Assembly: GCA_035531755.1 (NCBI GenBank) | Contig: DATKSK010000012.1 | Coordinates: 1-46,034, forward strand | Origin: Acidimicrobiales bacterium | Lineage (GTDB): Bacteria; Actinomycetota; Acidimicrobiia; Acidimicrobiales; UBA8190 | Direction: 5' to 3' | DNA length: 46,034 nucleotides | Shown here: positions 1 to 46,034 of the stretch, piece after piece | How positions within the stretch are numbered: the first letter of the stretch is position 1 | Layout: the number at the start of each line of letters is the position of its first letter | Program-made: the position numbers and the translations under genes | Notes under the pieces: generated by a model | Database searches by the model: none | What the model saw: the letters and a program-made list of their open reading frames with translations, nothing else | What the model was told of the DNA's origin: nothing

Positions 1-1179
1 GGGATCGTCGCCCGGGGGCTGTCGTGGGCACCGCTGCGCTTCATCGGGCGCATCTCCTACGGGATGTACCTGTGGCACTTCCCGCTCGACATCGCCCTCA
101 CCGGGGGCCGCACCGGGCTGCACGGCTGGGCGTTGTTCGCCCTGCGCAGCGCCGTGACCGTGGCGGTGAGCACGCTGTCGTTCTACGGCCTGGAGCGTCC
201 CGTCCGCACCGGGACACTGCTGCGGGCGGTGCGGGCCAAGGTCGTCACACCGGTGGCCGTGGTCGGCACCGCCGTCGTCGTGGTGCTCGCCACCGTGCCG
301 GCGGCGGGCGCGGTCGGGGCCCCGCACACCGGCACGGTGCCCGTCGCACCCGTGCCGAGCACCGTGGTCAGCATCCCCGCGGCGCTGGCCACCGCGCCCG
401 TGCGGGTGATGCTCGTCGGGGACTCCGTGGCGATCACCCTCGGTCGCGGCCTCCTGTATCACGAGACGGGCTCGCACATCACGCTCGCGAACCAGGGCAT
501 CGTCGGTTGTGGGGTCGTCCAGGGGACGAAGGCGTGGGCACCTGAAAATGGGCAGCAACAGGCCTACGACGTCGGGTGGCCTTGCTGGCTGGGGCCAAAG
601 CACGGCTTCGTCCCGTGGCCCGAAGCGTGGCGGCATTGGCTGAGGGAGATCCGGCCCAACCTGGTCGTCCTCCTGGCCGGGCGCTGGGAGGTCGTGGACC
701 GCGTGTACCAAGGCCGGCGCACCAACATCCTCCACCCCGTGTTCGCCGCCTACGTGAAGCGCATGCTCGAGCGTGCCGTCACCATCGGCACGTCGGGTGG
801 CGCCCACATGGTCCTCATGACGTCGCCGTGCTTCTCCGAGGGCGAGCAGCCGGACGGGACCCCCTTCCCCGAGGACAACGTCCGCCGCGTCCAGGAGTAC
901 AACCGCCTCGTCCGGGAGGTCGGCGCCGAATTCCCGGCCACGGTGACCGTGCAGGACCTCTACGCCATGACCTGTCCCGGCGGGAAGTTCACCCCGACAC
1001 TCGCCGGCGTGCAGCTGCGGTCCCCCGACGGTGTGCACTTCGCCCCGGGTGCAGGTATCGGCGCGGATCTGCTCGCCCCCCGGATCCTCCCTCTCTGGGA
1101 ACAGCTCGGCCACGAGCAGGAAGCCGCCGGTGGCACGGTCGTGACCGGTTCGATCCCGACGCACCTGTTTCCAGCTTGA
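1..1179 (+). CDS. Acyltransferase-3 / SGNH hydrolase protein, C-terminal part (5' end outside window)
   Basis: The reading frame is open to the first base, so the N-terminus lies outside the window. The visible part starts with the last membrane helices of an OafA/YrhL-type acyltransferase (RISYGMYLWHFP is the family's typical helix motif), then a linker of about 60 residues. An extracytoplasmic SGNH domain follows: block I is VMLVGDSVAITLG near residue 138, and the C-terminal Ser-His partner motif is DGVHFAPG near residue 343. Such proteins transfer acyl groups from the cytoplasmic side to surface glycans. The substrate cannot be read from sequence. Residue numbers are relative to the window edge. 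No coupled gene follows; the next sequence is the degraded tRNA-Gly island. Confidence 0.88.
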   Translation, partial: GIVARGLSWAPLRFIGRISYGMYLWHFPLDIALTGGRTGLHGWALFALRSAVTVAVSTLSFYGLERPVRTGTLLRAVRAKVVTPVAVVGTAVVVVLATVPAAGAVGAPHTGTVPVAPVPSTVVSIPAALATAPVRVMLVGDSVAITLGRGLLYHETGSHITLANQGIVGCGVVQGTKAWAPENGQQQAYDVGWPCWLGPKHGFVPWPEAWRHWLREIRPNLVVLLAGRWEVVDRVYQGRRTNILHPVFAAYVKRMLERAVTIGTSGGAHMVLMTSPCFSEGEQPDGTPFPEDNVRRVQEYNRLVREVGAEFPATVTVQDLYAMTCPGGKFTPTLAGVQLRSPDGVHFAPGAGIGADLLAPRILPLWEQLGHEQEAAGGTVVTGSIPTHLFPA

Positions 1180-1287
1180 TCTCGGACCGTCAAGGTGGAC
1201 ACGCTCGGTCAGCGATCACGACGCGCTGGCGCTCCGGAGCTCTTGCACGACTCCCCAGGACCGGGCGGAGCTCCGTGCCGGAGCGGC
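1180..1287. other. Short intergenic stretch after the acyltransferase gene
   Basis: No gene, convincing terminator or promoter was seen. The next recognisable sequence is an AbiEii-like remnant starting about 108 bp after the acyltransferase stop. Confidence 0.4.
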
Positions 1288-1605
1288 ATCAACGAGCCAT
1301 TGATCCGCCGCCTGCGGGTACTCAAGGTCTGGCATGACGTCGTCGTTGATGGTTGGGACCAGGACCGTTCGATCCGAACGAGATCCTGGCCGACATCGAC
1401 ATCCCCCGACTACCGGCCGAGGACATCGGCCTCTGCACGCAACCGGTCGATCCGGCGGGATGGCTGACCCGCGTTCGAGTTCCGCCACCGATTCGTCACG
1501 ACGCTCGACGATGTCGAAAAGGAAGTGGCCGCGTGCAACCCAGGGAGCCGCTACTCCGTCTCGCGACCCGTTGATGCGCTACGGGCAAGCAGACAGACCG
1601 AAGGT
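1288..1605 (+). pseudogene. AbiEii/AbiGii-type nucleotidyltransferase toxin, C-terminal remnant with two frameshifts
   Basis: The match appears only when three frames are joined. Frame 1 gives INEPLIRRLRVLKVWHDVV from 1288. A shift near 1350 gives GPGPFDPNEILADIDIPRLP then AEDIGLCTQPVDPAGWLTR. A second shift near 1470 gives FEFRHRFVTTLDDVEKEVAA then CNPGSRYSVSRPVDALRAS. This order (LKVWHDVVDDG, PFDP.EIL, EDIG..T.PVD...WL, AACNPG.RY) is what I know of the C-terminus of AbiEii toxins, the toxin half of type IV AbiE modules. No AbiEi antitoxin and no N-terminal nucleotidyltransferase motif are present. The family call rests on remembered motifs without a search. Confidence 0.6.
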
Positions 1606-1784
1606 ACGCTCGCAGGTAGCGCAGGAATCCGTCCTGGGTGTGCCGGCAGGGCGTTGCGGGCTATCCGACGGCATGAGATCGGGAACGGGAGCCCGACGTT
1701 CGGGCACGCCAAGAGCAACGAGAGCCCAGGCTGCACGGGCTCAGACAGCGGTTGGCTCGTCGACGGCACCGTGTCATCCAGAAC
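1606..1784. other. Unassigned degraded sequence beside the tRNA-Gly 3' remnant
   Basis: All six frames give only compositionally biased translations without a recognisable motif. Lying between the AbiEii remnant and the 133-bp repeat, it is probably decayed element DNA. Confidence 0.35.
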
Positions 1785-1917
1785 TGTGGTGCACATGTGG
1801 TGCACGGCGCTCCGAGACGCGCCACGAGGGGCCGATCTCGGCCCCTCGCACCCCCACGACCTGGAATTTCTCTGGAGCGGACGACGGGATTCGAACCCGC
1901 GACCCTCACCTTGGCAA
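1785..1917. repeat. 133-bp direct repeat, left copy, including a 45-nt tRNA-Gly 3' remnant (att-like)
   Basis: Positions 1867-1917 are identical (51 bp) to 4178-4228. The preceding 82 bp match 4096-4177 at about 80% (16 mismatches by hand, no gaps). 1873-1917 read on the minus strand is the 3' part of tRNA-Gly from the anticodon loop to CCA, without the 5' half. This is the usual signature of a tyrosine-integrase crossover in an anticodon loop. The repeat begins with two copies of TGTGGTGCA 11 bp apart (1785-1793, 1796-1804), which could be integrase arm sites. Positions 1826-1847 form a 10-bp perfect inverted repeat resembling a tRNA terminator stem. Confidence 0.85.
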
Positions 1918-2088
1918 TAGACTGAGGCCCAACTCCCCTGCCTGCACCTTCGCAAATTGACGCAGCGTGATCGGCGTTTTCGACTGACCACAGCAGACCG
2001 CTATTGACCATAATTGTCAATGGCGCGTGCGTTTTTTGTGGAGCGCGAACCGGGGATTCCATGCCACGTGCACCACGCTTCTCCGTTA
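1918..2088. other. AT-richer non-coding stretch with a small inverted repeat
   Basis: This stretch lies between the tRNA remnant and the RelE-like toxin stop. It contains the inverted repeat ATTGAC (2003-2008) / GTCAAT (2016-2021). No coding sequence is supported. Confidence 0.4.
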
Positions 2089-2379
2089 TCACGGAGTCCT
2101 GAATACATCATGCGTACCCACGCGTCGCCAGATGATGTGTGTTTCACCAGGGGTGATCTCGCTCCCGTACTCGAAGGTCGCCCGCCCGTCGGCGGCCCAC
2201 GTCATCTCGAAGATGCCGGCGGCCCCCTTCACGCCCTTCACCCGAAGAGTCGATCGAAACGCTCCCGCTTTCAGGTCGGCCACGAACCGTGCGACCGCCG
2301 CCAGAAATACTCCTTGCTGGTCAGCCGAAAGCGCGTCGAAGTCGGCGCCGAAGCGGGCCAACCAGGCAAAGGTGGGCAC
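2089..2379 (-). CDS. RelE/ParE-like toxin of a type II toxin-antitoxin pair
   Basis: The protein has 96 residues. The N-terminal helices (MPTFAWLARFGADFDALSAD) are followed by a beta-sheet core with LRVKGVKGAAGIFEMTW and EITPGETHIIWRRVGTHDVF. This arrangement resembles RelE/ParE-superfamily toxins, which act as ribosome-dependent mRNA nucleases or gyrase poisons. Which activity applies cannot be told from sequence. The start is a GTG six bases after the stop of the upstream AbrB-type gene, so the two are almost certainly one transcript in antitoxin-first order. The frame is intact and the length is normal, so it may still be functional inside an otherwise decayed element. Confidence 0.72.
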   Translation of the reverse strand: MPTFAWLARFGADFDALSADQQGVFLAAVARFVADLKAGAFRSTLRVKGVKGAAGIFEMTWAADGRATFEYGSEITPGETHIIWRRVGTHDVFRTP

Positions 2380-2385
2380 GCTCTG

Positions 2386-2694
2386 TCAGCGAGCGCGCCG
2401 CGGCCGCCCTGGAGCTTTTGCCCGACTCCCCAAGGCCGTGAGGAGGTCCTCGCCGGAGCCGAAGATCTCCAGACGATCGCCGGCAAGATCGGTATCCGCT
2501 TCCCGCTCCCCCTCCTGCCACTCCGTCGTCCAAAACCATGCCTGGGTGGCGTCGATGACCTTCTGCGGCCGAAGCAGAATCCCCTCGGCCGTGATCTCGG
2601 CATCCAGGAGATCGCCTTCTTCGAGATGCGCAGCGGCGCGGATCTCCTCGGGAAGAGTCAGTTGTCCTTTGGCCCGCAGAGTGGTTCTCGGCAT
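2386..2694 (-). CDS. AbrB/MazE-type (SpoVT-AbrB fold) antitoxin
   Basis: Residues 1-45 match the swapped-hairpin AbrB DNA-binding fold (MPRTTLRAKGQLTLPEEIR, then HLEEGDLLDAEI and EGILLRPQKVID). The remaining half is acidic and probably binds the toxin. I chose the ATG at 2694 over the one at 2700. A TAGGCT hexamer (2701-2706) lies exactly six bases upstream of 2694, which fits an actinobacterial leaderless promoter, whereas the 2700 start would abut the -10 box. A TCCGA-ATA-TCGGA palindrome lies just upstream. The gene is followed after six bases by the RelE-like toxin. Confidence 0.75.
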   Translation of the reverse strand: MPRTTLRAKGQLTLPEEIRAAAHLEEGDLLDAEITAEGILLRPQKVIDATQAWFWTTEWQEGEREADTDLAGDRLEIFGSGEDLLTALGSRAKAPGRPRRAR

Positions 2695-2700
2695 AATCAT

Positions 2701-2735
2701 AGCCTAGCAGATGTTCCGAATATCGGATAGTCCGA
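2701..2735 (-). promoter_or_regulatory. Leaderless promoter and probable operator of the AbrB/RelE-like pair
   Basis: On the minus strand the -10-like TAGGCT is at 2706-2701, six bases before the ATG. Upstream is TCCGA (2715-2719), a 3-base spacer and TCGGA (2723-2727), with another TCCGA at 2731-2735. Antitoxins of this type usually repress their own operon, so this is the likely binding site. The protein-site link is inference. Confidence 0.5.
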
Positions 2736-2797
2736 CTTTCGTACTCTTGGACCAGCGCGGTGTGCCCCTGTCGGTGCCGATTACTCATCCGGCCAGC

Positions 2798-3118
2798 TCA
2801 CGCCACGAGCCGGTACTCGTGGATGAGTCCTCCCAGGATTTCCGTTCTTCCCATTCGCTTCGGCTCCGGATCGTGGATCGAAGCCGGCGTCAGACCCAGG
2901 CATCCTGGTGCCCGCTGATCCAGAGCGCGGTGCGGGCGGTGATCGTTGTAGTGAGCGATGTATTCGATCAGAACCTGTTCGAGATGGCGAGGGCCGAAGA
3001 TGAGAAGCCTGTCCAGGCACTCTCGGCGAACGGTGCCCACGAGTCTTTCGACGAACGCGTTCGCACGCGGAGCTCGCACCGGGGTCTTGATGATGCGGAT
3101 GCCCTCGGAGCGGAACAC
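2798..3118 (-). pseudogene. Transposase fragment, C-terminal part of a DDE integrase core (IS3/IS481-like)
   Basis: About 106 residues remain. The end of the rve domain is visible: IRIIKTPVRAPRANAFVERL holds the last catalytic Glu, followed by VGTVRRECLDRLLI and IEYIAHYNDHRPHRALDQRA. This is the standard C-terminal pattern of IS3/IS481-group transposases. The first two catalytic Asp and the N-terminal HTH are missing. An in-frame TAA lies six codons upstream of 3118, and the sequence there no longer resembles a transposase, so the 5' part was lost by deletion or another insertion. The natural C-terminus and stop are intact. Confidence 0.8.
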
Positions 3119-3168
3119 CTCGTCGACACGTTAGGAGTCAACTGAACCCTGGGCAGACCCAAGTGCCA

Positions 3169-3477
3169 TCAGCAGCCCATCGCGTCCTTCATCACACCAC
3201 ATGCTTGAGCCATGCGACTCGGGGACAGGGTCGATACGCGGCGCCGAAATAGCGGTCTGGGCAGAGTATGGAGGTTGTCGAAGTTTACGACACAGTCACT
3301 GGGAACTCCGTCGGCGATGACAGTTAGTTCCAGTTCGGAAACCAGGTCCCGTTTCGTACGAGTCAATGCTGCCACCACGACCGACTGGATGCGATCAGCG
3401 ACCGGGTCTCTCGTCAGGACTAACACCGGTCGATCTCCTCCAGGCGTGGCGGCAAACCAGATCTCACCCCGTTGCAT
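3169..3477 (-). CDS. mazF: MazF/PemK-type mRNA interferase toxin
   Basis: The protein has 102 residues. It opens with MQRGEIWFA, followed by GGDRPVLVLTRDPV, VVVAALTRT and PSDCVVNFDNLHTLP, the beta-barrel signature of MazF/PemK toxins that cut single-stranded RNA at short motifs. The start is the ATG at 3477, because RGEIW is the normal MazF N-terminus; a longer frame from 3528 would add 17 unlikely residues. The start overlaps the end of the upstream antitoxin by 14 bases, which implies translational coupling. The frame is intact and the pair may be active. Confidence 0.87.
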   Translation of the reverse strand: MQRGEIWFAATPGGDRPVLVLTRDPVADRIQSVVVAALTRTKRDLVSELELTVIADGVPSDCVVNFDNLHTLPRPLFRRRVSTLSPSRMAQACGVMKDAMGC

Positions 3478-3715
3478 CAGCCCAGTCCGACCAGTCCTCA
3501 GCCGGACCCCAGTCTGCAACTTCGGCAAGGACTTGCTCCGCGGAGGTCGGCGGCAACTGGTCCCATGTCTTGGCGTCGTCCTCGCTCGCCAGCCTCACCA
3601 GGTACCGGTGGAGGGCATCTCTGAGGAGCTCGGAGCGGTCCACGCCCAACTGCTGCGCCCGTCGTTGGGCCTCCGCGGCTTCGCTCTCGCTGACCCGAAA
3701 ACTGATCATCGTCAT
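3464..3715 (-). CDS. Ribbon-helix-helix (CopG/MazE-like) antitoxin
   Basis: The 83-residue protein has an N-terminal ribbon-helix-helix pattern (MISFRVSESEAAEAQRRAQQ, then LGVDRSELLRDALHRYLVRL) and an acidic tail rich in Asp, Glu and Trp (WGPAEDWSDW) that probably occupies the MazF groove. The ATG at 3715 lies within one arm of an 8-bp inverted repeat and six bases after a TACCCT hexamer, consistent with leaderless, autorepressed transcription. It overlaps the toxin gene by 14 bases. A second in-frame ATG two codons later is possible but fits the promoter less well. Confidence 0.82.
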   Translation of the reverse strand: MTMISFRVSESEAAEAQRRAQQLGVDRSELLRDALHRYLVRLASEDDAKTWDQLPPTSAEQVLAEVADWGPAEDWSDWADATG

Positions 3716-3738
3716 ACAAATAGGGTATCATGTATGAC
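3711..3738 (-). promoter_or_regulatory. Leaderless promoter and palindromic operator of the mazEF-like pair
   Basis: GTCATACA (3711-3718) and TGTATGAC (3731-3738) form a perfect inverted repeat around an AT-rich core. On the minus strand TACCCT (3727-3722) lies six bases before the ATG at 3715. A ribbon-helix-helix dimer bound here would cover both the -10 element and the start codon. Confidence 0.6.
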
Positions 3739-3833
3739 GCTATGGGAACCGGGTTCTGCTCCGTCAGGTGCTCCTGCACCAGTGGGCACGAGTCCTCGTC
3801 CCCGCTCGGCGAAGTCCCTGGTTAGGGAGCTGA

Positions 3834-4022
3834 TCGAGTATTCAGACACTACGGGCGCTCGTCCACAACCTGTCGAAGGCGCTGGTCGAATCGACGAACA
3901 CCAAGAGCCGCGTCCTTCACCGCATGGCCTTTGGGTTCAAGAAGCCCGAGCACCTGATCGCCCTGGCGCTGCTCGATCGGGGCGGATACTGCCCGCCGCT
4001 GCCGGGGCGTCAAGCGGCGTGA
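3834..4022 (+). pseudogene. ISL3-family transposase fragment, C-terminal 62 codons
   Basis: The frame from 3834 reads IQTLRALVHNLSKALVESTN, then TKSRVLHRMAFGFKKPEHLI and ALALLDRGGYCPPLPGRQAA, ending at TGA 4020-4022. ESTNTK.R...R.AFGF..PE.LIALA and a terminal PPLPGR are hallmarks of the ISL3 transposase C-terminus. A TGA precedes it in frame (3831-3833), so the rest is gone. Downstream, GACCCA-CGGA-TGGGTC and AGGAGAGCC (4025-4049) could be the remaining terminal inverted repeat; reading inward it begins GGCTCTCC, similar to ISL3 ends I remember. Confidence 0.75.
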
Positions 4023-4047
4023 TCGACCCACGGATGGGTCAGGAGAG

Positions 4048-4071
4048 CCAAAAATAAAGGGTCAACGACCC
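4048..4071 (-). terminator. Probable intrinsic terminator downstream of tRNA-Gly
   Basis: On the minus strand GGGTC-GTT-GACCC is followed directly by TTTATTTTT, a short hairpin plus U-rich tract. It lies about 113 bases past the tRNA 3' end in the direction of tRNA transcription. Confidence 0.5.
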
Positions 4072-4095
4072 GAGGCCCGAGAAACTGCCAGAAAA

Positions 4096-4228
4096 TGTGG
4101 TGCAAATGTGGTGCGCGACGGTCTCAGACGCGTCACGAGAGGCCGATTTCCGTCCCTCGCACCGCCGCTACCTGGGCTTTCTCTGGAGCGGACGACGGGA
4201 TTCGAACCCGCGACCCTCACCTTGGCAA
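4096..4228. repeat. 133-bp direct repeat, right copy, overlapping tRNA-Gly
   Basis: This is the partner of 1785-1917. It carries paired TGTGGTGCA/TGTGGTGCG (4096-4104, 4107-4115, again 11 bp apart), a decayed version of the hairpin stem, and the 51-bp identical block 4178-4228 extending into the tRNA up to the anticodon loop. Confidence 0.85.
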
Positions 4229-4259
4229 GGTGATGCTCTACCAGCTGAGCCACGTCCGC
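4184..4259 (-). tRNA. tRNA-Gly (GCC anticodon)
   Basis: The 76-nt cloverleaf has a 7-bp acceptor stem (GCGGACG/CGTCCGC), D-loop with CAGCTGGTAGAGC, a 5-bp anticodon stem TCACC/GGTGA around loop TTGCCAA (anticodon GCC), T-loop GTTCGAATC, discriminator U and an encoded CCA. It is the intact host gene for the island inserted downstream. Confidence 0.97.
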
Positions 4260-4299
4260 CTGTTGCACCCGGGATCCTACAGCGGCATCGCCTGCCGCC

Positions 4300-4314
4300 G
4301 TGCCCGTCGGGCAC
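4300..4314 (-). terminator. Possible hairpin terminator after the WS/DGAT gene
   Basis: GTGCCC-GTC-GGGCAC forms a 6-bp stem 31 bases after the acyltransferase stop, on its transcript. There is no U-tract, so only a weak or I-type terminator could be meant. Confidence 0.3.
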
Positions 4315-4344
4315 GTCGTCCCTGCACACCACAGGCCTTCCCGG

Positions 4345-5790
4345 TCAGGCCCAGTGGCCGCCGGTGCGGACAGCCGCCTTGACCAGCTCGGCGAAGGCGT
4401 CGGCCAGGTGGTCTCCGAAGTGGACGACCTCGGGGACGAGCTCCCGGCAGCCCAGGATCCCCACGTAGAGGGTGTCTTCGTAGCTGGCCACGGTCACGTT
4501 GAGGCCGACGCCCTCGATGAGCGGCCCCACCGGGTACAGCCCGACGAGCCTCGCCCCCGCGCACCACAGCGGGACCGTCGGGCCCGCGACATTGGACACG
4601 AGGACGTTGAACAGCGGTGGCACGTGGTCGAACACCCGCAGGTTGCCCGCCAGGCGGGCGATGCGGGAGGACAGGGCCGGGAAGGCCAGCTGTGCCCAGC
4701 CGCGGAAGAGCTCTTCGGAGATGACCCGCGCCTGGTCCTTGGCCAGCCTCGTCCCCGATGCGATCGTGGTGAAGCGCTCGACGGGGTCGGCGACCGACGT
4801 GGCCAGCGACACGAGCATGGCCGACACCCGGTTGCCGAGGGCGCCGCGCTCGGACTCCTGGCGCACCGACATGGGCACCATGGCCACCAAGGGGTCCTGC
4901 AACCGCTCGCCGCGTTCGGCCAGCAGCCGCCGCAGCGCGCCGGCGACGGCCGCCAGCACGACGTCGTTGAGGGTCCCCCCGAAGGCGTGGCGGACCGTCC
5001 GCAGCTCCTCCAGCGGCATCTGGGCGAACGCGAAGCGGCGATGCGGTGAGATGGCGCCGTTGATCGACGTGCGCGGAGCCCGGAACGGCGCCGGGGGCGG
5101 CTCGATGTCGTCCTCTTCCCGCAGCCGGCGATTCCGCTCGGCCAGGTCCCGAAACGCCCCGACCGTCCGGCGCAGGGCGCCGGCGGCGCGCTCGGGCTGG
5201 CGTGCCAGCGAGGACATCGCCGACCCGACCAGCTCCGCCTCGCTCGGGATGGCCTCGGGGCGCCAGGGTCGCAGGGGCGGTGGGACGGCGCGCGGCACGG
5301 GGCCGGCGTCGAGGAACGCGGCCAGCACCTCGGCGCCCGACGCGCCGTCGAACAGCGAGTGGTGGACCTTGGGGACCACCGCCACGTACCCGGACTCGAG
5401 GCCCTCCACGAGGTGCATCTCCCACAACGGCGCGTGCTGGTCGAGGGGTCGCCCGACCACGTCCGCCACGAAGGCTCCGAGCTCACCGGGACCACCCGGC
5501 GCGGGGAGGCTCGCCCGGCGGAGGTGGTGCTCGAGCTCGAAGTGCGGGTCGTCCACCGACACCGGGTGGTGCAGGCCGAAGGGGACGCGCACCACCCGTC
5601 GGCGCAGCGGCGGCACCAGGTGGATGCGCTCGTCCACGAGCGCACGCAAGCGGTCGACGTGCAACGGCGGAAGGTCGTGGCCGTCCTCGGGCGACGACGG
5701 GTCGAAGACCATCACCGCCGCCACGTGCATGTGCATGGTGTCGGTCTCGAGAGCGAGGAAGGCGGCGTCCATGCCGCTCAGGCGTTCCAT
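4345..5790 (-). CDS. Wax ester synthase/acyl-CoA:diacylglycerol acyltransferase (WS/DGAT)
   Basis: The protein has 481 residues, the usual family length. The N-terminus MERLSGMDAAFLALET is typical of actinobacterial WS/DGATs and fixes the start at 5790. The catalytic HHxxxDG motif is HHSLFDG at residues 143-149, preceded by PLWEMHLVEG near 121. Later blocks GALGNRVSAMLVSLAT and NVLVSNVAGPTVPLWCAGA are also family-typical. It esterifies long-chain acyl-CoA to diacylglycerol or fatty alcohol, forming storage lipid at the membrane. It follows dut by 31 bases on the same strand and may share its transcript. Confidence 0.93.
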   Translation of the reverse strand: MERLSGMDAAFLALETDTMHMHVAAVMVFDPSSPEDGHDLPPLHVDRLRALVDERIHLVPPLRRRVVRVPFGLHHPVSVDDPHFELEHHLRRASLPAPGGPGELGAFVADVVGRPLDQHAPLWEMHLVEGLESGYVAVVPKVHHSLFDGASGAEVLAAFLDAGPVPRAVPPPLRPWRPEAIPSEAELVGSAMSSLARQPERAAGALRRTVGAFRDLAERNRRLREEDDIEPPPAPFRAPRTSINGAISPHRRFAFAQMPLEELRTVRHAFGGTLNDVVLAAVAGALRRLLAERGERLQDPLVAMVPMSVRQESERGALGNRVSAMLVSLATSVADPVERFTTIASGTRLAKDQARVISEELFRGWAQLAFPALSSRIARLAGNLRVFDHVPPLFNVLVSNVAGPTVPLWCAGARLVGLYPVGPLIEGVGLNVTVASYEDTLYVGILGCRELVPEVVHFGDHLADAFAELVKAAVRTGGHWA

Positions 5791-5821
5791 CAGATCGCGT
5801 CCCGGGGACCGGGCACGGCGG

Positions 5822-6265
5822 TCACCGGCCGGTATGGCCGAAGCCACCGAGCCCGCGGCTGGAGTCGGAGAGCTGCCCGTCGTCGACCTCCACGAACGTG
5901 GCCTCCTCCACGGCCTGGATCACGAGCTGCGCGATCCGGTCGCCCCGGTGGACCTCGTAGGGCGTCGCCGGATCCGTGTTCACGAGCAGCACGCGCAGCT
6001 CGTCGCGGTACCCGGCGTCGATGAGGCCGGGGGTGTTGAGGCACGTCACGCCGTGGCGGAGGGCGAGCCCGCTGCGCGGCTGCACGAACCCGGCGAAGCC
6101 GGGTGGGAGGGCCAGGGCGATCCCCGTCGGCACGAGCGCGCGCCCGCCCCCGGCGGCCAGGACGACGTCCTGGCGCGCGTGCAGGTCGGCCCCGGCGTCG
6201 CCCCGATGCGCATAGGAGGGCACGGGCAGGTCGGGATCGAGGCGGACGAGCGGCACCTCGAGCAC
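5822..6265 (-). CDS. dut: dUTP diphosphatase
   Basis: The 147-residue trimeric dUTPase hydrolyses dUTP to dUMP and pyrophosphate, limiting uracil incorporation and supplying dTMP synthesis. All five motifs are present: GDAGADL (about residue 22), PRSGLA (63), [10 protein letters not shown] (79, with the catalytic Asp and base-stacking Tyr), GDRIAQLVI (108) and the C-terminal P-loop-like [10 protein letters not shown]. The start is a GTG; an ATG a few bases upstream is out of frame. It is divergent from orn, with 86 bp between them. Confidence 0.96.
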
Positions 6266-6351
6266 CGCATGACCCTATCGTCCGAGCGCTCGGCGATGCC
6301 CCGACCCGGGGCCTCGGGGGCGGCCCCGGATCCACCGGTAGCATCCCCCGG

Positions 6352-6948
6352 GTGCTCGTGTGGATGGACCTCGAGATGACGGGCCTCGACCCGGCGCGTC
6401 ACACCATCGTGGAGATCGCCACCCTGGTGACCGACGACGACCTGGTGGTCGTGGCCGAGGGGCCCGACATCGTGGTGCACGCCGGCCCCGAGCAGCTCGC
6501 CGGCATGGAGGACGTGGTGCGGCAGATGCACACCCGGTCGGGGCTCCTGGCGGCCATCGAGTCCTCCACCGTCACCCTCGAGGAGGCCGGTCGCCGGACG
6601 CTCGACTTCATCAAGCTCCACGTGCCCGCCAAGGCGACCGTCCCCCTGTGCGGCAACAGCATCGGCACCGACCGTCGCTTCCTGGCCGCCCAGCTCCCCG
6701 AGATCGAGTCGTGGCTGCACTACCGGTCGGTGGACGTCTCCACCGTGAAGGAGCTCTGCCGCCGCTGGTACCCGAAGGCACTCGTCACGGCGCCGGCCAA
6801 GAAGATATCGCACCGCGCCCTCGACGACGTGCGCGAGTCCGTGGCCGAGCTGGCCTTCTATCGGCAAACGGTCTTCATCCCTCCGGCCGTCGACGCCCCG
6901 GCCGCCGCGCCGGCATCCGCCTCCCCGCCCGGCGGGACGGGCTCGTAG
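6352..6948 (+). CDS. orn: Oligoribonuclease (3'-5' exoribonuclease, DEDDh family)
   Basis: The 198-residue enzyme degrades 2-5-nt RNAs, including pGpG from cyclic-di-GMP turnover. DEDDh residues are visible: WMDLEMTGLD near residue 4 (Asp, Glu), GNSIGTDRRFL near 101 (Asp), and KKISHRALDDVRESV near 150 (His and Asp). The GTG at 6352 was chosen because VLVWMDLEMTGLD is the standard N-terminus; the open frame upstream is antisense to dut. The last 20 or so residues form an Ala/Pro-rich tail outside the catalytic fold. Confidence 0.95.
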   Translation: MLVWMDLEMTGLDPARHTIVEIATLVTDDDLVVVAEGPDIVVHAGPEQLAGMEDVVRQMHTRSGLLAAIESSTVTLEEAGRRTLDFIKLHVPAKATVPLCGNSIGTDRRFLAAQLPEIESWLHYRSVDVSTVKELCRRWYPKALVTAPAKKISHRALDDVRESVAELAFYRQTVFIPPAVDAPAAAPASASPPGGTGS

Positions 6949-6984
6949 ACCCACCGCCCGCCGCTCCGCACGGAAGGGGAAGAG

Positions 6985-8037
6985 ATGGAACTGCGCACCT
7001 TGGGCCGCACGGGCATGCGGGTGTCACCGCTGTGCCTGGGAACCATGATGTTCGGCGCCTGGGGCAACCCGGACCACGACGACTGCGTGCGGATCGTGCA
7101 CGCCGCGCTCGACGCCGGGATCAACTTCGTCGACACCGCCGACGTCTACTCCGGGGGAGAGTCCGAGGAGATCGTGGCCAAGGCGCTCGCCGGCGGCCGA
7201 CGTGACGGCGTCATCCTGGCCACCAAGTTCCACGCCCCCATGGGCGCCGACCCCAACATGGCGGGCAACTCACGCCGGTGGATCGTGCGCGAGGTGGAGT
7301 CGAGCCTCAAGCGCCTCCGCTCCGACTGGATCGACCTCTACCAGGTCCACCGGCCCGACCCGAGCTGCGACGTCGACGAGACGCTGGGCGCGCTCTCGGA
7401 CCTCGTGCACCAGGGCAAGGTCCGGGCGGTCGGGTGCTCGACGTTCCCCGCCGACCTCATCGTGGAGTCCCACTGGGTCGCCGAGCGCCGCGGGCGCGAG
7501 CGCTTTGCCTGCGAGCAGCCGCCGTACTCGATCCTGGCGCGCGGGGTGGAGGCCGCCGTCCTGCCCGTCTGCCAGCGCTACGGGATGGGGGTCATCGCCT
7601 GGAGCCCCCTGAACGGCGGGTGGCTCACGGGCCGGTACCGCAAGGGTGCGCCGCTCCCCCAGGGCGGCCGTGCCAGCCGCGTGCCCGACCGGTTCTCGTC
7701 CACGCGGCCGGAGGTCGCCACCAAGCTCGAGCTGGTGGAGTCCCTCGTCGAGGTGGCGAGCGGCGCCGGCGTGCCCCTCACCCACCTCGCCCTGGCCTTC
7801 GTGCTCACCCATCCGGCCGTCACCGCCGCGATCATCGGGCCCCGCACGATGGAGCAGCTGCAGGGGACGCTCGGCGCCGTCGACGTCGGCCTCACCGACG
7901 ACGTCTTGGACCGCATCGACGCCGTGGTGGCGCCGGGCACGACGATCGACCCGTCGGACGCCGGATGGTCGCCGCCCGCCATCGCCGACTCCTGGCGGCG
8001 GCGGCGGCCGGCCGCCACCCGCGCCGGCGGCTCCTGA
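6985..8037 (+). CDS. Aldo/keto reductase
   Basis: The 350-residue (beta/alpha)8 NADPH-dependent oxidoreductase starts MELRTLGRTGMRVSPLCLGT, the common N-terminus of the AKR group including YdjG/Tas-like enzymes. Catalytic tetrad candidates are Asp and Tyr in FVDTADVYSGGESEE, Lys in GVILATKFH and His in YQVHRPDPS. The nucleotide site matches SPLNGGWLTGRY and AAIIGPRTMEQL. A purine-rich GGAAGGGGAAGAG sits just before the ATG. The acyl-CoA ligase gene follows after 34 bp, so the three genes to 10689 are probably one operon. The substrate is unknown. Confidence 0.9.
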   Translation: MELRTLGRTGMRVSPLCLGTMMFGAWGNPDHDDCVRIVHAALDAGINFVDTADVYSGGESEEIVAKALAGGRRDGVILATKFHAPMGADPNMAGNSRRWIVREVESSLKRLRSDWIDLYQVHRPDPSCDVDETLGALSDLVHQGKVRAVGCSTFPADLIVESHWVAERRGRERFACEQPPYSILARGVEAAVLPVCQRYGMGVIAWSPLNGGWLTGRYRKGAPLPQGGRASRVPDRFSSTRPEVATKLELVESLVEVASGAGVPLTHLALAFVLTHPAVTAAIIGPRTMEQLQGTLGAVDVGLTDDVLDRIDAVVAPGTTIDPSDAGWSPPAIADSWRRRRPAATRAGGS

Positions 8038-8071
8038 CCTGCCGCGCCCCGACCCACGAGGAGACCGCAGC

Positions 8072-9871
8072 ATGCCCGACACACCCGCCATGTCGATCGA
8101 GGAGGCGACGCGGGCGCTCACGGCGCCGGGGCAGATGTTCGAGATGGAGGAGGTGGAGATCCGCGGCGTCCCCACCCGGGTCTGGAAGAACTGCCCGGCC
8201 AGCCTGCGCGTGGTCCTCGAGCTGTCCCGGGTCCATGGCGACAAGGACTATCTCGTCTACGAAGACGAGCGCACGACATACGAGGAGCACTTCCGCACGG
8301 CCGCCACCATCGCCGGGCAGCTGCGGGAGCGCTTCGGCATCGAGAAGGGCGACCGGGTCACGATCGCCATGCGCAACCTCCCCGAGTGGGCCATGGCGTT
8401 CTGGGGGGCGGTGGTGGCCGGCGGCGTGGTGGTGCCGCTCAACGCCTGGTGGACGAGCCCCGAGCTCCAGTACGGCCTGGCCGACTCCGGCACCGCGGTG
8501 GCCTTCGTCGACGCCGCCCGCCTGGAGCGCATCGCCCCCTACCTGGCCGAGCTGCCCGACCTGCGCGCCGTGGTGGTCACGCACGAGGACCGCACCGAGG
8601 TCGAGCCCCTACCCGGATCACCCGTCCCCGTGGTGTCGTTCGCCGAGCTGGTCGGCGAGCGCAGCGCCGAGGCCGCCCTCCCCGACGTGGCCATCGACCC
8701 CGAGGACGACGCCACCATCTTCTACACGTCCGGGACGACCGGGAAACCCAAGGGCGCCGTGGGCACGCACCGCAACATGTGCACCAACCTGATGAGCCTG
8801 TTCTTCCTCAACTCCCGTGCCGGGATGCGCTCGGCCAGCGGCCGCGGCCCGGGCGACGGCGAGGAGGACGGGCGCCAGGGGGCGTACCTGCTGTCGGTGC
8901 CGCTCTTCCACGCCACCGGGTGCCACTCCATCCTGGTGGCCAACACCGCAGCGGGGAACAAGCTCGTGATGATGCACCACTGGGACCCCGAGCGCGCCCT
9001 CGAGCTGATCGAGCGCGAGCGCGTGGTCACCTTCGGCGGCGTGCCCGCCATGGTGATGCAGGTGATCGACTCGCCCAGCTTCGCCGGCCGCGACACCTCG
9101 TCGGTCCGCTCCATCGCCTACGGCGGGGCCCCGGCGCCGCCCGACCTCGTCCGGCGTATCAAGGAGCACTTCCCCGTGGGTGCGCCCTCCAACGGCTACG
9201 GGCTCACCGAGACGTCGTCGGTCACGACCATGATCACCGGCGACGACTACGTGGCCCGGCCCGACAGCGTGGGCCCGCCGGTCCCGGTGTGCGACGTGCG
9301 CGTCGTGCCCGACGGCTTCGCGGGCCCCGAGCCCACCGACGACCTCCCCGCCGGCCCCGACGTGACCGGGGAGCTGTGGATCAAGGGGCCCAACGTGGTG
9401 CGCGGCTACTGGAACAAGCCCGAGGCCACCGACGCCACCTTCACGCGTGGCTGGCTGCACTCCGGCGACGTCGCCCGGATCGACCAGAACGGTTTCGTCT
9501 CCATCGTCGACCGCGCCAAGGACATGGTCATCCGGGGCGGCGAGAACGTCTACTCGGTCGAGGTCGAGGCGGCGCTCTTCGAGCACCCGGCTGTGGCCGA
9601 CGCCGCGGTCATCGGCGTCCCCCACGACGTCCTCGGGGAGGAGGTGGGCGCGGCGGTGGTGCTGCGCCCCGGCAGCAAGGTGTCGGCCGAGGAGCTCTCC
9701 CGGCACGTGCACGAGCGCTTGGCGTCGTTCAAGGTGCCGACCCACATCTGGTTCCGGGCCGAGCCCCTCCCCCGCAACCCCCAGGGGAAGGTCTTGAAGC
9801 GCGAGCTGCGCAGCGCCCTGATCGGCGAGGGCCAACCCGGCGAGGAGCCGCCACCCGAGGAGATCGGCTGA
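8072..9871 (+). CDS. AMP-dependent acyl-CoA synthetase/ligase
   Basis: The 599-residue enzyme is an ANL-superfamily ligase that activates a carboxylic acid as acyl-AMP and transfers it to CoA. Motifs in order: the P-loop FYTSGTTGKPKGAVG near residue 216, GYGLTETS near 375, GWLHSGDVARID near 459 (ribose-binding Asp), RAKDMVIRGGENVYS near 479, and the C-terminal NPQGKVLKRE near 570 with the catalytic Lys. The start is the ATG with GAGGAGACC upstream; the much longer open frame before it is a shadow of the aldo/keto reductase gene. Its stop overlaps the SDR start by one base (TGATG). It probably acts on medium/long-chain or aromatic acids. Confidence 0.93.
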   Translation: MPDTPAMSIEEATRALTAPGQMFEMEEVEIRGVPTRVWKNCPASLRVVLELSRVHGDKDYLVYEDERTTYEEHFRTAATIAGQLRERFGIEKGDRVTIAMRNLPEWAMAFWGAVVAGGVVVPLNAWWTSPELQYGLADSGTAVAFVDAARLERIAPYLAELPDLRAVVVTHEDRTEVEPLPGSPVPVVSFAELVGERSAEAALPDVAIDPEDDATIFYTSGTTGKPKGAVGTHRNMCTNLMSLFFLNSRAGMRSASGRGPGDGEEDGRQGAYLLSVPLFHATGCHSILVANTAAGNKLVMMHHWDPERALELIERERVVTFGGVPAMVMQVIDSPSFAGRDTSSVRSIAYGGAPAPPDLVRRIKEHFPVGAPSNGYGLTETSSVTTMITGDDYVARPDSVGPPVPVCDVRVVPDGFAGPEPTDDLPAGPDVTGELWIKGPNVVRGYWNKPEATDATFTRGWLHSGDVARIDQNGFVSIVDRAKDMVIRGGENVYSVEVEAALFEHPAVADAAVIGVPHDVLGEEVGAAVVLRPGSKVSAEELSRHVHERLASFKVPTHIWFRAEPLPRNPQGKVLKRELRSALIGEGQPGEEPPPEEIG

Positions 9872-10689
9872 TGCCCGCACCGCACGGAGCAGGCCTGCTC
9901 GCCGGGGGCCGCGCCGTCGTGACCGGGGGGGCGTCGGGCATCGGGCGGGCGGTGTGCCGGCGCTTCGCCGAGGAGGGCGCCACGGTAGCCGTGCTCGACA
10001 TCGACGGGACCGGCGCCCGGGCGACCGCCGACGCCGTGGGTGGGGCCGCCTTCGTGGTGGACGTCACCGACGCCGCGGCCATGCAGGCCGCCGTCGACGA
10101 CGCCGCCGCGCACCTCGGAGGTGTGTCGATCCTCGTCAACAACGCCGGCGGGAGCACCATGGCGCCGCTGGCGGGGTGGGACCCCGACGAGTGGGACCGG
10201 ATCGTGCGCCTGAACCTGACCGGCGTGTTCAACGGCATGCGCGCCGGCGTCCCCCACCTGCTCGCCGGTGGCGGCGGTGCCGTGGTGAGCACGTCCTCGA
10301 TCAGCGCCACACGGCCCTCCGCCGGCGAGACCCCGTACTCGGCCGCCAAGGCGGGTGTGATGGCCCTGACGGCGTCGGCCGCGCTCGAGTACGGACCGGC
10401 CCTCCGCGTCAACGCCGTGGCCCCGGGGATGATCCGGACGAACCTGACCCGCCCGCTGCTCGACATCCTCCCCGACTCCGACGCCCACTACGCCCGCCTG
10501 ACCCCCGCCGCCCGGGTGGGCGAGCCCGAGGACGTGGCCGACGTCGTGGTCTTCCTGTGCTCGGACCTGGCCCGCTTCGTCACCGGCCAGACGGTGGTGG
10601 TGGACGGTGGCATGACGCTGCACGGCGCGGGTGTCGACGGGCTCTTCGACCGCTTCTTCCGGCGGGGCGACCCCCACCAGCGGACCTGA
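9871..10689 (+). CDS. Short-chain dehydrogenase/reductase (SDR)
   Basis: The 272-residue classical SDR has a Rossmann fold. The cofactor motif TGGASGIG is at residues 19-26, VDVTDAAA follows, NNAGG lies near 90, the catalytic Ser is in VVSTSSISATRP, and the YxxxK pair is Y156/K160. The region around VDGGMTLHGAG closes the fold. Asp in VLDIDGTG after beta-2 suggests NAD(H) preference. It is translationally coupled to the ligase by a one-base overlap, so it probably oxidises or reduces a 3-hydroxyacyl intermediate derived from the ligase product. The substrate cannot be assigned. Confidence 0.92.
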   Translation: MPAPHGAGLLAGGRAVVTGGASGIGRAVCRRFAEEGATVAVLDIDGTGARATADAVGGAAFVVDVTDAAAMQAAVDDAAAHLGGVSILVNNAGGSTMAPLAGWDPDEWDRIVRLNLTGVFNGMRAGVPHLLAGGGGAVVSTSSISATRPSAGETPYSAAKAGVMALTASAALEYGPALRVNAVAPGMIRTNLTRPLLDILPDSDAHYARLTPAARVGEPEDVADVVVFLCSDLARFVTGQTVVVDGGMTLHGAGVDGLFDRFFRRGDPHQRT

Positions 10690-10742
10690 CCCGACGCCGT
10701 CGGGGCGCCGGCGCTGCGGCGGAGCGGGTCGGCGGCGCGGGC

Positions 10743-11363
10743 TCACGCCCTCGCGAAGCACTCGACCAGGAAGGCCTCGAGCGCGTCGCTGTCGCGTCGG
10801 ACGTGGAGGCGGCCCTCCCCGTCCCGGGAGATCTCGAGCGAGGGGCAGAACGTGCCCTCACCCCCGCAGAAGAAGTGCGGCGAGCCCCTCACGCCCCGGG
10901 CCTCGCCCTCGTGCCAGTCGGCGAGCACGGCGGCATCGTCCTCCGACCCCGGAGCACCGAGGCCGTGGGCGTCGGCCACGGCCGCCAGCACGTCCGGGCG
11001 CGAGATGTCGGCGCCCTCCTCGAACAGGGCACGACGCAGGGCGAAGCTCACCGCTTCGCCCAGGGCGTCACCCTGCCGGTAGCCGGCGGCGGCGAGGGCC
11101 AGGGCGGGCAGGGAGGTGAGCGGGAGGTGGGCCGGCTCGAAGTGGGCGAAGAGCGCGGGTGCCACCTGGGCCCGCAGGGCGTCGACGTGCTCGGCCGTGT
11201 GCACGGGGTCGAGCGGGACACCGTCGACGAGCTCGAGGGGCCAGGCGCGCACCCGGACGACCGCGTCGTCGCGCCCGAGGTCGTGGCGGCGGCGTGCCAC
11301 GGCGCACAGCCCCACATGCGTGAACGGGCACGTGACGTCGACGAACACCTCCATCACCACCAT
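10743..11363 (-). CDS. DsbA/FrnE-like thioredoxin-fold protein lacking the second active-site Cys
   Basis: The 206-residue protein has the DsbA-family layout: an N-terminal beta strand and VDVTCPFTHVGL in the active-site position, a helical insertion (about residues 60-150), then a cis-Pro loop GVRGSPHFF. The usual CxxC is C-P-F-T, so only one redox Cys is present. Two further Cys occur in FFCGGEGTFCPSLE. This argues against a standard dithiol oxidase and for a monothiol or isomerase-like role. The start is the ATG at 11363 or 11354. No signal peptide is seen, so it is cytoplasmic. It is convergent with the SDR gene. Confidence 0.78.
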   Translation of the reverse strand: MVVMEVFVDVTCPFTHVGLCAVARRRHDLGRDDAVVRVRAWPLELVDGVPLDPVHTAEHVDALRAQVAPALFAHFEPAHLPLTSLPALALAAAGYRQGDALGEAVSFALRRALFEEGADISRPDVLAAVADAHGLGAPGSEDDAAVLADWHEGEARGVRGSPHFFCGGEGTFCPSLEISRDGEGRLHVRRDSDALEAFLVECFARA

Positions 11364-11532
11364 GACCGGACCGTACCCCCGGGGCGACGGCGTCCTCACC
11401 TGTCCCGCTCCACCGACCCCCGGGGCGCGCGCCGGGATCGTCCGCAGGTCGCCTACGGTGGACGACGCCGGCGTCGACAGGTGTGCGCGTGGCGGCGCCG
11501 AGCGCCCCGGGGCCGGCGAGGAGGCACCAGAC

Positions 11533-12510
11533 GTGATCGAGGCACGGGGCCTGACCAAGCGCTACGGCAGCACCGTGGCGGTGGACGCCCTGTCCTTCGA
11601 GGTCCTGCCCGGGCAGGTGACCGGCTTCCTGGGGCCGAACGGGTCGGGGAAGTCCACGACCATGCGCATGGTGATGGGCCTCGACCGACCCGACGCCGGG
11701 CACGTCACGGTGAACGGCCGCCGCTACCACGACCTCCCCTGGCCGCTGCGGGAGGTGGGGGGCCTGCTCGAGTCGAAGGCCATCCACCCCGGGCGCAGCG
11801 CCACCAACCATCTGCTGGCCCTGGCCCAGACCAACGACATCCCCCGGGCGCGCGTCGACGAGGTGCTCGAGCTCGTGGGCCTGTCGAGCGTGGCCCGCAA
11901 GCGGGCGGGCAAGTTCTCGCTGGGCATGACGCAGCGCCTGGGCATCGCCGCCGCGCTCCTCGGAAACCCGGGCGTGCTGTTGTTCGACGAGCCCGTGAAC
12001 GGCCTGGACCCCGAGGGCATCCTGTGGGTGCGGAACCTGCTCAAGCGCCTGGCCGCCGAGGGGCGGGCCGTGTTCGTGTCGAGCCACCTCATGAGCGAGA
12101 TGGCGCTGACCGCGGACCATCTCGTGGTGATCGGGCGGGGCCACCTGATCGCCGACCAGCCGGTCGCCGAGTTCGTGGCCCAGAGCTCCCGGCAGTCGGT
12201 GCTGGTGCGGACCCCGCGGCCCGATCGGCTGCGCGCCGCGCTCACCGACGCCGGTGGGCGCGTCGACCCCGGTGCCGACGGCGCAATGGTCGTCGTGGGC
12301 CTGCCCGCCGCCGCCGTCGGGGACCTGGCCGCCGAGCTCGGCATCGCGTTGCACGAGCTGTCGCCCCAGACGGGCTCGCTCGAGGACGCCTTCATGGAGC
12401 TCACCCGCGACAGCGTCGAGTTCCGCGCCGAGCGCCCCGCCGCGGCGGGCACGGCGGGTGGGCCGGGTGGCGGCGGGGCGGCCGTGTCGGGGTCCGAGGT
12501 GCCGGGCTGA
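11533..12510 (+). CDS. ABC exporter ATP-binding protein
   Basis: The 325-residue ATPase is of the drug/peptide-exporter type (CcmA/DrrA-like). Walker A is GPNGSGKSTT near residue 36. The signature is degenerate, KFSLGMTQRLG instead of LSGGQ, which is common in this subgroup. Walker B is VLLFDEPVNGLDPEG near 150 and the switch His lies in VFVSSHLMSEM. About 100 C-terminal residues form the extra domain usual in this group, ending in a Gly/Ala-rich tail. The start is a GTG preceded by GAGGAGG. The stop overlaps the permease start by one base (TGATG). The substrate is unknown. Confidence 0.93.
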   Translation: MIEARGLTKRYGSTVAVDALSFEVLPGQVTGFLGPNGSGKSTTMRMVMGLDRPDAGHVTVNGRRYHDLPWPLREVGGLLESKAIHPGRSATNHLLALAQTNDIPRARVDEVLELVGLSSVARKRAGKFSLGMTQRLGIAAALLGNPGVLLFDEPVNGLDPEGILWVRNLLKRLAAEGRAVFVSSHLMSEMALTADHLVVIGRGHLIADQPVAEFVAQSSRQSVLVRTPRPDRLRAALTDAGGRVDPGADGAMVVVGLPAAAVGDLAAELGIALHELSPQTGSLEDAFMELTRDSVEFRAERPAAAGTAGGPGGGGAAVSGSEVPG

Positions 12511-13346
12511 TGGTCAGCGCCGCCGTCACCGCGCCGCGGGCCCTGCCCGCCGGGCGCCAGCGCTTCGCCGGTGCGCTGCGAGCCGAGTGGACCAAGGTGC
12601 GCTCGGTCCGTTCCACCCTGTGGTGCCTGGTCGCCACCGTCGTCGGCGGCATCGGCATCTGCGTGCTCGCCACGTCGTCCGAGGCGTCCAACTGGCGCAA
12701 CGCGGGATTCGTCGACAAGGCGCTGTTCGACCCGACGAGCATCAGCCTCACCGGCCTGCTGTTCGGACAGCTCGCCGTCGGGGTGCTCGGGGTGCTCGTC
12801 ATGAGCGCCGAGTACGGGACCGGGACCATCCGAGCGTCGTTGGCCGCCGTCCCGCGCCGGCCCGTGGTGCTGGGCGCCAAGATCGTCGTCTTCGGTGCGG
12901 TGGCACTGGTGGTGAGCGAGGTGGTGGCCTTCGCCGCCTTCTTCATCGGCCAGGCGATCCTGTCGGGCAGCACGCCCACGGCCACGCTGTCGGGCCCGGG
13001 CGTCACCCGCGCCGTCGTGGGCGGCGGCCTCTACCTGACGGTCCTGGGCCTGCTCGCCCTGGGCCTGGCGACCATCATCCGCCACACCGCCGGCGCCATC
13101 TTCACCTTCGTGTCGGTCCTGCTCATCCTGCCCCTCATCGTCTCGGCCTTCCCCGCCTCCATCGGCCACCCGATCGGCCGGTACCTGCCCGCCGTCATCG
13201 GCTCGGCCATGACGACGACGACCGGCCACGGCCACCCCGACTTCCTGCCGTCGTTCCCGCCGTGGACGGGGTTCTCCATCCTGTGCGCCTACGCCGTCGG
13301 GGCGCTGGTCGTCGGGGGCGTCATCATGGTCCGCCGGGACCCGTGA
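12510..13346 (+). CDS. ABC-2 type permease subunit
   Basis: The 278-residue membrane protein has about six hydrophobic segments (residues near 35, 85, 130, 175, 205 and 250). The pattern LRAEWTKVRSVRSTLW before the first helix and the cytoplasmic stretch SAEYGTGTIRASLAAVPRR are characteristic of actinobacterial ABC-2 permeases. It partners the ATPase ending at 12510, with which it shares one base, so the two are co-translated. Drug or lipid export is the usual role, but nothing here fixes the substrate. Confidence 0.9.
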   Translation: MVSAAVTAPRALPAGRQRFAGALRAEWTKVRSVRSTLWCLVATVVGGIGICVLATSSEASNWRNAGFVDKALFDPTSISLTGLLFGQLAVGVLGVLVMSAEYGTGTIRASLAAVPRRPVVLGAKIVVFGAVALVVSEVVAFAAFFIGQAILSGSTPTATLSGPGVTRAVVGGGLYLTVLGLLALGLATIIRHTAGAIFTFVSVLLILPLIVSAFPASIGHPIGRYLPAVIGSAMTTTTGHGHPDFLPSFPPWTGFSILCAYAVGALVVGGVIMVRRDP

Positions 13347-13488
13347 GCACCCCGGCCCGGGCGGTCCCCGGGCGAGCGCGGCGCCGACGAGAACGCCGTC
13401 CGACGCCCGTCGTCCCGTCCGGGCCGACCAACGGGAAGGTTGACACGGGCACGTCGGCGCGCGGCGCGCCCGCGCTACCCTGCGCTTC

Positions 13489-13965
13489 ATGGCCGAGAAC
13501 GTGATCGCGACCCGGGACATCGGTGCCCCGGCGGAGAAGGTGTGGGCGATGGTCTCCGACCTGACCCGCATGGGCGAATGGTCACCCGAGAACGAGGGTG
13601 CCGTCTGGTTGCGGGGAGCGACGGGCCCGACACCGGGCGCCACGTTCCGGGGCCTGAACCGCAACGGCAAGAGGACATGGAAGACCACGGGGACGGTCGT
13701 CGACGCCGAGCCCGGTCGCCGGTTCACCTTCCGGATCACCGCCGGAGGCTTCAAGGTCGCCGAGTGGCGCTACGAGTTCGAGACCACCGCCACCGGGTGC
13801 CGGGTCACCGAGACTTGGATCGACCAGCGCGGCCGCATCGCCAAGGCACTCGGCGGGCCCGTCAGCGGGGTCACGGAACGAGCGGGGCACAACCGGGCCA
13901 CCATGGAGCGGACGCTCGAGCGCCTGAAGTCCGCCGCGGAGTCCACCACCACCCCGACGTCATAG
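13489..13965 (+). CDS. SRPBCC-family (polyketide cyclase/dehydrase-like) protein
   Basis: The 158-residue protein has a Bet v1-type lipid/ligand-binding fold. AENVIATRDIGAPAEKVWAM and VSDLTRMGEWSPENEGAVWL are the typical first strand and helices; EWRYEFETTATGCRVTETW is the later sheet, followed by the long C-terminal helix. Members bind hydrophobic ligands or act as cyclases; the function here is unknown. It has its own start 142 bp after the ABC permease and converges with the response-regulator gene. Confidence 0.85.
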   Translation: MAENVIATRDIGAPAEKVWAMVSDLTRMGEWSPENEGAVWLRGATGPTPGATFRGLNRNGKRTWKTTGTVVDAEPGRRFTFRITAGGFKVAEWRYEFETTATGCRVTETWIDQRGRIAKALGGPVSGVTERAGHNRATMERTLERLKSAAESTTTPTS

Positions 13966-13970
13966 CCCTC

Positions 13971-14762
13971 CTACAGCAGGCGCCGCTCCGTGGCCCACCG
14001 GGTCAGCTGGTGGCGACTCGACAGCTGGAGCTTGCGCAGCACCGCGGACACGTGGGACTCGACCGTCTTGATCGAGATCGACAGCTCGCGCGCCACCTCT
14101 TTGTACGCGTAGCCGCGGGCGATGAGCCGTAGCACCTCGCGTTCGCGCGGGGTGATCTGGTCGAGCTCGGGGTCGAACGACGGCACCATGTCACCCCGTC
14201 GCTCGGGGTCGGCGGCGAAGGCGTCCAGGACGAACCCCGCCAGCCGGGGCGAGAAGACGGCGTCGCCGTCAGCCACGCGGCGGATGGCGCCGGTCAGCTC
14301 GGGGCCCGAGATCGTCTTGGTCACATAGCCCCGGGCGCCCGCCCGGATGACACCGATGACGTCCTCGGCGGCGTCGGACACCGACAGCGCGAGGAAGCGG
14401 ACCTCGGGATGGGTCCGGCCGATCGCCTCGATCACCGCCCGCCCCCCGCCGTCGGGCATGTGCACGTCGACGAGCACGACGTCGGGGAGTCGCTCGCCGA
14501 TCAGCTCGATGGCGGCGGCGACCTCGTCGGCGTCACCGATCACGTCGACGCTGTCCCCGAGCTCGGCGCGCACCCCGGACAGGAAGAGGTGGTGGTCGTC
14601 CACCAGGAACACGCGCACCCGGCCGTCGGCGGCGCTGGCGGCGCCCGACGAGCCGTCGCCGCGCCTCGCCCCGCTCCCGCCCGGGCTCTCGTCCGGGCTC
14701 CCGCCCGGGCTCCCGCCCGGGCTCCCGTCCGGGCTCTCGTCCGGGCTCACATCCGGGCTCAC
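13971..14762 (-). CDS. NarL/LuxR-type response regulator with a repeat-encoded N-terminal tail
   Basis: The 263-residue regulator has a receiver domain at about residues 49-165 (VFLVDDHHLF acidic pocket, phosphoacceptor D99 in VVLVDVHMP, Lys in GYVTKTIS) and a GerE-type HTH at 198-263 (TPREREVLRLIARGYAYKEV, then ARELSISIKTVESHV). The first 47 residues are Ser/Pro/Asp/Gly-rich and come from a 12-bp tandem repeat. The start chosen is the GTG at 14762, whose GTGA overlaps the kinase stop by 4 nt; a second GTG at 14750 is possible. The kinase encoded just upstream is its obvious partner. Confidence 0.92.
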   Translation of the reverse strand: MSPDVSPDESPDGSPGGSPGGSPDESPGGSGARRGDGSSGAASAADGRVRVFLVDDHHLFLSGVRAELGDSVDVIGDADEVAAAIELIGERLPDVVLVDVHMPDGGGRAVIEAIGRTHPEVRFLALSVSDAAEDVIGVIRAGARGYVTKTISGPELTGAIRRVADGDAVFSPRLAGFVLDAFAADPERRGDMVPSFDPELDQITPREREVLRLIARGYAYKEVARELSISIKTVESHVSAVLRKLQLSSRHQLTRWATERRLL

Positions 14763-14764
14763 AT
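14681..14764. repeat. 12-bp tandem repeat, seven units, at the kinase/regulator junction
   Basis: CCGGGCTC recurs at 14681, 14693, 14705, 14717, 14729, 14741 and 14753, exactly every 12 bp. On the minus strand the units encode alternating SPGG and SPDE/SPDG/SPDV tetrapeptides at the regulator N-terminus. The array ends at the kinase stop codon. Confidence 0.95.
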
Positions 14765-16138
14765 GCGGTCCTGGGTCGTGGGCATGACGAGCTCCACCTC
14801 GGTCCCCTGGCCCGGCACGCTGCGGACGACGGCGCTCCCGCCGTGGCGAGCCACCCGGGCGCGGATGGACTCGGCGATGCCCTGCCGGTCGCGGTCCACG
14901 GCGTCGGGGTCGAATCCCTTGCCCCGGTCCCGCACGAACACGGAGACCCGGGTCGACTCGACCTCGACGAACAGCGACACCGTGGACGCCCCCGACCACT
15001 TGGCCGCGTTCACCGTGGCCTCGCGGGCCGCCGACAGCAGTGCCCGCAGCCCGTCGGTCAGCGGGCAGTCGCCCACCGTCACGGTGTCCACGGCGACGCG
15101 GTGGTCGGCCTCGACGTCGCGCTCGATGACCGAGACGGCCTGCGTGACGGTCGCCACCGCGCTCTCGTCGAACGAGCCCGGTGGGCGGCCCTCGAACAGC
15201 CAGGCCCGCAGTTCGCGCTCCTGGGCCCGGGCGAGGCGGGTCACCTCACCCTGGTCGCCGGCGGCCCGCTGGATGAGCGCCAGCGTCTGCAGCACGGAGT
15301 CGTGCACGGTGGCGGCCATGGCGGCGCGCTCCTCGGTGCGCACGCGCTCCCGGCGCTCCAGCGACAGGTCACGCGCCAGGCGCAGCCACCACGGCCCGAA
15401 CACCACCAGGAACCCGACGATCACCACGTTGGCGGCGATGACCATCGCGACGATGTTGCCGGCCGGATTGCGCGACGCCACCAGGCCCCCGAGGCCCGCG
15501 CAGGCCAGGAACGTCCCGACCGCCACGCGGAGCACGGTGGCCCGGCGCGTCCCGTGCGTCGTGCTCCCGAGCAGCGGGGCCTGCCCCACGAGCTCGTGCA
15601 GGAAGGCCCGCTCCTCCTCGTCGGCGCCCCGCCACACGAGGACCAGGCCACAGACGGCCATCGACACCGGCCACAACAGGTTGCCGGCGAACCCCAGGCC
15701 GAGGGCGGCCAGGACGAGCAGCACGACCACCAGGGCGGAGCCGAAGGCGAGGGCCAGCCCCACCGTGCGGCGGTCGCCCAGGACGCGGCGGCCGATCGAG
15801 GTGGTCGCCCCCTCGCGGGGGAAGACCAGCCACGCCAGGACGTACAGGGTCAACCCGGCCCCACCGCCGATCGCCAGGACCACGAACAGGATCCGGACGA
15901 CGTTGACGTCGACGCCGATGCGGGCCGACACTCCGGCGGCGACGCCGCCGGCGATGCGGTCCGTGGTGCTCCGCCGCAGCGGTCCGGGGACACGGGACGT
16001 CCGCCACCAGGTCCGCCGGAGGTGGCGCCGTTCCGACGACGAGGGCGGCCATGCAGGCGAGGGCGGGGGTGGCGGCCATGCCGATGGTGGTGGCGGCGGG
16101 GGTGGCGACGGGGGACGTGAGGGCTGCGGGAGTGGCAT
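14759..16138 (-). CDS. Sensor histidine kinase with N-terminal PspC domain
   Basis: The 459-residue protein has a Pro-rich cytoplasmic start (1-35) and a PspC domain at about 53-110 (STTDRIAGGVAAGVSARIGV, then the membrane helix LYVLAWLVFP). Further membrane helices lie at about 127-170 and 203-255. A HisKA_3-like dimerisation domain has H279 in AATVHDSVLQTL, and the HATPase domain has the N-box REATVNAAK (N377), G1 VRDRGKGFDPD and G2 PGQGTEVEL. It should autophosphorylate and pass phosphate to the regulator encoded next, with 4-nt overlap. The start at 16138 was chosen because longer frames run antisense through pspC. The role is probably envelope or membrane stress sensing. Confidence 0.9.
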   Translation of the reverse strand: MPLPQPSRPPSPPPPPPPSAWPPPPPSPAWPPSSSERRHLRRTWWRTSRVPGPLRRSTTDRIAGGVAAGVSARIGVDVNVVRILFVVLAIGGGAGLTLYVLAWLVFPREGATTSIGRRVLGDRRTVGLALAFGSALVVVLLVLAALGLGFAGNLLWPVSMAVCGLVLVWRGADEEERAFLHELVGQAPLLGSTTHGTRRATVLRVAVGTFLACAGLGGLVASRNPAGNIVAMVIAANVVIVGFLVVFGPWWLRLARDLSLERRERVRTEERAAMAATVHDSVLQTLALIQRAAGDQGEVTRLARAQERELRAWLFEGRPPGSFDESAVATVTQAVSVIERDVEADHRVAVDTVTVGDCPLTDGLRALLSAAREATVNAAKWSGASTVSLFVEVESTRVSVFVRDRGKGFDPDAVDRDRQGIAESIRARVARHGGSAVVRSVPGQGTEVELVMPTTQDRM

Positions 16139-16283
16139 GGCGGGATCGGGGATGCATCGATGATCCCATGATGCCGGGCCGGCCGACCATGAGGGGTGCC
16201 CCTGGTCGCGGCCGGTGTCGTCGGGGTCTTCCTCAGGGTGGTCCCCGATTCCGCTCCGGGCGCCGATCCCTGATGATCGACGC
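16139..16283. promoter_or_regulatory. Divergent intergenic region between the PspC kinase and the PspC/LiaF-like gene
   Basis: The 145 bp must hold both divergent promoters. Near-repeated ATCGATGATCCC (about 16158-16169) and TGATGATCGA (about 16271-16280) lie close to the two starts and could be regulator sites. No clear -10/-35 pair was identified. Confidence 0.35.
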
Positions 16284-17507
16284 ATGGAACTGATCACACG
16301 AGATCCCACCTCTGATCCCACCACCGGCCACCGCACCGCCGGCCCCGTGGACCCCACCCCGACCGACCCCGACCCCTCCACCGGCGCCCCCGTCGACACC
16401 GAAGCGGTGGGCATGCCCGCCGTGGGCCCTCCCTTCTCCGGCCAGGCACCCCCGACGGCGGCGGCGCCGCCCCCGCCCGAGTCACCCCCTCCCCCGTTCC
16501 CGCCCCCGCCGCCCCCGCCCCCCGGGCCCGGTGGCCCCTCCGGCGGGTGGCAGACGCCGCCTCCGCCCCCCGGCGAGCGGCGGCACCTGCGGCGCTCGGT
16601 GCGGAACCGCATGCTCGGCGGCGTGGCCGCAGGGCTGGCGGAGTACCTCGACGTCGACGTGCTCCTCGTGCGCATCGCCATGGTCGTCCTGGCCGTGCTG
16701 GGTGGCTCCGGCGTCCTGCTGTACCTGGCCGCGTGGCTGCTCATCCCCGCCGAGGACACCGGCCGCGCCGTGGTGCAGGACTACATCGAGCGCCGGCCCC
16801 GCCGGCGGAGCATCCTCGCCCTCGTCATCGGGGCCGTCATCGCCATCGTGGCCGTCTCGAACCTGTTCTCGAGCGGCCCGTGGTGGCGGCACTGGGACGG
16901 GGGCTTCGGCGGCTTCGGGTTCTTCTTCGGCCTGTGTGCGCTGGCGCTCGGCGTGGCGCTGCTCATCTCGAGCGGGCGGCGTGAGGGCTCGCCCGTGCGG
17001 TGGCTGCTCGTCACCACCCTGGTGGCGCTGGTCGGCATCGTCATGGTGGCGGCGGCGACGGTCTTCTCGGTGGAGGCGCTGAGCGGCGTGCCGCTGCGCG
17101 GCGGGATCGGCGACACGCAGTGGCGGCCCACGTCGGTGTCGCAAGTGGCACCGGACTACCGCCAGGCCATCGGCACCATGGAGGTCGACCTGCGCAACGT
17201 CACCTTCGGCCCCGGCACGACGCACGTGACCGCCACGGTCGGGATCGGCCGCCTCGTGGTGTACGTGCCCACGGGGACCACGGTGAGCGTCACGGCCCAC
17301 TCCGGGCTCGGCGCCGTCCAGGTCTTCGGCCAGGACCAGGGCGGCTTCGCCACCCGGCAGACGGTCGTGGTGCCCGCCGGCGGCAGCGGCGCACCGGCGC
17401 CGCCCGCGACCCCCGGCACCGCCGGCACCGCCGTCGCGGCCGGCGTCCCCCGGCTGGTCATCGACGCCGAGACCGGCGTCGGCCGCGTCGAGGTGGTCAG
17501 GTCCTGA
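16284..17507 (+). CDS. PspC-domain membrane protein with LiaF-like C-terminal domain
   Basis: The 407-residue protein has a Pro-rich N-terminal region (to about 95, with long Pro runs) and a PspC domain at about 98-155 (ERRHLRRSVRNRMLGGVAAG, then LLYLAAWLLIP). Three to four membrane helices follow (about 170-265). A C-terminal beta-rich region resembles LiaF/YvqF 'cell wall-active antibiotics response' domains (GTMEVDLRNVTFGPGTTHVT, then HSGLGAVQVFG). LiaF-type proteins inhibit their cognate sensor kinase. It is divergent from the PspC kinase and shares its ERRHLRR and GGVAAG motifs, so the two likely form one regulatory unit. Confidence 0.88.
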   Translation: MELITRDPTSDPTTGHRTAGPVDPTPTDPDPSTGAPVDTEAVGMPAVGPPFSGQAPPTAAAPPPPESPPPPFPPPPPPPPGPGGPSGGWQTPPPPPGERRHLRRSVRNRMLGGVAAGLAEYLDVDVLLVRIAMVVLAVLGGSGVLLYLAAWLLIPAEDTGRAVVQDYIERRPRRRSILALVIGAVIAIVAVSNLFSSGPWWRHWDGGFGGFGFFFGLCALALGVALLISSGRREGSPVRWLLVTTLVALVGIVMVAAATVFSVEALSGVPLRGGIGDTQWRPTSVSQVAPDYRQAIGTMEVDLRNVTFGPGTTHVTATVGIGRLVVYVPTGTTVSVTAHSGLGAVQVFGQDQGGFATRQTVVVPAGGSGAPAPPATPGTAGTAVAAGVPRLVIDAETGVGRVEVVRS

Positions 17508-17547
17508 CCGCCACGGGGCGCAACGCACCGGTCGGGCGTCGGGGTGG

Positions 17548-18342
17548 TCAGGTCCTCGTGACCACCACCTGGCGCATGTGCCATCGGATGACGCCGGTGG
17601 ACGCGTCGCCCGCCCGGCGCTGCAGCCGGTGCAACAGGGCGGCCGTCTCCTCGGGCCCGGCCACACCGGTGAGGGCCGGGTCGTGGCGCCAGGTGCCGAG
17701 GTTGAGCGAGAAGATGCGCGCCGCGGACCCCGCCGTCACCGCCAGGGGCACCTCCCGCTGCACGAGGACCTCCGCGCCGGCGGGCGGCGACACGCCCGTC
17801 AGCCGGCGCCCGACGTAGAGGTCGCCACCCCGGGCGGCCACCACCGTCTCGGCCAGCTCCAGGTAGCGCCGGAAGTCGGGGTCGGCGGTGTCGATGGCCT
17901 CGGGCTCCTCGAGCACCAGCACACCCCCGGGTCGCAGCTCGCCCACCCAGGCCGCGGCGACGGCGGCCGGATGGCGCAGATGCACGAGAAGGAACCGGGC
18001 GTAGACGAGGTCGGCGGGCGCGCACGGCAGCGGCGTGCGGGTGACGTCCCCCACCGTGAAGTGGCAACGCTCGGTCCCGGACGCGCCGGCCTCGGCCACG
18101 AAGGCGGGTGAGGTGTCGATGCCCACCACCCGCGCCCCGGGGAAGGCCTCGGCCACCATGGCGCTCGTGTGCCCCGGCCCGCAGCCGAGGTCGAGGACGA
18201 GGGCCGGTGCGCACGGCAGCGATCGCAGCAGGGCCCGACTGGTGGGCGCGAACACGGCGGCCAGCACGTCGAGACGGTCCGAGGCGTCCGGCGTGTCGCC
18301 GAAGGCGTAGCCAGGCTGCGGTGTCGGCCCCACCTCCGACAC
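17548..18342 (-). CDS. SAM-dependent methyltransferase (class I)
   Basis: The Rossmann methyltransferase carries motif I LVLDLGCGPGHTSAMVAEAF near residue 47, motif II GARVVGIDTS, a post-II acidic site FTVGDVTRTPLP and motif IV DLVYARFLLVHL. I placed the start at the GTG at 18342 (264 residues). The longer frame's GTG at 18354 lies inside a 12-bp perfect hairpin that looks like the terminator of the upstream peroxiredoxin gene. The substrate is unknown. Motif IV and the LRPGGVLVLEEPEAID stretch recall UbiE/small-molecule methyltransferases. Confidence 0.83.
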   Translation of the reverse strand: MSEVGPTPQPGYAFGDTPDASDRLDVLAAVFAPTSRALLRSLPCAPALVLDLGCGPGHTSAMVAEAFPGARVVGIDTSPAFVAEAGASGTERCHFTVGDVTRTPLPCAPADLVYARFLLVHLRHPAAVAAAWVGELRPGGVLVLEEPEAIDTADPDFRRYLELAETVVAARGGDLYVGRRLTGVSPPAGAEVLVQREVPLAVTAGSAARIFSLNLGTWRHDPALTGVAGPEETAALLHRLQRRAGDASTGVIRWHMRQVVVTRT

Positions 18343-18351
18343 GGTACGCGT

Positions 18352-18379
18352 CACGGCCGGCCCCGGAGGGCCGGCCGTG
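18352..18379 (-). terminator. 12-bp perfect hairpin after the peroxiredoxin gene
   Basis: CACGGCCGGCCC, a 4-base loop and GGGCCGGCCGTG form a very stable stem 54 bp past the peroxiredoxin stop. No U-tract follows. It could terminate, or it could block read-through translation into the methyltransferase gene. Confidence 0.55.
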
Positions 18380-18433
18380 GATGCGACGTCACCGCGCGCC
18401 GGGCGCCGTCGGGGGCCCCGGGGGCGGGTGCGG

Positions 18434-19069
18434 CTACTTGTTGGGCTGCGGCGTGACCCGGAGGTAGGGCTTCAGGCGCTTGAAGCCCTTGGGGAATTTC
18501 TTCTCGGCGTCCTCGTCGGAGAGGGTCGGCACCACGATGACGTCGTCCCCGTCCTTCCAGTTGACCGGCGTGGCGACCGAGTAGTCGGCCGTCAGCTGCA
18601 GCGAGTCGAGCACGCGCAGCACCTCGGCCACGTTGCGCCCCGTCGACGCCGGGTAGGTGATCGTCAGCTTCACCTTCTTGTCGGCGCCGATGATGAACAC
18701 CGAGCGCACCGTGAGGGTGTCGCTGGCGTTGGGGTGGATCATGTCGTAGAGGTCGGCGACCTTGCGGTCGGGGTCCCCGATCATCGGGAAGTTGACGGCC
18801 TGGCCCTGGGTCTCCTCGATGTCCTTCTCCCACGAGCGGTGGGACTCGACCGAGTCGACCGACAGGCCGATCAGCTTGGTGTTGCGCCTGTCGAACTCGG
18901 CCTTCGCCTTGGCGAAGGCGCCGAGCTCGGTCGTGCAGACCGGGGTGAAGTCCTTCGGGTGGGAGAACAGGATCCCCCACGAGTCGCCGAGCCACTCGTG
19001 GAAGTTGATCGTGCCCTCGGTCGTGTCGGCGGTGAAATCGGGGGCGATGTCCCCCAGGCGGACTGCCAT
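18434..19069 (-). CDS. 1-Cys peroxiredoxin (Prx6 type)
   Basis: The 211-residue enzyme reduces hydroperoxides in the cytoplasm. The peroxidatic Cys lies in DFTPVCTTELGAF near residue 46, preceded by ILFSHPKDF. The long C-terminal region (NWKDGDDVIVVPTLSDEDAE, then KKFPKGF) is the Prx6-type dimerisation arm and distinguishes it from 2-Cys AhpC. No resolving Cys is seen. The ATG at 19069 is preceded by AGGAGGAGAC, a strong ribosome site. It is divergent from the enoyl-CoA hydratase gene. Confidence 0.95.
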   Translation of the reverse strand: MAVRLGDIAPDFTADTTEGTINFHEWLGDSWGILFSHPKDFTPVCTTELGAFAKAKAEFDRRNTKLIGLSVDSVESHRSWEKDIEETQGQAVNFPMIGDPDRKVADLYDMIHPNASDTLTVRSVFIIGADKKVKLTITYPASTGRNVAEVLRVLDSLQLTADYSVATPVNWKDGDDVIVVPTLSDEDAEKKFPKGFKRLKPYLRVTPQPNK

Positions 19070-19290
19070 GTCTCCTCCTGCGTTGGTCTCACGGTGACGT
19101 CGGTTCGTGCCGTCCGACGAGGAGTGTACCGGCCGTGTCCGCAATTGTCGACCGGCTGGGTCGGATTTCGGGGCGGGCCCCCGGCCGGGCACGACAGGCG
19201 GCGTGGTTGGCCGTCGAGGCGCGCCTGCTCTGGGAGAATGGGCGGGTATGGGACGCCACCGGCGCAACTCGCAGCGCGGGGGTCGACGCC

Positions 19291-20160
19291 GTGGCTGAGG
19301 CGGTCTGGAAGACCGTCGACGTCTCGCGCCAGGGGCCGGTCATCGTGGTCACCATCTTCCGGCCCGAACGGCGCAACGCCGTCGACGCCACCACGGCCGC
19401 CGCCCTGCTCGCCGCCTTCGCCGCCTTCGATGAGGACGACTCCGCCTCGGTGGCCGTGCTCACGGGGGCGGGGGGGGCGTTCTGCGCCGGCGCGGATCTG
19501 AAGGCCCTGGCCGAGGGCGACCGGCGGCCGGTGCTCGAGGAGGGGCCCGGTCCCATGGGGCCCACCCGCCTGGAGCTGTCGAAACCGGTCATCGCCGCCA
19601 TCGAAGGCCACGCCGTGGCGGGCGGCCTCGAGCTGGCCCTGTGGTGCGACCTGCGGGTGGCCGCCACCGACGCCGTGCTCGGCGTGTACTGCCGGCGCTT
19701 CGGCGTGCCCCTGGTGGACGGCGGGACGGTCCGGCTGCCGCGGCTGATCGGGCAGAGCCACGCCCTCGATCTCGTGTTGACGGGGCGGGCCGTGGGAGGG
19801 CCCGAAGCGCTGGCGATGGGGCTGGTGAACCGCCTGGCCCCGCCGGGGCGCGCCCTCGACACGGCGCTCGGCCTGGCCCGGGAGCTCGCCGCGCTCCCCC
19901 AGACGTGTATGCGCAACGACCGGCGGTCGCTCTTGTGGCAGTGGGGGCTGCCCGAGCCCGACGCCCTCGTCCTCGAAGCCCGCTTCGGGCTCGACACGAT
20001 CGCCAGCGGCGAGACCACCGAGGGCGCGCAGCGCTTCGCCTCGGGTGCGGGCCGCCACGGGTCGGTCGTGCCCGATGCCCGGCCCGCGGGCCCTGCCGCC
20101 GGTGGGCACGTGCCGCCGGCGATGGAGGCCCACCCCGACAGCCCGGGGAGCGCGTCGTGA
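19291..20160 (+). CDS. Enoyl-CoA hydratase/isomerase (crotonase) family
   Basis: The 289-residue protein shows crotonase features: the oxyanion-hole segment GAFCAGADLKALAEG near residue 67 and IEGHAVAGGLELALWCDLRV near 105, then the family block FGVPLVDGGTVRLPRLIG. The usual pair of catalytic Glu residues is not obvious, so a hydratase, isomerase or related CoA reaction is possible. The GTG at 19291 was preferred because residues before it in the longer frame are unlike the family. Its stop overlaps the next start by 4 nt (GTGA). Confidence 0.88.
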   Translation: MAEAVWKTVDVSRQGPVIVVTIFRPERRNAVDATTAAALLAAFAAFDEDDSASVAVLTGAGGAFCAGADLKALAEGDRRPVLEEGPGPMGPTRLELSKPVIAAIEGHAVAGGLELALWCDLRVAATDAVLGVYCRRFGVPLVDGGTVRLPRLIGQSHALDLVLTGRAVGGPEALAMGLVNRLAPPGRALDTALGLARELAALPQTCMRNDRRSLLWQWGLPEPDALVLEARFGLDTIASGETTEGAQRFASGAGRHGSVVPDARPAGPAAGGHVPPAMEAHPDSPGSAS

Positions 20161-21017
20161 CCGCCATCGAGCCCCAGGGCGCCCCGGTGCACCTCGAGCG
20201 CGGCCCCGGCGCGGACGTGGTCGCCGCGTTCGACCTCGACGGCACGCTCACCCGGGGCGGGAGCGTCTGGCAGTTCCTGTCGAGCATCCGCGGCCGGCCT
20301 GCCGTGATCGCCGCGGGCGTGGCGCTGGCACCCCAGCTCGCCAAGGCGGCGCTGTTCGGCGGGCACTACGCCGACGAGGCCAAGGAAGCGCTGTTCCTGC
20401 GCACCCTGGCCGGCATGGACGCCACCGGGGTGCAGGCGGGCGCCGAGCGCTTCGGCCTGGCCCACTTCGACCGCCGCAGCCGCACCAAGGTGCGCGCCCG
20501 CGTCGACTGGCACCGCCGCCAGGGCCACCGCATCGTGATCGTGTCGGCGTCACCCGAGTACTACGTGCGCGCCGTGGCCGGGGAGCTCGGTGCCGACGGC
20601 GTGGTGGCCACCCGACTGGAGGTCGACGACGCCGGCCGGCTGACGGGGCGCTTCGAGGGCAGCAACTGCCGGGGGGCCCAGAAGCTCGAACGCCTGCGGG
20701 AGTGGATACGGTCCTCGTCCACCGGTGCCCACGACGGTGCGGGTGCCCACGACGGTGCGGACCACGCCGGCAACGCCCCCGGCGGTGCGGGTGAGGGCGC
20801 CACCTCCGACGACGGGCCCTACGACCAGGCCGGAGAGGCGGGGCTCGACACCACGGGGGCCGTCGGCGACCACCCGTTCCTGTGGGCCTACGGCAACAGC
20901 GCCGGCGACCGCGAGCTCCTGGCGGCGGCCGACATCGGGGTGGACGCCGGGCGCCTGGGACGGTTCGGGAAGCTGCGCCGCTTCCGCCGACTGGGGGACG
21001 TGCTCACCGCCTGGTGA
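20157..21017 (+). CDS. HAD-IB family phosphatase with a low-complexity insertion
   Basis: The 286-residue protein resembles SerB/HAD-IB enzymes. Motif I is AAFDLDGTLTRGGS near residue 24, motif II IVIVSASPEYYV near 124, the motif III Lys is probably in GAQKLERLREW, and motif IV is AYGNSAGDRELLAAAD near 244. Between about 183 and 238 lies a Gly/Ala/Asp-rich insert (AHDGAGAHDGADHAGNAPGG) partly encoded by an 18-bp direct repeat. The family acts on phosphoserine, glycerol-3-phosphate or similar phosphates; no substrate can be set. It is coupled by GTGA overlap to the crotonase gene. Confidence 0.87.
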   Translation: MTAIEPQGAPVHLERGPGADVVAAFDLDGTLTRGGSVWQFLSSIRGRPAVIAAGVALAPQLAKAALFGGHYADEAKEALFLRTLAGMDATGVQAGAERFGLAHFDRRSRTKVRARVDWHRRQGHRIVIVSASPEYYVRAVAGELGADGVVATRLEVDDAGRLTGRFEGSNCRGAQKLERLREWIRSSSTGAHDGAGAHDGADHAGNAPGGAGEGATSDDGPYDQAGEAGLDTTGAVGDHPFLWAYGNSAGDRELLAAADIGVDAGRLGRFGKLRRFRRLGDVLTAW

Positions 21018-21087
21018 GTGGGCTCGACGCTTGCGCCGGCACGGGCCGATGGACAAGCGTCAGGCGGTCGACACCTGGGAGAAGACG

Positions 21088-22110
21088 ATGCCTCGAGGAG
21101 AAGGACGCGCCGATTCGGCACCCCACGCCGGTCACGGCGCACCGCTGCGGGTGGGGGTCTTCGTCCCGCAGGGATGGAAGCTCGAGTACTCGGGCTGGGA
21201 GGCGCACGCGGCCTGGGAGCGCAGTGTCGAGCTGGCCCGCCAGGCCGAAGAACTCGGCTACGACCACATCTGGGTCTACGACCACGTCGAGACGGTGCCG
21301 CGTCGAGAGCCGACGCACGTCTTCGAGGCCTTCACGATGCTGGCGGCCCTCTCGCAGTGCACCGACCGGGTGGGCCTCGGCCAGCTCGTCACGTGCTCGT
21401 CGTACCGCAATGCCGGGTTGCTGGCCAAGGAGGGCGCGTGCATCGACGTGTACTCGGGCGGCCGGCTGATCCTCGGCCTCGGCGCCGGATGGTTCCACGA
21501 GGAGTACGCCTCCTACGGCTACCGGTTCCTGCCGGCACGGGACCGCCTGACCGCGCTGGAGGAGACCGTCTCGGCCATCCGGATGCTCTGGAGCGAGCAG
21601 ACGGTGACGTTCGACGGGCAGCACGTCCACCTGCACGACGCGTACTGCGACCCCAAGCCGATCCAACGGTTCCCGCCGGTCTGGATCGGCGGCGGCGGCG
21701 AACAGGTGAACCTCCGCATCGCCGCCCGGCACGCCGACGCCACCAACTGGCAGGTGGGGCTGGAGGCCTTCCGTCGTAAGTCACAGCTCCTGGAGCGCTA
21801 CTGCGAGGAGATCGGGCGACCCTTCACCGAGATCACCCGGACGCACGGCCCTGACTGCAGGATCTTCGACACCGAGGAGGAGTTGCACAGATGGTGCGAC
21901 GAGCTCGACGGCGGCCACCTGTGGGGTGGACAGCCCCCCGACGAGTACATCCGGGAGAACTTCGTGGGAACCGTGGACCAGGTGGCGGAGAAGGCGCAGG
22001 AGTTCGTCGATGCGGGCGCTCGCGACTTCGTGCTGTGGATGCGCGACTACCCGTCCGACGAGACGCTCCGTCGGTTCATCGGTGAGGTCGTCCCCATGCT
22101 CGAGATGTGA
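21088..22110 (+). CDS. LLM-class (luciferase-like, probably F420-dependent) oxidoreductase
   Basis: The 340-residue TIM-barrel flavin/F420 oxidoreductase shows LRVGVFVPQGWK at the first strand, ELGYDHIWVYDHVETVP, TMLAALSQCTDRVGLGQLVT, GRLILGLGAGWFHEEYASYG, and the cofactor-binding PPVWIGGGGEQVNLRIAARH. This order is typical of actinobacterial F420-dependent members. The ATG at 21088 with GGGAGAAGACG upstream is favoured over one at 21049. The catalysed reaction is unknown. It has no coupled neighbour: the HAD gene ends 70 bp upstream and the next gene is convergent. Confidence 0.9.
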   Translation: MPRGEGRADSAPHAGHGAPLRVGVFVPQGWKLEYSGWEAHAAWERSVELARQAEELGYDHIWVYDHVETVPRREPTHVFEAFTMLAALSQCTDRVGLGQLVTCSSYRNAGLLAKEGACIDVYSGGRLILGLGAGWFHEEYASYGYRFLPARDRLTALEETVSAIRMLWSEQTVTFDGQHVHLHDAYCDPKPIQRFPPVWIGGGGEQVNLRIAARHADATNWQVGLEAFRRKSQLLERYCEEIGRPFTEITRTHGPDCRIFDTEEELHRWCDELDGGHLWGGQPPDEYIRENFVGTVDQVAEKAQEFVDAGARDFVLWMRDYPSDETLRRFIGEVVPMLEM

Positions 22111-22148
22111 TCCCCGGCGGGCCCGGTTGTCGACGAGGAACCGGCGGC

Positions 22149-22880
22149 TCAGGACTTCTCGAGGACGGCGACGTACGGCTCGCTCGGCGCACCGCCCAGG
22201 ACGTCGGCCTGGTGCCAGCCCGTGCCGCGGAGCAGTGACCGCATGTCGGCACGCGAGACGAAGAGCCACGCGAACCACGGCGTCTCCCACCGGCGGTACC
22301 GGACGCGCAGCCGCGCCTGGCCGGGCATGAGCCCCCGCTCGACGTTGCGCCGGTAGTAGGACCGGTCGAAGGCCGGCACGCCGCCGCAGTACGGATTGGT
22401 GCTCTCGGCCAGGATCCGGGCGCCGGGCGGCATGGTTCGGGCCCAGCGCATCAGCGCCCGCCGCAGCTTGGCCGGGGTGCCGAAGATCCCGAAGTTGTTG
22501 CCGAACAGCACGGCGGTGTCGAACGAGCCGATGTCGGCACCGAGGGCGTCGACGGTCATGCACCGGGCGGCCCGCAGGCCGCGGGCCCGGGCCGTCCGCA
22601 CGGCCAGCGGCGAGGCGTCCACGCCGACCACGTCCATCCCCCGCTCCTGCAGGTGCAGGGCGACGCGGCCCGCCGCACAGCCCACGTCGACGACCCGGCC
22701 GCGCGCCAGGCGCAGGGCCCGCCGCTCCGCCGCGGGCCAGCGCTCGGGCCCGGTGACGTACAGCTCGTGCCCCGCGCCCACCTCGCCGAATCCGTCGTCG
22801 CGCTCGATGACCTCGGGCTCGGTGCCGCCGGCCGCCCAGTCGGCCAAGGCCCGGCCGAAGGCGTCGCCCTGCGTCCCCAT
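22149..22880 (-). CDS. SAM-dependent methyltransferase
   Basis: The 243-residue protein carries motif I RVVDVGCAAGRVALHLQERG near residue 44, motif II DVVGVDASPLAV, and the post-I segment CMTVDALGADIGSFDTAVLF then GNNFGIFG. The C-terminal half (YYRRNVERGLMPGQARLRVR) is not a family I can name. The start is the ATG at 22880, since the longer frame runs through the 32-bp repeat array. It is divergent from the fluoride locus, so the repeats may lie in its promoter as well. Confidence 0.86.
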   Translation of the reverse strand: MGTQGDAFGRALADWAAGGTEPEVIERDDGFGEVGAGHELYVTGPERWPAAERRALRLARGRVVDVGCAAGRVALHLQERGMDVVGVDASPLAVRTARARGLRAARCMTVDALGADIGSFDTAVLFGNNFGIFGTPAKLRRALMRWARTMPPGARILAESTNPYCGGVPAFDRSYYRRNVERGLMPGQARLRVRYRRWETPWFAWLFVSRADMRSLLRGTGWHQADVLGGAPSEPYVAVLEKS

Positions 22881-22904
22881 GCCCGCAGTCTGGCCCCGCC
22901 ATGG

Positions 22905-22968
22905 GGTCGGCGGCGACCAGGGGCTCGCCGCCATATGGTCGGCGGCGACCAGGGGCTCGCCGCCATAT
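22905..22968. repeat. Two perfect 32-bp tandem repeats, each a hairpin
   Basis: Units 22905-22936 and 22937-22968 are identical. Each holds GGCGGCGA and TCGCCGCC (22909-22916 / 22925-22932 and 22941-22948 / 22957-22964) around an 8-base loop and ends in CATAT. The shared core GGGGCTCGCC also occurs in the 5' hairpin of the adjoining riboswitch. Confidence 0.95.
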
Positions 22969-22971
22969 GAT
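22966..22971 (+). promoter_or_regulatory. Candidate -10 element of the fluoride operon
   Basis: TATGAT at 22966-22971 would place transcription start near 22977-22979, exactly at the riboswitch 5' end. The junction of the two repeats has a weaker version, TATGGT (22934-22939). No -35 was recognised. Confidence 0.5.
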
Positions 22972-22976
22972 CTGCG

Positions 22977-23027
22977 ACGGCGATGGGGCTCGCCCTTGAC
23001 CGCAGCCTGGCTGCTGATGGCTCCTAC
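22977..23027 (+). promoter_or_regulatory. Fluoride riboswitch (crcB motif)
   Basis: The sequence follows the crcB RNA consensus: 5' hairpin GGCGATGGGGCTCGCC, then CTTGACCGC, and the conserved 3' block GCTGATGGCTCCTAC (23013-23027). It lies 30 bases before crcB. GGCTCCT (23019-23025) can pair with AGGAGCT (23047-23053, one G-U), which contains the crcB Shine-Dalgarno. A translational switch is therefore plausible: pairing without fluoride, release when fluoride stabilises the aptamer. Confidence 0.9.
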
Positions 23028-23056
23028 CTGACGGCGAACCGTGGGAAGGAGCTCGC

Positions 23057-23428
23057 GTGCGGGTGGTGTGGGTCGGGGTGGCGGGGTTCTGCGGGGCGGT
23101 GTCGCGCTACTGGCTCGACGGCGTGGTGAGCCGGGCCACGAGCGGGTCGTTCCCGTGGGGGACCTGGGTCGTGAACATCTCGGGATGCCTGATCGTCGGC
23201 TTCCTCACGACCGTGCTCACCGAGCGCTTCCTGCCCCACCCCACGCTGCGCATCGCCGTCACGGTGGGGTTCGTGGGCGCCTACACGACGTTCTCGACCT
23301 TCGCCTACGAGAGCGTGCGGCTGGGCCAGAACGGCGCGCTCGGGATCGCGGCGGTCAACGTGGTGTCTTCGATCGTCGTCGGATTGACGGCGACGTGGGT
23401 CGGGATCGTCCTCGGGAGGGCGCTGTGA
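23057..23428 (+). CDS. crcB: Fluoride exporter CrcB/Fluc
   Basis: The 123-residue, four-helix membrane protein works as a dual-topology dimer exporting fluoride. Family marks are GFCGAVSRYWLDG near the N-terminus, FPWGTWVVNISGCLIVGF (conserved Asn in TM2) and GFVGAYTTFSTFAYESVRL (TM3, with the TTFSTF phenylalanine-box segment). The GTG start has GGAAGGAGCTCGC upstream. Only one crcB is present, so a homodimer is expected. Its stop overlaps the DUF190 gene by 4 nt (GTGA). Expression is probably induced by fluoride through the riboswitch. Confidence 0.96.
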   Translation: MRVVWVGVAGFCGAVSRYWLDGVVSRATSGSFPWGTWVVNISGCLIVGFLTTVLTERFLPHPTLRIAVTVGFVGAYTTFSTFAYESVRLGQNGALGIAAVNVVSSIVVGLTATWVGIVLGRAL

Positions 23429-23772
23429 GGCTTCAGGGTGAGGGCAGGCTGCTGCGGATCTTCATCGGTGAGTCCGACACCTGGCACGGCAAGCCGCTGT
23501 ACCAGGCGATCGTGCGCCGCCTGCGCGAGGAGGGCATCGCCGGCGCAACCGTGATCCGGGCCATCGAGGGCTACGGCGCCACCAGCCACCTGCACACGGC
23601 GCGCATCCTCCGGCTGTCCGAGGACCTGCCCCTCGTCATCGAGGTGGTGGACACCGAGCAGCACATCCAGCGAGTGCTCCCGATGCTCGACGAGATGGTT
23701 TCCGACGGCATGCTGACCCTCGAGCGCGTCGAGGTCGTGACCTACCGGGCGGGGCCCGAGCGCACCGGGTGA
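23425..23772 (+). CDS. DUF190 (PII-like fold) protein, fluoride-operon partner
   Basis: The 115-residue DUF190 protein has LLRIFIGESDTWHGKPLYQA, IVRRLREEGIAGATVIRAIE and LSEDLPLVIEVVDTEQHIQR. DUF190 proteins are described as PII-like ferredoxin folds and often neighbour crcB, but I know of no proven biochemical role. It starts at a GTG overlapping the crcB stop by 4 nt, so it is translated with CrcB and falls under the same riboswitch. A channel-regulating or fluoride-sensing partner role is inference. The gene ends in a convergent pair with an aldo/keto reductase. Confidence 0.9.
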   Translation: MRLQGEGRLLRIFIGESDTWHGKPLYQAIVRRLREEGIAGATVIRAIEGYGATSHLHTARILRLSEDLPLVIEVVDTEQHIQRVLPMLDEMVSDGMLTLERVEVVTYRAGPERTG

Positions 23773-23794
23773 GGCGCCGCGCGGGCTGACGCGC

Positions 23795-24655
23795 TCAGCC
23801 CGTGGGCATGGGGAAGATGTGCTCCTCGGCCGCGGTGTCGCGCATGGCGGCGGCCTGCTCGTCCTCGGACATCGGCTCGAAGCGGGCCGCCGCCCCGATG
23901 GCCGCCGCCGTCAGGACGGGGTCACTCGGCGTGCACAGCACGTGCACACCCGGGACGCTCAGCACGAAACGGACCCCGCGGGTGATCTCACGGTCGGTCG
24001 TGTACGCCTCGTACCACGTGCCCGACGTGTGCGGGCGGTCGCCCCAGGGCCTCGCCGACACCGCCTTGATCGCCATCACGCCCACGTCGCGTGCCCCGGC
24101 CTCGGCGATGAGCGCCTCGGCGTCACGGCGGTAGGCGTGGTCGGCCCACAGCCGCGGGCTCACGGGGAACATCACGGTGTCGAGGTCGTAACGCCGCAGG
24201 GCCTCGAGCTGTGCTGCCGGCGTGGTCAGGTTGTGGCCGGTGATGCCGACGAACCGGCACAGGCCCTCGTCGCGCGCCGCCATGATCGCCGACACCGCCC
24301 CCGCCCGGGCCTCGAGCTCGTCGAGGTCTGTGACGGCGTGGAGCTGGTAGAGGTCGAAGTGCTCGCAACGCAGCAGCGACAGCGACTCCTCGAGCTGGGC
24401 CCGGACGCCGGCGGGGTCGTGGCGCATGGTCTTGCACGCCACGAAGAGGCGGTCGCGCACCGGGGCGAGGAGGGGGCCGAGCAGCTCCTGGGCCCGGCCG
24501 TAGCGAGGGGCCACGTCGAGATGGTTGACGCCGGCGTCGAGGGCGGCGCCGAACGTGGAGGCCGCCACGTCGGGGTCGGCGTCCCAGAAGGCGGCCCCGC
24601 CGAGCACGGCCACCGACGAGCGGTGCCCGGTCCGCCCCAGACGGCGCGTCAACAT
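23795..24655 (-). CDS. Aldo/keto reductase
   Basis: The 286-residue barrel oxidoreductase starts MLTRRLGRTGHRSSVAVLGG. Asp and Tyr of the tetrad lie in HLDVAPRYGRAQELLG, Lys in LFVACKTMRHD and His in LYQLHAVTDLDE. The VFVLSVPGV-type cofactor end is replaced by RFVLSVPGVHVLCTPSDP. Length and pattern fit the 'predicted oxidoreductase' AKR subgroup rather than the 350-residue enzyme at 6985. The reaction is unknown. The start is the ATG at 24655; the upstream continuation lacks family features. Confidence 0.89.
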   Translation of the reverse strand: MLTRRLGRTGHRSSVAVLGGAAFWDADPDVAASTFGAALDAGVNHLDVAPRYGRAQELLGPLLAPVRDRLFVACKTMRHDPAGVRAQLEESLSLLRCEHFDLYQLHAVTDLDELEARAGAVSAIMAARDEGLCRFVGITGHNLTTPAAQLEALRRYDLDTVMFPVSPRLWADHAYRRDAEALIAEAGARDVGVMAIKAVSARPWGDRPHTSGTWYEAYTTDREITRGVRFVLSVPGVHVLCTPSDPVLTAAAIGAAARFEPMSEDEQAAAMRDTAAEEHIFPMPTG

Positions 24656-24747
24656 GCGGGCAGGGTACCCGCCGGCTGGGCGGGTGGTGAACGTTGCGCG
24701 CCGTGGCGGGCGGGCGCACCGGGGGTCGGGGCGCCCGTCCTCGGGGA

Positions 24748-26553
24748 CTACCCCGGGGAGGTGGCTCCGCCCACGAGACGGCCCTGCCATCCCGCCACCG
24801 AGGCCGCCACGTCGCTGAACTGCGGGGCGTCGCCGAAGTCGACGACCTGGCCGTCGGCGGTGACGATCAGGTACCCGAGCCCGGCGCGGGTCGGGAGCAC
24901 CGACACGGCCTGGGCACGCAGGCCCACACCGGGCAACGAGCCCTCGTAGGGGGCGTCGCCGAGCGAGAACACGCCGCCGTCGGCGGCCACGGTCCAGTAG
25001 CCGCCGCCGTCGGGGGTGCCGGCCATCCCCACCATGGGGGCGTTCAGCCGCACACCGCCCATCGACCCGAAGAACCGGGCGTCGCCGAAGGAGAACACGC
25101 CGCCGTCGTTGCCGAGCATCCAGTAGCCACCCACCCCGCCGCTCGGCTGGCTGGTCACCGCGAACCAGTTCGACTGCACGCCGTCCTGCGAGAACTGCGA
25201 CGCGAAGGTGTCGCCGCTGATGGACACGCTCTGGCTGGTCCCCTGCAGCGTCATCTGCACGACGCGGCCGCCGAGGTCGCCGAAGCCGTTGCGCTGCGAC
25301 ACGCCCACCGAGATGAGGGTGCCGATCTGCGGGTAGGCGGCCTCGATGGCGGACACCGGGACCGCCGCGTGCCAGGTGTGGTGGGCGTTGCACGCGCCCG
25401 GGAGGCACACGGCGTCACCGGCGTCGGGAACCGGTGCGAAGGTCCCACCCGCGCTGTACCCACCGGTGGATGACGAGTACTGGGTGGTGGCGACGGTGCC
25501 GGTGGGCATCAGGACCACGAGGTCGGGTGTATCGGCGGTGGCGGCATCGGTCACGGTGTTCTCGTTGGCGATACCCGGATAGTCCTGGCAGGCGCTGGAG
25601 TCGCAGATGTCGGCGTAGCCGAACCAGCCCTGCAGACTGCCGTAGGTGCTCATCACGTAGGAGCGTGCCGCCACGGCCTGGGCCTCCAGGGCCTGGAACC
25701 CCCACGACTGGCCCTGCGGTCCCGCGCCCCCCAGGGAGCCCCAGCCCGTCGGGGACTCCGACGGCGTCACGTCGGCGACGTACTGGCCCAGGGGCACGAT
25801 GTTCACCGTGCGGGTCTGGTTGTTCGAGTTGATGACGCCCTGGATGCTCCCCCGCGCCATCAGGTTGCCGCCCGGCTGGCACAGCTGGAGCACCTCACTG
25901 TTCACGCCGGCGTCCGCCGGGAAGGGTGCCGGCGTCACCGGAGAGATCGTCGGGTCGGCCACGTTCAAGGCCACCGGCGTCCATGACGGGCCCGCGCACC
26001 CGCCGCCCCCGAACACGTTCCACTGGCCCGTGGTCCCGTTGCCCCCGGCCAGCTGCAGCATGACGGCCGGGTAGCTGCCCCCCGGCCCGAACGGCGCGGC
26101 CACACCGGTCACCGTGAACGGCGAGCCTGAGGTCACGATCACGGTGTTGCCGGCGTTGGCGGTGATGGCGACCTTGACCGGGGTGGATGCGTCGCTCCAC
26201 CCGTTGGGCAGCGAGCCGAGCGACGTGGTGCCGCCCCCGCTCAATGCCCCGTAGTAGGTCGACAGGATCTGCTGGTACGGGACCTGGCCGACGGCGTACC
26301 CCAGTGCCCCCCATTGGCCCATGCCGCGGCCGTGGCCCCAGCCGTGCCCGATGAACGAGACGTCGGGGTACGGATAGGCGGCCGCCGGCCCGCTCGGGAC
26401 CAGGGCGACCAGCCCCGAGGTGGCCGCCACGACGGTGGCCGCCGGGACGACCCGCGCCAGGGCGCGTCGGAGTCGGGGGGGAAGGACGGGGATGCAGACG
26501 ATGGTAGCGAGCACCGTGCGATCTCCGTGGGACGCCCCCACCCCGCGTGACAT
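24748..26553 (-). CDS. Secreted SpoIID/LytB-domain protein with C-terminal GYW-type repeats
   Basis: The 601-residue protein has a signal-like N-terminus: an Arg-rich stretch, then AATVVAATSGLVALVPS and cleavage after GPAAA near residue 60. The SpoIID domain shows FIGHGWGHGRGMGQWGA, ADVTPSESPTGWG (probable catalytic Glu), QALEAQAVAARSYVMSTYG and TQYSSSTGGYSAGG. From about 490 come GYWMLGNDGGVFSFGDARFF and two related repeats. SpoIID is a lytic transglycosylase acting on stem-poor glycan strands, so this is probably a cell-wall remodelling exoenzyme. It is divergent from the PadR gene across about 55 AT-rich bases. Confidence 0.87.
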   Translation of the reverse strand: MSRGVGASHGDRTVLATIVCIPVLPPRLRRALARVVPAATVVAATSGLVALVPSGPAAAYPYPDVSFIGHGWGHGRGMGQWGALGYAVGQVPYQQILSTYYGALSGGGTTSLGSLPNGWSDASTPVKVAITANAGNTVIVTSGSPFTVTGVAAPFGPGGSYPAVMLQLAGGNGTTGQWNVFGGGGCAGPSWTPVALNVADPTISPVTPAPFPADAGVNSEVLQLCQPGGNLMARGSIQGVINSNNQTRTVNIVPLGQYVADVTPSESPTGWGSLGGAGPQGQSWGFQALEAQAVAARSYVMSTYGSLQGWFGYADICDSSACQDYPGIANENTVTDAATADTPDLVVLMPTGTVATTQYSSSTGGYSAGGTFAPVPDAGDAVCLPGACNAHHTWHAAVPVSAIEAAYPQIGTLISVGVSQRNGFGDLGGRVVQMTLQGTSQSVSISGDTFASQFSQDGVQSNWFAVTSQPSGGVGGYWMLGNDGGVFSFGDARFFGSMGGVRLNAPMVGMAGTPDGGGYWTVAADGGVFSLGDAPYEGSLPGVGLRAQAVSVLPTRAGLGYLIVTADGQVVDFGDAPQFSDVAASVAGWQGRLVGGATSPG

Positions 26554-26565
26554 CGCCTGGCGCTT

Positions 26566-26588
26566 GATATATCGTTATACGTACTATC
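26566..26588. promoter_or_regulatory. AT-rich imperfect palindrome in the SpoIID/padR divergent promoter
   Basis: A 23-bp imperfect palindrome has GATA/TATC ends and inner CGT/ACG. It is strikingly AT-rich for this genome and contains TACTAT (26582-26587) as a -10-like element toward padR. PadR regulators often bind such sites at their own promoter; that link is inferred. Confidence 0.5.
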
Positions 26589-26608
26589 TCGGAACGAAGG
26601 GAGGCCCA

Positions 26609-26950
26609 GTGCCGAGGCACGCCGCGGACCCGAAGTGGACCGACCCCGGGTTGCTCGTCATGGGGAGCCTCGCCGACGGCCCCAAGCACGGCTACGCCAT
26701 GGTGCAGGACCTCGAGGAGAGCACCGGTGTCCGGCTCGGGCCGGGCACGCTCTACGGCGCCATCGCCCGTCTCGAGGCCCGGGGCCTCATCGAGCCCCTC
26801 GAGGCCGCCGACTCCCGCCGCCGCCCCTACCGCCTGACGGCCCGAGGCGTCGAGGTGCTCGGGCGCCAGCTCGCCGACATGCAGCGCTTCGCCGGGATCG
26901 GGCGCCGGCGCCTGGCCCGGCTCGCCCCGGTCTTCGGGGCCGGCGCGTGA
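26609..26950 (+). CDS. PadR-family transcriptional regulator
   Basis: The 113-residue winged-helix protein has LLVMGSLADGPKHGYAMVQD, LGPGTLYGAIARLEARGLIE and DSRRRPYRLTARGVEVLGRQ, the classic PadR recognition helix and wing, plus a C-terminal dimerisation helix. The start GTG has GAAGGGAGGCCC upstream. The stop overlaps the downstream membrane protein by 4 nt (GTGA), the usual arrangement in which PadR controls a membrane/transport partner. It probably represses this pair and possibly the divergent SpoIID gene. Confidence 0.92.
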   Translation: MPRHAADPKWTDPGLLVMGSLADGPKHGYAMVQDLEESTGVRLGPGTLYGAIARLEARGLIEPLEAADSRRRPYRLTARGVEVLGRQLADMQRFAGIGRRRLARLAPVFGAGA

Positions 26951-27870
26951 GCACCCCCACCCGCGTGGAGCGCGTCCTGCTGGCGGCGTATCCGCCCGGC
27001 TTCCGCAGCCGCTACGGCGACGAGCTCGCCGCCCTGGTCGCCGAGGGCGGATCCCGGTGGCGCGACCGCGCCGACCTCGCCCGCGGCGCCGCCCGGGCCT
27101 GGATGGCGCCCTCGTTCGCCGGCGACGCCGCCGAGCAGCGTCGGGCCCGGCTCCAGGCGACCACGACCACCGTGCTGGTGGCCTGGTGCGCGAGCCTCCT
27201 GGCCGTCGCCGGCCTCTCCAAGTCGGTGGACGACCCGCGGCTCCCGGGCCTGCACGGCGCGGCGTGGACCGCCTACGGCACGGCCTTCGTGGCCCTCGAG
27301 GTACTCGCCGGCGTCGTGATCGCCGCCGGCTTCGTCTGCTGGGTCGCCGTCGTCGTGCCCGCGGCGCGTGCCCGGCGTGGCGACGTACTCGTCCCGGCGA
27401 TCGCCCCGGCGCCCATCGTCCTCGCGTGGCTGGGGGTCACGCTGCTCGTCGCCCTGTTCGCCCAGCACGTCGGCCGCCGCCACAGCGTGGCGCTGACGTG
27501 GCCGCGCGGTGCCGGCGTCCTGGCGGTGCTGGTGGCGTGGCTGGCAGTGACCCTGGTGTGCGCGTTCGGGTGCGCGGCGGCGGCGGCGCTCGCCCTGCGC
27601 CGCGCCCGGCTCAGCGAGGCGCGCCTCGTGCGCACGACGCTGGTGGCCGCGCTGGCCACGGTCGGGGTGGCTGTCCAGGCGGTGGCGGGCACGCTGTGCC
27701 TCGTGATGCTGCTCGGCGCCGGTGGCGGGCTGGCACCGCGCGACGCCGTGTTCTCGGCGGGGTCGGTGGCGGTGCTCCTCGTGGCCTCGGCCGTCGCCGC
27801 GCTCTCGACGGCACGGGGCCTGGCGGCCATGCGCGCGGACCCGCCGTCCCCGGTACGGCCCCCGGCCTGA
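26947..27870 (+). CDS. PadR-coupled polytopic membrane protein
   Basis: The 307-residue protein has a cytoplasmic N-terminus (VERVLLAAYPPGFRSRYGDE, a motif seen in membrane proteins coupled to PadR genes). About six hydrophobic segments follow, near residues 70, 110, 155, 195, 235 and 270. No transporter or enzyme motif was recognised. It is translated together with the PadR gene through the GTGA overlap and is likely its regulatory target. The gene ends just before a repeat cluster in the convergent gap. Confidence 0.75.
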   Translation: MSTPTRVERVLLAAYPPGFRSRYGDELAALVAEGGSRWRDRADLARGAARAWMAPSFAGDAAEQRRARLQATTTTVLVAWCASLLAVAGLSKSVDDPRLPGLHGAAWTAYGTAFVALEVLAGVVIAAGFVCWVAVVVPAARARRGDVLVPAIAPAPIVLAWLGVTLLVALFAQHVGRRHSVALTWPRGAGVLAVLVAWLAVTLVCAFGCAAAAALALRRARLSEARLVRTTLVAALATVGVAVQAVAGTLCLVMLLGAGGGLAPRDAVFSAGSVAVLLVASAVAALSTARGLAAMRADPPSPVRPPA

Positions 27871-27901
27871 TCCCGCCGGTCCGGCCCCTGACCGGCGCGG
27901 T

Positions 27902-28015
27902 CCCTCCTCGGCGGCAGCCGGCCCTCCTCGGCGGCAGCCGGCCCTCCTCGGCGGGCGGTCCCTCAGCGCGGCAGCCGACCCTCCTCGGCGGGCGGTCGCT
28001 CAGCGCGGCAGCCGG
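27902..28015. repeat. Nested tandem repeats in a convergent intergenic gap
   Basis: Two identical 20-bp units (27902-27921, 27922-27941) are followed by two 37-bp units (27942-27978, 27979-28015) that begin with the same CCCTCCTCGGCGG core and differ from each other at two positions. The array fills most of the gap between the membrane protein and the last glycosyltransferase, both ending here. Confidence 0.9.
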
Positions 28016-28045
28016 CTCAGGAGGGGTTGCTCGTGGGCCGGCTCC

Positions 28046-29254
28046 TCAGTTGGCGCCGGCGCGGCAGCGCTCGAGCACGCCGTCGGCGAAGGACCCGTAG
28101 CGCTCGATGATCGTGGGCCAGCGGAAGTTGGCCTCCACGTAGACCCGTCCCCGCTCGCCGAGCAGCGCCCTGAGGGCGCCGTCGGTCACCACCCGGTCCA
28201 CGAGCGACTCGAACTGGGCGTAGGAGTCGAACCACAGCCCGCCGCCCGAGCGCTCGCAGTGCTCGCGGGTGGCGGCGCACCGGGCGTTCACGATCACGGC
28301 CAGGGACTGGCTCCACGCCTCCATGAGCACGATGGAGAAGGCCTCGTGGGGCGACGGTTGCACGAAGGCGGTGGCCCCCCGCAGTAGGGCCCATTTGTCG
28401 ATCTCGTCGACGGGGCCGGTCACGATGACGTCGGGGTGCGACGGCGGGGGGGCCGTCACCGGGCCGGCCACCACCAGCGCCAGGGGCCCGGGGTTGCGCC
28501 GCTTGTAGGCGGCGAAGAAGGCGCCCAGCATGGTGGTGCCCTTGAAGCCGTCCACCCGCCCGAGCGACAGCAGGTACGGGCGGTCCCCGATGGCCGCGAT
28601 GGCCGGCACGGCGCGGTCGGGGGCGGGGGCGGGACCGGGCGGCGGCCCCTCGAACCCGAGGCCCACGACGACCTGTGGGACCTGGCCCACCGGGAACAGC
28701 CGCTGGACGAGGGCGCGCTCGCCCCACGTCTGGAAGACGAACCCCTGCGCCATCGTCATCGGCCGCCGGAACACCGAGAGGTGCAGGGCCGGCTCGTCGT
28801 GCGCGGCGGGATGCATCACGGCGCGGGCCGCCACCGGCGGCAGCCCGCGCACGGTGGTGGCGTAGAGGTAGGGGTAGAAGGCGAGGAGGTCGCGGTCGCA
28901 CGCCACCAGTGCGTCGACGAGGTCGGGGCATCCTGGGCCCTGGAGCTCGACGAACTCCTCCGCCTCGGCGACGGTGGCGGCCGATGGCGACGACAGGACC
29001 CGCTCGGAGAACGGGAAGAAGCGCGGGGGGCGACCCGACGTGGTGGCGAAACGGTGCACCACGACGCCGTTCACCGTCTCGTCGCCCTCGGGGTACTCGT
29101 TGGCCCAGGTCATGTGGTCCCTGGCACAGGTGGTGAAGACGTCCACCGACCAGCCGAGCCGGGCCACCAGCCGCTCTGCCAGCATGCGGGCCCCGAGCTC
29201 GGCGCCGCCCACGACCTCGAGGCCGTAGCGCGGGACCACGAAGGCGTACTTCAC
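28046..29254 (-). CDS. GT4-type glycosyltransferase (distinct member, last gene of the polysaccharide operon)
   Basis: The 402-residue GT-B fold retaining glycosyltransferase has the N-terminal acceptor domain KYAFVVPRYGLEVVGGAELG and donor-domain blocks YLLSLGRVDGFKGTTMLGAF, VIVTGPVDEIDKWALLRGA and HEAFSIVLMEAWSQ, with the E-x7-E pair. It is clearly different from the four preceding, mutually similar glycosyltransferases. The start is the GTG at 29254, overlapping the previous stop as GTGA. Sugar and linkage are unknown. It is cytoplasmic and acts on the growing glycan before export. Confidence 0.9.
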   Translation of the reverse strand: MKYAFVVPRYGLEVVGGAELGARMLAERLVARLGWSVDVFTTCARDHMTWANEYPEGDETVNGVVVHRFATTSGRPPRFFPFSERVLSSPSAATVAEAEEFVELQGPGCPDLVDALVACDRDLLAFYPYLYATTVRGLPPVAARAVMHPAAHDEPALHLSVFRRPMTMAQGFVFQTWGERALVQRLFPVGQVPQVVVGLGFEGPPPGPAPAPDRAVPAIAAIGDRPYLLSLGRVDGFKGTTMLGAFFAAYKRRNPGPLALVVAGPVTAPPPSHPDVIVTGPVDEIDKWALLRGATAFVQPSPHEAFSIVLMEAWSQSLAVIVNARCAATREHCERSGGGLWFDSYAQFESLVDRVVTDGALRALLGERGRVYVEANFRWPTIIERYGSFADGVLERCRAGAN

Positions 29255-30417
29255 ACCGTCACCGCCACGAGCGCGTCGTCCGCCACGTCGTCCGTCCCGT
29301 CGCGGGGCGCGGCGTCGGGCCAGACCCCGCCCGCCGCCACCCAGCGGCGGACGACGCCCGCCATCGTCGCCCGGGTGCGCGCCAGGGCGAAGTGCACGAG
29401 GCGCGCCCGGCCGGCCTCCACGAGCACCGCCCGGGTGGCCCGGTCGGCGAGGACCCGGTGCAGGGCGGCGGCGACGTGCTGGGGTGCGGGGTCGTCGAGG
29501 AGCAGGCCTCCCACCCCGAGGGTTTCGGGGACCGCACCGGCGCCGAGGGCCACCACGGGCACCCCGTGGTGCATGGCCTCCAACAGCGGCACGCAGAACC
29601 CCTCGTGCTCGGAGAGGCTCACGAAGACGTCGGCGGCGCGGTAGTAGGCCACGAGCTGCTCGTGCGACACGGCGCCCGGGAGGTCGACGGCCCCGTCGAG
29701 GCCGAGCGCGCCGACCAGGGTGCGTAGCGCGGCGTCGTAGCCGGGCGACACCGCCCGGCCCACGAGCGACAGGCGCGCCCCGGGGTCGTACACCGACCGG
29801 TAGACGGCCAGGGCCTGCACCAGGCGGTGCTGGGCCTTGTGGGGGGCGATGCCCCCCACGAACAGCCATTGCGAGCTCCCCTCCCGCCGGGCGTGCTCGA
29901 GCGCCACCGCGGTGGCGGGGTCGGGCTCGGCGTCGAACTCGCGCAGGTCCAGCAGGATGGGGGCCACCGGGGTCGCCCGGAAGCCGCGGGCGCGCAGATC
30001 GGCGGCGTTGAACCTCGAGTCGCAGATGCCCAAGGCGGCACGCACCGAGAGCTGAGCCACCTGCACCTGCGCGGCGTGGAGCGACAGAGCGATGCCGGGA
30101 TCGAAGCGGTGGAAGAACTCGGGCGGGGTGATGTTGTGGTAGTCGACGGCGACCGATTCGCGCCGTCCCACGACCCAGTCCCCCAGTTCCGACACAGCCG
30201 AGCACTGGTAGACGAGGAAGCGGTCGCGGCGCGACGGGCCCCGCAGCTCCTCGATCAGCCGGGCGCGGTGCTCCAGGAGCGGATGGATCGCCAGCGCGAA
30301 GATCTCGGACTCGTACCCGAGGTCCCGCAGGAGGCGCTGCACCTGGAGGGTGTGCCCGGTGGTGGCGTCTCCCGGCACGACCGACGGCACGAGCTGGTGG
30401 ACGAACGTCGTGCTCAC
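29251..30417 (-). CDS. GT4-type glycosyltransferase (paralogue 4 of 4)
   Basis: The 388-residue GT-B enzyme contains the acceptor-domain block AVDYHNITPPEFFHRFDPGI, the donor-domain block WLFVGGIAPHKAQHRLVQAL, then LVGRAVSPGYDAALR, and HEGFCVPLLEAMHHGVPVVA with the E-x7-E pair. The same blocks recur in the three upstream genes. An Asp/Ala-rich tail (DGTDDVADDALVAVTV) ends the protein. Both ends are GTGA overlaps with its neighbours. It adds one sugar of the exported glycan; donor and linkage cannot be inferred. Confidence 0.91.
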   Translation of the reverse strand: MSTTFVHQLVPSVVPGDATTGHTLQVQRLLRDLGYESEIFALAIHPLLEHRARLIEELRGPSRRDRFLVYQCSAVSELGDWVVGRRESVAVDYHNITPPEFFHRFDPGIALSLHAAQVQVAQLSVRAALGICDSRFNAADLRARGFRATPVAPILLDLREFDAEPDPATAVALEHARREGSSQWLFVGGIAPHKAQHRLVQALAVYRSVYDPGARLSLVGRAVSPGYDAALRTLVGALGLDGAVDLPGAVSHEQLVAYYRAADVFVSLSEHEGFCVPLLEAMHHGVPVVALGAGAVPETLGVGGLLLDDPAPQHVAAALHRVLADRATRAVLVEAGRARLVHFALARTRATMAGVVRRWVAAGGVWPDAAPRDGTDDVADDALVAVTV

Positions 30418-31619
30418 GACGCCGCCCGGAGGAGGTCGGGGCGGGCCATCACCCCCCGCAACGTGTCGACGAACCGCTGCGCGGTCCGCTCGAGCGCGAA
30501 CGCACCCAGCCGCTCGGCCCCGGCCGCCACCAGCCGGGCCCGCAGCTCGGCGTCGGCCACGGCGCGGTGCACCGCGGTCGCCACGACCGCCGGAGACTTC
30601 TCCGCCAGCACCAGGGCGGCGGGCCCGGCGGTGTCGCGCACGGCGCCGGCGTCGAAGGCCACGACGGGAACCCCGTGGTGCATGGCCTCCAGGAGGGGGA
30701 AGCAGAAGCCCTCGTGGTCGGACAGGCACACGAAGGCGTCTGCGGTGCGGTAATGGCCGACGAGCTCGTCGAGGCTCACCGAGCCCACCAGACGCACGGC
30801 GTCGGCCAACCCGAGCTCGTGTGCGTAGCCGCGCACCGCGGCGGCGTAGCTCGGGACCGGGTGGCCGCCGACAAGGGTCAGCGAGGCCGTCGGGTCGAAG
30901 CCGCGGCGGTAGGCGGCGAGGGCCTTCACGAGGTCGTGCGCCGCCTTGTGCGGCAGCAACTTGCCCACGAAGAGCCACGACGTCCCACCACTCCCCCGCA
31001 CCCGGTCCCCGCCGGCGTCGGCGTCGGCCCGGGGGCCGAACGCCCCGAGGTCCACGAACGGGGGCACCACCGACGTGGAGCGGTACCCCGCGGCGCGCAG
31101 GTCGCGCTCGTTGAAGGCCGACACGGCGATGGCATGGGTGACACGCGGGGCCAGGCGGTGCAGCTGCTGGCGCCCGGACTCGACGGCCCCGAGCCAGTCC
31201 GGGGCCCACTGCCAGAAGAAGCTCGCCGGGGTGAGGTTGTGGTAGTTCACCACGAGCGGCTCGCCTCGCTGCATCAGGCGCTCCGCTATGGCCGAGCCCA
31301 CGGCGAGCTGGTACACGAGGACCGTCCGGCCCGCGACGACGAAGTCGTCGAGCCGGTCGACGTGGTGGGCCTCGCCGGCCAGCGGCGCGTCGACGTGCTC
31401 GACGAACAGTTCCGACACGAAACCGGCGGCGCGCAGGGCGTCGCGGGCGGCGAGCGTGTGCGCCCCCGAGGCGTCGGCAACGTGCAGCGACGGCAGCAGC
31501 AGGTGCACGGCGACCCCTTCGGTGCCTGGGACGTTCCCGTGGGAAACGCCCGGAGCGGCGCCCGCGGGGGTCCCACCGCTGTCGCCGGCCGACGCCCGTG
31601 CCGGCCGCGCGCCCGTCAC
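30414..31619 (-). CDS. GT4-type glycosyltransferase (paralogue 3 of 4)
   Basis: The 401-residue protein has a Gly/Ala-rich lead of about 35 residues before VHLLLPSLHVADASGAHTLA. Paralogue blocks are VVNYHNLTPASFFWQWAPDW, SWLFVGKLLPHKAAHDLVKA, LVGGHPVPSYAAAVR and HEGFCFPLLEAMHHGVPVVA. The start is the GTG at 31619, which overlaps the upstream stop (GTGA); an internal start near the conserved core is possible, since the first 35 residues are compositionally unlike the fold. The predicted role is sugar transfer in the same pathway. Confidence 0.88.
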   Translation of the reverse strand: MTGARPARASAGDSGGTPAGAAPGVSHGNVPGTEGVAVHLLLPSLHVADASGAHTLAARDALRAAGFVSELFVEHVDAPLAGEAHHVDRLDDFVVAGRTVLVYQLAVGSAIAERLMQRGEPLVVNYHNLTPASFFWQWAPDWLGAVESGRQQLHRLAPRVTHAIAVSAFNERDLRAAGYRSTSVVPPFVDLGAFGPRADADAGGDRVRGSGGTSWLFVGKLLPHKAAHDLVKALAAYRRGFDPTASLTLVGGHPVPSYAAAVRGYAHELGLADAVRLVGSVSLDELVGHYRTADAFVCLSDHEGFCFPLLEAMHHGVPVVAFDAGAVRDTAGPAALVLAEKSPAVVATAVHRAVADAELRARLVAAGAERLGAFALERTAQRFVDTLRGVMARPDLLRAAS

Positions 31620-32785
31620 CGCGTCCCCCGCCCGGCGTCGGCCCCGGCGGCGGCCCCGGCGGCGGCCCCGGCACCGTTCTCGATGGCGGTCTCGATGGCG
31701 GTCTCGATGGCGGCCACCAGTCGGGCTTTGCCCACGGGAAGCGCGAAGGCCCGGGCCCGTCGTCTCCCCGCGTCGACGAGGGCGACGCGCAGCGCGTCGT
31801 CGGCCACCACGCGATGGACGGCGGCCGCCACGGTCATGGGTGCCTTGTCGGTGAGCACGATCCCCCCGTCGCCGACGGTCTCCCCCACCGCCGCGGTGTC
31901 GTAGGCGACCACCGGGAGGCCGAGGTGCATGGCCTCGACGAGGGGGACGCAAAAGCCTTCGTGGTCCGACGCGCACACGAAGACGTCGGCGGACCGGTAG
32001 TAGGCGGCCAGCGCTTCGTCGCTCACCGTCCCCACCATGCGCACGGCGTCGCCGAGGCCGAGGCGGGCGGCGAACCGCTCCAGCGCGCGCGGATAGTCGG
32101 TGCCGAGCGACGATCCCACGAGGTGCAGCCGCGCCCGGGGGTCGTAGAAGCGCCGGTAGCAGGCGAGCGCCTTGATCAGGTCGTGCTGCGCTTTGTGCGG
32201 CGACACCCGTCCCACGAACAACCAGTCGGCGCCGCCGTCGGCCCTCTCGGCCCGGTGCGCCCCCGGCACGGCGGCGTCGGCGGTGACCTCGAATGCGGCC
32301 AGGTCCACGAGAGGGGCGACCACAGCCGTGCGGGCACACCCGGCGGCGTGGAGCTCGGTCTCGCTGAAACGCGAGTGGGCGATCCCGAAGAACGACGCGG
32401 GGGCGACGGCGCCCAACTGCTCCAGCCCGAGCTCGAGCTCCTCGCGGATCCACGGCGCCCACCGGCGGACGAGAGCGGGCGGCGTGATGTTGTGGTAGTC
32501 GACGAGGAGGGGCTCGGGCCGGCGCAGCACGGCGTCGGCGACCGCACTCCCTGTCGAGTGATGGAACAGCAGCCACGAGTCGGGCCGCGGGCTGACGGGC
32601 AACTCCTCGAGCGGGCGCGCCTGGGCACGCACCTCAGGATGGGCGTCCCCCGCGTAGATGTCGGACCCGAACCCCGCGGCACGCAGGGCGTCGCGGGTGT
32701 GGAGCACGTGGGTGCCGATGGCGTCGCGTGCCGCCAGGATGTGCAGGACCTGGTCGATGCGCGCCGGGCGGGCGGGGCGGGTCAC
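31616..32785 (-). CDS. GT4-type glycosyltransferase (paralogue 2 of 4)
   Basis: The 389-residue enzyme begins RIDQVLHILAARDAIGTHVL. Blocks are LLVDYHNITPPALVRRWAPW, WLFVGRVSPHKAQHDLIKAL and HEGFCVPLVEAMHLGLPVVA. It is closest by eye to the next gene upstream (both read RIDQV, DAIG, KALACYRRF.DPRARLHLVGS). Its C-terminus is an Ala/Gly-rich repeat (IETAIETAIE, GAAAGAAAGADAG) encoded by short repeats. GTGA overlaps occur at both ends. Confidence 0.9.
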   Translation of the reverse strand: MTRPARPARIDQVLHILAARDAIGTHVLHTRDALRAAGFGSDIYAGDAHPEVRAQARPLEELPVSPRPDSWLLFHHSTGSAVADAVLRRPEPLLVDYHNITPPALVRRWAPWIREELELGLEQLGAVAPASFFGIAHSRFSETELHAAGCARTAVVAPLVDLAAFEVTADAAVPGAHRAERADGGADWLFVGRVSPHKAQHDLIKALACYRRFYDPRARLHLVGSSLGTDYPRALERFAARLGLGDAVRMVGTVSDEALAAYYRSADVFVCASDHEGFCVPLVEAMHLGLPVVAYDTAAVGETVGDGGIVLTDKAPMTVAAAVHRVVADDALRVALVDAGRRRARAFALPVGKARLVAAIETAIETAIENGAGAAAGAAAGADAGRGTR

Positions 32786-33888
32786 GACGATCCACCGCCG
32801 TACGCGCCGATGGCCTCGTCGATGGCCGCCGCCCACCGTTGACGGCTGCGGTCCAGCGAGAACTCGTGCGCCCGGGCCCGTCCGGCCTCCACGAGGCGTC
32901 CGCGCAGCGTCGCGTCCGACAGCACCCGGTGCACGGCGGTCGACAGGGCCATGGGGGACTTGTCGTCGAGCAGGAGCGCGGCGTCGGCCGCCGTCTCGGT
33001 CACCGCCGTGGCGGCCAGGGCCACCACCGGGACCCCCAGGTGCATGGCCTCGACCACGGGCACGCAGAATCCCTCGTGCTCGGAGGCGCACACGAAGACG
33101 TCGGCCGTGGCGTAATAGGCGGCGAGCGCCGGCTCCGGGACCGGGCCGGTGAGGTGCACCGCCGCCCCCAGCCCGAGCCCGGACGCGAACCGCCGCAGGG
33201 CGCGCGGGTAGTCGTCGCCCATCCAGGAGCCCACCAGGTGAAGCCGGGCACGGGGGTCATGGAAGCGCCGGTAGCAGGCCAGCGCCTTGATCAGGTCGTG
33301 CTGGGCCTTGCTCGGCGTCACCCGCCCGACGAACAACCAGTCGGCGCCGCCCTCGGCCCGTTCCTCGCGCCGGGCGGCCAGCGTGTCGCGGTCCGCGCCC
33401 GACTCGAGGGCGCGGGCGTCGAACATCGGGGGGACGACACGCGTCCGGGTGCATCCCCGGTCACGAAGCTCCGCCTCGTTGTAGATGGAGTCGGCGAAGG
33501 CGAAGAACGTGGCGCCGATCATGTCGTCGAGCTGCTTGCGGCCGCTGGCGGCCTCCTCCACCGCCCACGGCACCCACGGGCCGAACAGCTCGCCGGGCGT
33601 GATGTTGTGGTAGTCGAGCATGGTGGGCTCGGGGCGGCGCCGGATGAGGTCGGCGACCGGCGAGCCGCTCGACAGGTGATAGAGCCACCACGTGCCCGGG
33701 CGTGGACGCGCCGGGAGCTCCGTCAGCAGCCGGCACTGGGACCGCACGTCGGGGAAGGTGCCCTCGCACCAGATGTCGGATTCGAACCCCCTGGCGCGCA
33801 AGAGGTCGCGGACGTGGGTCATATGCACACCGATGGCGTCGCGCCCGCTGAACGACGGCACGACCTGGTCGATGCGCGTCGGCCTCAC
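32782..33888 (-). CDS. GT4-type glycosyltransferase (paralogue 1 of 4)
   Basis: The 368-residue enzyme begins RIDQVVPSFSGRDAIGVHMT. Acceptor-side block TMLDYHNITPGELFGPWVPW is followed by WLFVGRVTPSKAQHDLIKAL, LVGSWMGDDYPRALRR and HEGFCVPVVEAMHLGVPVVA with E-x7-E. It follows the methyltransferase gene with a GTGA overlap, and its own stop overlaps paralogue 2 in the same way. It is the most compact of the set, without the low-complexity ends of paralogues 2 and 3. Confidence 0.91.
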   Translation of the reverse strand: MRPTRIDQVVPSFSGRDAIGVHMTHVRDLLRARGFESDIWCEGTFPDVRSQCRLLTELPARPRPGTWWLYHLSSGSPVADLIRRRPEPTMLDYHNITPGELFGPWVPWAVEEAASGRKQLDDMIGATFFAFADSIYNEAELRDRGCTRTRVVPPMFDARALESGADRDTLAARREERAEGGADWLFVGRVTPSKAQHDLIKALACYRRFHDPRARLHLVGSWMGDDYPRALRRFASGLGLGAAVHLTGPVPEPALAAYYATADVFVCASEHEGFCVPVVEAMHLGVPVVALAATAVTETAADAALLLDDKSPMALSTAVHRVLSDATLRGRLVEAGRARAHEFSLDRSRQRWAAAIDEAIGAYGGGSS

Positions 33889-34937
33889 CGTGCGGCGTGG
33901 TCGGAGGCGGCGGGAGCCTCGCCCGCAGGTCCACCTCCGGGCACGTCGGACCGGCCCTTGGTCGCCAGAACGGCGAACCCGTCGGCGCCGACCGTCGCCT
34001 GCGCTCCCGAGAACCCCAGCTGCCCGACGAGGTGGACCCAGGTGTCGGGGTGCAGGGGACGACCCGGGGCCAGATCGGCGGCGACCGGGCCTGCGGTGCG
34101 CTCCCACGCTTCGGGCATGGTGCCGATCACCACCAGCGTGCCCCCCGGGGCGAGCTTCTCCTCGGCCAGCCGCAGCAGGCGCCGGCGCTCGGCCAGCGAC
34201 AAGCGGTCGACACAGGCCGACAGCACCAAGCCGGCGAGTACATCGTCGGCCACGGAGCCCAGGTGCCCCAGGACGTCGTCGCGCCGGACGTCCAGCCCCG
34301 CCAGGGCGGCGCGGTCCGCGGCGGCGCTGCCGGGGTCGACGCCGTACACATCGACACCTGCCCCCGCCAGGGAGGCCACGAGCGACCCGTCACCGCATTC
34401 GACGTGCAGCACCCGGCCCGCCGGCGAGGTGGCCGCGGTCAGCGCGGCGCGCACCGCGTCGGCGAAGGGCGCGGGGTCGGCGCCGGGGACGAGCACCTCC
34501 TCCTCGGGGAGGGGGGGCGGTGTGAGCGACCCCACGTCGCGCTCCACGTCGCTCAGGCGCTCGTCGAGCAGGTGCAGGACCCGCATGGCCGAGGCCGCGA
34601 AGTGGTTGAGCTGGGTGACGACGTAGTTGACGAACCAGGCCTCGGCCTGCCAGAGCGACCACTTGACGAAGCCCTTGGGCTCGCGTCGCGACCCGATCGG
34701 CACCTCGATGTCGAAGTAGGCGGAACGGTCCGCCAGCTTGAGCGCCTCGGTGAAGGCGTCGTCGGCGGTGCCGGTCGGGGTGAAGCGGGCGAACAGCTCG
34801 TCGAGGCGTCGTTCGAAGCTCGGCGGGAAGTCCCCCGCGGCACGCCGGCGGCGGACCTCGTCGTCGATCTCGCGCCGGACGCGGTCGAGGTATGCGCGCG
34901 TGGCATCGTCGCCGGCGGTGGTGTCGTCGGTGGTCAC
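33885..34937 (-). CDS. SAM-dependent methyltransferase of the polysaccharide operon
   Basis: The 350-residue protein has a charged helical N-terminus (about 1-60), a block with FVKWSLWQAEAWFVNYVVTQ then LNHFAASAMRVLHLLDER, and a C-terminal Rossmann domain with RVLHVECGDGSLVASLAGAG, VYGVDPGS and a C-terminal APGGTLVVIGTMPEAW. Motif I is ECGDG instead of the common D/ExGCGxG. Methylation can cap or modify glycans before export, which would suit its place between the Wzt-like ATPase and the glycosyltransferases. Start GTG with CGAGGAGACATC upstream; the gene lies 74 bp after the ATPase stop. Confidence 0.82.
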   Translation of the reverse strand: MTTDDTTAGDDATRAYLDRVRREIDDEVRRRRAAGDFPPSFERRLDELFARFTPTGTADDAFTEALKLADRSAYFDIEVPIGSRREPKGFVKWSLWQAEAWFVNYVVTQLNHFAASAMRVLHLLDERLSDVERDVGSLTPPPLPEEEVLVPGADPAPFADAVRAALTAATSPAGRVLHVECGDGSLVASLAGAGVDVYGVDPGSAAADRAALAGLDVRRDDVLGHLGSVADDVLAGLVLSACVDRLSLAERRRLLRLAEEKLAPGGTLVVIGTMPEAWERTAGPVAADLAPGRPLHPDTWVHLVGQLGFSGAQATVGADGFAVLATKGRSDVPGGGPAGEAPAASDHAAR

Positions 34938-35011
34938 GATGTCTCCTCGGGTGGGGGGGCTCTGGGCAGGGCGGGCCGGAGCCCCCGAGTGCCCTGGCCG
35001 GAGCCGACCCC

Positions 35012-36226
35012 TCAGCTCAGGCTGGCGGCCCGGACGTCGACCCGGAGCTCCAGGGCCACGGTCCCCCGCGACCTGCCGGGGTTCATGACCTCGAATCCCT
35101 CCTGCTCGCGCAGATCGTAGACGACCCCCCCACGACTCTTGATGGCAATGCCCACGTTGTAGGCGCCCCCGAGAAGCGGGACCCGATCGAAAGCGAGGTC
35201 GGCCCGGCCCCCGCCGGCCGGCAGGTCGATGTGCTGGCCGATGCCGTCGGTGTCGGACGCGAAGACGAGCTGGCCGTCCTTGTCGTGGATCTCGATCGAG
35301 AACACGACATCGTCGACGGGCTCGGACGCGTCGAATGCCACGTGCACCGTGAGCGGCTCGTCGGGGAGCAGATAGGGCCTGCTCCCCACACCGGGGTGCT
35401 CGACCTCCACGCCGGTGATCAGCACCGGCCGGTGGGCGGCCTCCGGAGGGGTGGCGCCCCCGAGGGCGCCGGTGTCCACCGAGCTGCCGGCGGCGAGCAG
35501 GTGGTCGTGGTACAGGTGGATGGCCTCGGCCGACGGCCCCATGCCGAGCATCTGGCCCGAGCTCAGCACGACGGCACGATCGCAGATCACGCGTACCAGG
35601 TCGGCGGAGTGGGTCACGAAGAGGATGGTCCGGCCCTCGTCCTGGAACTGCTTGATGCGGGCCAGGCACTTGCGCTGGAAATTCTCGTCCCCCACGGCCA
35701 GGACCTCGTCGACCACGAGGACGTCGGGCTCGACGTTGACCGCCACGGCGAAGCCCAGCCGCACGAACATCCCCGACGAGTAGAACTTGACCTGGTTGTC
35801 GATGAACTGCTCGAGCTCGGCGAACGCCACGATGTCCTCGAAGCGCTTGTCGACCTCCTTGGTGGAGAGGCCCAGGAGCGACGCGTTCAGGTAGATGTTG
35901 TCCCGGCCCGACAGCTCGGGCTGGAATCCGGCTCCGAGCTCCAACAGCGCCGCCAGCGAGCCGCGCACCACGACCTTCCCGTCGGTGGGCTGCAGGATCC
36001 CCGACACGCACTTGAGCAGGGTCGACTTCCCCGACCCGTTGCGCCCGAGCACGCCGACGGTCTCGCCCTCGGCGACCTGGAAGCTCAGGTCCCGCAGGGC
36101 CCAGAAGTCCTCGTGGGGGTTCTGGCCGGCATGGAGGAACCGCTCCTTGACCGACTGGTACTTCTCCCGGTACAGCCGGAAGCGCTTGGAGACGCCCACC
36201 ACGTCGACGGCCACCGGTGTGGACAT
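35012..36226 (-). CDS. Polysaccharide ABC exporter ATP-binding protein (Wzt/TagH-like)
   Basis: The 404-residue protein has an N-terminal ATPase (residues 1-240). Walker A is GRNGSGKSTLLKCVSGI near 63, followed by GSLAALLELGAGFQPELSGR, the polysaccharide-exporter signature, then SSGMFVRLGFAVA and Walker B VLVVDEVLAVGD. A beta-sandwich C-terminal domain (about 270-404, VEVEHPGVGSRPYLLPDEPL) resembles the Wzt domain that recognises the finished, often end-modified glycan. It energises export with the permease encoded 7 bp upstream. The methyltransferase encoded next may create the end group it reads; that is inference. Confidence 0.94.
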   Translation of the reverse strand: MSTPVAVDVVGVSKRFRLYREKYQSVKERFLHAGQNPHEDFWALRDLSFQVAEGETVGVLGRNGSGKSTLLKCVSGILQPTDGKVVVRGSLAALLELGAGFQPELSGRDNIYLNASLLGLSTKEVDKRFEDIVAFAELEQFIDNQVKFYSSGMFVRLGFAVAVNVEPDVLVVDEVLAVGDENFQRKCLARIKQFQDEGRTILFVTHSADLVRVICDRAVVLSSGQMLGMGPSAEAIHLYHDHLLAAGSSVDTGALGGATPPEAAHRPVLITGVEVEHPGVGSRPYLLPDEPLTVHVAFDASEPVDDVVFSIEIHDKDGQLVFASDTDGIGQHIDLPAGGGRADLAFDRVPLLGGAYNVGIAIKSRGGVVYDLREQEGFEVMNPGRSRGTVALELRVDVRAASLS

Positions 36227-36233
36227 CGGCCCC

Positions 36234-37298
36234 TCAGAGCTCCTCGGCGAAGTTACCCTCCAGGCGCCCGAAGACCACGAGAGCACCGAAGAGGAGGACA
36301 ACGGAGATCGCCAGCACTGCCAGATCGGCACCCACGTACCACAGCGTTCCGTAGCTGGCCAAGACGCCGTTCGGAACCGGGAGGTGCACCACCGTCCCCG
36401 ACGCGAGCTTCTGGGTGAGGGTCGTCGAGATGGGATGCAGGACGTTGTAGAAGACCCGCTGAAAGGTCATGACGACGGGCGTGACGGGATTGAGGAAGTA
36501 CACCCAGATGATGTGCTTCCTGACGAGCCCGTCGTGGACGCGTCCCGAGAACGGATAGATCCCGGGGACGGCCCAGAACCACGCCATGAGGGCCACCTCG
36601 ACCAGGTGCTGGGTGTCGCGCAGGTAGACGTTGACAGCCGACAGGAAGACGGCCAGGGCGGCGGCAAAGGCGAGGACGGCGGCCAGCGCCGGGATGATCA
36701 GCCAGATGGCGCTCCAGTCGGGCCGGTGCCAGAACGCCACCATGAACACGAGGAGCACGATGGACTGGAACAGGAAGAACATGAACGCCGAACCCACCGA
36801 CGACAACGCCAGGATCTCGCGGGGGAAGGCGACCTTCTTCACGATGCCGCCGTTGGCCACGACGCTGCTCGTCCCGGTGAGCACCGCCGTCTGGAAGAGG
36901 TTCCACACCAGCATGGCCGAGAACATGTAGATGACGAAGTTCGGGATGCCGTTGGGCAGGAAGAAGGTGAACAGGACGTAGAAGACGGCCAGCGTCAGTG
37001 CCGGGTTGAGCATCGACCACATGAACCCGAGGACCGAGTTCTTGTACTTGACCTTGATCTCCTTGCGGACGAGGAAGACGAACAGCTCCCGCGATCGCCA
37101 CAGCTCCGGGATCCTCTTCCACACGCTCACCCGGGCGGCCACGATGCGCGTGGGCTTGGCGCCCCGGGCCGCGGCCCGGGCGGCGCGGGCCGCCAGTTCC
37201 CGCTCGTGCTCGCCGAGCAGGAGCGGCTGCTGCTCGCCGGGCTCGCCGGCCTCGGCGGGGCGCGGCACGGGCCCGGTCTCCGACTGGACGTCGGTCAT
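36234..37298 (-). CDS. Polysaccharide ABC exporter permease (Wzm/TagG-like)
   Basis: The 354-residue ABC-2 permease has a charged N-terminal tail (about 50 residues), an amphipathic segment with RELFVFLVRKEIKVKYKNSV and LGFMWSMLNPALTLAVFYVL typical of Wzm/TagG, and about six membrane helices to residue 350. VNVYLRDTQHLVEVALMAWF and PVTPVVMTFQRVFYN are further family marks. Together with the ATPase 7 bp downstream it translocates an undecaprenyl-linked glycan across the membrane. In a Gram-positive it would supply wall polysaccharide rather than O-antigen. It is probably the first gene of the operon. Confidence 0.94.
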   Translation of the reverse strand: MTDVQSETGPVPRPAEAGEPGEQQPLLLGEHERELAARAARAAARGAKPTRIVAARVSVWKRIPELWRSRELFVFLVRKEIKVKYKNSVLGFMWSMLNPALTLAVFYVLFTFFLPNGIPNFVIYMFSAMLVWNLFQTAVLTGTSSVVANGGIVKKVAFPREILALSSVGSAFMFFLFQSIVLLVFMVAFWHRPDWSAIWLIIPALAAVLAFAAALAVFLSAVNVYLRDTQHLVEVALMAWFWAVPGIYPFSGRVHDGLVRKHIIWVYFLNPVTPVVMTFQRVFYNVLHPISTTLTQKLASGTVVHLPVPNGVLASYGTLWYVGADLAVLAISVVLLFGALVVFGRLEGNFAEEL

Positions 37299-37388
37299 CG
37301 GGTGTCTCCGAAGGCGCGAGCGGTCACGGCCTCACCCCCGACGGGTGGTCGGTCATGGTGGCGCCAGCCCGCCCTCGGCTCCGCGTGC

Positions 37389-38033
37389 TCAGTGCTGGGT
37401 GGCGGGGTGCGGAGAGGAGTGCTCGATGACGCGGTCGATGAAGCCGTAGTCCTTCCCCTCCTCGGCGGTGAACCACCGGTCACGGTCGGAGTCGGCCTCG
37501 ATGCGCTCGAGCGGCTGGCCGGTGTGGAAGGCGATGCGCTCGGCCATCATGCGCTTGAGGTAGACGATCTGCTCGGCCTGGATGGCGATGTCGGCCGCCT
37601 GGCCCTGCATCTGCCCCGACGGCTGGTGCATCAGGATCCGGCTGTGGGGAAGGGCGAAGCGCTTGCCCGGCTCCCCCGCGCACAGCAGGAACTGTCCCAT
37701 CGAGGCCGCCAGGCCGACGCAGATGGTGCTGACGTCGCAGCTCACGTACTGCATCGTGTCGTAGATGGCCAGGCCGTCGGTCACCGACCCGCCCGGCGAG
37801 TTGATGTACAGCGCGATCTCCCTCTCGGAGTTCTCGGCCGCCAGGAGCAGGAGCTGGGCGCAGACCTGGTTGGCCACCGTCTCGTCGATGGCGCTGCCCA
37901 GGAAGATGATCCGCTCCTTGAGCAGCCGCTGGAACACGTCGGCCGAGGCCAGGTCGGGCAGGTTGCCCGATCGCATCGACGGAGGCGGGCCCGCGGTCAG
38001 CGCCGGCCCGGGGGGCGATGGATGTGATGCCAT
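37389..38033 (-). CDS. clpP: ATP-dependent Clp protease proteolytic subunit
   Basis: The 214-residue serine protease subunit forms the 14-mer chamber used with ClpX or ClpC. The catalytic Ser is in [16 protein letters not shown], the His in [14 protein letters not shown] and the Asp in [13 protein letters not shown]. The handle [20 protein letters not shown] is normal. The first 20-odd residues resemble a propeptide; starting at the Met before RSGNLPDL is possible. Neither tig nor clpX is next to it here. It is divergent from the tRNA-Leu gene and lies 90 bp before the Wzm-like gene on the same strand. Confidence 0.96.
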
Positions 38034-38151
38034 GAGCACGAGGCTACCCGGGAAGTCGGCCCCGGTCGGGCACGGTGCGGCGCGACCCGATTCGGCCCAA
38101 TTAGGCTCGGACCTGCCTGACGTGGCCGTCGCCGCGGCGCGGCGGGCACGT

Positions 38152-38233
38152 GCGGGCGTGGCGGAACTGGTAGACGCGCGGGGTTTAGGTCCCCGTCCCT
38201 TCGGGGGTGGAGGTTCGAGTCCTCTCGCCCGCA
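38152..38233 (+). tRNA. tRNA-Leu (UAG anticodon)
   Basis: The 82-nt gene has a 7-bp acceptor stem GCGGGCG/CGCCCGC, D-loop AACTGGTAGA, a 5-bp anticodon stem CGGGG/CCCCG around loop TTTAGGT (anticodon TAG), a short class-II variable arm CCC-TTC-GGG, T-loop TTCGAGT and discriminator A. The CCA is not encoded, unlike the tRNA-Gly here. Confidence 0.96.
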
Positions 38234-38504
38234 CTGGTTTTGGACCGCTCGCCCGCGTTCGTTCGGAATCCACAACGTTCGATCTGGTCAGCCACCCTTT
38301 TCGTCGCCCGGCCGGGTGCAGGAGAGAGATCCTCGGTCGAGCCGGACGATCATCCGCACGACCAGCTGGCCGCTCCCTGGCCCCTGAGCCCGACGCCGGT
38401 CCTCCCGATCGGTCCGCCAGGTGAAGGCGGCCCGCACGTAGATTGACGCCGAGGTCGTCCAGGCCGAGTCCTCGGGCGACCGGGGCAGGATCGGAGGCTG
38501 CCGG

Positions 38505-39293
38505 GTGCCGAGTGCGTGGGTTCTCGTCGTCGGCATGCACCGGAGCGGTACATCGGCGACCGCCGGGGTTCTCCACGGGCTCGGGCTGTCGCTCCCCGCG
38601 GATCCGATGACCGAGCGTGAGGACAATCCTGAGCACCACGAGAGTGTCTCTCTCACCGACGTGAACGACGGCATCCTGGGGTTGCTCGGGGGGACGTGGG
38701 ACATCCCGCCGGCACTGCCGCCGGGATGGGAGAAGGGGACCGATCGGGTCGCCATCATGCAACTCGCGGCACGGGTGGCCGCCGCCGCCTTCCCGCGGCC
38801 GGAGGTGGCGATATGGAAGGACCCGCGCAATTCCCTCCTGTTGCCCTTTTGGGCGCAGGTGCTCAACCCGATCGTCGGCATCGTCCTACCGTGGCGAGAG
38901 CCGCTGGCCGTCGCCCGCTCCCTGGAGACCAGGGACAGGATGCCCGTCGATCAGGGTCTCGCTCTCTGGCATCGATACAACGAGGCCGCCCTGCGCAACA
39001 GCCGGTCATACGACGTCCTGGGCGTCAACTACGACGATTTGCTGCGGGACCCCAAGTCGACGACGACCCGGGCAGCCGCCTGGCTCCAGAAGGTGCTTCC
39101 CGGGTACGTCCTCGACGCGGCCCGCGTCGCCGACGCCGCGGACACGGTTTCGGCCCGCCTGCGCCACGAGCACGGCGACGGGCAACCCGTCCCGACCGAA
39201 TACGAGGACCTCATGACCCGCCTGACCGCCTTGTCAGGCCGCCATCCTCTCGTGGACGCAGGGGCCGGCCCGGGGCAGTCGCAGGCCCTGTGA
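38505..39293 (+). CDS. Sulfotransferase-family protein
   Basis: The 262-residue protein has the PAPS 5'-phosphosulfate loop [20 protein letters not shown] near residue 8 and a 3'-phosphate region plausibly around [18 protein letters not shown] near 130, then [15 protein letters not shown]. These are features of Sulfotransfer_3-like enzymes that sulfate glycans, lipids or small molecules. The start GTG was taken because the core begins almost at once. Its position close to the glycan-export operon (opposite strand, beyond clpP) makes glycan sulfation an appealing but unproven role. Confidence 0.82.
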
Positions 39294-39384
39294 CCGGCCA
39301 CGACCCGGCCGCCCACTCCTCCGGCTAGCAGGCACCTGTGGGCCACGGGTGGAGGGGGTGGACGGCTCGAGCCCTGCTCCCCGT

Positions 39385-42300
39385 CTACGCCGTGTACGCG
39401 GCCGTGGCCGCGGACGGCAGGCTGACACCGATGGCGTTCGTGGCGGTGATCGTGCAGGTGTAGACCTTGCCCGCCGTCATCCCGGTGACCGTGATCGGCG
39501 AGGTGCTCCCGCTGTTGGACTGCGTCGTCCCACCGTTGCTGGAGATGCACGTCACCGTGAAGCCGGTGATGGCGCTCCCACCGGTGCTGCCGGCAGTGAA
39601 GGGGACGGTCGCCGAGGTGGGAACCGGGTGCGTCACGGTGCCCAGCGTGAAGATCGGCGCGCCGGGCACCGTCGCCGCCACGAAGCTGGCCGAGGCGGCC
39701 GAGGCCGGGCTGTCGCCGACGCCGTTGGTGGCCACCACGGTGCAGGTGTAGGTGTCACTGTTGGTGAGCGTGGTGACGTTGATCGGAGAACCGGGTCCAG
39801 AGCCCGACCCGGTCGTCCCACCGTTGCTGGAGGTGCACGTCGCCGTGTAGCCGGTGATGGCGCTCCCGCCGTCGCTGGCGCTCGCCGTGAAGGCGACCGA
39901 CGCCGAGTTCGAGCCACGCGTGACCACCGGGCCGGTGGGTGCCGACGGAACCGTGGCGGAGACTCCCGAGACGAAGCTGGCCGAGGCGGCCGAGGCCGGG
40001 CTGTCGCCGACGCCGTTGGTGGCCACCACGGTGCAGGTGTAGGTGTTGCCGTCGGTGAGCGAGCCCACCGTGATCGGCGACGTGCTCCCGCTGTTCGACC
40101 CGGTCGCCCCGCCGTCGCTGGAGGTGCAGGTCGCCGTGTAGCCGGTGATGGCGCTCCCGCCGTCGCCGCCGGCCGTAAAGGCGACGGCGGCTGAAGCGCT
40201 CGACGGCGTCACACCCGTGACGGTCGGCGCGCTCGGTAGCCCGGCGGGCACGAAGCTGCTCGAGGCGGCCGACGCCGGGCTGTCGCCGATGGCGTTTATA
40301 GCCAGAACCGTGCACGTGTAGGAGTCGCCGTTGACGAGCGAGCCCACCGTGATCGGCGAGGAGGTCCCGAAGGCCGTCCGGGTCACGCCACCGTCACCGG
40401 ATATGCAGGTGACGACGTACGCCTCGACGGCACCGCCGCCATCGCTTCCCGGCGTGAAGGCGACGATGCCCGCGTCGCTCGCGGGGGTCACGGCGCCGAT
40501 GGTCGGGGCGCTCGGGGTGCCGGCCGCCACGAAGCTGCCCGAGGCCACCGATGCCGGGCTGTCGCCGATGGCGTTGGTGGCCACGACCGTGCAGGTGTAG
40601 GTGTTGCCGTTGGTCAGCGAGGCGATCGTGATCGGGGAGGTGCTCCCGCTGTTCGACTGGGTGGCGCCACCGTCGCTCGAGGTGCACGTGGCCGTGTATG
40701 CGGTGATGGCGCTCCCGCCGTCGCCGGCGTCGGTGATCCCGAGCGTGACGCTGTCGGCGGCAAGGTCCACCGACGTGATCACGGGTGGGTCCGGGGGTCC
40801 GGCGGCCACGAAGCTGCTCGAGGCGGCCGACGCCGGGCCGTCGCCGACCGCGTTGGTGGCCACCACTGTGCAGGTGTAGGTGTTCCCGTTGCTGAGCGAA
40901 CTGACGGTGACCGGCGAGCTCGCACCGGTACCCGTCTGCGTGACTCCCCCGTCGCTGGAGCTGCACGTGGCGGTGAACCCGGTGATCGTGCCACCGCCGG
41001 CACTGCCGGCGGTGAAGGCGACGGCCACGTCGTTGTTACCAGGCGTCGCCGAGGTGATCGTCGGTGCGTCCGGAAGGACAGCGGCGACGAAGGAGCTCGA
41101 CGGGGCGGACGCCGAGCCGGACCCCACCACGTTGATCGATACGACCGCACAGGTGTACGTGTGGCTGTTCGAGAGCGAGCCGACGACGATGGGCGAGCTG
41201 GCACCGGTGCCTGTCGCCGTCATACCGCCGTCGGTCGACGTACACGTCACCGAGTTGTCGGTGATCGGGCTTCCACCGTCGGCGCCCGGTGTGAAGGCGA
41301 CCGTGACCGAGTTCGGGCCCAAGGTCACGCCGGTGAGCGTGGGTGCGCTCGGCGACGAAACGGCGACGAAGCTCGATGACGCCGCGGACGCCGGGCTGTC
41401 CCCGATCGGGTTGGTGGCCGTCACGGTGCAGGTGTAGGTGTTGCCGTTGGTGAGCGACCCCACGGTGATCGGAGAGCTTCCCCCGGTGCCGGTCTGGGTG
41501 GCCCCACCGTCGCTGGAGGTGCACGTCGCGGTGTAGCCGGTGACCGCGGTGCCCCCGCTGCTGCCGGGCGTGAAGTTGACGATGCCGGCGTTGGTCCCGA
41601 GCGTCACGCTGGTGATGGTCGGCGCGCCCGGGGTCGTGGCGGCGACGAAGCTCGACGAGGCGGAGGACGCTGTGCTCGAACCGGCGTCGTTGGTCGCGAC
41701 GGCCGTGCACGTGTACGTCTTGCCATTGGTCAGCGAGCCGACCGTGATCGGCGAGCTGACACCGATCACGGTGCGCCTGGTCCCGCCGTTGGACGAGGTA
41801 CAGGTGACGCTGTAGAGCAGGATGGCGTCGCTGCCGTCGCTGCCGTTCTCCGCCACCACCACCGCGACGGAGTTAGGCCCTCGGGTGATGCCCGTGATCG
41901 TCAGCGGGTCGGGCACGGTGATCGCGGTGAAGGAGCCCGAGGGGGCCGACTCGGCGCTCGTGCCCACGCCGTTGGTGGCGTCGACGGTGCACGTGTAGTC
42001 GTCCCCGTTGGTGAGCGAGCTCACGACGAGCTCCAGGGTGCTGCCTGCACTGGTCTGGGTGGCACCACCGTTGCCGGAGGTGCACGTGGCCGTGTACCCG
42101 GTGATGGCGCTCCCACCGGTGCCGTTCGGGCTGTAATCGATGGTGACCGAGTTCTCACCGACGGCGATCCCGGTGATCGACGGGGCGTCCGGTGCGGTGG
42201 TCGGGACCGACACGACGGCCGACGCCACCGAGGGCGCCGAGGCGCCCTGGTCGTTCGTTGCCGTCACCGTGCAGGTGTAGTCGGTGTCACCGGGGGTGAG

Positions 42301-42909
42301 CCCGGTCACGTCGATCGGGGAGGACGAGCCGGTGTTGGTGTTCTCGACGCCGCCGTCACCGGAGGCGCAGTCGGCGGTGTAGCCCGTGATCGCGCTCCCA
42401 CCGTTGTCGGGCGCGGTGAACGCAACCGAGATGTCGGCGTTGGCGCCGCCCGTCGCTGTCGGCTGGGAGGGTTGGGCCGGCACGTTGGCGACCTCGATCG
42501 AACTGGACGCGTTGGACGCCGGGCTGTCACCCACGCTGTTGGTGGCGACGACCGTGCAGGTGTAGATGTCCTCGTTGGTCACCCCGCTCACGACGATGGG
42601 CGAACTGGCACCGGTGTTGATGCCCTCCGCGCCACCGTCGCTCGACACGCAGTCGACGGTGTACCCGGTGATGGCACTGCCGCCGTCGTAGGGCGACACG
42701 AACGACGCCGAGATCGTCCCCAGCACGGTGGTCAGTGTCGGCGGCGTCGGCGGCGTCGGCGCGCTCGGGGCGGCATAGGCCGACCCGGCCAACCCGCCGA
42801 CACCGAGCGTCACCGCCGTCAGGGCGATGGCGGACCGAGCGACATGGCGGCGCAACGTCGACCGCACGGCAACCCGGTTCCGGGGGACACGCGTCTCGTG
42901 ATTCGGCAT
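39385..42909 (-). CDS. Secreted repeat protein with 12 fibronectin type III-like domains
   Basis: The 1174-residue protein has a signal peptide of about 46 residues (Arg-rich, SAIALTAVTLGVGGLAGSAYA-type, cut after AYA), then 12 tandem Fn3-like domains of about 92-96 residues to the very end. Each has the pattern P.AP.I..V, GG.AITGYTATC.S.DGG, a SSPI.VGSLTNG.TYTCTV turn and GDSPAS.AS.SFVAA. Every domain carries two Cys (after YT.T and in YTCTV), so an intradomain disulfide is likely. No LPXTG, transmembrane or S-layer anchor ends it. It is likely an extracellular or wall-associated adhesive/matrix protein; no catalytic domain is seen. Confidence 0.93.
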   Translation of the reverse strand: MPNHETRVPRNRVAVRSTLRRHVARSAIALTAVTLGVGGLAGSAYAAPSAPTPPTPPTLTTVLGTISASFVSPYDGGSAITGYTVDCVSSDGGAEGINTGASSPIVVSGVTNEDIYTCTVVATNSVGDSPASNASSSIEVANVPAQPSQPTATGGANADISVAFTAPDNGGSAITGYTADCASGDGGVENTNTGSSSPIDVTGLTPGDTDYTCTVTATNDQGASAPSVASAVVSVPTTAPDAPSITGIAVGENSVTIDYSPNGTGGSAITGYTATCTSGNGGATQTSAGSTLELVVSSLTNGDDYTCTVDATNGVGTSAESAPSGSFTAITVPDPLTITGITRGPNSVAVVVAENGSDGSDAILLYSVTCTSSNGGTRRTVIGVSSPITVGSLTNGKTYTCTAVATNDAGSSTASSASSSFVAATTPGAPTITSVTLGTNAGIVNFTPGSSGGTAVTGYTATCTSSDGGATQTGTGGSSPITVGSLTNGNTYTCTVTATNPIGDSPASAASSSFVAVSSPSAPTLTGVTLGPNSVTVAFTPGADGGSPITDNSVTCTSTDGGMTATGTGASSPIVVGSLSNSHTYTCAVVSINVVGSGSASAPSSSFVAAVLPDAPTITSATPGNNDVAVAFTAGSAGGGTITGFTATCSSSDGGVTQTGTGASSPVTVSSLSNGNTYTCTVVATNAVGDGPASAASSSFVAAGPPDPPVITSVDLAADSVTLGITDAGDGGSAITAYTATCTSSDGGATQSNSGSTSPITIASLTNGNTYTCTVVATNAIGDSPASVASGSFVAAGTPSAPTIGAVTPASDAGIVAFTPGSDGGGAVEAYVVTCISGDGGVTRTAFGTSSPITVGSLVNGDSYTCTVLAINAIGDSPASAASSSFVPAGLPSAPTVTGVTPSSASAAVAFTAGGDGGSAITGYTATCTSSDGGATGSNSGSTSPITVGSLTDGNTYTCTVVATNGVGDSPASAASASFVSGVSATVPSAPTGPVVTRGSNSASVAFTASASDGGSAITGYTATCTSSNGGTTGSGSGPGSPINVTTLTNSDTYTCTVVATNGVGDSPASAASASFVAATVPGAPIFTLGTVTHPVPTSATVPFTAGSTGGSAITGFTVTCISSNGGTTQSNSGSTSPITVTGMTAGKVYTCTITATNAIGVSLPSAATAAYTA
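39680..39755. repeat. 76-bp exact direct repeat inside the Fn3 gene, copy 1
   Basis: Identical to 39971-40046. It encodes the end of an Fn3 domain. The spacing (291 bp) is one domain, so recombination here would delete or duplicate exactly one domain in frame. Confidence 0.97.
39971..40046. repeat. 76-bp exact direct repeat inside the Fn3 gene, copy 2
   Basis: Partner of 39680-39755. Other domains share shorter near-identical stretches, but this was the longest exact match I found by eye. Confidence 0.97.
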
Positions 42910-43301
42910 TGCGATAAGAAATCATGGAACCGCGCGCCGATGGTGGATCCCGTCCGAGGGATTCCTGGCCAGAGGGGGTGCCCGCCCTCGGTGCCTCCGG
43001 TCGCTCTCGGGACCGGGGACGCCGTCGTCCGTGACGACCCCACGGGCCATGGCCGGCGACGCCGTGCCCGCCGCGGGCCGGCCGCACAACGAGTCGTCCC
43101 GCCCGCGCGACGAAGGGCGACACCGCGCTTCCCGACACCTTGACCCTGGCCGGCGGGCGCACCGACATTCTGCGGATGTCGACCTCCGCAGTGCCCGAGC
43201 GGCAGCAGGACTAACCGTCAACTTCAGGTTGAGCCTTCGGCTGAAGCCGCAGGTGGGAGCGGTTGGCCGGCACCCGTCCCCCGACCTGCTCCAATGGGGG
43301 G
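42910..43301. other. 392-bp gap between the Fn3 gene and the ABC-F gene
   Basis: No gene is supported. The right part (43218-43246) holds overlapping inverted repeats: TCAAC-TTCAG-GTTGA, AGCC-TTC-GGCT and CTTCAG/CTGAAG. They cannot form together, so they could be an operator or an attenuator-like leader for the ABC-F gene. Confidence 0.4.
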
Positions 43302-44900
43302 GTGATCACCGGCCGCGCTGTCACCGTGGAGATCGGGGGCAGGACCCTGCTGCGCGACGCGTCGTTCGTCGTGGGCCCGGACGACAAGGTGGGCCTCGTC
43401 GGCCGGAACGGGACGGGCAAGTCGTCGCTCGTGTCGGTTGTCTGCGGGGCGGTCCCGCCGCACCTGCGCACGCGGGGCGACGTCTCCGTGCAGGGCACGA
43501 TCGGGTTCCTGCCCCAGGTCCCCGCCCCTGGTGGCCTCGGACGCGAGCCCACCGGCTTCTCCCATGTGCTCTCCGCCCGCGGCCTCGACGTGCTCGACGA
43601 GGAGCTCCACCAGGCGCGCGCCGACGTGACCGCGAACCCCACCGAGCAGTCCATCGCGTGGTTCTCCGACCTCGAGGAGCGGTACCGCACGGCCGGTGGG
43701 TACAGCCTCGAGAAGGACGTCGCCCGCCTGGCGGACGGTCTCGGCCTCCCCCAGGACGCGCTCTTCGCCGACATCGACACGCTGTCCGGCGGGCAGCGCC
43801 GGCGCGTCGACCTCATCCGGGTGCTCTTCGGTCAGCCCGACACCCTCGTGCTCGACGAACCCACCAACCACCTCGACCTCTCGGCCAAGCGGTGGCTCAT
43901 GGCCGAGCTGGAGCGCTTCCCGGGCGCGCTCCTCGTCATCAGCCACGACCTCCCCCTGCTGGACCGGGTCATCACCAAGGTCCTGAGCCTGGCCGAGGGC
44001 GGCCTGCGGGAGTTCCCCGGCAACTACACGGCCTTCCGCGCTCAGCTCTCCGTCGACATCGAGCTGCGGGAGAAGCGCCGGGCCCTGGAGGACCGCCAGA
44101 TTCGCAGGCTCAGCACGCTCGCCGACTCGATGCGGGCCAGCACCGAGGACCGCGCCCGCAAGGCCAAGGTCCTCGACCGGCGCGTCGAGAAGATGAAGGA
44201 CAACCGCACCCAGCTGGTGAAGCGTGACAGGAAGGTCTCCTTCCGCCTCCCCGTGCCGTCGCGGTCCGGTGCGGTCCCGCTCACGGTGCGCGGGGTGCGC
44301 GTGTCCTACGGGGCGAAGAAGGTGCTCCTCGACGTCGACTTCGTGGTCGGGCGCGGCGACCGGGTGGTCGTCATCGGTCGCAACGGCGCCGGGAAGAGCA
44401 GCCTGCTGCGCTGCCTCGCCGGGGTACAGCGACCGACCGATGGCGGCGTCGAGACCGGGCACAACGTCGTCCTCGGGTACTTCGCCCAGGAGCACGAGCA
44501 GCTGGACCCGTCCGTGCCCGCCATGGGGCACATCGACGACAGCGTGCTGCGGACGGTGTCGGAACGCCGGGCGCTTCTGGGCTCGTTCGGTCTGACGGGC
44601 GGCACCGCCGAGCAGCTGCCACCCTCGCTGTCCGGCGGCGAACGAGCCAAGCTCAGCCTGGCGATGCTGTCGGCCGGCCGCGCCAACCTCCTCGTGCTCG
44701 ACGAGCCCACCAACAACCTCGACCCGGCGTCGGTGGAGGCCGTGGGCGGCATGCTGAGCGTGTGGCCGGGCACCGTCGTCGCCGTCAGCCACGACCGCCT
44801 GTTCGTCGACGCCCTACGCCCGACACACGCGCTGCACCTGCCGGAGGAGCGCTACGAGCTGTGGCGCGAGGAGTACCTGGACCACGTCGAGCTGCGATGA
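43302..44900 (+). CDS. ABC-F family ATPase
   Basis: The 532-residue protein has two ABC domains and no membrane segments. Domain 1: Walker A GRNGTGKSSL near residue 35, signature LSGGQRRRVDL, Walker B TLVLDEPTNHLDL. Domain 2: GRNGAGKSSLL near 365, LSGGERAKLSL, LLVLDEPTNNLDP. The linker between them is highly charged (QIRRLSTLADSMRASTEDRA, then RKAKVLDRRVEKMKDNR) as in ribosome-binding ABC-F factors. It may act as a translation factor or antibiotic-resistance protein; which cannot be told. GTG start after a G-rich run. Its stop overlaps an in-frame ATG of the next gene. Confidence 0.93.
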   Translation: MITGRAVTVEIGGRTLLRDASFVVGPDDKVGLVGRNGTGKSSLVSVVCGAVPPHLRTRGDVSVQGTIGFLPQVPAPGGLGREPTGFSHVLSARGLDVLDEELHQARADVTANPTEQSIAWFSDLEERYRTAGGYSLEKDVARLADGLGLPQDALFADIDTLSGGQRRRVDLIRVLFGQPDTLVLDEPTNHLDLSAKRWLMAELERFPGALLVISHDLPLLDRVITKVLSLAEGGLREFPGNYTAFRAQLSVDIELREKRRALEDRQIRRLSTLADSMRASTEDRARKAKVLDRRVEKMKDNRTQLVKRDRKVSFRLPVPSRSGAVPLTVRGVRVSYGAKKVLLDVDFVVGRGDRVVVIGRNGAGKSSLLRCLAGVQRPTDGGVETGHNVVLGYFAQEHEQLDPSVPAMGHIDDSVLRTVSERRALLGSFGLTGGTAEQLPPSLSGGERAKLSLAMLSAGRANLLVLDEPTNNLDPASVEAVGGMLSVWPGTVVAVSHDRLFVDALRPTHALHLPEERYELWREEYLDHVELR

Positions 44901-44935
44901 GGCGAGAGCCCACGCCGTACCCGAAGGAGGACACC

Positions 44936-45505
44936 GTGCCCGAAGTCTCCGATCTCGAGGCTGCCCAGGGTGAAGCCCGACGCCGCGTGGCTGCGATCGG
45001 CGGCTCCCAGCGGGCCCTGCCCACGCCGTGCAGCGAGTGGGACATTCGGGCCCTCGTCGTCCACATGATCGAGGGGAGCCGCATGGCGCTGCGCCTGCTT
45101 TGCGGCGCTACCGGAGCCGAGGCGAGGAGTGTCTTCGGCGCGTCCCACGGGCCGGACCTCGGCGCCGAGTTCGACGCCGCCTTCGCCGACGAGCTGGCCA
45201 CGTTCGGCGAGCCGGGGGCGCTCGACCAGACGGTCCACCATCCCGCGGCCGGTGACATCCCGGCGACCGTGCTGCTCGAGTTCCGCACCCTCGACTACGT
45301 GCTCCACAGCTGGGACCTGGCCCGTGCCGCCGGCGGGGACGACGCGCTCCCCGAAGACCTCGTGGCGTCGGCCTGGGCGACGATGCAGCCCATGGCGGAG
45401 GCCATCGGCACCATCGGGCCGTTCGGCACCGGGCCCTGCGGCACGGTCGGTGAGGACGCGCCCCTCCAGCAGCGCCTCCTCGACCTGTCCGGGCGCCGGC
45501 CGTAG
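44936..45505 (+). CDS. DinB/MDMPI-like (TIGR03086-type) metal-binding protein
   Basis: The 189-residue protein carries PTPCSEWDIRALVVHMIEGS near residue 27 and LLEFRTLDYVLHSWDLARAA near 111. Both are the usual His-containing helices of the mycothiol-dependent maleylpyruvate isomerase/DinB superfamily, with His as metal ligands. The GTG at 44936 follows AAGGAGGACACC, a near-perfect ribosome site, so I prefer it to the ATG at 44897, which overlaps the ABC-F stop (ATGA). Either way it is probably cotranscribed with the ABC-F gene. Its function is unknown; thiol-dependent detoxification is typical. Confidence 0.85.
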   Translation: MPEVSDLEAAQGEARRRVAAIGGSQRALPTPCSEWDIRALVVHMIEGSRMALRLLCGATGAEARSVFGASHGPDLGAEFDAAFADELATFGEPGALDQTVHHPAAGDIPATVLLEFRTLDYVLHSWDLARAAGGDDALPEDLVASAWATMQPMAEAIGTIGPFGTGPCGTVGEDAPLQQRLLDLSGRRP

Positions 45506-45518
45506 GCGGGTGGGCGCC

Positions 45519-46034
45519 ATGGCGTCCTACGTCGCCATGTTGCGGGGGATCAACGTCGGCGGCCGTGCCACGGTGGCGATGGCGGATCTCCGTACCCTGT
45601 TCACCGACCTCGGGTACGGCGACGTACGCACGTACATCCAGAGCGGCAACGTCGTGTTCCGGACGCCGGGACGCGCCGCCGTACTGTCGACGGCCATCGA
45701 GGAGCGGATCGAGGGATCGCTCGGCTTGCCCATCAAGGTGGTGCTGCGCACCAACGCGCAGCTCGTGAAGGCTCTCGACCGCAACCCGCTGGCCGGTGGC
45801 GGCAGGGACAGGGCCAAGCTCCACATCAGCTTCCTGGCCGGCGCGCCGACGTCGGCGCGTGCCCGGGCGGTCGACCCCGGGGCGTACCTCCCCGACGAGT
45901 TCCGCATCGTCGGCCGGGAGGTGTACGTCCACTGCCCCGACGGGTACGGGCGGACCAAGCTCAACAACGGCTTCTTCGAACGTGCGCTCGACGTGGTGGC
46001 CACGACGCGCAACCTGCAGACGGTGGCCGAGCTG
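45519..46034 (+). CDS. DUF1697 protein, partial (3' end outside window)
   Basis: 172 codons are visible, running off the end. The protein begins MASYVAMLRGINVGGRATVA and continues LFTDLGYGDVRTYIQSGNVV, then LHISFLAGAP and DGYGRTKLNNGFFERAL, the standard DUF1697 sequence order. No function is established for this family. Family members are usually near 180 residues, so only a few residues are missing. It lies 13 bp downstream of the preceding gene and is likely cotranscribed. Confidence 0.92.
   Translation, partial: MASYVAMLRGINVGGRATVAMADLRTLFTDLGYGDVRTYIQSGNVVFRTPGRAAVLSTAIEERIEGSLGLPIKVVLRTNAQLVKALDRNPLAGGGRDRAKLHISFLAGAPTSARARAVDPGAYLPDEFRIVGREVYVHCPDGYGRTKLNNGFFERALDVVATTRNLQTVAEL

Follow-up and report, generated by a model that had tools for sequence, protein, structure and literature searches.

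The six consecutive minus-strand genes that run from a methyltransferase (MT) to the glycosyltransferase GTe in the window (the whole 46,034-nucleotide stretch of Acidimicrobiales DNA that was analysed) make up the biosynthetic half of a Wzm/Wzt ABC-transporter-dependent surface polysaccharide operon. The explanation that best accounts for their arrangement, and in which we place considerable confidence, is that the glycosyltransferase array of this operon grew by duplication and that its genes would be coupled through the default NTGA junction. The sequence-only reading had taken the identical stop/start overlaps between the six genes as a sign that all six enzymes are made in fixed ratio for a stable complex. 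The observation was true and its cause ordinary: the overlaps point to ordinary translational coupling, and the fixed-ratio complex was mostly not supported.

The six-gene run and its export locus

The predicted genes and junctions are listed in Table 1. A reading-frame check found all six open reading frames to run from GTG to TGA without an internal stop, and each start overlapped the upstream TGA by 4 nt (a spacing of -4) at 5/5 junctions from MT to GTe. The GTGA overlaps that had been reported between a methyltransferase and five glycosyltransferases were thus verified on the minus strand in every case. Of the "five glycosyltransferases", four are tandem paralogues (GTa-GTd) and the fifth is a distant GT4 (GTe), a point absent from that reading. 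Because MT is separated from Wzt by a gap with its own GAGGAG site, the overlapped run begins at MT. The description of the six genes as one compact unit was supported.

Table 1. Predicted genes, junctions and neighbours of the polysaccharide-export operon in the window.
Feature	Position	Strand	Remarks
ClpP paralogue	37389-37976	-	Pfam CLP_protease 2e-79; adjoins Wzm
Wzm-type ABC-2 export permease	36234-37298	-	Pfam ABC2_membrane 5.8e-12; NCBIfam Wzm/RfbD below cut-off
Wzt-type export ATPase	35012-36214	-	Pfam ABC_tran and Wzt_C; start codon provisional
Wzt-MT gap	34938-35011	-	74 nt; GAGGAG Shine-Dalgarno for MT, -8.7 kcal/mol
MT	33885-34937	-	Class I SAM methyltransferase, long N-terminal helices; first gene of overlapped run
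GTGA overlap MT/GTa	33885-33888	-	GTa without Shine-Dalgarno
GTa	32782-33888	-	GT4 paralogue 1; Pfam Glycos_transf_1 6e-30; E-x7-E intact
GTGA overlap GTa/GTb	32782-32785	-	SD-like GGTGGA precedes GTb
GTb	31616-32785	-	GT4 paralogue 2; 59% identity with GTa; repetitive C-terminal tail
GTGA overlap GTb/GTc	31616-31619	-	GTc start less certain, alternative GTG 31508
GTc	30414-31619	-	GT4 paralogue 3
GTGA overlap GTc/GTd	30414-30417	-	-4 kept in relatives G011, G006, G007 and G009
GTd	29251-30417	-	GT4 paralogue 4
GTGA overlap GTd/GTe	29251-29254	-	Homologous junction -4 in 16/18 arrays
GTe	28046-29254	-	Distinct GT4-type; Pfam Glycos_transf_1 4e-12; conserved last gene of array
SpoIID-domain protein	24748-26514	-	Pfam SpoIID 1e-13; conserved downstream neighbour in relatives

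The predicted operon order is Wzm, Wzt with Wzt_C, MT, the tandem GT4 array and GTe, the permease gene adjoining that of the ATPase. The C terminus of Wzt contains a Wzt_C domain of the cap-binding type (Pfam 1.3e-11, above cut-off), and the nearest PDB chain was that of Aquifex WzmWzt (8dku, E 1.2e-68), in an alignment that stops short of the methyl-cap pocket residues of the Aquifex Wzt. There the carbohydrate-binding domain of Wzt recognises the 3-O-methyl cap that the O antigen carries (PMC9445017). MT matched Pfam MetW (7e-5, above cut-off); its AlphaFold model (pLDDT 77) has long helices at residues 6-33 and 90-137 preceding a Rossmann-type domain, and its Foldseek matches were SAM methyltransferases (2.4e-10). 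By analogy with Aquifex, MT may add a cap to the chain that Wzt_C would recognise.

A sigma-70 promoter scan of 27800-37500 gave no promoter-like match, and a terminator scan of the same interval gave one terminator-like match against 2.3 expected; at 74% GC neither outcome is informative. No obvious shared element emerged when the Wzt-MT gap and the sequence beyond GTe were folded. GC-rich tandem repeats with units of 20 and 37 bp directly follow the last gene of the operon (27902-28014).

The neighbouring genes were also surveyed. A ClpP gene lies near the operon in 15/20 relatives; the copy in the window is a third complete ClpP homologue, with two others (49-55% identity) and one distant homologue elsewhere in the genome. 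The SpoIID-domain gene is found downstream of GTe in most relatives, whereas the two are separated in the window by a PadR regulator gene, divergently oriented, and a 307-aa gene, which lie at 26609-27870 on the plus strand. A protein of about 1160 aa is encoded at 39385-42867; it contains eleven fibronectin type III domains, and its gene has a 279-bp tandem repeat.

The start of GTc bears on the number of overlaps in use. The best codon-scored start is the GTG at 31508, and its use would open a gap of 107 nt after GTb; the overlap start at 31619 adds 37 N-terminal amino acids of low complexity. If GTc starts at 31508, one overlap would be unused and the run split 2 + 2, an arrangement compatible with the preferred explanation; its higher codon score, its fair Shine-Dalgarno site (-8.1 kcal/mol) and the low complexity of the longer form speak for it, and it is a possible though the less probable start. 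Against it, the overlap start has a strong Shine-Dalgarno site too (-8.6 kcal/mol), and an in-frame GTG at exactly -4 recurs in four relatives (G010, G007, G008 and G009), where the N-terminal extensions are open in frame and differ in sequence. Because of this recurrence, GTc was judged likely to start at the overlap. Several tandem repeats of 12-24 bp lie at 31584-31715, spanning the GTb 3' end and the GTc 5' extension, which suggests that linker tails at this junction have grown by slippage.

The glycosyltransferase array and its relatives

GTa-GTd are four GT4 paralogues with 43-59% identity, each of which has the E-x7-E motif. Identity among them is 52-68% in the C-terminal (donor) halves, versus 32-50% in the N-terminal halves; because the C-terminal halves are more alike than the acceptor halves, the four enzymes probably use a similar donor and different acceptors. 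In a tree of 50 GT4 copies the positional classes a, c and d separated within the family of the window's array, and GTa and GTb both fell in class a. The array would thus have grown by duplication of one GT4 gene into three positional orthologue classes in the family, the first of which appears to have been doubled in the window.

No recent gene conversion was detected among GTa-GTd. In one relative (G029, L141:6980-10272), glycosyltransferase copies 1 and 3 have in common an 848-nt tract (97.3% identity) that ends at the GTGA, and their 5' quarters differ. This tract is likely the product of gene conversion or a domain swap, and shows that gene copying or conversion can carry the stop/start junction along. 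The copies in the window are old, as their identities indicate, and the copying of junctions, seen in G029 only, is extended to the window by inference. It is conceivable, and we offer it tentatively, that Acidimicrobiales GT4 arrays are mosaics in which conversion homogenises the donor halves and the junction while the acceptor halves diversify. If so, each new GT4 copy would arrive coupled to the operon and alter the pattern of linkages in the glycan that is exported.

In twenty genomes of the same taxonomic order, with conserved gene order, the loci around the array held all or part of Wzm-Wzt-MT-GT(1-3)-GTe, several of the loci being cut by contig ends or having no detected Wzt. Named database contigs with relatives, on which the assignment to the order rests, are labelled as Acidimicrobiales, Acidimicrobiaceae or Actinomycetes MAGs. 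One to three paralogues per array were seen in these relatives (some on cut contigs), versus four in the window. An exact -4 spacing was found at 16/18 GT>GTe, 21/29 GT>GT and 8/21 MT>GT junctions, counts that are inflated by phylogenetic relatedness and are not independent. At most of the other junctions the start lay within -10 to +25. Two of the closest relatives of GTa are in G011 and G006, where the MT>GT junction and the next have CTGA with the start at +1 or +2. The relatives therefore keep the operon and its tight spacing, not the uniform GTGA run.

The locus is a known kind of system, and its variable tandem array is an interesting but modest feature. A search of the literature on the Acidimicrobiia polysaccharide locus found no specific description of this conserved Acidimicrobiales export operon with its variable glycosyltransferase array, and a description should be useful for predicting the cell-surface glycans of uncultured actinobacteria.

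Overlaps in the genome background

The baseline for the overlaps was a sample of about 1.03 Mb, or 31% of this genome, comprising 60 stretches and the window itself. Genes were called with a home-made codon-score caller, and its start choices affect the baseline; pairs were defined as close when co-directional and -100 to +50 nt apart. Among 545 co-directional pairs, 297 were close. The -4 junction occurred in 142 pairs (142/545 of all co-directional and 142/297, or 48%, of close pairs) with a caller that favours the -4 start when its score is nearly as good, and in 107 pairs when strictly the best-scoring start was used. By type, 98 of the 142 were GTGA, 41 ATGA and 3 TTGA, so that GTGA junctions made up 33% of close pairs. 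The NTGA overlap is the commonest operon junction of this genome; within -20 to +20, the runner-up spacing was -1, with 13 pairs.

When junction labels were shuffled along the real close-pair chains of the sampled 31% of the genome, a run of at least five arose in 27% of permutations for any NTGA and in 5% for GTGA only. Because -4 and GTGA junctions are common and permuted runs of this length recur at these rates, the run of five GTGA overlaps is mildly unusual, not extraordinary.

The same genome provides an internal control. The longest -4 run in the sample, eight consecutive overlaps on contig C38 (L184:891-10821), consists of argC-J-B-D-F-R-G-H followed by a methylpurine-DNA glycosylase (MPG), as identified by Pfam. 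Like the polysaccharide run it is a series of consecutive -4 overlaps; it differs in mixing GTGA with ATGA, whereas the polysaccharide run is all GTGA, and in joining metabolic enzymes to a repressor. An arginine operon with the ArgR repressor and a DNA repair glycosylase is not one fixed-ratio complex, and the overlap pattern alone therefore cannot indicate a complex. In a GC-rich genome, runs of identical overlaps say little about whether the proteins form a complex.

Probable translational coupling and comparison with known systems

The NTGA overlap is the classic geometry of termination-reinitiation (PMC6728339, PMC10666635, PMC12548453), and -4 is by far the commonest prokaryotic spacing and allows it (PMC12548453). 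Ribosomes finishing one gene of the run most likely restart at the GTG within the overlap, and local Shine-Dalgarno sites would help them to differing degrees. Predicted anti-Shine-Dalgarno energies were 0.2 kcal/mol for GTa, -10.0 for GTb, -8.6 for GTc, -5.2 for GTd and -9.9 for GTe. Since GTa has essentially no Shine-Dalgarno site, it plausibly relies on re-initiating ribosomes; GTb-GTe could also initiate independently. Reinitiation efficiency is highly variable between gene pairs, as is its dependence on Shine-Dalgarno motifs, and equal output would require 100% coupling (PMC6728339). These strongly unequal sites argue against equal synthesis of the six enzymes, which the overlaps do not imply; translation would be coupled but not equimolar. 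The re-initiation proposed in the sequence-only reading is supported by the compact unit, the NTGA geometry and the lack of a Shine-Dalgarno site before GTa; its fixed ratio is not supported, the energies ranging from 0.2 to -10 kcal/mol.

It is unlikely, though worth weighing, that the overlaps are neutral, a side effect of genome compaction and gene duplication at high GC content, where TGA stops preceded by G are common, with coupling functionless here. TGA ended 458/545 genes and stood in a GTGA context in 165/545, the G029 gene copy brought its junction along, and permutation yielded runs of at least five in 5% (GTGA) and 27% (NTGA) of trials. Set against this are the 142 pairs at -4, with no more than 13 at each of the other spacings between -20 and +20, an excess that suggests genome-wide selection for the spacing, though the caller prefers -4 starts that score nearly as well (107 pairs with the strict best start), and GTa, which without a Shine-Dalgarno site would be poorly translated uncoupled.

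That uniform GTGA coupling was selected for equal amounts of six enzymes in a stable complex is very improbable: E. coli and H. volcanii show an excess of short overlaps among subunits of heteromeric complexes (PMC10666635) and the GT>GTe junction is -4 in 16/18 arrays, but 55-70% of close pairs form no complex even in that study, the arginine operon has eight such overlaps, the Shine-Dalgarno energies are widely spread, and the relatives do not keep the run as a whole, MT>GT being exactly -4 in only 8/21 arrays. The preferred reading remains a Wzm/Wzt operon whose duplicated array would be coupled by the ordinary junction.

Compared with published NTGA coupling (Huber et al. 2019, PMC6728339; 2023, PMC10666635; Brown and Wade 2025, PMC12548453), the window shares the four-base overlap, the co-directional operon genes and Shine-Dalgarno motifs of varied strength. 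It differs in having five successive overlaps, all GTGA, and in including four paralogous genes.

The loci for capped chains in ABC-transporter-dependent O-polysaccharide export, those of Aquifex WzmWzt (PMC9445017) and E. coli O9a WbdD (PMC3482155), have in common with the window Wzm, Wzt with Wzt_C, an adjacent methyltransferase and GT4 enzymes. Unlike them, the window belongs to an actinobacterial host and has four tandem GT4 paralogues and ClpP and SpoIID neighbours, and its MT has N-terminal helices and gave no kinase match.
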